Shown here one piece after another: positions 1 through 34,277 of a DNA stretch of 34,277 nt. Source of the stretch: Planctomycetota bacterium (lineage in GTDB: Bacteria > Planctomycetota > Planctomycetia > Planctomycetales > Planctomycetaceae); the NCBI GenBank assembly GCA_003671275.1, contig QWPB01000168.1:1-34277 (forward strand). Reading direction: 5' to 3'. The notes beneath the pieces were generated by a model. The model did no database searches, was not told where the DNA came from, and saw only the letters and a program-made list of their open reading frames with translations. Position numbers and translations under genes: made by a program. The first letter of the stretch is position 1. Each line of letters starts with the position of its first letter.

Positions 1-3
1 TCG

Positions 4-33
4 AAGCCCCGGGGTGAACCTCCGGGGCTTTTT
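4..33 (+). terminator. Intrinsic terminator of an upstream gene outside the window
   Basis: A perfect 9-bp stem (4-12 with 22-30, AAGCCCCGG/CCGGGGCTT) encloses a 9-nt loop and runs into a short T tract (29-33). The orientation fits a plus-strand gene ending left of the window. It also separates that gene from the minus-strand methyltransferase that ends at 120. Positions 34-119 hold no further gene that I can see. Confidence 0.75.
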
Positions 34-119
34 CGCTGCCTTCCTGCCATTTCTAACTTGGAGAAGCGCCATGACCGTGACCGTCCCGGTGAGGGTCCAC
101 GTCTGGCGAGCAGCCTGAC

Positions 120-899
120 TTACCCGCAGCGTTGCCGGGCCACCTCGTAACACAAAATCCCGGCAGCGACGGCAGCATTCAGTGAGCTGACTCGCCCTGT
201 CTGCGGGATCGTCAGAAGCAGGTTGCACAGTCCGAGCATCTCGGCACTGATTCCTCGCCCTTCGTTACCAATCACCAGTCCAACCGGCCCGGTCAGATCG
301 CACTCACGGGGAGCCAGAGTTCCCTTTTCAGAGGCACCATAAAGCCGCATCCCCTGAGCCTGCAGCGACCGGGCGACTGCCCCCAAAGTGGCTGCGCGGG
401 CCAACGGCAAGTGCAGCACCGCCCCGGCGGAACTGCGGACGACCTGCGAATTGACGGGTGACTGCCCCGTCATGCCCACAAAGGCTGCCGCAGCTCCGAG
501 AACCTCGGCAGAGCGGAGGATGGCCCCGAAGTTGAAGGGATCCTGAATTCCATCCAGCAGGACGCACCACCCGTTCTTGGGAATCGCGGCGATCACCTCT
601 TGTGAATCACGGTAAGGAAACTCGGGCATTCGCGCGATCAGCCCCTGGTGATCGGGAGCCCGACAGCGCCGTTCGAGCTCTTCATCGGACCACATCTCCA
701 CCGGACAACGTCGCCGGTCCGCCCAACGTCGAATCTCGTTGAGTTCTGGCTCTGACAAATCCCGCGCCACCCCGATCTCCAGGGGATGCCACTGGTCCGC
801 CCGCAACAGTTCTAGAACGGCGTGCCGTCCCCAAAGCCAACACTTCTGATGGTTTCCCATCAGCGAAGAGGACCGGGATCGTTTGCCACCGCCAACCAT
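120..899 (-). CDS. rlmB: TrmH/SpoU-family 23S rRNA 2'-O-methyltransferase (RlmB-like)
   Basis: This is a SAM-dependent 2'-O-ribose methyltransferase of the SPOUT (trefoil-knot) class. RlmB members methylate G2251 of 23S rRNA. The N-terminal part (about 20-90) looks like the SpoU substrate-binding domain. The three SpoU motifs follow: motif 1 with N123 and R129 (NFGAILR), motif 2 VIGNEGRGIS at 209-218, and motif 3 IPQTGRVSSLNAAVAAG at 231-247. The 259-aa length is normal. An internal ATG at 860 would remove a basic 13-residue N-terminus; neither start has a clear Shine-Dalgarno, so the start is open. It lies downstream of proC on the same strand. The family call is certain, but the exact target nucleotide cannot be read from sequence; TrmH or another SpoU member is the alternative. 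Confidence 0.93.
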   Translation of the reverse strand: MVGGGKRSRSSSLMGNHQKCWLWGRHAVLELLRADQWHPLEIGVARDLSEPELNEIRRWADRRRCPVEMWSDEELERRCRAPDHQGLIARMPEFPYRDSQEVIAAIPKNGWCVLLDGIQDPFNFGAILRSAEVLGAAAAFVGMTGQSPVNSQVVRSSAGAVLHLPLARAATLGAVARSLQAQGMRLYGASEKGTLAPRECDLTGPVGLVIGNEGRGISAEMLGLCNLLLTIPQTGRVSSLNAAVAAGILCYEVARQRCG

Positions 900-953
900 G
901 ACAACCCAGATTACCGGAAAATGAGGGAGAGAATGCCAAGGCCCGGACGGGAA

Positions 954-1763
954 CTACTTCCCCAGTTCGACGGACCGGGAAGTGGCTGCGACCACCGCGT
1001 TGATCAAGGCGGCCCGCAGCCCCCCCTTCTCCAGTTCGTGCAGCCCGGCAATCGTTGTTCCTCCGGGGCTGGTCACGGCGTCCTTGAGAACGCCGGGGTG
1101 TTCCCCTGTTTCCAGCAGCATCCTGGCTGCTCCATACAACGTCTGGGCAGCCAGCTGAGTCGCTATCGCACGAGGCAGCCCCACCCGCACTCCCGCGTCA
1201 CTGAGGGCCTCGATGATCTGAAACACATAAGCCGGTCCACTACCCGACAATCCCGTGACCGCATCCAACAGGGACTCACTCGTCTCGACGGCCACGCCAA
1301 CGGCCGAGAACAGCTGCTGAGTCAATTGAGCATCTTCACGGATCGCCAGACCCCCAATGCAAAATGCGGAAGCTCCGGCTTGAACAAGAGCGGGAGTGTT
1401 CGGCATCACCCGCACGATCCGCACGTCATCCCGTCCCAACCATTTGAGAATCTTAGCCACGGGCACTCCGGCGGCAATCGAGATCACCAGATGATCCGGG
1501 GTCAGCACGGTGGCTGCCTCGCGGAGGGCGGCCTCCATCTGCTGCGGTTTCACCGCTAGAATAATGACGCGACTGGCTTTCAGCACGTCATCATTCGAGG
1601 CCGTGGCGATGGCCTTGGTGGCATCGGAAAAGGCCGCTCGGGCGGGTGCATAGACATCACTGGCCCGAAGTGTCTGGGATGTGACCAGTCCCGCCTTGAG
1701 AAATCCAATGGCAAGGGCCGTGGCCATCTTGCCCGCACCAATAAAACCTATGGAATACGACAT
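954..1763 (-). CDS. proC: Pyrroline-5-carboxylate reductase
   Basis: It catalyses the last step of proline synthesis, the NAD(P)H-dependent reduction of pyrroline-5-carboxylate to proline, in the cytoplasm. The 269-aa protein has the N-terminal Rossmann glycine motif GFIGAGKMA (6-14), AVKPQ (70-74), MPNTPA (120-125), the P5CR signature region beginning LSGSGPAYVF at 172, and the C-terminal TSPGGTTIAGL (231-241). Length and motif order match the family. The ATG at 1763 is preceded by a GAAAG stretch that could serve as ribosome binding site. It lies 63 nt downstream of the FHA gene and 54 nt upstream of the methyltransferase, all on the minus strand, so the three are probably co-transcribed. 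Confidence 0.96.
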   Translation of the reverse strand: MSYSIGFIGAGKMATALAIGFLKAGLVTSQTLRASDVYAPARAAFSDATKAIATASNDDVLKASRVIILAVKPQQMEAALREAATVLTPDHLVISIAAGVPVAKILKWLGRDDVRIVRVMPNTPALVQAGASAFCIGGLAIREDAQLTQQLFSAVGVAVETSESLLDAVTGLSGSGPAYVFQIIEALSDAGVRVGLPRAIATQLAAQTLYGAARMLLETGEHPGVLKDAVTSPGGTTIAGLHELEKGGLRAALINAVVAATSRSVELGK

Positions 1764-1826
1764 GCACGTTCTTTCACAGGGGGCACACGGACCGGCTGCC
1801 GCTGGTCCCGAAGTCAGGAGGTCAGG

Positions 1827-2402
1827 TCATTCCTCGATGATATCGATGTCTTCCACGTCGAGGACATCGTCGTCCGACAGAGCGTTCTTTCGGGAAACAG
1901 GTGAGCTGCGGCGATGGGTTTCCTCGACGGAGAAGTCCACATCCTCTTCGGGCAACGCCACAGGCAGATCCTGACTGAGAAACTTGGGATCGACTCGTCG
2001 CGGATGCTTGGCTGCGGGATTGTCGGAAACCGGACGATGGGCGGGTGATGACCGAGACGCGGGTTTTCGCACCGCCTTTTTATCAGCTTTCTTTTCCTGG
2101 GCTCGAATTTCGAGCTGGAACGCGATATCACCGATCAGAATCTCATCGCCAGCACCGACGCGACACTCCCCTTTAACCACCTTGCCGTTGACCCGGACGC
2201 CGTTCATGCTGCCAAGATCCCGGATCACAAAATGATCATCAATCTGGGCAATGCAACAATGTTTACGAGATACCTTGCGACTGTTGAGCAGGACGACATC
2301 ACACTCGGGCAACCGTCCAAAAAACAGAATCGGCTTATCGATCGCGATGGGAGCCCCGCCCGCTAACGGAACCAGATGCATCAGATGAACGAGCCCCTTC
2401 AT
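1827..2402 (-). CDS. FHA-domain protein with acidic tail
   Basis: This is a cytoplasmic phosphothreonine-binding module protein. One FHA domain fills residues about 5-100, with the conserved FFGR (27-30), SRKH (45-48) and DLGSMNGVRVNG (62-73) that form the phosphopeptide site. A basic low-complexity linker (103-140) and a strongly acidic C-terminus (175-191, rich in D and E) follow. No kinase, membrane segment or catalytic domain is present, so it is probably an adaptor for a Ser/Thr kinase encoded elsewhere; that role is inferred. AAGGA lies just upstream of the ATG at 2402. It is the first gene of the probable FHA-proC-rlmB unit. Confidence 0.9.
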   Translation of the reverse strand: MKGLVHLMHLVPLAGGAPIAIDKPILFFGRLPECDVVLLNSRKVSRKHCCIAQIDDHFVIRDLGSMNGVRVNGKVVKGECRVGAGDEILIGDIAFQLEIRAQEKKADKKAVRKPASRSSPAHRPVSDNPAAKHPRRVDPKFLSQDLPVALPEEDVDFSVEETHRRSSPVSRKNALSDDDVLDVEDIDIIEE

Positions 2403-2808
2403 GGGTGTTCCTTGATCGAGCAGGGGAGGACAGAGACACAGTATCCTGAGAACTCCCGGCCACTATCAAGGGTATCCACTGACGACAGCTCATCTTCTGG
2501 AAACTTCGTGCGATCCGACGGTATCTGGAAGGGGTAGCCGGGAACGGCAGGAATTGTCGGTTTGTGACGATTCTGCCGAAAAAGCCTGCGGTAACGGGGC
2601 GAGTTCGTCGATCAATATAGAGCCAGTCTGACGATCGAACGCTTGGGGAAGTGGGGCGATCACCAGAAGGGCCACATCATGCTCAGCGATCGTCCCGGTT
2701 CCATCCGGGGACGCAGCTGGTGATTGGCAGGACGGATCACAACGAACGATGGCGACTGTGTCATCGACGAATCGGTGTGACGTCGAGGGAGATTAGGGAG
2801 TTCTCAAG
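2403..2808. other. Divergent intergenic region
   Basis: The region lies between the minus-strand FHA gene and the plus-strand small secreted protein. Its left end holds the FHA promoter described separately, and its right end the ribosome binding site of the small protein (TTAGGGAG, 7 nt before the ATG). A short minus-strand open frame inside it (about 60 codons) has no protein-like features. I see nothing else. Confidence 0.6.
2440..2469 (-). promoter_or_regulatory. Sigma70-like promoter for the FHA-proC-rlmB unit
   Basis: On the minus strand TTGATA (2464-2469, 5/6 match to TTGACA) and GATACT (2440-2445, 4/6 match to TATAAT) are separated by 18 bp. Transcription would start near 2433, about 30 nt before the FHA start codon. 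This was found by eye and has not been tested. Confidence 0.5.
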
Positions 2809-3111
2809 ATGGCACGGCGGACCCTGTGGGCCTTTGTTTGCCTCGTCGCTGCGACGATGGCGTTGACCGTTTCGGCAAAGCCTGCCGAGGCCGCTCCTCC
2901 CGGACAACCCACCAACTGGGGCCGGTTTTATCACTACCCGTACGTCTACTATCCGCACAATCTGCAACCATCAAATGTGACATACGATCACATGTATTAC
3001 CGGTACCCGGTGTCGCGACAGATTCCGGTGATGCGTACGGACTGGCACAACTTCTACACCATGCCTCATCCGTACCACAAAGGCAATCACTTCGCACTCG
3101 ACGTGTTCTAA
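2809..3111 (+). CDS. Small secreted Tyr/His-rich protein
   Basis: This is a 100-aa protein of unknown function. Residues 1-29 form a type I signal peptide (basic MARR, hydrophobic core 7-20, cleavage plausible after VSA at 23 or AEA at 29). The mature part of about 71-77 residues is extremely aromatic: I count 11 Tyr and 7 His, with YHYPYVYYPHN at 41-51 and DHMYYRYPV at 60-68. There is no cysteine in the mature part and no known fold that I recognise. The start is supported by GGGAG 7-8 nt upstream. I believe related short proteins occur in planctomycetes, some labelled calmodulin-binding in old annotations, but I cannot verify that label and do not adopt it. An envelope location is inferred from the signal peptide. 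Confidence 0.85.
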   Translation: MARRTLWAFVCLVAATMALTVSAKPAEAAPPGQPTNWGRFYHYPYVYYPHNLQPSNVTYDHMYYRYPVSRQIPVMRTDWHNFYTMPHPYHKGNHFALDVF

Positions 3112-3188
3112 ATGCTCACGAGGTTCCGCTGGCCTGACATCCTTTCGAACCCGGATGAGGGAATCAGCGTCGACTCGTGACTGATAAA

Positions 3189-3299
3189 CCACCTCCCCGT
3201 GGGGTGGATCTCCGGGGGCGATCCCGAGGTCTGCGCGATGTATCGCGCATTGACCCGAATCAAGCAGCCTACCTCGTTCGGCGGAGGGGGCTGCTTTTT
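3189..3299 (+). ncRNA. Candidate structured RNA (four stacked hairpins) or 3' UTR
   Basis: Three hairpins and a terminator follow one another: 3189-3195/3201-3207 (7 bp, one wobble); 3208-3212 plus 3214-3216 pairing with 3223-3230 (one bulge); a perfect TGCGCGAT/ATCGCGCA pair at 3232-3239/3242-3249; then the terminator at 3262-3299. No protein-like frame runs through the segment. It could be an independent small RNA or the structured end of the mRNA of the small secreted protein, which stops 77 nt earlier. It resembles no RNA family that I recognise. Confidence 0.4.
3262..3299 (+). terminator. Intrinsic terminator
   Basis: An 8-bp stem AAGCAGCC/GGCTGCTT (3262-3269 with 3289-3296), extended internally by CCTC/GAGG (3272-3275/3284-3287), is followed by a run of five T (3295-3299). 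It ends the transcript of the small secreted protein or of the hairpin stack before the tRNA gene. Confidence 0.75.
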
Positions 3300-3442
3300 C
3301 ATTGGTAAAGGACGTGTTGCACAGACGCGGTGTCTGGCCATCGTGGGGTTGACCGATTTGCCAGCCGGCCCGCCGAACTTTCGGACGGACACACGCTCCG
3401 AGTGTTCGGGGGTGTATGCATTCGGGAACTGGTGAACCGCCG

Positions 3443-3471
3443 CTGGCATTTCGTGGTCCGATGGAGATAAT
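3443..3471 (+). promoter_or_regulatory. Promoter of the tRNA-Leu gene
   Basis: CTGGCA (3443-3448, 4/6) and GATAAT (3466-3471, 5/6) are separated by exactly 17 bp. The predicted start near 3478 lies 20 nt before the mature tRNA 5' end. The site may also drive the aminotransferase gene just downstream. Confidence 0.5.
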
Positions 3472-3497
3472 ACCCAGCCCGGTCTCCCGACCGGTTC

Positions 3498-3579
3498 GCG
3501 AGAGTGGCGAAATTGGCAGACGCGCCAGACTTAGGATCTGGTGGGGCAACCCGTGCAGGTTCGATTCCTGTCTCTCGCA
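3498..3579 (+). tRNA. tRNA-Leu (anticodon UAG)
   Basis: This 82-nt class II tRNA folds cleanly. The acceptor stem is GCGAGAG (3498-3504) with CTCTCGC (3572-3578), and A3579 is the discriminator base expected for leucine. The D arm is GCG/CGC (3507-3509/3521-3523). The anticodon stem is CCAGA/TCTGG (3525-3529/3537-3541) with loop CTTAGGA, so the anticodon is UAG (3532-3534), reading CUA and related Leu codons. The long variable arm spans about 3542-3554. The T arm has loop TTCGATT (3560-3566). CCA is not encoded. The gene sits 38 nt upstream of the aminotransferase start. Confidence 0.97.
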
Positions 3580-3617
3580 GTCCTCTAACCTGAACTGTTC
3601 CGAACCTGAGTGGTGTC

Positions 3618-4817
3618 ATGAACTTCCGCCTGTCTCCTGCTGTTCAGCAACTTCTGCCCTCTGCCACGATCGCCGCTGCGGCGAAGGCAAAAGCGCTGAA
3701 GGCCAGCGGGGTCAAGGTGTATGACTTCACCTTGGGTGAACCAGACTTTAATACTCCGGCACATATCCGGGCTGCGGCTGTGGCGGCCATGGATGCGGGG
3801 CACACGCATTACACTCCTTCCGGGGGCATTCCGGAACTGAAGAAGGCCATCTGCCAGGCATACGAGCGGGATTACGGCCTGAAGTTCGAGGCCCATCAGA
3901 TTGTCGTCTCTAATGGGGCCAAGCATGCGATTCACAATGTGATCGCCGCGTTGTGCGGACCCGGCGATGAAGTGATCATCCCGACTCCCTACTGGGTCAG
4001 TTACAGCGAACTGGTGAAACTGACCGGAGCGACGCCAGTGCTGGTGCCGACCACCCCCGAGTCGGGCTACGTCTTCTCCCCCGAACAATTCGAGCGGGCC
4101 ATTACACCGCGAACCCGGCTGCTGATGCTCAACAGCCCGAGCAATCCGACCGGGGCCGTCTACCCGGTGGCGGCACTGGAGGCCCTGGCCCAGGTCGCGG
4201 TGAAGCACCAAATCCCAGTCCTCTCCGATGAGATCTACGAGAAGCTGATCTACGACGGAGCCGAGTTTCGCTCGTTCGCCTCGTTCGGGGAAGAGGTCCG
4301 GAAGCTCACCATCATCGTCAGCGGTGTCAGCAAGGCATACGCCATGACCGGCTGGCGGATTGGGTGGTCGATCGCTCCAGCTCCCCTGACCAAGGTGATC
4401 GACGACCTGCAAAGCCAGCAGACCTCGAACCCGTGCAGCGTCAGCCAGCACGCCGCGATTGCGGGCCTGACCGGACCTCAGGACAGTGTGACCGCCATGC
4501 ACGCCGAATTCGTGAAGCGGCGGGCATTCGTCCTGGACCGGTTCCGCCAAATCCCCGGCGTCCAGTTTGTCGAGCCGGGCGGCGCGTTCTACATTTTCTT
4601 CAACGTGGCGCAATACTTCAACAAGCCGCTACAAGGGGGCAAAGTGGTCCAGAACTCAACCGAGTTCTGTACCGCCCTGCTGGAGACAGCTCACGTGGCG
4701 CTGGTGACGGGTGACGCCTTTGGAGCCCCGAGCTACGTCCGGCTGTCATTTGCGACAAATATCGAAACGCTGTCCGCCGGGATTGACCGCCTTGAACAAT
4801 TCCTGAACCCGGCGTAA
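3618..4817 (+). CDS. aspC: Class I aminotransferase, aspartate aminotransferase type
   Basis: This PLP-dependent enzyme of aminotransferase class I (subgroup I-gamma style) interconverts aspartate plus 2-oxoglutarate with oxaloacetate plus glutamate. Seen in the 399-aa protein: substrate-side YTPSGG (65-70), NSPSNPTGAVY (172-182) with N176, the PLP-nitrogen aspartate in SDEIYEK (D204), Y207, the Schiff-base lysine K239 in SGVSKAYAMTGWRIGW (235-250), R247, and the carboxylate-binding arginine R375 in YVRLSFATN. Length and motif spacing are typical. No strong Shine-Dalgarno precedes the ATG. The gene follows the tRNA by 38 nt and converges with dnaA. Tyrosine or prephenate aminotransferase activity cannot be excluded from sequence alone. 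Confidence 0.93.
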   Translation: MNFRLSPAVQQLLPSATIAAAAKAKALKASGVKVYDFTLGEPDFNTPAHIRAAAVAAMDAGHTHYTPSGGIPELKKAICQAYERDYGLKFEAHQIVVSNGAKHAIHNVIAALCGPGDEVIIPTPYWVSYSELVKLTGATPVLVPTTPESGYVFSPEQFERAITPRTRLLMLNSPSNPTGAVYPVAALEALAQVAVKHQIPVLSDEIYEKLIYDGAEFRSFASFGEEVRKLTIIVSGVSKAYAMTGWRIGWSIAPAPLTKVIDDLQSQQTSNPCSVSQHAAIAGLTGPQDSVTAMHAEFVKRRAFVLDRFRQIPGVQFVEPGGAFYIFFNVAQYFNKPLQGGKVVQNSTEFCTALLETAHVALVTGDAFGAPSYVRLSFATNIETLSAGIDRLEQFLNPA

Positions 4818-4874
4818 TCGCATTGCGGTTCCCAGCCCATGTTCGGTGTCTCGCGAGTGATCGGGCGCGAGCTG

Positions 4875-4927
4875 ACTGGGTTTATTCCACTGGGTTTATT
4901 CCACTGGGTTTATCCCACGTTTATCCC
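4875..4927. repeat. Tandem 14-bp AT-rich repeats at the 3' end of dnaA
   Basis: Three head-to-tail 14-bp units lie at 4875-4888, 4889-4902 (both ACTGGGTTTATTCC) and 4903-4916 (ACTGGGTTTATCCC). A fourth, shortened unit (ACGTTTATCCC, 4917-4927) overlaps the last codons and the stop codon of dnaA. On the minus strand each unit carries GTGGRATAA, which shares 6 of 9 positions with the DnaA-box core TGTGNATAA. They lie in the 103-bp gap between the convergent aspC and dnaA genes. They may be DnaA-binding iterons; the repeat itself is certain, the role is not. Confidence 0.85.
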
Positions 4928-6330
4928 ACCAGGATCTGCCGCTCCAGCGATTCCACTAGCTCTTCAACGGCCCATTCGTTGGCTCCCACCCGTACGTGAG
5001 TCCGAGTCTTGAGGAACTCCCCGATCCGGCGTTCCGCCGAGACGACCGTACTGTGGTTGCGACCACCAAAGAATTGACCGATCTCCGCGTAGGCGGTCCC
5101 GGTCAGACGGCGGGCCAGATACATCGCCAGCATACGAGGCTGGGTGGCTGTACGGGTTCGCTTCGTGGATCGCAGATCCTCGGAGGTCAGTCCAAACATC
5201 TGACAGACCGCCGTCTCGACATCCGCCATCTTGACGACCCGCAGGCAATCCCGCTCCAGTCGGCCCAACGCCTCACGGGCGGTGGAGACCGTCACGGAAC
5301 GCTGATGGGCCAGTGACCAGTTGTGTAATGTATTGATGGCCCCTTCCAACTCGCGGACATTGTCCTTGAATCGCGCCGCGACAAAACCAATCACCTCACT
5401 CGAAAGTTCCACGCCCAAGCCCATCGCCAGTTGACGCAAGATCGCCTGTCGCGTGATCAGGTCGGGGGCATCCAGTCGACAGACCCAGCCAGAGTTCAGT
5501 CGGGAGATAATTTCGTCCGATGTGCGTGTCAGCAGATTGGGGTGCCGATCTCCGGCCACGACCAGCTGACCGCCCCGGGACTCGATTCGCCGCAATGTCT
5601 GCAGAAACTCTTCCTGCAAACCGCGTTTCCCATCAAGGAAGTCGACGTCATCGACAACGAAGACATCCACATGGCGAAACCGCTGGCGAAAACTGGTCAC
5701 CGCCTTAGCATCGATCGACTGGGTGTAGAAATTCGCAAAGGCTTCGGCCGACAGGGAGAGGACCAGTTTCCTGGGCTGGGTTCGGCGGATCTCATTGACG
5801 ATCCCCGCCAGCAGATGACTTTTGCCATTTCCCACGGTGCAATAGAGATAGAGGGGCGCGTGACTTTGAGCGGCCAGGAATTGCTGTGTCGCACTGTAGG
5901 CCAAACGGTTGCTGTCACCGACCACAAATTGGAGCAAATCGCGCGTTCGCAGACCGCTGGAGGACTCGTTCGCCGGAGCCAGATCCCGCGTGGTCCGCGC
6001 CACCGACTTGGCCGTCGGAGCCGTAGCGGGCACGACAGCCGGCGTAACCTCGGGCGTCAGCGCGAGTGACTCATCACAAGTCCAGACGACCGTAGCGACA
6101 TCCCCGAGGATCTCCCGGGCCAGGCGCAACACGACCGTGCGAAACTGCTTCTGCAGCCAGCTGACGAGGTAAGAGTTACCGCAGACGATCGTCAGTTCGG
6201 ACTGATCGACTCGCACGCGGGTTTTCTGGGCGAACCAGTTACGGTACTTGGCCTCACCCAACTCGGAGGCCAGACGCTCCAGAAAGACTGCAGATATGTC
6301 ATGTGAACCACCGTGAATCTCGGGCAGCAT
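4921..6330 (-). CDS. dnaA: Chromosomal replication initiator DnaA
   Basis: This AAA+ initiator binds DnaA boxes, melts the origin and helps load the helicase. The 469-aa protein has domain I (about 10-85), a Pro/Ala/Thr-rich linker (90-125), AAA+ domain III and DNA-binding domain IV (about 370-469). Seen: P-loop region CTVGNGKSH (164-172), Walker B VDVFVVDDVDFL (221-232), sensor I area AGDRHP (259-264), arginine finger R277 in SRLNSG, sensor II NVRELEG (324-330) and the DnaA signature IGQFFGGRNHSTVV (417-430). The ATG at 6330 was chosen because GAGGG (6338-6342) sits 7 nt upstream and the protein then begins directly with domain I; the frame stays open upstream to 6585 but that part is not DnaA-like. 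The first P-loop Gly is Cys here. No dnaN or recF is adjacent. Confidence 0.96.
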   Translation of the reverse strand: MLPEIHGGSHDISAVFLERLASELGEAKYRNWFAQKTRVRVDQSELTIVCGNSYLVSWLQKQFRTVVLRLAREILGDVATVVWTCDESLALTPEVTPAVVPATAPTAKSVARTTRDLAPANESSSGLRTRDLLQFVVGDSNRLAYSATQQFLAAQSHAPLYLYCTVGNGKSHLLAGIVNEIRRTQPRKLVLSLSAEAFANFYTQSIDAKAVTSFRQRFRHVDVFVVDDVDFLDGKRGLQEEFLQTLRRIESRGGQLVVAGDRHPNLLTRTSDEIISRLNSGWVCRLDAPDLITRQAILRQLAMGLGVELSSEVIGFVAARFKDNVRELEGAINTLHNWSLAHQRSVTVSTAREALGRLERDCLRVVKMADVETAVCQMFGLTSEDLRSTKRTRTATQPRMLAMYLARRLTGTAYAEIGQFFGGRNHSTVVSAERRIGEFLKTRTHVRVGANEWAVEELVESLERQILVG

Positions 6331-6363
6331 CTTGCAACCCTCAATGCACACCCTCCGGGAGAC

Positions 6364-6382
6364 CGCATCCCTAATGGATGCG
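6364..6382 (-). promoter_or_regulatory. Inverted repeat in the dnaA leader
   Basis: CGCATCC (6364-6370) and GGATGCG (6376-6382) form a perfect 7-bp inverted repeat with a 5-base centre, 34 nt upstream of the dnaA start codon. It could be a repressor operator or a 5'-UTR hairpin controlling dnaA. The regulator is unknown. Confidence 0.45.
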
Positions 6383-6727
6383 ACTGTTAGCATGCGTACG
6401 AATGACAAGGCCGTGCCCACACAATGGACCACAGGGGACCACTGCTTCACGATCTGACGGGTTTCGCACGATAACCAACAGCGACCCCGCAACACTCTTC
6501 CAGAGAGCATTGCGATGGAAATCCGGTGTGCAGAGCTTAGGAACGGACGAAAGAGGGGGTCAGGGATGACCAGCCTCAGAAGCACTCAGTGAAGGTGATG
6601 CTACCGGCCACAGGCTTCCCGTCAAACGTAAACGAGCGGTGATTTTTTCATGAAGCCCAGACCGACCCGAAACCGCAACAGGGATGCGAAAAACACACAT
6701 CGGTCAGACCACGGAAACTTTACCGGG

Positions 6728-6736
6728 TGTGGAAAA
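6728..6736 (-). promoter_or_regulatory. DnaA-box-like 9-mer
   Basis: On the minus strand TTTTCCACA fits the relaxed DnaA-box consensus TTWTNCACA at all nine positions. It is a single copy, 398 nt upstream of the dnaA start, so it might serve autoregulation. A 9-mer with this degeneracy also arises by chance. Confidence 0.35.
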
Positions 6737-6870
6737 GATGTCGACAAGGAATAGTCACGCCGTGCGGCACAGTGGAGCGACCTGTGCCGATGAGTTATCG
6801 TCTCGTGTCGGAACCTCTTGCAATCTCTGAAGTTCCTTTGGTTCTGTCGAGCATTCCCGGAGATCAGTGA

Positions 6871-9135
6871 ATGAATATGCGTCGATGGTTCGTCGCCTGG
6901 ACACTCTGGGGAATATTTGTTTTGTCCGGTCGCCACGTCCCTGCTGAGGAGTTTCCTCCTCTGAGTGTGATGACTTTGGGGGACTCCATCACCAAAGGGG
7001 CTCGCCCCGGTGTGACGGACGATCAAACCTTTGCGGCGGAGCTGCAGCGACAGCTGCGAGTCCAGGGGCACCCCGAGGCCGAGATAACGAACGTCGGCAT
7101 CGGCGGGGAGACGGCAGGACAAGGACTCCGGCGACTCGAACGCGATGTCGTCGCCCGGAAACCATCCATCGTCACGATCATGTACGGCCACAATGACAGT
7201 TATGTGGATGTGGGAAAAACCGAAGTTCGCGTCCCTGTCGCTCGCTTTCGATCCGATCTGTCTCAGCTGGTCCAGCGTCTTCGTGAAGCAGGGATCACCG
7301 CGATCCTGATGACCCCACCGGCCTATGCCGAGAAGTCGGGGCCGAACGGCCTGGGTGAACATTGCAATGTGAAGCTCTCGCAATATGCGGAGATCACGCG
7401 CCAAGTGGCCGACACGCTCCAGACCCCGCTGATCGACCATTATGCGGCCTGGGCGGAACGTTCCCAACGGGGAGCCGACCTCAACGAGTGGACGACGGAT
7501 GGGTATCACCCCAATCCTCTGGGGCATGTCGATCTGGCCACCCGCATGCTGTCGGTGGTTCAAGAGCAGATCCCGCCAGGATACTTTGCGAAAGTCCCGA
7601 GGGAGAACTGGTCGGAGCTGAATGCCCGGCTGAGCGGTGGCAGTTGCTGGCGAAAGCCGGGGCAACTGTTTCTTGACATTCCCGGACCTGATGCCCGGCA
7701 AGTCAAGCTGCCAAGGTTGAACAATGTGGTCCGCAGTGTGAGCTGGATCATGGATGGGCCCCCACACTTCGATGGCGTATCGCTCTCGCAAACCCCCTCG
7801 GAATGGACCGTCCAGATTTCGGAGAACGTTCCCTCGGAAGCGGTGATCGCCCTCGAAGTCGATGGTATGCCGCGACTGGCGCTCACCCCTGCGGTTTCCC
7901 GCCCCGGCGCGGAGGGGGTGATTACGCTGTCAGCTCACGATGCGGTCGTCCATGGCGAGAAGCTGCAGTTCGAGCCCCTGACTCACAAGAATACGGTCGG
8001 ATACTGGGTGAACCCGAAGGACTACGCGGAATGGAGTTATGGCATCGACACCCCGGGCGAGTTCGAGGTTCTGATCCATCAAGGCTGCGGCGGGCACGCC
8101 GGGAGCGAAGTCGAGCTGGGCTTTCCCGAAGGGGCCGTACCGTTTGTTGTCGAGGAGACCGGTCACTTCCAGAACTTTGTTTGGCGTTCCATCGGAAGGA
8201 TCTCCCTGAAGGAGCTCGGTGTTCAACAGGTCCGCCTCCGGTGCACGAAACTCGCCAAGGGGGCGGTGATGGACATGCGGCAGATCCGACTCGTTCCCGT
8301 CGGTGCCGCCACGGCCAACCCGCGAGACATGCGGGACGTAGCACCGGATCTGGTGCCTCCGGCATTCTCCATCAAAACCCCGGCCCCCGGTCAGCACGTG
8401 CTACGACTGCTTCCGAATCAACCGCCGGGGCATGGCCTGTACCTGCCCACCAATTGGAATGGCGGTCGTAAGTGGCCCATCCTCGTCGAATGGACCGGAA
8501 ATGGCCCCTACCGCAACGATCGGGGAGATGTTTCAACCGGTGAGTTTGAACAGTCCCAACTGGCCTTCGGTTTGTCGGGTGGATATGACGCGATCTGTTT
8601 GAGCCTGCCGCTCGTCGATGAACGGGGAGCCTCGCTGTTTCAGTGGTGGGGAGAGGCTCCCGACTACGATCCTGCGGCGACTGTTCGCTATCTGAAGGCA
8701 GCCATCGCCGACACCTGCGAGAAGTACGGCGGAGACCCCAGCCACGTGATTCTGGTGGGATTCTCTCGCGGCTCGATCGCCGTCAACGCCGTGGGCCTAT
8801 CGAGCGATGAAGCCGCCGGACTGTGGAAAGCGGCGGTTTGTTTCAGTCACTACGACGGTGTTCAAGAATGGCCGTTTGCGGGAAGCGATGCCCCGTCCGC
8901 TCGCACGCGGCTCCAGCGTTTGGGCAACAAGCCGCAGTTCATCGTCAGTGAATCGTCTGCCAGTGGCCCTTCGCAAGTCGACCAGACAAAGAATTACCTG
9001 GATATGACCGAATTAAAGGGCGATTTTACGTTCGCTGCCACAGGGTTCCTGAATCACAGCGACCGGTGGGCTCTCCGTCCCAGTCCGGCTCGTCAGCAGA
9101 TTCGCGAGTGGCTGAAGAGACAGATGGCCCCCTGA
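6871..9135 (+). CDS. Secreted three-part esterase: SGNH hydrolase, carbohydrate-binding-like and alpha/beta hydrolase domains
   Basis: This 754-aa exported protein has a signal peptide at 1-25 (MNMRRW, hydrophobic core, VPA/EE). Residues 30-235 form an SGNH/GDSL esterase with all blocks: GDSI with nucleophile S39, GIGGE (G78), GHND (N108), and DGYH with D210 and H213. A beta-rich middle (about 340-477, including NTVGYWVNPKDYAEW at 374-388) resembles the non-catalytic carbohydrate-binding modules found in planctomycete sulfatases and esterases. The C-terminal part (about 500-750) looks like an alpha/beta hydrolase, with nucleophile elbow GFSRG (630-634, S632) and a late His (H729). GGAG 8-9 nt upstream supports the first ATG. 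Two separate esterase active sites on one chain suggest polysaccharide deacetylation or de-esterification outside the cytoplasm; the substrate is unknown. Confidence 0.88.
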   Translation: MNMRRWFVAWTLWGIFVLSGRHVPAEEFPPLSVMTLGDSITKGARPGVTDDQTFAAELQRQLRVQGHPEAEITNVGIGGETAGQGLRRLERDVVARKPSIVTIMYGHNDSYVDVGKTEVRVPVARFRSDLSQLVQRLREAGITAILMTPPAYAEKSGPNGLGEHCNVKLSQYAEITRQVADTLQTPLIDHYAAWAERSQRGADLNEWTTDGYHPNPLGHVDLATRMLSVVQEQIPPGYFAKVPRENWSELNARLSGGSCWRKPGQLFLDIPGPDARQVKLPRLNNVVRSVSWIMDGPPHFDGVSLSQTPSEWTVQISENVPSEAVIALEVDGMPRLALTPAVSRPGAEGVITLSAHDAVVHGEKLQFEPLTHKNTVGYWVNPKDYAEWSYGIDTPGEFEVLIHQGCGGHAGSEVELGFPEGAVPFVVEETGHFQNFVWRSIGRISLKELGVQQVRLRCTKLAKGAVMDMRQIRLVPVGAATANPRDMRDVAPDLVPPAFSIKTPAPGQHVLRLLPNQPPGHGLYLPTNWNGGRKWPILVEWTGNGPYRNDRGDVSTGEFEQSQLAFGLSGGYDAICLSLPLVDERGASLFQWWGEAPDYDPAATVRYLKAAIADTCEKYGGDPSHVILVGFSRGSIAVNAVGLSSDEAAGLWKAAVCFSHYDGVQEWPFAGSDAPSARTRLQRLGNKPQFIVSESSASGPSQVDQTKNYLDMTELKGDFTFAATGFLNHSDRWALRPSPARQQIREWLKRQMAP

Positions 9136-9278
9136 CCGCAGCTGGATTACCCGAGAGCGTGCATCCGAAAAGCGATACATCAACCTTGTCTGTCGCGTGC
9201 TCCCAGAAGCCCTGTTCACTCTCAGATCGTGGGGCAGACAAGATTGCCTGCCCGACGACCGACCTTCGTGGACACACA

Positions 9279-10229
9279 CTACCCGATGCAGACGGGCGGG
9301 TCGTTGTTTTCCGGTCGACCTTCGGTGTAGTACCAGTTGTGAATCGGCTTGAGAATGGCCTGCACGTCAGCCACCAGTTGAGTATCAAGCGGCTGCTGAA
9401 CCCACTCGGCCCACTGGCGTATCCGGTGGGGATTCGCACTGCCCGTGACGCAGGTTGTGATTTCCGGATGGGCCACGGAAAACTGGAGTGCCAGCTGGGC
9501 GATATCCACACCGTGCTGACGACAGAAGTCGGCGGCTTTCTGAGCCGTCTCGCGAACAAACGGAGTCGCCTTGTGCCACGGAGGTAAGGTGTCATTGGTC
9601 AGAAGTCGCGCGGAGAAGGGAGCGGCATTCATGATGCCGACGTTCTTGGACTTCAGGTAGGGGATTAGATCTCCGAACATGGTGTTCTGCAGCGTGTAAT
9701 GGTTATACGACAACACAACATCCAATGTCGTCCGATCGAGGATATACCGGAACATCTTCATCGGATAACCGCTGACACCGATGAACTTCACTTTGCCGAG
9801 CTTCTGCTGTTCCCGAAGCGCCGGGAGCGTCTCCTCGACAATCTGGGACATGTCGACGAATTCGATGTCATGACACAACATGATGTCGAGGTATTCCACA
9901 CCCAGCCGTTCGAGACTGATATCCACACTCTCCGCGACACGCCGGGCCGAGAAATCAAAATGCTTCCCGCTGTACCGCCCCAGCTTGGTTCCGAGAATGT
10001 AGCTGTCACGAGGAATCCCCCGCAGGGCAAACCCCAACAGGCACTCCGAGGTTCCACGTCCATAGAAGGGCGACGTGTCGATAAAGTTCAATCCGCACTC
10101 GAGGGCCACCGGCACACTGCGAAGTGCCTCATTGATGTCGACCTGCCGAAACTCCTGCCCCAGCGACGAGGCTCCAAACGACAGGATGGGAAGTTGCAGG
10201 CCGGTTTGACCGAGAGGACGAGTGAGCAT
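9279..10229 (-). CDS. Aldo/keto reductase
   Basis: This NAD(P)H-dependent oxidoreductase has the (beta/alpha)8-barrel AKR fold and is cytoplasmic. The 316-aa protein begins RPLGQTGLQLPILSFGASS, typical of the family, and carries the catalytic tetrad: D51 (FIDTSPFYG), Y56, K82 (GTKLGRYSGK) and H120 (DIMLCHD). The C-terminal cofactor region includes VTGSANPHRIRQW. The ATG at 10229 is preferred because the open frame continues upstream to 10415 but that extra part overlaps the histidine kinase gene and is not AKR-like. The nearest relatives appear to be L-galactose or L-fucose dehydrogenase-like AKRs, but the substrate cannot be assigned. It converges with the hydrolase gene. Confidence 0.93.
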   Translation of the reverse strand: MLTRPLGQTGLQLPILSFGASSLGQEFRQVDINEALRSVPVALECGLNFIDTSPFYGRGTSECLLGFALRGIPRDSYILGTKLGRYSGKHFDFSARRVAESVDISLERLGVEYLDIMLCHDIEFVDMSQIVEETLPALREQQKLGKVKFIGVSGYPMKMFRYILDRTTLDVVLSYNHYTLQNTMFGDLIPYLKSKNVGIMNAAPFSARLLTNDTLPPWHKATPFVRETAQKAADFCRQHGVDIAQLALQFSVAHPEITTCVTGSANPHRIRQWAEWVQQPLDTQLVADVQAILKPIHNWYYTEGRPENNDPPVCIG

Positions 10230-10308
10230 GACAACAAGATCACCAGGGGAACGAGGTCCAGGAAACTGGCCGTAGATTGGAGATTCCTCAAACACTCGAC
10301 AAGTCTGA

Positions 10309-11451
10309 CTACCGCGAGATTCGGGCCGACGAGGGCGCATCGAGCGGCCAGAGGCTGCGAAAGACCGTGCGTTCGGAGGTGGAGTCGACTCCAATTCTTC
10401 CGCCATGCGACTCAAGGATTCTCCAGCACTTGGTCAGGCCAAAGCCCAGACCACGGCCCGCATTCCGTCCGGAAAAAAACGGATCGAACAGATGTTCCCG
10501 CTCCACTGCGGTCAGCGCCGGGCCATGATTTAGAAGATCGATTTCACACCAGTCACGCCCGCCCCACGCTCGCGTTCGGACACGTAAGCCGATCTTTCCA
10601 CCCGCCCCTGTGACCTGAATGGCGTTCCGCAGCAGTTCCAAAATTGCGACTTGAAACTGATCGCGATCCAGCATGACGGAGATCGTCGAGGCCAGTTGCC
10701 GCCGGAGTTGCACGGAGCCTCGATCCAGCTCGGGCTGCAGCCGGTACAGCACCTCATCAATGAGCGGAATGACATCGACCCACTGGCACTGGGGCATGGG
10801 GGGCCGGGCGAATGTCATGGTGTCGGCGATCATATCCCGAATGCGCAAGGCCTGGTTTGCAATCGTGACCAGCCCCCGATGACGGTCGGGATCGGTCTCC
10901 TGTCGCTGCAACAGTTGGGAACGTCCGAGGATGGTCCCCAGAGGATTGTTGATTTCGTGCCCCGCTCCGCCTGCAAATTCCGCCAAGGCTCGCATCTTGG
11001 CCTCCCGCAGTGTTTGCTCACGCGTAGCTAGCCAGTTCAGCCACAGCCCATACCACTCCCGGTCTTCCATCGTAAGCGATGATCGCGGGTCGGAATTGGA
11101 GATGGCTCCATAGTCCCCCAGATAATATACGCGAGCCGAGTCGCCTCCCGTTTGTACTCCCGGAACACTCCAGGCTCGCAACTGAGAAGCGGTCGGCGGA
11201 TCGAGGATTGGCTGGTGCTGAATCTCATACAGTCGGGCCGTCCCGATCATGCCGATCGCCACCAGGCCCGGCTCCGGCCAAATCCACAGGGCACCACCCG
11301 CGGACTGATTACCCAACAGGGCGTCCAGCAGATACTGGAGACCGGCCTCCAGGGATGGCGTATGCAACATCTCGGTCACGAAATGCGAAACCCCCTCCGC
11401 CGGAACAACGGAACCAGCGAGGGGGGACAAACGCTTCACAGATGAAGACAC
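10309..11451 (-). CDS. Soluble sensor histidine kinase
   Basis: This is a cytoplasmic kinase of a two-component system without any transmembrane segment. Counting from the GTG at 11451, the N-terminal 130 residues look like a divergent GAF/PAS-type input domain (ALWIWPEPGLVAIG region). HisKA follows with the phosphorylated histidine H165 in GGAGHEINNPLG. The HATPase domain has N276 in ELLRNAIQ and the G box AGRGLGFGLTKCWRI. The start is uncertain: the frame opens at a GTG at 11556, inside the regulator gene, and ATG 11370 is another option; 11451 avoids the 55-nt overlap. It lies directly downstream of its likely partner regulator, in the same orientation, and is about 380 aa long. The signal sensed is unknown. 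Confidence 0.9.
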   Translation of the reverse strand: MSSSVKRLSPLAGSVVPAEGVSHFVTEMLHTPSLEAGLQYLLDALLGNQSAGGALWIWPEPGLVAIGMIGTARLYEIQHQPILDPPTASQLRAWSVPGVQTGGDSARVYYLGDYGAISNSDPRSSLTMEDREWYGLWLNWLATREQTLREAKMRALAEFAGGAGHEINNPLGTILGRSQLLQRQETDPDRHRGLVTIANQALRIRDMIADTMTFARPPMPQCQWVDVIPLIDEVLYRLQPELDRGSVQLRRQLASTISVMLDRDQFQVAILELLRNAIQVTGAGGKIGLRVRTRAWGGRDWCEIDLLNHGPALTAVEREHLFDPFFSGRNAGRGLGFGLTKCWRILESHGGRIGVDSTSERTVFRSLWPLDAPSSARISR

Positions 11452-11501
11452 CAGACAGTTCCCGAAGACCCCGGTCAGGGTGAACTCCCTGCGGATGACA
11501 A

Positions 11502-12098
11502 TTACATACCGCGACCATGACGGGGCGGATTGACATCCATGTCGAGCAGGTGACACATCCGGGCCAGCAGTGATTCCACTTCGAACGGCTTCTGCAGGAA
11601 GTCGTTCGCTCCGGAATCGAGCAAATCCTGGATCTTGTCCTGCTCGACCAGACCGCTGATGCAGATGATTTTCACTTCATCGAGTGCCGAATCGCTCCGC
11701 ACGCGCTGGCAGACTTCCTTGCCATTGATGTCTGGCAGCATGATGTCGAGGACCAGCACATCGGGCTTGTACTCGCGAACCATCATTCCCGCGTCAAAGC
11801 CGTTGTTGGCCACGCGGACCTCGAAGCGGCCATCGGCAACGAGAATATCGCTAATCAGGTCGACCAGATCCGTATCGTCGTCGACAACCAAGGCTTTCCG
11901 CCGTCCGCTTTCCAAGGCGTCAGTCGGAATGCCGTTATCCTTCATGAACTTATACAGGATGTCGCGCGGAATCCGACGAAACCGCGATCCTGGCACGCGA
12001 AACCCCTTCAGCTGTCCGGAATCGAAGCAGCGGATGATCGTCTGCTGGCTGACTTTGCAAATCTTGGCCGCTTCGCCTGTCGTGAAAACTGTTTTCAT
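11502..12098 (-). CDS. Response regulator with N-terminal excisionase-type HTH and C-terminal receiver
   Basis: The order is the reverse of the usual one. Residues 1-52 form a MerR/excisionase-type winged helix (TTGEAAKICKVSQQTIIRCF, then FRVPGSRFRRIPRDILYKFM). Residues about 66-188 are a CheY-like receiver with acidic pocket D73-D75, phosphoacceptor D118 (VLDIMLPD), S148 and K170 (LQKPF). The protein has 198 aa. The ATG at 12098 was chosen because the HTH begins there and GGAAAGAG lies just upstream; the longer open frame to 12221 adds nothing domain-like. The kinase downstream is the obvious partner. Phosphorylation probably alters DNA binding; targets are unknown, though the inverted repeat upstream of this gene is a candidate. 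Confidence 0.92.
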   Translation of the reverse strand: MKTVFTTGEAAKICKVSQQTIIRCFDSGQLKGFRVPGSRFRRIPRDILYKFMKDNGIPTDALESGRRKALVVDDDTDLVDLISDILVADGRFEVRVANNGFDAGMMVREYKPDVLVLDIMLPDINGKEVCQRVRSDSALDEVKIICISGLVEQDKIQDLLDSGANDFLQKPFEVESLLARMCHLLDMDVNPPRHGRGM

Positions 12099-12488
12099 GG
12101 CTCTTTCCATCCATTGGAGTGAGTCAGACAGCTCCCCGCTGCCAGCGGACCGCAGGCCAGTAGACCGGCCCTTGATACGCTCCCATCGATCCGAAATGGG
12201 AGGCCACATGCATTCAATCAATTGGACTGGGGAAGCCGGGAAGCCGACACTCCTCAGACTGACAATCTTGCCGATTTTGTCAGTTATACCGATTGTATGT
12301 ATGCTGCGGGCGCGGTCAATAGTGGTTTCTCGCCACCAGCCCTCCTGGCCCGCGCAGAGCCCCGGAAGCGTGCATCTTCGGCAGTAAACGCCGCAGACCT
12401 CGCAGACTACGAATTAACGACCGCTTGTCCCTGTGAATGGGGAGAGTGCAACGATCCGGGGATTTAGTGAACGGCTGATCGCCAGGTA
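12099..12488. other. Intergenic region upstream of the two-component operon
   Basis: These 390 bp lie between the regulator start and the trpF stop, both on the minus strand. The main visible element is the inverted repeat at 12258-12284. A small direct repeat (GCAGAC twice, around 12390-12405) and an 81-codon plus-strand frame without protein-like features are also present. Confidence 0.55.
12258..12284 (-). promoter_or_regulatory. Inverted repeat, candidate operator of the two-component operon
   Basis: ACTGACAA (12258-12265) and TTGTCAGT (12277-12284) are perfect 8-bp arms around an 11-bp centre. The arm centres are about 19 bp apart, near two helical turns, as expected for a dimeric regulator. 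It lies 160-186 nt upstream of the regulator start. No T tract follows, so it is not a terminator of either orientation. Confidence 0.45.
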
Positions 12489-13133
12489 TCACCTTCGCGT
12501 TCGTACGGCTTCAATGAATGCACGCACCAGCGCCGGATCCTTTTCACCCTTGATCCGTTCACAGCCACTTGCCGCGTCGACCCCGAACGGTTTCACTTGC
12601 TGAATCGCCGATGTCACGTTTGTGGGAGTCAGGCCACCCGCAAGAATCAGCGGGGGCCAATCAGTGGGCCAGTTGGTCAACATCGCCCAAGGCGCGACAG
12701 CACCGGTCCCGCCGTACTCCCCTGCATGGTAAGCATCGACCAGACACGCCCAAGGCGTCGCTCCCCAATGACGCAGCGTTTCCAGATCTGCCGCGATCGG
12801 GCCAATGTCCGCCACTTTCGGTCGATAGACGCGAATGACGGGCACACTTCCCAGGGATGCCACAAACTCCGGTGTCTCGTCGCCATGCAGCTGGACATGC
12901 GTCAGGCCGACCTGCTTGACGGTCTGTAATATCTGTCCACGAGAGCTGTTCACGAAAACTCCGACGACCGCCACACCAGCGGGCACGCACTCGCGCATGG
13001 CCTGCGCCGTCTCAATCGAGACGTATCGCACCGACGGAGGATAAAAGTTCAGGCCGATCGCATCTGGCGTTCCCGCAACGAGCGCAGCTTCCAGAACTCG
13101 TTGATTATTCCACCCGCAGATCTTGACCCACAT
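12489..13133 (-). CDS. trpF: Phosphoribosylanthranilate isomerase
   Basis: It catalyses the Amadori rearrangement of N-(5'-phosphoribosyl)anthranilate to CdRP in tryptophan synthesis, on a (beta/alpha)8 barrel. The 214-aa protein shows KICGW (4-8) with the general base C6, GLNFYPPSVRYV (27-38), VQLHGDE (80-86), LVDAYHAGEYGGTG (131-144) with the general acid D133, and the phosphate-binding LAGGLTPTNV (164-173) and FGVDAASGCE (183-192). The start ATG overlaps the 3' end of the upstream small membrane-protein gene by 29 nt, so translation may be coupled. No other trp gene is nearby, consistent with dispersed trp genes. Confidence 0.95.
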   Translation of the reverse strand: MWVKICGWNNQRVLEAALVAGTPDAIGLNFYPPSVRYVSIETAQAMRECVPAGVAVVGVFVNSSRGQILQTVKQVGLTHVQLHGDETPEFVASLGSVPVIRVYRPKVADIGPIAADLETLRHWGATPWACLVDAYHAGEYGGTGAVAPWAMLTNWPTDWPPLILAGGLTPTNVTSAIQQVKPFGVDAASGCERIKGEKDPALVRAFIEAVRTRR

Positions 13134-13452
13134 CGGTGGCCTCTTCGGAAGAAGATTCAGGCGGCGTCCCCACGGGTGTCACAGAACGGGACTGCTGCTG
13201 GTCCAGACGCATCGCCAAGACACAGCTTACCAGCACGGCTCCAACTTCCAGCGCTGCCAGCGTCGCCCCATGCTTTCGTAGAAACTGATTCGCGGGGGAT
13301 TGCCTTTCCCCAAACTCCGTCATCACGATTGCCAAGGCGGTGCCGCAGAACAGAAATGCGGTGGCAATCACGGCCTTCCAGTACGGATTCACCTCCCCTG
13401 TCTGAATCGAACGGGAAGCAGCCGATTGATCGTTCAATTCCGGTGAAGGCAA
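13105..13452 (-). CDS. Small membrane protein with two predicted helices
   Basis: This is a 115-aa protein of unknown function. It has two hydrophobic helices, about 25-46 (VIATAFLFCGTALAIVM) and 61-80 (GATLAALEVGAVLVSCVLAM), a short polar N-terminus and a Ser/Glu-rich hydrophilic tail. No ATG is available in frame at the start. The TTG at 13452 is chosen because GAGG (13460-13463) sits exactly 7 nt upstream; an out-of-frame ATG at 13459 lies too close to that site to be used. Its 3' end overlaps trpF by 29 nt. I recognise no family. Confidence 0.7.
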   Translation of the reverse strand: MPSPELNDQSAASRSIQTGEVNPYWKAVIATAFLFCGTALAIVMTEFGERQSPANQFLRKHGATLAALEVGAVLVSCVLAMRLDQQQSRSVTPVGTPPESSSEEATDVGQDLRVE

Positions 13453-13527
13453 TAGACATCCTCGACTTGGCGGGGAACTCAGGATCTCACCATCGCTGGA
13501 AACGGGGGACGGGGCGTTCGCCAGTCG

Positions 13528-14634
13528 TTACCCCAGCGGAAAACGGTCCAGCACGTTGACCCAGCTCCTCTTCTCTGCGGATTCCAGAACCGCATCGGCG
13601 ACGCCTTGAGCCAGCGCTCCGTGGTCGAAACCCGGCACGGCGGGGCGGTCTTCGATGATCGCGGAGGTCAGTTCATAGACCAGGTCATACCGGAACACCG
13701 TGCTCGGCACGCCATCGTCCGGGTTACGGGGGCTGCCGGGGATGACGAGGAACTCGCGCGGGACGGGGACCGTTTCCATCGTCCCGCCGTGCTTGCCCAT
13801 CAGGATCGTATTCGGCTCGGTCAGGCGGTAAACCGCTGAGCCTTCCGACCCGTTAATCTCGGCCCACTCCCAGCCGAAGCCGTTGTTGTGGTGCCCCTTG
13901 GCGAGAGTCGTCCCTTCCCAGACGCCGACGGCTCCGTTCTTAAAGCGGCCAATCAGAGCCGACCAGTCGTCGACATTCGATGGCTCGCAGGGCTTGCCAT
14001 CGGCTGTGGTCGTGCGAGGAGCAAAGGTCGCGACGGCTCCGGTGATCGACTCGATCGGCCCGCACAGGTCCATCGCAAAATCAATACGATGGATCGTCAT
14101 GTCGAACAGATCGCCCGCCCCGGCCAAGTGCTTGTACTGCCGCCAGCCCCAGCTCGTTTCCGGCCAGTCGAGGAACCGCTGGCTGCGGAAGTGCCGGATC
14201 TCGCCGAGAGCCCCGGTCTTGACGAGGTGCCGCAGATACCGCATCGACGGGGCGAACCGGTAGGTGAACGCGGTCATGTGCTTGAGGTTGTTGTCCCGCG
14301 CCGCCCGGAACATCTCCGCTGACTCGGCAAAATTCAGCCCCAGCGGCTTCTCGCACATCATGTGCTTGCCGCCCTGAGCACAGGCGAGGACGATCTCGTG
14401 ATGCGTAAAGTTCGGCGTGGCGATGATTACCGCATCGATGTCGGGATCGTTGGCGATGTCCTGATATTTCGTTGTGATCTTCGAGATGCCCCAGTCCTTC
14501 ACCCGCTGGTTCAGCAGCGTTTCGTTGGGGTCGCAGATGGCCACGAGTTCGGATCGTTTGTCGAGCCGAATGCCGGGAACATGGTGATAATCGGAGACGG
14601 CACCGGCTCCGATGATGGCATAGCGAACGGGCAT
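13528..14634 (-). CDS. Gfo/Idh/MocA-family oxidoreductase
   Basis: This is an NAD(P)-dependent sugar or cyclitol dehydrogenase-like protein of 368 aa, with no Tat or Sec signal. The N-terminal Rossmann domain shows IIGAGAVSDYHHVPG (7-21), ATPNFTHHE (72-80) and the family motif CEKPLGLN (94-101) with K97. The C-terminal alpha/beta domain carries GDLFDMTIHRIDFAMDL (174-190) with the catalytic-type D/H pair. The start ATG is followed directly by the fold. A perfect inverted repeat at 14674-14691 sits just upstream. Planctomycetes encode many paralogues; the substrate here cannot be assigned. Confidence 0.93.
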   Translation of the reverse strand: MPVRYAIIGAGAVSDYHHVPGIRLDKRSELVAICDPNETLLNQRVKDWGISKITTKYQDIANDPDIDAVIIATPNFTHHEIVLACAQGGKHMMCEKPLGLNFAESAEMFRAARDNNLKHMTAFTYRFAPSMRYLRHLVKTGALGEIRHFRSQRFLDWPETSWGWRQYKHLAGAGDLFDMTIHRIDFAMDLCGPIESITGAVATFAPRTTTADGKPCEPSNVDDWSALIGRFKNGAVGVWEGTTLAKGHHNNGFGWEWAEINGSEGSAVYRLTEPNTILMGKHGGTMETVPVPREFLVIPGSPRNPDDGVPSTVFRYDLVYELTSAIIEDRPAVPGFDHGALAQGVADAVLESAEKRSWVNVLDRFPLG

Positions 14635-14673
14635 GGGAGAAACGAGAATGAGGTCTGAAGTGAGGGACCGCAG

Positions 14674-14691
14674 TACGGCGACACCGCCGTA
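14674..14691 (-). promoter_or_regulatory. Inverted repeat upstream of the oxidoreductase gene
   Basis: TACGGCG (14674-14680) and CGCCGTA (14685-14691) are perfect arms around ACAC, 40-57 nt before the oxidoreductase start codon. The position is typical of an operator. A role as a weak hairpin of a read-through transcript is also possible. Confidence 0.4.
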
Positions 14692-14752
14692 TCATGGCGT
14701 GGCTGGCAGAAAGGGACAATCGAGTCTTCCCGGCCATCCGCTGACACCCAAC

Positions 14753-14787
14753 AAAAAACCCCTCGTTGCGAAATCCGCGACGAGGGG
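14753..14787 (-). terminator. Intrinsic terminator of the BON-protein gene
   Basis: The arms 14759-14770 and 14776-14787 form a 12-bp stem (one G-U pair) with a 5-nt loop. Six A at 14753-14758 give a T6 tract on the minus strand. It lies 46 nt past the stop codon of the BON protein. Confidence 0.88.
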
Positions 14788-14832
14788 CCAGTTGATGTCG
14801 ATTCCGGTCAGCAGGGACCAGGCGGAACTGGG

Positions 14833-15918
14833 TTAGTCCCAGTTCTTGGGCTGCATGAACCACCACCATTTATCCGTCTTGGTGCTGAAGCGAAGGCTCC
14901 AGCTGCCGTCTTTCCACTCGAGGGTGGACTGCCGCCAGTTCATGGGAACCTGCGGGTACGGGTAGAACGGACCGATATACGGGAATGCACTGGCATCGTA
15001 CTGGCTGGGGTAGGTCACAGCCGCGTAGTTGTCATTCTGGGCATAAGTGGGCCAGGCGTATTCCGGAACGTTCGGCTGGTTGTACATCATATGATGACCC
15101 GCCGGGGCGATGCCACCGCCGGGATAACCCATTCCAGGCTGCATCTGGGGAGCCCCACCCATGGCCTGCGGAGGCAGACCGGGCGGCAGCTGACCTTCAC
15201 CTACGGCGAGTCCCGCTGGATAAACCGGCCCCTGCTGCTGAGAGATGGGCTGTCCCTGAACGGTCAGACGGTTCAGCACCTGCTGCACCCCGCCGACGCT
15301 TTCGGCAGCCTGTTGAGCCTTCATGGCTTCGGCCTGGCTGGCCACATCGCCGAGCAGGCTGCAGGCTCCGTTTTTGTAGCGAATTTCAATGTCGTATCCG
15401 CTCAGCCCGGCGGAAGCCATCTGATCAGCGATCGCCTGAGCAACCACCTGATTCGAGGGAGCGGCCTGCTGGGCGGCTTCTTCGTACTGCACTCGTTGGA
15501 TTGGCTGCCGACCACCGGTCGACTCAGCCCGAGCCGGAGCGACGGACTGGATCGGGCTCAGCTGATTATCCACGGTTTCGACACCCGGCGTGCGCGAGGC
15601 GACTTGAGTCGCTTTCGCCAGTTGCTGGGCATCCATGATCTCCCCGGTGAGCGTCGCAACGCCCTCAAGGACGACAATTCGAATTCCCTTGCCCTTGAGC
15701 CCGGCGGCCTTCATGCCGTTGGCGATTTCTTGGGCAATGGCGTCGTTGGAGCTGGCTGGTTTCGCAGCCGCCGACTTCTCAGTCGACTCCGAACGGGCAG
15801 CGGTCTGGGCAGGACGTGCGTTCGACTTCTTCAATCCGTCAAACGGCCCGGCCAACGCAATCGCGGGCGCCGACGCGAGCAGTCCGATGGACAGCACCCA
15901 TTTCCGTGGCAGAAGCAT
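14833..15918 (-). CDS. Secreted protein with two BON domains and a Tyr/Pro-rich tail
   Basis: This 361-aa exported protein has a signal peptide at 1-23 (MLLPRKW, hydrophobic core, cleavage after ALA). Two BON domains follow: about 57-125 (IRIVVLEGVATLTGEI) and 155-221 (YDIEIRYKNGACSLLGDV), each ending in a VDNQLS/VLNRLT-like strand. BON domains are associated with envelope or phospholipid-related functions. The region 225-320 is low complexity, rich in Gln, Pro, Gly, Met and Tyr, and the last 40 residues are aromatic (TDKWWWFMQPKNWD). GAAGGAG 8 nt upstream supports the ATG. It forms a single-gene unit with its own terminator. A periplasmic structural role is an inference. Confidence 0.88.
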   Translation of the reverse strand: MLLPRKWVLSIGLLASAPAIALAGPFDGLKKSNARPAQTAARSESTEKSAAAKPASSNDAIAQEIANGMKAAGLKGKGIRIVVLEGVATLTGEIMDAQQLAKATQVASRTPGVETVDNQLSPIQSVAPARAESTGGRQPIQRVQYEEAAQQAAPSNQVVAQAIADQMASAGLSGYDIEIRYKNGACSLLGDVASQAEAMKAQQAAESVGGVQQVLNRLTVQGQPISQQQGPVYPAGLAVGEGQLPPGLPPQAMGGAPQMQPGMGYPGGGIAPAGHHMMYNQPNVPEYAWPTYAQNDNYAAVTYPSQYDASAFPYIGPFYPYPQVPMNWRQSTLEWKDGSWSLRFSTKTDKWWWFMQPKNWD

Positions 15919-16522
15919 GAAACTGACTCCTTCAGTGGTCGTTGGTCCAGGGCGCTCGCCCTCTTTGGAACCGGTGATCCATAACCGGATGACGGTTTGT
16001 CATAGGTTAGATCGGTCGGATTGCTCCGACGGCATCAACTATTCTGGTTATTTCGGCTGTAGCGGATGTTCGAGTCGAGGAAAACCAGTTTCCATCGGCG
16101 AGATATTCCGCTTCCTGAATGCCGGCTCCTCCGACAAACGTCCACTCCTATATATAGTGAAATCGCAGCCTTCCACAGGGCGGGTGGCATTCGGCAGCCG
16201 CCCGGGCCGGTAATTGCTCTGGCTGCGTTCCTTGAACAAATGGTAGAAGTCGCCCGATTCTGGGCCGGAACTAATCGAGACTGAAGAGGAACCCGCCCCG
16301 AAGTCGAAAAATGAACGATGTGGTGTCAGCGGTGACGAATCGCCGATTCTCCACACTCTCTCATCGGCAGTTTCTGCCGCTCAGAGAGCATTGCCCGGCT
16401 CTGGACCGGACCGGCAGTGATCGTTCACCGATTCCATGAGGGAATGCGGTACGGTCCTTACTTCGAGCGATCTCCCACCCCCTGCGGGTGGGGTGTTGTT
16501 CGGTCATCGGCACGAGGCCTCC
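15919..16522. other. Divergent intergenic region between BON and LpoB-like genes
   Basis: This 604-bp region carries the leaders of two divergent envelope-protein genes. It includes an AT-rich TATATATAG stretch at about 16149-16157, which could be a -10 element on either strand but has no clear -35 partner. A perfect 7-bp hairpin lies near the right end (described separately). I see no gene in it. Confidence 0.5.
16474..16492 (+). promoter_or_regulatory. Hairpin in the leader of the LpoB-like gene
   Basis: CCCACCC (16474-16480) and GGGTGGG (16486-16492) form a perfect 7-bp stem with loop CCTGC, 30 nt before the start codon and followed by a GT-rich stretch (TGTTGTT). It may act as an attenuator or as a translational control element. 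Confidence 0.35.
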
Positions 16523-17182
16523 ATGCTCCGTCGTCACTTCCTGCATACCACACTCGCCTCGCTGGTCGCATTCAGCGCCACTGGCTGTCGAGGCAAACAG
16601 CACGCTCACGTCCTCAGCAACGACGATCAGGACATGGTCGGCAGTCATGCCGCCGGGGCCGAAACATGGAAGCCCCTGATCGACGAGTCTGTCGGCAAAC
16701 TACTGGCCCGGCAGTGTTCCGATATTCACCCGGTGTCACTGGATGGCGATGGTCAGCCCGAACGAAAGCGGGTCTGCTTCATGGGAGTCGAGAACAAAAG
16801 CTCCGAAGAGCTGGGCGACTTCCGCGAGCAGATTTACGACCAGATCGACTCATTGGTCAGCCAGTCCGAACAGTTCCAGCTGGTCAGCAAACGCTTCGTT
16901 GATGCGGGACTCAAGGAGTGTCGGTTGAAGCCGGACGACCTGTTCGTGCCCGCGAATTCGCGGATGTTTGCGGCCTCGATGGAGAAGCTCGAACAGCCGA
17001 TTGACTACCTGCTGTTTGCCAAGATCACCTCGGGAACAACCAGCAGCAATGGCGACTATCAGCGGGATTACCAGCTGGTACTCGACCTGGTCGACACCAA
17101 CACCGGCGAGTACGACAAGGAATCGGCGACCCTCCGCAAGGGCTATCACAAGTCGAAGCTGTCGAAACTCAAGCACTACTAA
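16523..17182 (+). CDS. LpoB-like lipoprotein (penicillin-binding protein activator family)
   Basis: This is a 219-aa lipoprotein. The signal peptide ends in a lipobox SATGC with lipidated C22 and follows a basic MLRRH start. The mature part has the LpoB/CsgG-N-like alpha-beta arrangement: KRVCFMGVENKSSEE (82-96) as first strand and loop, a helix at 103-115 (IYDQIDSLVSQSE), LVSKRFVDAG (120-129), a central DYLLFAKITSG (161-171) and YQLVLDLVDTNTGE (183-196), ending in a basic tail. In enterobacteria LpoB activates PBP1B from the outer membrane. The ATG at 16523 was chosen because GAGG lies 6-7 nt upstream and it gives the lipoprotein signal. The next gene, another lipoprotein 68 nt downstream, is its likely partner. 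The role in this organism is uncertain. Confidence 0.82.
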   Translation: MLRRHFLHTTLASLVAFSATGCRGKQHAHVLSNDDQDMVGSHAAGAETWKPLIDESVGKLLARQCSDIHPVSLDGDGQPERKRVCFMGVENKSSEELGDFREQIYDQIDSLVSQSEQFQLVSKRFVDAGLKECRLKPDDLFVPANSRMFAASMEKLEQPIDYLLFAKITSGTTSSNGDYQRDYQLVLDLVDTNTGEYDKESATLRKGYHKSKLSKLKHY

Positions 17183-17250
17183 TGCGGACCCGCTTTCTTC
17201 GGGAAAGTTGCCGAAGTCGCCATCGACGGAAGCAATCACGGTGATCGCAT

Positions 17251-18657
17251 ATGCGTCTGAGCCTCCATTCACAGTCAGAGACCCCTCGAATGCCCTGCTG
17301 GCAATCCGGGCTGGTCGCATGCGGCTTGGCACTCATCGGGCTGATGGGCTGTGCTTCGCATGTGGATCGCCTGCATCCCGTGCGAACCGAGTTCTATTCA
17401 GGACGGTTGCCCGAAGCACGCATCGAAGTCGACAAACTCGCCAGGAAACATTCCGAAGACCGGGATGTCTTCGAATTGGACCGGGCGATGATCGAGCTGT
17501 GTGCGGGAAACCCGAAAGAGTCCGAGAAGATTCTGCGGGGAGTCCGTGACCGGTTCGACAAGTACGAAAAGAAATCGGCCAAAGAACTGGCCGAGGCAAT
17601 GCTGACCGATGACACCAAGATCGCGTATGCTGGGGAGGATCACGAAAAGATCCTGATCCGCACGTTTCTGACACTGTCCAATTTGATGGCCGACGGGCAA
17701 GATGCGGATGCCTACGCCTTGCAGATCGGAGCCAAGCAGGCCGAACTGACGGCAAAGCTCACCAAGGACCACGAAGAGCTGCGAAAGAAGGCGGAAACGG
17801 CACCGGCGCCGCCCGAACTGCCTCAGGTGGCCTTGGGGCCCTACATCCAGGCGATGCTGCACGAGGAGACCGCGACCGATGCCAGTGAAGTGGTCCGGGC
17901 GCGGGAGATGGTGGTTTCCTATGTCCCCGGCTTCCGCGATGGCCAGGCCGATCTCGATCGGGCGATGGGAGACAACGACATCCCCCTCGATCATGGGGCG
18001 ATCTATGTATTCACCCTGGTCGGACGCGGCCCCACGAAGGAAGAGTCCGAAGATATCCCCACTCAGGTCGCCTTGCTGATTGCCGATCAGATCGTCAGCG
18101 CCGTGGCTAAGCAAACCGTCCCACCGACGCTGGCCCCCATCAAGGTCGCCAAAGTCGTCCGCCGTCATAACCGTGTCCAGAGTGTCCACGTCCATCTGGA
18201 TGGCCAGTCTGAAGGTTCCACGACAACGTTGGTCGACGTGGGACAACTGGCCGTATCGCATTATGAGGCCCACTATCACGAGGTGATCGCTCGGGCTGTC
18301 GCTCGCCGGGCCATCAAAAAGGGGGCGGTCTACATCGCCAAAGAATCACTCCACGCCGAGTCCAACCCCGTAGCCGATATTGCCTTGACCCTCGGCGGCA
18401 TCGCGTGGGAAGCCACCGAAGCCCCGGACACCCGCTGCTGGGGATTGCTCCCGGACAAGATTCAGGTGTGCCGGATCGTGGCGCCCGTCGGAACTCACCA
18501 GTTGCAGTTGCAGTCGGCGGATACCCACGGAATTTATGGCATACCGGCCAGCATCAGTGTCGACGTCCATGATGGCAGCAATACGTACGTCATGGCGAGC
18601 TTTCCAGACGACCGGATTGTGGGCAAAGCCCTGGTGAGTGGCGTCGACACCGAGTAA
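17251..18657 (+). CDS. Large lipoprotein, COG3014-like with repeat-rich N-terminus
   Basis: This is a 468-aa lipoprotein with lipobox IGLMGC (C34). The N-terminal half after the anchor is helical and TPR-like (about 45-165: FYSGRLPEARIEVDKLARKH, MIELCAGNPKESEKIL). The middle holds YVFTLVGRGPTKEE (about 252-265), and the C-terminus has beta-rich PVGTHQLQLQS and SNTYVMASFPDDR. This arrangement resembles the COG3014 lipoproteins of gamma-proteobacteria, which I recall as neighbours of LpoB-type genes; that comparison is from memory. The start could also be the ATG at 17290, which gives a tighter signal peptide; neither has a strong Shine-Dalgarno. It forms an envelope pair with the upstream gene. 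Confidence 0.8.
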   Translation: MRLSLHSQSETPRMPCWQSGLVACGLALIGLMGCASHVDRLHPVRTEFYSGRLPEARIEVDKLARKHSEDRDVFELDRAMIELCAGNPKESEKILRGVRDRFDKYEKKSAKELAEAMLTDDTKIAYAGEDHEKILIRTFLTLSNLMADGQDADAYALQIGAKQAELTAKLTKDHEELRKKAETAPAPPELPQVALGPYIQAMLHEETATDASEVVRAREMVVSYVPGFRDGQADLDRAMGDNDIPLDHGAIYVFTLVGRGPTKEESEDIPTQVALLIADQIVSAVAKQTVPPTLAPIKVAKVVRRHNRVQSVHVHLDGQSEGSTTTLVDVGQLAVSHYEAHYHEVIARAVARRAIKKGAVYIAKESLHAESNPVADIALTLGGIAWEATEAPDTRCWGLLPDKIQVCRIVAPVGTHQLQLQSADTHGIYGIPASISVDVHDGSNTYVMASFPDDRIVGKALVSGVDTE

Positions 18658-19626
18658 TTAGCGACGGCGCCACAGCACCTGATCACTCACCCCCAGCGCC
18701 GCTTGCGTCACAGCGATATCCGCTCGAAAACGCCGCGCATCCTCCGGATACCCCTTCGTCGACTTCAGCCCCGGCTGGTAGGACTGCCAAAACTGATTCA
18801 ACAGTTCCATCGATAGCTCACGCAGGTATTTCGATAAGATCGAAGCTGCAGCGGTGGGCAGGTACTCTTCGGCTCGGACCTGAAAGCGAACTTCTCCCGA
18901 TCGCAGCGAGTAGCGGCTGCGTTCGGCAGACTCTTCCAATCGGGGAATGAACAAGTCTCCGAAGGCCTCACTGAGCAGGGGGGCGTACTGATTGCGTCCG
19001 CCGTGTTTATCGCAGATGGCCAACGTGGTCACCCCATCGTCGGGCCAAACCTCTTCCAGTAATCTCAACGTCGTTCGCGAAAGGACGACACCCTTGCTGT
19101 TCGTCTGATCGCATTCGGTATTGAATCGCGGCGTTTCGACCAGGTCGCTTCGCAGGGCTGCGACTTGGACTCCCGCCATTTCACAGGTCCGTCGCAACTG
19201 GTCCGTCATCCGCTCGATGTGGTCACCGTCGGCCACCAGCGGTAACTCGAGGACTCGGTCCCGCAGCCACGGTTCTCCCTCTGTCGCCGCGAGCGGTCGC
19301 CCGGTCAGCTGATGGGACAGGGCATCCCACGTCTTGGGAATTGGCCCCGTCTGACCGAGCAGCGCCAACGCCGATGTTTCCAACGTTCGCAGTCCTCTGC
19401 CCGGACTATAGACACGCTTGGAATCGGCCACCCAGAGGCGAGTTCCGCCTTGGGTGGAGTCGCGATCGACCGCCCCGGACAACACGTCATACAAGTCAAT
19501 CTTTTGGGGAGCAACGGGCAAATGCCAGGCGGTCGCACTGACGACGAGCGGCCCGAGGTTCGGCCCCAGACCGGCTTCGTCCGTCCCAATCCAACGACCC
19601 TGTGTATTGTTGCCAGGGACAGCCAT
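18658..19626 (-). CDS. RNase HII-like protein, divergent
   Basis: The 322-aa protein has the RNase HII motif order but is longer than the usual 200-230 aa. Seen: GTDEAGLGPNLGPLVV (14-29), where D16/E17 match the first two catalytic acids; ADSKR (67-71), matching the DSK motif; D206 in ICDKHGG as third acid; ASILSKYLRELSM (261-273), matching the ASI-A-K-RD-M motif but with Glu270 in place of the fourth Asp; and TKGYPEDARRF (290-300), like the KGYGT-H motif. About 100 extra residues lie between the DSK motif and the third acid. The ATG at 19626 is used because the longer frame (ATG 19710) would overlap the upstream gene. It may process RNA-DNA hybrids or have another nuclease role. The fold is fairly sure, the activity is not. 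Confidence 0.75.
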   Translation of the reverse strand: MAVPGNNTQGRWIGTDEAGLGPNLGPLVVSATAWHLPVAPQKIDLYDVLSGAVDRDSTQGGTRLWVADSKRVYSPGRGLRTLETSALALLGQTGPIPKTWDALSHQLTGRPLAATEGEPWLRDRVLELPLVADGDHIERMTDQLRRTCEMAGVQVAALRSDLVETPRFNTECDQTNSKGVVLSRTTLRLLEEVWPDDGVTTLAICDKHGGRNQYAPLLSEAFGDLFIPRLEESAERSRYSLRSGEVRFQVRAEEYLPTAAASILSKYLRELSMELLNQFWQSYQPGLKSTKGYPEDARRFRADIAVTQAALGVSDQVLWRRR

Positions 19627-19681
19627 GGAGTACCCGCAAAGTCGAGACGAAGAGTTCGTCGAACGGTGGAATCGCACGCCG

Positions 19682-20029
19682 TCATCCGGAGTGCTTCTCC
19701 ATGAAAACATCCATCCCTTTGCTGTCCGGCATTCCCGTTCCGTGGGTCTCGCCCCCCATCAGTTCACAGGATTTCATTCCGTAGCTGATGAAGAGCAACC
19801 CTGCGGGAAGTTCATCCCCCTTGGCCGCCTTGATCGGAACGATAATCTCGCCGAGGTCACTCCAGACCCGGACGCGGTCCCCTTCCACCAGAGACATCCG
19901 CTGCATATCGGAAGAGTTCACCTGCATGGTGCCGATCTCGTCCAGATACTCGTCTGTGTATTTTCCCTCGTTCAGGGCTGTGCCCTGACGGCTGGTTCGT
20001 CCGGGGATCAGGATGAATGATTCAGGCAT
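19682..20029 (-). CDS. Formylmethanofuran dehydrogenase subunit D-like protein
   Basis: The 115-aa protein matches the molybdopterin-dinucleotide-binding double-psi barrel of FwdD/FmdD. Seen: ILIPGRTSRQGTA (6-18), NSSDMQRMSLVEGDRVRV (38-55), IIVPIKAAKGDELPAGLLFI (62-81) with the typical pro-Ala-Gly turn, and the hallmark C-terminal THGTGMPDSKGMDV (95-108). Planctomycetes are known to carry tetrahydromethanopterin-linked C1 genes including Fhc/Fmd homologues. No other C1 gene is in this window, so the catalytic subunits must lie elsewhere or the protein acts differently. The gene lies 56 nt upstream of the RNase HII-like gene on the same strand. Confidence 0.8.
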   Translation of the reverse strand: MPESFILIPGRTSRQGTALNEGKYTDEYLDEIGTMQVNSSDMQRMSLVEGDRVRVWSDLGEIIVPIKAAKGDELPAGLLFISYGMKSCELMGGETHGTGMPDSKGMDVFMEKHSG

Positions 20030-20050
20030 CGGTTCCGCTCCGCCAGTCCA

Positions 20051-20091
20051 AGAAAAAGGACGCTGGTGGATCGAATCCCGGCCAGCGTCCT
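20051..20091 (-). terminator. Intrinsic terminator of the large secreted-protein gene
   Basis: AGGACGCTGG (20057-20066) pairs perfectly with CCAGCGTCCT (20082-20091), and the A run at 20053-20057 gives a T tract on the minus strand. It lies 23 nt beyond the stop codon at 20114, and isolates that gene from the FmdD-like gene. Confidence 0.88.
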
Positions 20092-20113
20092 GATTCCAAT
20101 TTCCGGAAAACCA

Positions 20114-21922
20114 CTACGGGATCAGTGCTTTGACCATCTCGGCCAGCACCGCCCCGGAACCTGCGAAGACCGTCGGCTGGACTTGTACCGTCCCGTCAAT
20201 CGCCCCCTTCACATGGGTCAGCCGGAACGTCACCAGGTCGTCTTCACCGGTCATCGCCTTCAGTGCCACAGTGCGCCATTCCAGATTGCGGAACGCCCCC
20301 ATCGCATCGGTCGACTTGCCACCCGACTTCGACTTGGACTTCTTCTCGTCCTTGTCTTCGTCATCTTTCTTGAGGACCGGGTCGCTGGTCAAACCGGTGC
20401 TCTTCAGGATCTTCAGCAGATCGAAATCCTTCTCCGACATAAAGGCGTCGGAGACCTTCAACGTCGGTTTGGAGTGGAACTGAATATCGACAAAGTGCTC
20501 GATCGCCTGGGCTTCTCCCGTTGAGGCCAGTTTGGCCAGTTCTTTCAGGCGGTCCAGACTGCCCTCGCCTGTCGCAAAGCCGACAAAGGCGGGCCCGGCG
20601 GCGACATGCACCGTGCCATCACCACCGTAGAAGTCGAGCAGTGTCTTCGGCGGGTTGACGGGCTTGAACGTGTGAAACTGGATCTCTCCGTCGCTCCCGG
20701 TCTTCAGCTGGCTGGACCAGCCGGTCCGGACCTTTCCCAAGCTGGTCACAATCGTCTCGATCTGGGCTCGCACATCCGCTGAGCGGAAGCCCAGAAGGAA
20801 CGTGTGCTTGCCTGCGGTCGAGGGGGCAATGTCGTGGTAGACATCCAGAATCCCCACATCGATCGCGGAATCCAGTGCCTGAATACCCGCGTCGGACAGG
20901 GCGATGCGGGCCGCCTTTTCGTCGAACGACAGATCCTTGGCCTCGCTGATCCCCTGCTTCAACACGATCGGGCTGAGCTTATAGACCTCGCGGGCATTCT
21001 TCTTGGTCATCTCCGACAGCGGCAGCAGCAGTCGCATGCTGAAGACGGACTTGTCCGGAGTCTTGTAACCACCGAACACACTCTTACTGTTCACCAGGGT
21101 GGCAATCCACTGATTGAAGGCCGTATCGGGCATGGCGGTCCAGTGGGATTTTCCGGTGCCCGATCCTGCTTCCGGATCGGTCTTCCACGCCATCGACAGC
21201 TCTTGAGTCCCGGCAAACAGCTCACCGAACAGGTCGATCTGCTGCACGATCATGCGCTGCCGCAGCTCGAAAGCTTCCGCAGTCTCATTGCTGTTCTTTT
21301 TCAGTTTCTCCAGCCGCGTCGACTTGATCTTCTGAAAGGCGGCTTGACGGATGGGAATCTCTTCCGCGTGGCTCTGACTCGTGAAGAACAGATCCTGCCC
21401 TTCCGCCAGAAACTCCTTGAAGATCACCGGTGGCACCGGAAGATCGGCAGGCACATCGGCTTCCCGACGGGAGATCGTGGCGTAAGTGTTATCCTTGGGC
21501 AGTCGCATTGACCCTTTGTCGATCACGTCCCCGCTCAAGTTGTACAGCGACTTGGTCTTATCGCCCCGAACCGGATCGACATCGATCCCGGCAGGCACCA
21601 GATTGTCATCGATGAACTCCGATTTCTTGGACACCGGCACGCGGAAGACCTTCCGCAGACCATCCTGTCCATCGAATCGCAGACTGATCCCCACCGGCAA
21701 CTGGTCATCAATTCCCACCAGAAACGGCAGAATGTTTTCCTTGATCTTCTCTTCAAAAATCTTCGGCTGCTTGCCCTGCTTGGCAACGATGTATTCCAAG
21801 TCCGTAATCAACTCGCCGCCGCTCTTCATTCCCACATGCAGTTCGGGATCCGCAGCTGAAGCAGACGAGGTCCAGGAAAATGCGGAACAGGCCAGCAGTG
21901 CGAAGAACGACCGTTTATCCAT
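20114..21922 (-). CDS. Large secreted protein of unknown function
   Basis: This 602-aa exported protein has a signal peptide at 1-24 (MDKRSFFALLACSAF, cleavage after ASA). The body has an Asp/Lys-rich segment near residue 550 (KKDDEDKDEKKSKSKSGGK) and no transmembrane helix. Alternating beta-rich stretches occur (PVGISLRFDG, HVAAGPAFVGFATGEG). No enzyme motif or known family is evident to me; planctomycete genomes have many such proteins. The ATG at 21922 has GGAG 9 nt upstream and gives the signal peptide, so it is preferred over 21958. It forms a single-gene unit with a strong terminator. Confidence 0.82.
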   Translation of the reverse strand: MDKRSFFALLACSAFSWTSSASAADPELHVGMKSGGELITDLEYIVAKQGKQPKIFEEKIKENILPFLVGIDDQLPVGISLRFDGQDGLRKVFRVPVSKKSEFIDDNLVPAGIDVDPVRGDKTKSLYNLSGDVIDKGSMRLPKDNTYATISRREADVPADLPVPPVIFKEFLAEGQDLFFTSQSHAEEIPIRQAAFQKIKSTRLEKLKKNSNETAEAFELRQRMIVQQIDLFGELFAGTQELSMAWKTDPEAGSGTGKSHWTAMPDTAFNQWIATLVNSKSVFGGYKTPDKSVFSMRLLLPLSEMTKKNAREVYKLSPIVLKQGISEAKDLSFDEKAARIALSDAGIQALDSAIDVGILDVYHDIAPSTAGKHTFLLGFRSADVRAQIETIVTSLGKVRTGWSSQLKTGSDGEIQFHTFKPVNPPKTLLDFYGGDGTVHVAAGPAFVGFATGEGSLDRLKELAKLASTGEAQAIEHFVDIQFHSKPTLKVSDAFMSEKDFDLLKILKSTGLTSDPVLKKDDEDKDEKKSKSKSGGKSTDAMGAFRNLEWRTVALKAMTGEDDLVTFRLTHVKGAIDGTVQVQPTVFAGSGAVLAEMVKALIP

Positions 21923-22041
21923 CTGAGCGACTCCATCCGACGACCGGCTGACGGACACACCAGATCCGTTACTGCGCCCGATCCGTCTTGGTGAAGGATA
22001 GGCAAAGGCAACAGGCAGGGCAACTTACGTTTGAACGGTTG

Positions 22042-22809
22042 TCACCGATGGGGATTTTTCTGCCGCTGGAGACTGAAAACCTCGACATCCACCCCCGGAC
22101 TCATCACCACGTGATCGGGCACGCGGTTCGGGGCGGGCAAACCATTCAGCGAAAAATGTTGATCCGACCACGTCGCCAGTGCGACCGACTGGATTGGATA
22201 CGGCGGATGGAACACCCGTCCGGTCCACAGTTGCCCACCCCGATCACGGGCAAACAACAAGTATCGTTCAACAAGGAAAAACTCAAACGTCCCCGGGGAT
22301 GCAACCGCTGGGGAAGTCGTCGGGGAATAACGAAAATGAGCTGGCGGAACGGTGCCCAGCTGGAGGCGGCGGGCTCGGAAATCGACCTGCCCCGTGTCCG
22401 GATCGCGAGCACTTTCCATCTCAGCCCGCTGATAGTTCAGGTGAAAGAATGTTCGCGCGGCCCAGACCGCCAGCCGCTGATTGGCATCCAGCGAGTAAAA
22501 CCAGACCCCAACGTTTCCGTTTTCATCATGGACGTACGTGCGGAGATTCAGTTCCAGAAAATCCGAAATTCCCGGCACTCGGGGACAACCTCGCGGTCGG
22601 ATATTCCGCATCCAGAACGGCACAACCCCCACCCACGCCTGCCCCTGAAACGTGTCAGCTGTCAAACCGGGGGGCAGCGACGCCTGCACCGTTTCAACCG
22701 GAACTTGCCAGTGCAGAAACAGCAACTGCTGCCACGACTGGTACATCACGGCTGACCCCGGCGGGCGTTCCCGGTGCCGCAACCGATCTTCCCATGTGGG
22801 AATTGCCAT
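22042..22809 (-). CDS. DUF2071 / YqjF-family protein
   Basis: The 255-aa cytoplasmic protein has the DUF2071 layout: LFLHWQVPVETVQASLPPGL (30-49), GQAWVGVVPFWMRNIRPRG (56-74), ELNLRTYV (86-93), GVWFYSLDANQRLAVWAAR (100-118), and a C-terminal strand set (ERYLLFA, WTGRVFHPPY). The family fold resembles acetoacetate decarboxylase; no biochemical function is established that I know of. It starts 10 nt after the stop of the GcvH-like gene, so the two are almost certainly co-translated. Confidence 0.9.
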   Translation of the reverse strand: MAIPTWEDRLRHRERPPGSAVMYQSWQQLLFLHWQVPVETVQASLPPGLTADTFQGQAWVGVVPFWMRNIRPRGCPRVPGISDFLELNLRTYVHDENGNVGVWFYSLDANQRLAVWAARTFFHLNYQRAEMESARDPDTGQVDFRARRLQLGTVPPAHFRYSPTTSPAVASPGTFEFFLVERYLLFARDRGGQLWTGRVFHPPYPIQSVALATWSDQHFSLNGLPAPNRVPDHVVMSPGVDVEVFSLQRQKNPHR

Positions 22810-22819
22810 GACACTGGCC

Positions 22820-23272
22820 CTAATCGTTCAGCTGGCCCTTGATCAACCGCTGGGTTTCTTCCCACTTGGTACTCAGCAGATCGACATACTCTTGAGCGGT
22901 CAGGAGCTTATGCTCGGTCTCCTGATGAAACAGCCACCCCGTGCCATAACCATCCGTGTTAATCGCCGAGGGGTCGTTGAGGACTACTGGGTTAAAGTCA
23001 AGGATTCGGCCATCCGCCGGAGCGTACAAGGAGGATACGGCCTTGGAGCTTTCGATCTGGCCGATCTCCTGCTTCTTCCGCACGAGAGTATTGGCGTCGA
23101 TTGTCCAGTCGAGGAAGTACACGTCCTGTAACATCCGCACCGAGTAAGCCGTAAACCCCACCCGAAAGCCACAGGCATCATCCTGCAACCAGAGATGGTT
23201 GTCGGAGTACCAGCGGTCCATCGGAATCCGGGCCTCGTATTTGCCCATCAGGAAAATCAACGATTCAGACAT
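22820..23272 (-). CDS. GcvH-like lipoyl carrier protein
   Basis: The protein of about 150 aa has the H-protein/lipoyl hybrid fold. Seen: YSDNHLWLQ (22-30), FRVGFTAYSVRMLQDVYFL (36-54), the lipoylation loop IGQIESSKAVSSLYAP (70-85) with K77 as the expected lipoyl lysine, and DGYGTGWLF (107-115). The glycine cleavage H protein has the same order, but the residues around the site (RMLQDVYFLDW) are divergent, so it could serve another lipoate-dependent enzyme, for example like LbpA proteins. The start is not certain: ATG 23284 and 23380 are in frame; 23272 gives a GcvH-sized protein. No gcvT or gcvP is nearby. Confidence 0.82.
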   Translation of the reverse strand: MSESLIFLMGKYEARIPMDRWYSDNHLWLQDDACGFRVGFTAYSVRMLQDVYFLDWTIDANTLVRKKQEIGQIESSKAVSSLYAPADGRILDFNPVVLNDPSAINTDGYGTGWLFHQETEHKLLTAQEYVDLLSTKWEETQRLIKGQLND

Positions 23273-23751
23273 GAACACCAGCATCCCAGACAGCGGAAAA
23301 AGTCTGAGTACATCGTAAGGAGCCCATCGCCTTGGAAGAAGGATCGCGATGATCGTTTCGAACAAAATCGAATTGCCCAAACCCGCACTGCAATTTTCCC
23401 CGCACTGCGATTTTCATTGACGAAAGTCACTTGAAGTATCTCGTCGAGATGAACTTTTCCGGCGGAGATGTGGCGTTTGGAGGTGAGGATCGTTCAGGTT
23501 GGTAAGCACTCTTGGTCCCCGATCGGGGGGGGCGACCGTTGAATTCCAGTCAACCGCGGATGGTGGTCCGCAGCGGCCCGCCCCGCCAAATCGGGGTCAA
23601 CCAGGGCGGAGTGTGGAAATGTGTCGGCGGGACGGATACGATCCAAAACCTCTGATACGTCAACAGCAGAGGTGACTTTGCGTCGCCTGATTCTCACTGC
23701 TGAAGACAGATCAGTCTCCTCCTTTCCCCAAAACAAGAAGAGTTCCCTGGG
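23273..23751. other. Divergent intergenic region before the MFS gene
   Basis: This 479-bp stretch has no convincing gene. Notable elements are the perfect palindrome CCCCGATCGGGG (23517-23528), which runs into eight consecutive G (23525-23532), and an inverted repeat ACCTCTG/CAGAGGT (23648-23654 and 23667-23673) about 80 nt before the MFS start. Either might be a regulator site. Confidence 0.5.
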
Positions 23752-25326
23752 ATGAGCACCGAACAACTTGACAGCGATGCGGGAAACGCCATCGCACCAA
23801 ACGCCCACCGACTGCTCTGGGCAGGCTTCATGGCGATTCTCGCCGCCGGAGTTGGTTACTCTGTCCGTGGAGGCATTTTGGGCCAATGGGCCAATCAGTT
23901 CGGGTTTTCAATGACCGAACTGGGAGGAATCACCGGAGGTGGCCTGACCGGCTTCGGGATTGTGATCATTCTCAGCTCGCTGATCGCTGACAAAGTCGGT
24001 TACGGCAAGCTGATGGCTGCGGCGTTTCTGTGTCACGTGGTTTCGGCTGTGTTGACTTATTCGGCCCCTGCGGCCTTCGCCTCGGGCGGCAAAGAAGCGG
24101 CGTTTAACTGTCTGTTCTGGGGGATGTTCATCTTCGCGATCGGGAACGGACTGTGCGAAGCTGTGGTGAATCCACTGACCGCGACACTGTTCCCCAAGAA
24201 CAAGACGCACTACCTGAATATTCTCCACGCTGGGTGGCCTGCGGGGCTGGTGCTGGGAGGTTTGGCTTCGTTCTTTATGTCCGAAGTCAAAGACGGTGAC
24301 ACCATTGTCAGAGAGGCCATCGACTGGAAGATCCAGATGTCTCTGTTCATGATCCCGGTGATCCTGTACGGCATCATGCTGCTGGGGCAGAAGTTCCCCA
24401 AGTCCGAGGCCGCCAGTGCCGGTGTCTCCGTCGGTGACATGATCGGCACACTGTTTGCGCCGCTGATGGTGTTTCTGCTCGTCATCCATGCGATGGTGGG
24501 TTATGTGGAACTGGGAACCGACTCGTGGATCAGCAAGATCACCGGATCGATCATGGAAAACCCGGCTTACGGTCTGGCCCTGTTCGTGTACACGTCGCTG
24601 CTGATGTTCGCGTTGCGGTTCGTCGCGGGGCCCATCGTCCATAAGATCTCTCCGCTGGGACTGCTGTTTGTCAGCGGTCTGCTCGGAGCGACCGGTCTGA
24701 CACTGCTGGGCAGTGCGGAGTCGGTGACGGCCTGTATCATCGCTGCAACGGTGTACGCACTCGGCAAGACGTTCCTGTGGCCGACAATGCTCGGTGTGGT
24801 TTCAGAACAGTTCCCGAAGGGCGGAGCCATCGCCATCGGAATGCTGGGCGGAGCGGGAATGCTCTCCGCAGGTCTGCTCGGCGGACCGGCGATTGGATTC
24901 AAGCAGGATTACCACGCCTCAGCCAACCTGGCGGAATCGAAGGAAACGTTCGACCGCTACAAGGCCAGTGCGCCAAGTAAGTTCTTCGGATTCGAGGCCG
25001 TGGGACTCGACGGAGCCAAGGTGGGCGTCCTGGAAAACGATGGCAAGGATCTGGATCGCGACCTGAAGCTGGTGGCTGATGGCAAGCTGAAGGACGAAAA
25101 GGGTAATGTGAAGGCCCTCGGGGAATGGTGGGCCACGGCCAAAACTTCGGCAAAGGTTGACAAGAAGCCGGTCTCGGCCGCAGGCGTCTTTGGAGGCAAG
25201 ATGGCCCTCAAACTCACCGCCTATGTGCCCGCGACGATGGCGGCCTGCTACCTGCTGCTGATCCTCCTCTTCCGGGCCAAGGGCGGCTACAAGGCTGTAC
25301 ACGTGGAACAGGAAGGAACGCACTAA
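23752..25326 (+). CDS. MFS transporter with a hydrophilic insertion before the last helix
   Basis: This 524-aa inner-membrane permease has about 12 predicted helices, starting at 22-36, with GITGGGLTGFGIVIIL (59-74) and GNGLCEAVVNPLTATLFP (131-148). The last motif and LHAGWPAGLVLGG (158-170) resemble the sugar/fucose permease (FucP) branch. Between residues 384 and 485 a hydrophilic Lys/Asp-rich segment of about 100 residues (KQDYHASANLAESKETFDRY region) interrupts the usual short loop before the final helix (491-508). The start follows AAGAAGAG closely. A single-gene unit; the substrate is probably a sugar or related metabolite, by family only. Confidence 0.88.
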   Translation: MSTEQLDSDAGNAIAPNAHRLLWAGFMAILAAGVGYSVRGGILGQWANQFGFSMTELGGITGGGLTGFGIVIILSSLIADKVGYGKLMAAAFLCHVVSAVLTYSAPAAFASGGKEAAFNCLFWGMFIFAIGNGLCEAVVNPLTATLFPKNKTHYLNILHAGWPAGLVLGGLASFFMSEVKDGDTIVREAIDWKIQMSLFMIPVILYGIMLLGQKFPKSEAASAGVSVGDMIGTLFAPLMVFLLVIHAMVGYVELGTDSWISKITGSIMENPAYGLALFVYTSLLMFALRFVAGPIVHKISPLGLLFVSGLLGATGLTLLGSAESVTACIIAATVYALGKTFLWPTMLGVVSEQFPKGGAIAIGMLGGAGMLSAGLLGGPAIGFKQDYHASANLAESKETFDRYKASAPSKFFGFEAVGLDGAKVGVLENDGKDLDRDLKLVADGKLKDEKGNVKALGEWWATAKTSAKVDKKPVSAAGVFGGKMALKLTAYVPATMAACYLLLILLFRAKGGYKAVHVEQEGTH

Positions 25327-25435
25327 CCATCCCGTAATGATCTGCGGCAAGCCTCGATCGGGTGTTCACCCCCTGGCGAGGATGGCTGCCGGTTTTGACA
25401 GGAAGGCAGTCGCTTTCACGAACTCGTAGAACGCT

Positions 25436-25466
25436 CCGCCCCGGCTCGCAAAAGCCGGGGCGGTTG
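25436..25466 (+). terminator. Probable intrinsic terminator of the MFS gene
   Basis: A perfect 11-bp GC-rich stem (CCGCCCCGGCT/AGCCGGGGCGG, 25436-25446 with 25453-25463) has a 6-nt loop. Only TT follows, so termination may be weak or factor-assisted. Confidence 0.6.
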
Positions 25467-25647
25467 CATTGAATACCTGGAGTTTTCCGGTGTCCCGCAG
25501 CTAGATCGAGATCCCCACTTCATTCCGCCTTGACCTGGCTATCGGCCGGAACAGCACAAGCCATTGCGAATTTCCTACGGGAAATAGGGGATGTCGCCGG
25601 GGAAGCCAATCTCCGCTCGCTAAGTGGGAACGAGCGGGTTAGCATCA

Positions 25648-25674
25648 GACCTCAGTTCTCTCCTCACTGAGGTC
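25648..25674 (+). promoter_or_regulatory. Hairpin masking the tgt ribosome binding site
   Basis: GACCTCAG (25648-25655) pairs perfectly with CTGAGGTC (25667-25674) over 8 bp with an 11-nt loop. The right arm contains the Shine-Dalgarno GAGG (25669-25672) of tgt, which starts with GTG at 25680. Folding would occlude translation initiation. It does not match a preQ1 riboswitch pattern that I recognise. Confidence 0.5.
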
Positions 25675-25679
25675 GACTC

Positions 25680-26810
25680 GTGTCCTCTGAATTTCAATTC
25701 ACCCTGCAAACGACCGACAACACCTCCGCAGGCCGAGCCGGGCTGTGGCAGACGCCGCACGGGATTGTCGAGACCCCGGCGTTCATGCCAGTGGGAACTA
25801 AGGCCACCGTCAAAGGGGTCTGGCCGGGGCAGCTGCGACAGATTGGAGTCCAGAAGATACTGGCCAACACCTATCATCTGGCTCTGCGCCCCGGTTCCGA
25901 GGTGGTCCGCGACCTCGGTGGGCTGCACACCATGATGAACTGGGATGGGCCGATCCTGACCGACAGCGGGGGGTTCCAGATCTTCAGCCTGACTGAGTTA
26001 AGGCAGATCGACGATCAGCAAGTCGTCATCAAGTCGCATCTCGATGGCAGCCTGCTCCAGCTTTCCCCAGAGCGAGCGGTCGTAATTCAGGAAGACCTCG
26101 GGGCCGACTGCATCATGTGCCTTGACGAGTGTCCGCCGCACGATGTTTCCCGCGAGCGAATTCGACAGGCTGTCGAACGAACCACCCTCTGGGCCAAGCG
26201 GTGTCGCGAGGCCCAGACGCGTTCGGACCAGGCACTGTTCGGCATTCTGCAGGGGGGGACGGACCGGTCGCTTCGTGAACTTTCAGCGAAGGGACTCCTG
26301 CCGATCGAATTTCCCGGGTATGCGATCGGCGGTCTGAGTGTCGGCGAGAAGCCCTCCGAGATGTACGACACACTCGACTTCACGGTCCCGATGCTGCCCA
26401 CGGATAAGCCGCGTTATCTGATGGGGGTCGGGCGTCCGATCGATATCGTTGAAGCCGTCTGTCGCGGGGTCGACCTGTTCGATTGCGTTATGCCGACCCG
26501 CAATGCCAGAAACGCAACCGCTTTTACTCGAAGTGGTTCCGTCAAACTCAGGAACTTGAAGCACACGCGGGACACCACTCCGCTGGACCCCGACTGCCCC
26601 TGCTCAACATGCACTCAATTCAGCCGGGGGTATCTGCGGCATCTTTTCATGGCGGGAGAGATGCTCGGGCCGATGCTGCTTTCTGTTCACAATCTGGCGT
26701 TTTACCAGACCGTGGTCCGGGAACTCCGAACCGCTATCAAGAACAATCGATTGGCCGAATATCGCGAGACATTCATTCGGAATCTTGAATCGTCTCCCGG
26801 TCAGGCTTAG
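25680..26810 (+). CDS. tgt: Queuine (preQ1) tRNA-ribosyltransferase
   Basis: It exchanges G34 of GUN-anticodon tRNAs for preQ1 in queuosine synthesis. The 376-aa TIM-barrel protein has GTKATVKG (39-46), [10 protein letters not shown] (63-72), [12 protein letters not shown] (93-104) with the general base D95, and the nucleophile D268 in [19 protein letters not shown] (265-283). The zinc site is C306, C308, C311 (DCPCSTC) and H337. Length and motifs are standard. The start is GTG, supported by TGAGG 7 nt upstream and by the absence of a better ATG. The ribosome binding site is covered by a hairpin, suggesting translational control. Confidence 0.96.
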
Positions 26811-26866
26811 AGTGATGGGACTCTGCCGGATCATTCTGTCTCTTCATTCGTTACGGCGGATATACT

Positions 26867-26884
26867 CCGGAAGGTTCCTTCCGG
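26867..26884 (+). promoter_or_regulatory. Near-palindrome upstream of the ABC operon, with a possible -10
   Basis: CCGGAAGG and CCTTCCGG (26867-26874 and 26877-26884) are perfect 8-bp arms around TT. TATACT (26861-26866, close to TATAAT) abuts it, so transcription could start within the palindrome, as at an operator. No good -35 is seen. It follows tgt by about 57 nt and has no T tract, so a terminator is less likely. Confidence 0.35.
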
Positions 26885-26951
26885 TCCATCGTCCCGATGT
26901 GCGTGTTCAGCTGGGTCACCTTGCGAGGTGACACAAGGAGTTGGTTTACCG

Positions 26952-27845
26952 ATGTCCGAATCAGTCATTGAGATCCGCAACCTGACCAAGATCTATCGCG
27001 ACTTCTGGGGTCGCGCCAAGGTCAAGGCGGTTAATTCACTGAGCCTGGAGGTCAAGAAGGGGGAAATTTTTGGCCTCCTGGGACCGAACGGTTCGGGAAA
27101 GACAACCACCCTGAAGATGCTGCTGGGGCTGCTCTTCCCCACCGAGGGAGAAATCAAGATCCTCGGAAAGCAGGCCCACGATGTGAGCAAGAACGAGAAA
27201 ATCGGGTACCTGCCCGAGGAGTCGTATCTGTACCGCTTTCTCAATGCGGATGAAACGCTGGAGTTCTACGGTCGGCTGTTCAACATGCCCGCTTCGCTCC
27301 GCAAGGAACGCCGCGACAAGCTAATCGAAATGGTCGGATTGCAGCATGCCCGCAAGCGGCAACTCAAGGAATACTCCAAGGGGATGACCCGCCGGATCGG
27401 CCTGGCCCAGGCACTGATCAACGATCCCGAGTTAGTGATCCTCGACGAACCCACGAGCGGCATGGATCCGCTGGGAACCCGCGAGGTGAAGGACTTGATC
27501 CTGAAGCTCCGCGACCAGGGCAAGACCGTCGTGATGTCGAGCCACCTGCTGGCCGATGTGCAGGACGTGTGCGACCGGATCGCCATTCTCTACGGGGGCG
27601 AACTGAAGGTTCTCGGTGACGTAAAAGAGTTGCTCGAATCCAAGGGGGAAACCCAGCTCGTCACATCCAAGCTGGATCCTTCGGCTCTGGCGGAAGTGGA
27701 GGCCGTCCTCAAGAAGCATGGGGCAGCCTTGCGCAGCAGTTCGTCGCCTACCGCCAGTCTGGAGGAGTTGTTCCTCCGAACGGTCGAAGAGAGCAAGGCC
27801 CGGCCCGGTCGGCGGTACGCCCCGGGAGAAACCCCCAAGGCCTAG
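26952..27845 (+). CDS. ABC transporter ATP-binding protein (ABC-2 type)
   Basis: This 297-aa ATPase is likely the engine of the downstream permease. Seen: Walker [10 protein letters not shown] (44-52), the ABC signature [15 protein letters not shown] (141-155), Walker [14 protein letters not shown] (161-173), and the H-switch H198 in VVMSSHLL. The C-terminal extension (about 220-297) is basic and Pro-rich at its end. The signature YSKGM replaces LSGGQ, common in ABC-2/NatA-like exporters. The ATG at 26952 has AAGGAG about 11 nt upstream; the longer GTG start at 26928 would add eight residues without family support. 161 nt separate it from the permease, so they are likely one unit. Confidence 0.93.
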
Positions 27846-28006
27846 TGGCCGACTGGCTCCGAGGGATATTCCATCCGCTCTGGAGCCTGCGTGGGAACCA
27901 GCCATCCTAGTGCCCAGCGCGTTCATTCCATTTCTTCTCGCTGGCAGCTGGCATGATCTGGAACTCAGGTTCTTCTTCGAGTGTTCTTTCAGGGGTTTGA
28001 TCCCAA

Positions 28007-29644
28007 ATGAATTTTCTGTCCGAAATCACGACCTGGCTGGTCGTTGTTCTGGCGCTCGGTGCCGTGGCCGGTCTGACGGGTATCGTGACCAGTTGGCTGA
28101 TGGCTGGCACGCGCGGCGTGAAAATGTTCGCAGGGGTGCTCAGCCGGGGCATCAAGGATCTGGTGCTGTTGTCACCACGCAGGATTTTTGCCATCACCAG
28201 TCTGACCGTCCGGGAGTCCGTCCGCCGCAAGGCACTCTGGATCGGTGCGGTCTTCCTGCTGCTGTTCATGTTTGCCGGCTGGTTCATTGGTGATGCCAAA
28301 GAATCCACTCCCGCCAAGCCCTATATCAGCTTCGTGATGACCACGACCCGCTGGATGCTGTTGCCCGTGGCGGTGCTGCTCTCCTGTTGGGGGCTGCCGG
28401 CGGACATTCGCGACCGATCCCTGCACACCGTCGTCACCAAACCGGTCCGGCGCAGTGAAGTCGTCCTGGGACGGATCGCCGGATATGTCGCCGTGATGAC
28501 CACACTCCTTCTCGGGGTGAGTCTGGTGGGCTTCCTATGGGTTCAGCGAGTCGTCCCCGAGCGGGCCCAACGCCAACTGGTCTCGCGTGTGCCGATCGGA
28601 GGATCAGGGCGGACGGTGAAATCCACCTCGACGGAGGAGCTGGAAGAGATCCGGCGTAATGTCGGCGACCAACTCGACATCCGTCAGTTCATCGAAGGTG
28701 CCACCACCGAACGGGCCATCTTTGTCTTCGATGAGATTCACGAAGACCTGTTCCCCGGCTCTGACGACATCCGCCTGGAATACCGGTTCGAAGCCTTTCG
28801 CTCGTACAAGGGTGACTTGAATACGGAAATTGAATTTGCCGCAGAAGTCGTAAATGAAAAGACCAAGGCCCGAGCGGCGATCGGAGTGTACCCGGTGAAC
28901 GAGTTTTCGACTGAGTTCGCCCACGTCCTCAACGATGGCAAAGAGGAGAACCTGATTCTTCTCAGTCGCAAACTGACCTACATCCCGGACGGGGCGGACG
29001 CCCCGATTGAAGCCGACCTGTTCAAGGACTTCATCGTGGATGGCCAGCTCAAGGTGGAGATTGCCTGCCTGGACTCCCAGCAGTATCTGGGGGCGAATTC
29101 GAGCGATCTGTTCATCCGCCTGCCGGACCGCCCCTTTGCCAGCGGCTTCTGGAAAAGCATCTTCGCCATGTGGTTGGCCTTGGTGCTGACGGTCACGATC
29201 GGGACAACGTCCAGCTGCTTTCTGAAGGGGCCGGTGTCCACGCTGGCCACGACGGGCCTGCTGGTCCTAGGAACCTTCCTGAAGACCGGCCTGCTGTCCC
29301 GGTTGAATGACTTCTTTCTCCAGGGACAGACTCTGGGCGGAGGCCCCGTGGAGGCTTTCTTCCGAACGATCTGGGGGATGAATGAGTCGAGTCCCATGGA
29401 CGCATCGCCCACGACGGCAGCCATTCAATTTATCGATGGTGTCGTGTTCAACCTGCTGAACGTGTTCCAGCACCTGATTCCGAGCCTGACGGTGTTCGAT
29501 GGCACGCCGTATATCGCAAACGGTTTCGATGTGCCGTTGTCGACATGTATTTTGCCGAGTCTGTTTATCACGATCGGCTTCTTCATCCCGTGCTACATCA
29601 TCGGTTACTTCGCGCTGCAACTGCGTGAACTGGAGGCAAAATGA
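28007..29644 (+). CDS. ABC-2 type transporter permease with a large soluble insert
   Basis: This 545-aa inner-membrane protein has N-terminal helices at about 9-33, 76-95, 111-130 and 157-178. A soluble segment of about 200 residues (181-385) follows, probably outside the cytoplasm. Another set of helices lies around 388-436 and 505-537. The segment RDRSLHTVVTKPVRRSEVVL (135-154) is typical of ABC-2 permeases that sit with NatA/Gld-like ATPases. The start ATG has AGGGG about 12 nt upstream. It overlaps the next gene by 4 nt (ATGA), so translation is coupled. The transported substrate is unknown. Confidence 0.88.
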   Translation: MNFLSEITTWLVVVLALGAVAGLTGIVTSWLMAGTRGVKMFAGVLSRGIKDLVLLSPRRIFAITSLTVRESVRRKALWIGAVFLLLFMFAGWFIGDAKESTPAKPYISFVMTTTRWMLLPVAVLLSCWGLPADIRDRSLHTVVTKPVRRSEVVLGRIAGYVAVMTTLLLGVSLVGFLWVQRVVPERAQRQLVSRVPIGGSGRTVKSTSTEELEEIRRNVGDQLDIRQFIEGATTERAIFVFDEIHEDLFPGSDDIRLEYRFEAFRSYKGDLNTEIEFAAEVVNEKTKARAAIGVYPVNEFSTEFAHVLNDGKEENLILLSRKLTYIPDGADAPIEADLFKDFIVDGQLKVEIACLDSQQYLGANSSDLFIRLPDRPFASGFWKSIFAMWLALVLTVTIGTTSSCFLKGPVSTLATTGLLVLGTFLKTGLLSRLNDFFLQGQTLGGGPVEAFFRTIWGMNESSPMDASPTTAAIQFIDGVVFNLLNVFQHLIPSLTVFDGTPYIANGFDVPLSTCILPSLFITIGFFIPCYIIGYFALQLRELEAK

Positions 29645-31206
29645 ACAATCTCACTTCAGGTCAGCGCAAGCTGATCTATATGCTCGGTGTGATTTTGCTG
29701 CTGTCGATCAGTGCCTGGTTGGGAATGCCCTCCTCCGGCGAACTCGGCACCGGAGGAAAGATTGCCATCAAGCGGCAGGAGTATCAGCTCGGTGAGGCGA
29801 CCCTCGGCGATGTGGACCCGGCCAGTTCGACCATGAACCTGGTCCTGCTGGGATTCCGGGGGATTGCTTCCAGCATCCTCTGGAGCGAGGCCGAGCACTA
29901 CAAAATGCACAAGAACTGGTCCCAGCTGCAGCAGACAGCGGACTCCATCACTCTGCTTCAACCGCACTTCCGTCAAGTGTGGGAGTACCAGGCGTGGAAC
30001 TTGGGCTTCAACGTGTCGGCGGAGTGCGATGCCGTCGCCGACCGGTATTACTGGGTGAAGGAAGGGGCTCAGTACATCATGAAGGGAACTCGCCGCAGTT
30101 CGCATTACCCCGAATTGCAGTTTGAAACGGGCCGCTTCTTCAGCCAGAAGCTCGGGAAAGCGGATGAAAAGGAGCAGTTCCGCGACTTCTTCATTCATGA
30201 CCCGGAAGTTGTGGCCAAGCAGTCCAAGGAGATTCGCGATGAACTGCAACAGATGAAGATCAAGAACCCGGGGCAATATGTGGCTCAGAATCAGTACCGC
30301 GACCCCGCAGTGAATCCGGATGGAATTGACAATTACCTGGAAGCCAAGAAGTGGTACGAACGGGCCAATGCGTTGACGGACAGGGGACTGGAACAACACC
30401 GCATGGACCTCCCCCTGTTCCAGGCGTACCCCTACCACTGCATGATAGATTACGCGGAAGCCCGCGAGCAGGATGGCTTCTACAACGAGAACGACACCAC
30501 GGAAATTGCCGCCTGGGATGCCGAGTCGATCCGGGCCTGGAAAGATGCCGGAAGCGACTGGTTTAATATCTACGGTTCCAAAGTGTTCACCGCAGCCGGA
30601 ACCGCAGACGCCATCACCTTTACGCTGGCCGGCACGGAAGAAGACCTGAACAAGATGGGGGCCGTGGATGGTCAGCTGGTCCGGGCCGTGAACCCCTCGG
30701 ACAACACGCGATCCAAGATTTTCTGGCAGGATCGTTACCGCTCAATGACGAACTTCAACTACTGGATGTTCCGAACTGGTGTCGAACAACGTCAGAAACT
30801 GGTCGAAGCCCGACGCTGCTTCCATGTCGGGAAGAAAGCCTTTCGAGAACGTTTGGCCGAACAGGAAGCACTGGCCACCCTGCTGCGAGGATGTCAGTTG
30901 CTGCAGGACATTCTCAATGAAGAGGGGATGCGCGATGAGACGACCGGGATCAGCAAGATCGTCCTGAATGAAGGGGGAGACGGCTTCATCGAGGACGCCC
31001 TCAAGTCGCTGCTGATTATCGAGCGGATTAACAAGGGACTCCCGAAGGACTGTCCGCTGCTGGAACTCTGGACGGAACCCGATCTCCAGGACAAGCGTGC
31101 GGAACTACGGGAGAAGTTCATTCGCTGGGCGGGAGACGATGGCAGTACGCCTTCGCTCCCCTCCACCGGCGGCACGGAATTGCCTGAATTGCCATCCATC
31201 CCTTAG
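29641..31206 (+). CDS. Membrane-anchored repeat protein coupled to the ABC permease
   Basis: This 521-aa protein has an N-terminal membrane helix at about 11-29 (LIYMLGVILLLSISAWLGM) and a long soluble part. The region FRGIASSILWSEAEHY (about 77-92), LLQPHFRQVWEYQAWNLGFNVS (in two halves around 105-126) and RYYWVKEGAQYIMKG has the spacing of TPR-like helical repeats. The C-terminus is Ser/Pro/Thr-rich (TPSLPSTGGTELPELPSIP). Its start overlaps the permease stop by ATGA, so the two are made together. I recognise no named family; an accessory role for the transporter is inferred from coupling only. Confidence 0.82.
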   Translation: MNNLTSGQRKLIYMLGVILLLSISAWLGMPSSGELGTGGKIAIKRQEYQLGEATLGDVDPASSTMNLVLLGFRGIASSILWSEAEHYKMHKNWSQLQQTADSITLLQPHFRQVWEYQAWNLGFNVSAECDAVADRYYWVKEGAQYIMKGTRRSSHYPELQFETGRFFSQKLGKADEKEQFRDFFIHDPEVVAKQSKEIRDELQQMKIKNPGQYVAQNQYRDPAVNPDGIDNYLEAKKWYERANALTDRGLEQHRMDLPLFQAYPYHCMIDYAEAREQDGFYNENDTTEIAAWDAESIRAWKDAGSDWFNIYGSKVFTAAGTADAITFTLAGTEEDLNKMGAVDGQLVRAVNPSDNTRSKIFWQDRYRSMTNFNYWMFRTGVEQRQKLVEARRCFHVGKKAFRERLAEQEALATLLRGCQLLQDILNEEGMRDETTGISKIVLNEGGDGFIEDALKSLLIIERINKGLPKDCPLLELWTEPDLQDKRAELREKFIRWAGDDGSTPSLPSTGGTELPELPSIP

Positions 31207-31238
31207 CGGGGCTTCTGGCATGATCCAATGAATCCCAC

Positions 31239-31277
31239 AGCCCGCATCGGTGACTCCGATGCGGGTTGTGTGTTTTT
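31239..31277 (+). terminator. Intrinsic terminator of the ABC operon
   Basis: CCCGCATCGG (31241-31250) pairs perfectly with CCGATGCGGG (31256-31265), loop TGACT, extended by an A-T and a G-U pair. A T-rich tail ends in five T (31273-31277). It lies 33 nt past the stop codon at 31206. Confidence 0.88.
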
Positions 31278-31347
31278 CTGACATCCGCCTGCGGGGTTCC
31301 CGATTCTCGAATCGAGGTGGGCGGATTCCGTTCCGCGCAGATCCGTC

Positions 31348-31353
31348 TACAAT
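31348..31353 (+). promoter_or_regulatory. Candidate -10 element for the DUF1015-OsmC unit
   Basis: TACAAT (5/6) lies 39 nt before the DUF1015 start and after the preceding terminator, where a promoter is needed. No convincing -35 is seen at 16-18 bp, so this is tentative. Confidence 0.3.
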
Positions 31354-31392
31354 TCCGGATCTCCCTCGATCTCTTCTCCGGAATCATTCCCA

Positions 31393-32634
31393 ATGGTCAC
31401 AATCCGCCCCGTTCGTCGTGCCCTGGTCCCCGTCAACTCCGACGCCGCTCACCGGACCTCCGCTCCCAATTACGATGAGTTCCAGAGTGATCTCGAAATC
31501 TGGGAAATGCTGCAGGATCGTCCTGAGAACGTTCTCCGGGTCAAAATGCCCCACTGCCATGTCACGTCTCCAGATCAGATCTACGCCGAAGACGCGCCAC
31601 AGGCTCTCGATCACGCCGAAGAACAGTGGACATGGCTCCGCAGCTGTGGTCTGCTCCGGGAACAGCCGGGCCTGATGTGGGTCTATCAGATCGTCTCGCC
31701 CAAGCGGCCCGACGCCCCGCAGATGGGCTTGGGCGGATATGGTCGCACCGCTGAAATCCGCACTGCTACCTCCCCGGATGGCTGCATCATCCGCAATGAA
31801 GGAATTCGCCAGGAAAAAGCCGAAGGCCGCGCCCGTCTGATCCGCCGGATCAAGGCATACATCGGTACCGTCAATCTGGCGGTCCGGGATGACACAGGCC
31901 AGTTGCTCACCGCCCTCGAAGCCCATGCGGCCTCCGGTCCGTGCAGCTACGAGGCTACCGATGAAGCGGGGAACATCCACCGCGTCTGGTTGGTGACCGA
32001 CGCTGGGGAGATTGCGAAATTTACGGCCCTGATGGATGCCGAACCCGCCGCGTATGTCGCCGATGGCAACCACCGGAGCGCGGCAGCGGCCTCGCTGGGT
32101 TATGAAGAGTTCCTGACCGTATTCTTTCCCACGAGCCGACTGGGGCTGGAGCCATACAACCGGCTGCTCCCGTCCAATGGTCTGACCCGTGACGAGTTCT
32201 TTGACCGGCTGAGCGCATCGTTCGACATCCAGCATCTGGGCCAGGTGCCACCGTACCGCCCGGCTGCGGTCAATACGATGGGGATCTACTTTGGGGGTGA
32301 GTGGAGCGTTGCCACTCCCAAGGCAGGGGTATTCAATCCGGACGATGCCGCCGAAGCCATTGATTCGGACATCGTTCAACGGCTCATCATCGACCAGATC
32401 CTGGGGATGCCGGACGGTCGCGACAAGCGGATCAACTACGTTGGCGGCAACAAAGATGCGGCGTATCTCGTCAGCCGCGTCAATGAGGGAGAATATGACC
32501 TGGCGATCTCCCTGGCCCCGGTCACAATGGATCAGTTCTGCGCTGTATGTGAACAGAACAAATTCATGCCTCCCAAATCGACCTGGTTCGATCCCAAGAT
32601 TCGTAGCGGGCTGGTCATGGCACTTCTCGATTGA
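31393..32634 (+). CDS. DUF1015-family protein
   Basis: The 413-aa cytoplasmic protein shows the PF06245 pattern: an N-terminal IRPVRRALVP (4-13), a central RNEGIRQEKAEGRARLIR (about 136-153), YVADGNHRSAAAAS (about 218-231, matching the family's YIADGHHR), and the C-terminal MPPKSTWFDPKIRSGLV (about 394-410). The family lacks an accepted enzyme assignment that I can state; in some anaerobes it sits beside serine-biosynthesis genes, which is not the case here. It is followed 59 nt later by the OsmC-like gene in the same direction. Confidence 0.9.
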   Translation: MVTIRPVRRALVPVNSDAAHRTSAPNYDEFQSDLEIWEMLQDRPENVLRVKMPHCHVTSPDQIYAEDAPQALDHAEEQWTWLRSCGLLREQPGLMWVYQIVSPKRPDAPQMGLGGYGRTAEIRTATSPDGCIIRNEGIRQEKAEGRARLIRRIKAYIGTVNLAVRDDTGQLLTALEAHAASGPCSYEATDEAGNIHRVWLVTDAGEIAKFTALMDAEPAAYVADGNHRSAAAASLGYEEFLTVFFPTSRLGLEPYNRLLPSNGLTRDEFFDRLSASFDIQHLGQVPPYRPAAVNTMGIYFGGEWSVATPKAGVFNPDDAAEAIDSDIVQRLIIDQILGMPDGRDKRINYVGGNKDAAYLVSRVNEGEYDLAISLAPVTMDQFCAVCEQNKFMPPKSTWFDPKIRSGLVMALLD

Positions 32635-32693
32635 GCAGCCTCGATCTCCGCGGTTAAGGACCATCCCCAGTTCATCGTCTCCGGAAGAACCAG

Positions 32694-33206
32694 ATGAACG
32701 CTGATCAACTTCGTGCCTTGCAGGCTCCCATCAAGGCCCGCTTCCGGGAGAACCCCGAATCAGCGCAGGTCGTACTCTGCGCCCACGGAACATTGAACCG
32801 CGAACGGTGCATCTGCCAAATTCCCACGCACCGCGGACCAGTCACCGAGGCCGGATTGCACGAACTGACCGGAGGGGATGGCCGCTGGGCCTGCAGCGCC
32901 GTCATGCTGCTCGAAGCCCTGATCGGATGCGCGGGAACCACCACCTGCGTCGTCTCGACAGCCCTGGGGATCGACTTCTCCGCGGGAAAGATTCGGGCGG
33001 ATGGGGCGATCGATTTTCGAGGAACCATGGGGGTCAGCCGCGAAACTCCAGTCGGCTTTCAGCAGATCACGGTCTCCATCGAACTGATCACTTCCGCCGA
33101 CGATGCCCAACTGAACAAGCTGAAAGAATTGACCGAACGCTATTGTGTGGTGGCTCAATCGCTGAAAACTCCGGTCACGACCCGGGTCGTGCGAATGACA
33201 CCATAA
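32694..33206 (+). CDS. OsmC/Ohr-family protein
   Basis: The 170-aa cytoplasmic protein has the OsmC fold with the two redox cysteines at family positions: C79 in LIGCAGTTT and C151 in RYCVVAQSLKTPV. Family members reduce organic or fatty-acid hydroperoxides using lipoylated or thiol partners. The extra cysteines C29, C39, C41, C67 and C85 are not family hallmarks. The ATG at 32694 follows DUF1015 by 59 nt and may share its transcript. Whether it belongs to the Ohr or the general OsmC branch cannot be settled by eye. Confidence 0.9.
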   Translation: MNADQLRALQAPIKARFRENPESAQVVLCAHGTLNRERCICQIPTHRGPVTEAGLHELTGGDGRWACSAVMLLEALIGCAGTTTCVVSTALGIDFSAGKIRADGAIDFRGTMGVSRETPVGFQQITVSIELITSADDAQLNKLKELTERYCVVAQSLKTPVTTRVVRMTP

Positions 33207-33309
33207 CCTGCGGAAGCGGGGAATGGATTGTCTGGCGTTTCTCCTCCATCGGATCGATGTCTCCGCAGGTGGCCGGTGTCCCCGGACGGCGGAAACTCTG
33301 CACCGATCC

Positions 33310-33338
33310 CTGACGACGGAACCGAGGGCCGGTATGAT
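33310..33338 (+). promoter_or_regulatory. Promoter of the PRPP synthetase gene
   Basis: CTGACG (33310-33315, 4/6) and TATGAT (33333-33338, 5/6) are separated by exactly 17 bp. Transcription would start near 33345, about 31 nt before the ATG. Between the OsmC stop and this site a 9-bp inverted repeat (33206-33214 and 33262-33270) may form a long-range 3'-end structure. Confidence 0.5.
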
Positions 33339-33375
33339 GTGGTTCCGGTCAGCTCCTCCTTCCTGACATCTTTCC

Positions 33376-34277
33376 ATGCCCCCCAAGACATCTGACGGTC
33401 CGCGTCCTCATCCGTTCCAACCTCCTCAGGGGGCCCTCGCGCTCATCCCAGGTTCTGCCAGCCCCGTCCTGGCGGGAAAGATCGCTGCGGCGATGGGTGT
33501 CCGACTGACCCCCGCCGAAGCGCACTACTTCAGTGAAGGCAACGTCTTTGTCCGGGTTCTGGAGAATGTTCGTGGCCGGGACTGCTATGTGATTCAGGGG
33601 ATTCATAATCCGGTGAATGACAACTTCATGGAGTTGTTGTTCTGGATTGATGCCCTCAAGCGGGCCAGTGCGGCTCAGGTCACGGCCGTCATTCCCTTCT
33701 TCAGCTACGCCAAGGCGGACAAGAAGGATGAACCTCGCGTTTCCATCCGAGCCCGCGTCTGTGCCGATGCCATTGAGGCTGCCGGGGCCGATCGTTGTCT
33801 AATGATGGACCTGCACAGCCCGCAGATCCAAGGCTTTTTTCACATCCCGGTCGATCATCTGTATGCCCGCTATGTGGTGGCGGATCATATCAAGAGCATG
33901 GGATTGACCGATCTGGTTGTCTGCAGTCCAGACGTGGGATTTGCCAAGAGTGCCTCGGCCTTTGCGAACTATCTGGGGGTGCCCGTCGTGATTGGGAACA
34001 AGACCCGTCTCGACCATACGGAGTCGGCTCGCGTTCTCGAGGTGATTGGCGATGTCAAAGACAAAAACGTGCTGATTGTGGATGACTTTACGATCTCGGG
34101 CGGCACACTGATCTCGATGGCTGAAGTGCTGAAAAGCCGGGGAGCCAAGGATATCTACGCAGCGGTCTCACATGGCGTGCTGACACGGGACGCGACCCTC
34201 AAAATTGCCGCCAGCCCGATCAAGCGGTTGTTCATGACCGACACCATCGAGGGAAAAGACACTTCGATGCCCGAGAA
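33376..34277 (+). CDS. prs: Ribose-phosphate pyrophosphokinase (PRPP synthetase), 3' end outside the window
   Basis: It makes PRPP from ribose 5-phosphate and ATP for nucleotide, His and Trp synthesis. The frame is open for 300 codons and runs off the window. Seen: an N-terminal Pro-rich tail, IPGSASPVLAGKIAAAMG (24-41), the AKADKKDEPRVS segment in place of the usual ARQDRK-PRE-S, the LHSPQIQGFF loop, and the PRPP-binding VDDFTISGGTL in place of the common VDDMIDTGGT. These changes make it a divergent member of the family, perhaps a second Prs type. The start ATG lacks a Shine-Dalgarno but has a promoter 31 nt upstream. Confidence 0.88.
   Translation, partial: MPPKTSDGPRPHPFQPPQGALALIPGSASPVLAGKIAAAMGVRLTPAEAHYFSEGNVFVRVLENVRGRDCYVIQGIHNPVNDNFMELLFWIDALKRASAAQVTAVIPFFSYAKADKKDEPRVSIRARVCADAIEAAGADRCLMMDLHSPQIQGFFHIPVDHLYARYVVADHIKSMGLTDLVVCSPDVGFAKSASAFANYLGVPVVIGNKTRLDHTESARVLEVIGDVKDKNVLIVDDFTISGGTLISMAEVLKSRGAKDIYAAVSHGVLTRDATLKIAASPIKRLFMTDTIEGKDTSMPE

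Follow-up and report, generated by a model that had tools for sequence, protein, structure and literature searches.

An LpoB-family lipoprotein paired with a COG3014-like lipoprotein in a planctomycete genome without class A penicillin-binding proteins

The window analyzed here is a stretch of 34,277 nucleotides from a Planctomycetota bacterium (contig QWPB01000168.1, assembly GCA_003671275.1). Two neighboring genes of the window, P0001 and P0002, are on the forward strand with 68 bases between them, and both encode a signal peptide followed by a lipobox (Table 1). A secreted-looking protein with two BON domains (14833-15918, minus strand) lies divergently upstream of the pair, and is not kept at other loci. 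Beyond the pair, a 614-aa exported-looking protein (20114-21958, minus strand) has no Pfam match even at an E-value of 1.

Table 1. The two lipoprotein genes and their parts, in positions of the window.
Feature	Coordinates	Strand	Description
P0001, LpoB-family lipoprotein	16523..17182	+	219 aa; Pfam PF13036; AlphaFold2 model closest to LpoB
P0001 signal peptide	16523..16588	+	Tat-like RRxFL motif (RRHFL), lipobox ATG/C22; from sequence
P0001 leash	16589..16663	+	25 residues, Pro/Gln-poor, lipidated Cys to helix 1 of the LpoB domain
P0001 LpoB (TolB-N/CsgG-like) domain	16763..17110	+	Pfam match, residues 81-196
P0002, COG3014-like lipoprotein	17251..18657	+	468 aa; lipobox LMG/C34; Aeromonas homologue; conserved linkage
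P0002 N-terminal TPR-like helical domain	17353..17970	+	residues 35-240; AlphaFold2, VIA TPR matches
P0002 C-terminal alpha/beta domain	17989..18615	+	residues 247-455; conserved ExADTRxWxxLP motif

P0001 belongs to the LpoB domain family. In a Pfam search it scores 33.2 bits with PF13036 (LpoB), for a cut-off of 22.3, and all 36 of the P0001 relatives that we scanned have an LpoB match. The AlphaFold2 model of P0001 (pLDDT 85.6) has the LpoB crystal structures as its nearest neighbors by Foldseek (E-value 1.9e-8), and VIA superimposes it on them with Z-scores of 13.9 and 13.8 (2.4-2.6 A over 126-131 residues). On this evidence of profile and predicted fold, the preliminary description was right to call the first lipoprotein LpoB-like. 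But membership in the domain family is as far as it goes, and P0001 fails three features of the PBP1B activator: the equivalog score, the docking partner, and the tether. For the first of these, P0001 scores 25.3 bits with the NCBIfam LpoB equivalog TIGR02722, vs. a cut-off of 110.55 that the LpoBs of Aeromonas, E. coli, and Azospirillum all pass. After LpoB, the structures closest to the model are GNA1162 (VIA Z 10.4) and CT253 (Z 8.7), then TolB, PelC, and CsgG; TraT is also among those reported by Foldseek and VIA. A sequence search of the PDB with profiles of both the P0001 and the P0002 families reports nothing significant.

P0002 has no match to any Pfam or NCBIfam model, and its relatives have weak Pfam TPR matches. 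Its homologue in Aeromonas is the protein whose gene stands between hinT and ycfL-lpoB (blastp E-value 2.5e-9). That protein scores 66 bits with an HMM of the window's clade (A4) and 246 bits with an HMM of a broader planctomycete family that includes P0002 (A5), and the Azospirillum protein of the same type scores 148 bits with A5. This homology bears out the identity that had been proposed for the second lipoprotein. The name COG3014 is used here as a presumed label for proteins of this type. We found no papers on COG3014 in the open-licence literature, which is itself only part of all literature.

The AlphaFold2 model of P0002 (pLDDT 91) consists of a TPR-like N-terminal solenoid followed by a C-terminal alpha/beta domain. 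Foldseek finds nothing at E-values <=0.001 for the whole model. For the N-terminal domain, the VIA list is filled by TPR structures, and the highest scoring one is LpoP 6w5q (Z 14.5, 2.1 A over 103 residues), with unrelated TPR proteins within one Z unit. We make no claim of a specific kinship with LpoP, because the Z-score is tied with those of generic TPR proteins. As for the signals, a Tat-like motif of the RRxF/L type is present in 24 of 36 P0001 relatives and in none of 44 P0002 relatives, so the two lipoproteins may, judging by their sequences, differ in their route of export.

The preliminary description saw in the pair a candidate for an undescribed system. The pair is no local oddity, as it belongs to a module that is widespread in Planctomycetota and is also found in Proteobacteria. 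In a sample of 199 Planctomycetota genomes, LpoB domains are found in 118, class A PBPs in 29, and P0002 homologues, using a single-sequence query, in 64. A P0002 match lies at 3 kb or less from a same-strand LpoB match in 55 of those 64 genomes. The adjacency of P0001 and P0002 is no chance event: an LpoB-like gene is found directly upstream of the P0002 homologue, on the same strand, at 63 of 80 named planctomycete loci, at times with an overlap of four bases between the two genes. Approached from the LpoB side, with an HMM built from nothing but the window's clade, a COG3014-like gene turns up no more than 1.5 kb away at 28 of the 30 LpoB loci with the highest scores. Of the 17 named loci left, five (L093, L110, L129, L130, L136) start so near a contig end that no judgment is possible. 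The other 12 have enough upstream sequence, are mostly from gut-derived Planctomycetaceae, and have P0002 with no recognizable P0001 adjoining it (L122, L123, L124, L126, L131, L135, L137, L138, L140, L141, L142, L143). Thus, P0002 can apparently act without P0001 in some planctomycetes.

Apart from each other, and from shadow ORFs, the two genes have no conserved neighbor at the 80 loci. In particular, they have no recurrent neighbor for peptidoglycan, exopolysaccharide, or secretion, and none that codes for a beta-barrel. One alternative is that the two proteins are parts of a machine for export or of the outer membrane, with P0001 forming a plug or ring in the manner of PelC, CsgG, or GNA1162, and P0002 serving as the TPR scaffold, as in PelC with the TPR part of PelB. 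That the structures closest to P0001 after LpoB are GNA1162, CT253, TolB, PelC, CsgG, and TraT, and that P0002 is predicted to be a TPR protein, both fit such a machine. The missing beta-barrel, exopolysaccharide, and secretion neighbors do not fit it; P0001 has none of the extra segments for CsgG-type membrane strands; and LpoB is clearly its nearest fold. We consider an export machine unlikely. Still, because the wider fold also serves PelC, CsgG, and TolB, a role in export or in outer-membrane homeostasis is a serious rival to the one that we favor.

Across the 199 genomes, the occurrence of LpoB is independent of that of class A PBPs (15 of 29 genomes with a class A PBP have LpoB vs. 103 of 170 without, Fisher p 0.42), while 59 of the 64 genomes with a COG3014-like gene also have LpoB (p 7e-12); the genomes are not phylogenetically independent, and these p-values are indicative only. 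Several genera of the window's family have class B PBPs and neither an LpoB nor a COG3014-like gene. In two other genomes of the same class as the window (G123 and G169, 99% complete), the PF00905 transpeptidase, LpoB, and the COG3014-like gene are all absent.

The independence from class A PBPs, the absence of the pair from some same-family genera, and the TolB-N-like fold of P0001 would also agree with a factor for outer-membrane homeostasis or stress that has no role in wall synthesis, PBP1B activation being then a separate and later invention of some Gammaproteobacteria. We think this improbable, given that the LpoB homologue of Vibrio cholerae, outside Enterobacterales, also works with PBP1B.

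What could an LpoB-like protein act upon in this organism? The host genome is a draft of 5.03 Mb, 99.2% complete, with one LpoB domain, and it shares its family with G196 of the planctomycete sample, which by its coordinates is Thalassoglobus neptunius. We detect in it no class A transglycosylase domain (PF00912), while positive controls were detected; profile searches of the same genome find no UB2H domain (PF14814), and there is no FtsZ/tubulin domain. It does have two proteins with a class B transpeptidase domain, in frames of 575 and 725 codons, and two RodA/FtsW proteins. With class B PBPs and RodA/FtsW present, only the class A PBPs are missing from its PBPs, and the gene content is therefore that of a wall-making bacterium without class A PBPs. 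The preliminary description noted that many planctomycetes are reported to lack canonical PBPs and FtsZ; in this genome the class A PBPs, UB2H, and FtsZ are indeed absent, but class B PBPs and RodA/FtsW are present. Absence of class A PBPs has already been published for Planctomyces (PMC8406291). In Planctopirus limnophila, both ftsI and ftsW tolerate deletion (PMC6952346).

In the planctomycete sample, none of 31 contigs with a class A PBP has a UB2H match. Other genomes have weak UB2H matches, in frames mostly of about 670-1,200 codons. We rejected these as PBP docking domains, since none lies on a contig with a class A PBP. Their probable identity is that of Mfd/UvrB relatives, because PBP1B's own UB2H cross-matches the UvrB interaction domain as well.

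The third feature is the tether, or leash, by which we mean the residues that separate helix 1 of the LpoB domain from the lipidated Cys. By alignment, the leash of P0001 has 25 residues with 8% Pro+Gln, vs. 58 residues and 40% for the LpoB of E. coli. Its length is 25-27 residues throughout the window's clade (using a motif-based measure). By alignment, other planctomycetes have 21-27 residues, Aeromonas has 23, and Azospirillum has 26, and the Pro+Gln content of these leashes and that of P0001 is 0-14%. On the other side, the LpoBs of E. coli, Citrobacter, Klebsiella, and Serratia have leashes of 45-60 residues with 40-53% Pro+Gln. E. coli LpoB reaches PBP1B by means of a disordered region, up to 145 A (PMC4632607), and a leash of 25 residues, as read from the sequence, cannot reach a synthase in the same way. 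A strict rule by which a short leash means a COG3014 neighbor did not survive, as it is broken by an LpoB with a leash of 31 residues and a different neighbor on a Marinobacter plasmid. In that plasmid (M. adhaerens pHP-187, L175:2502-4534), the LpoB-like gene adjoins one for a 457-aa protein that is not matched by the COG3014-like HMMs.

One can ask whether P0001 is nonetheless a functional LpoB, which would directly activate an unrecognized peptidoglycan synthase as in E. coli. Its predicted LpoB fold, the wall-synthesis enzymes present in the host genome, and the V. cholerae homologue all lean that way. But the host has no class A PBP or UB2H for it to dock on, no planctomycete class A PBP contig has a UB2H either, a leash of this length does not allow the reach mechanism of E. 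coli, and the score is far under the LpoB equivalog cut-off; so we consider direct activation very improbable. The preliminary description had named beforehand two results that would speak against its own reading, a fold unlike that of LpoB and a normal PBP1B with an interaction site, and neither occurred. Its claim that, without a PBP partner, the pair must do something else in the envelope is likely for this organism; the function given below is a proposed one.

Outside the phylum, the pair is part of a wider module. The E. coli cluster is hinT-ycfL-lpoB-thiK, with no COG3014-like gene between hinT and ycfL, and that of Aeromonas caviae is hinT-COG3014-like-ycfL-lpoB-thiK. In Azospirillum we find COG3014-like-ycfL-lpoB, and 16 planctomycete genomes have that same order as Aeromonas and Azospirillum. 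Four planctomycete genomes have ycfL-lpoB-COG3014-like, and the window's clade has lpoB-COG3014-like; the genomes sampled from the family to which the window belongs contain no YcfL domain. The gammaproteobacterial neighborhood named in the preliminary description exists in Aeromonas, but there the COG3014-like gene precedes lpoB, and ycfL is in between. Proteobacteria are represented by a handful of records, those of Aeromonas and Azospirillum coming from a plasmid collection in which the Aeromonas record is chromosome-sized. After the trio in plasmid p1 of Azospirillum sp. TSH100 (L174:4483-7084) come genes for a DUF6844 protein and for another protein that looks secreted, perhaps all in one operon.

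In Aeromonas, COG3014 and LpoB occur along with a PBP1B that has UB2H, and the LpoB homologue of V. cholerae acts in the PBP1B pathway (PMC4063736). From these two cases, the module and PBP1B activation can coexist, and they are not alternatives in Gammaproteobacteria.

We take as established the predicted folds, the homologies, the gene linkage across phyla, the absence of class A PBPs, UB2H, and FtsZ, and the short leash. The explanation that we favor, to which we would give about an even chance, is that P0001 and P0002 form an envelope lipoprotein module that has no need of a class A PBP, a docking pair that acts on a wall or envelope machine. Both proteins would be exported lipoproteins, and the +2 residue rule of E. 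coli makes the outer membrane their probable location. P0001 carries its LpoB/TolB-N-type domain on a leash that is short, at about 25 residues, and P0002 provides the predicted TPR scaffold and the conserved C-terminal domain. The P0001 domain most likely docks on P0002, a binding that we infer. From the outer-membrane side, the complex would then regulate or position wall synthesis by RodA/FtsW and class B PBPs, or else a wall-associated envelope machine. The weakest step is that wall synthesis is the target of the pair, which we regard as doubtful.

Several observations count against this docking-pair explanation. No peptidoglycan gene is kept beside the pair; export and outer-membrane machines also make use of TPR scaffolds and of the TolB-N/CsgG fold; the 12 mostly gut-derived Planctomycetaceae loci have P0002 and no adjoining P0001; and there are same-family genera with class B PBPs and neither gene. 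To these one should add the V. cholerae homologue in the PBP1B pathway, and the co-occurrence of COG3014, LpoB, and UB2H-bearing PBP1B in Aeromonas.

For the LpoB family as a whole, the recurrence of the pair across the phylum and in some Proteobacteria suggests that a COG3014-like protein is a more common partner than PBP1B. At a 100-bit cut-off, LpoB and UB2H had been found restricted to enterobacteria (Typas et al., PMC3060616). More tentatively, and with somewhat less than an even chance, the family could have its origin as a partner in a COG3014-LpoB(-YcfL) complex of the envelope, functioning independently of class A PBPs both in Planctomycetota and in Proteobacteria, the E. coli activator being a derived form that has gained a long Pro/Gln-rich tether and lost the adjoining COG3014.

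LpoB is the textbook case of outer-membrane control over wall synthesis. As the LpoB-COG3014 module is common in bacteria without class A PBPs, automatic labels of "PBP activator LpoB" can mislead. The module also makes COG3014 a concrete candidate partner for LpoB in those Gammaproteobacteria that keep both, and it is a handle on the control of the envelope in planctomycetes, with their FtsZ-free division and their walls made mostly without class A PBPs.

How does the pair compare with known systems? With the LpoB of E. coli and Salmonella (PF13036, TIGR02722), P0001 shares the fold (Z 13.8-13.9), the lipoprotein character, and a Pfam score over the cut-off. It differs from E. coli LpoB in having a Pro/Gln-poor leash of 25 residues and not 58, a Tat-like signal, a score far under the equivalog cut-off, a genome without a UB2H/PBP1B partner, and a COG3014-like gene next to it, of which there is none between hinT and ycfL in E. 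coli. The TPR domain of LpoP of Pseudomonas aeruginosa, a PBP1B activator that needs UB2H (PMC7267771), heads the VIA list for the N-terminal domain of P0002, in a tie with unrelated TPR proteins. P0002 differs in its additional C-terminal domain, in having no long disordered leader, and in a host genome without a UB2H PBP. GNA1162 and Chlamydia CT253 have the wider fold of P0001 (Z 10.4 and 8.7) and are clearly more distant than LpoB; CT253, too, is from a group without class A PBPs (PMC8406291). Finally, the cluster of Aeromonas caviae, in which ycfL is present, the gene order is the reverse of that in the window's clade, and PBP1B has a UB2H, is alike in having an LpoB on a short leash encoded beside a homologous COG3014-like lipoprotein.
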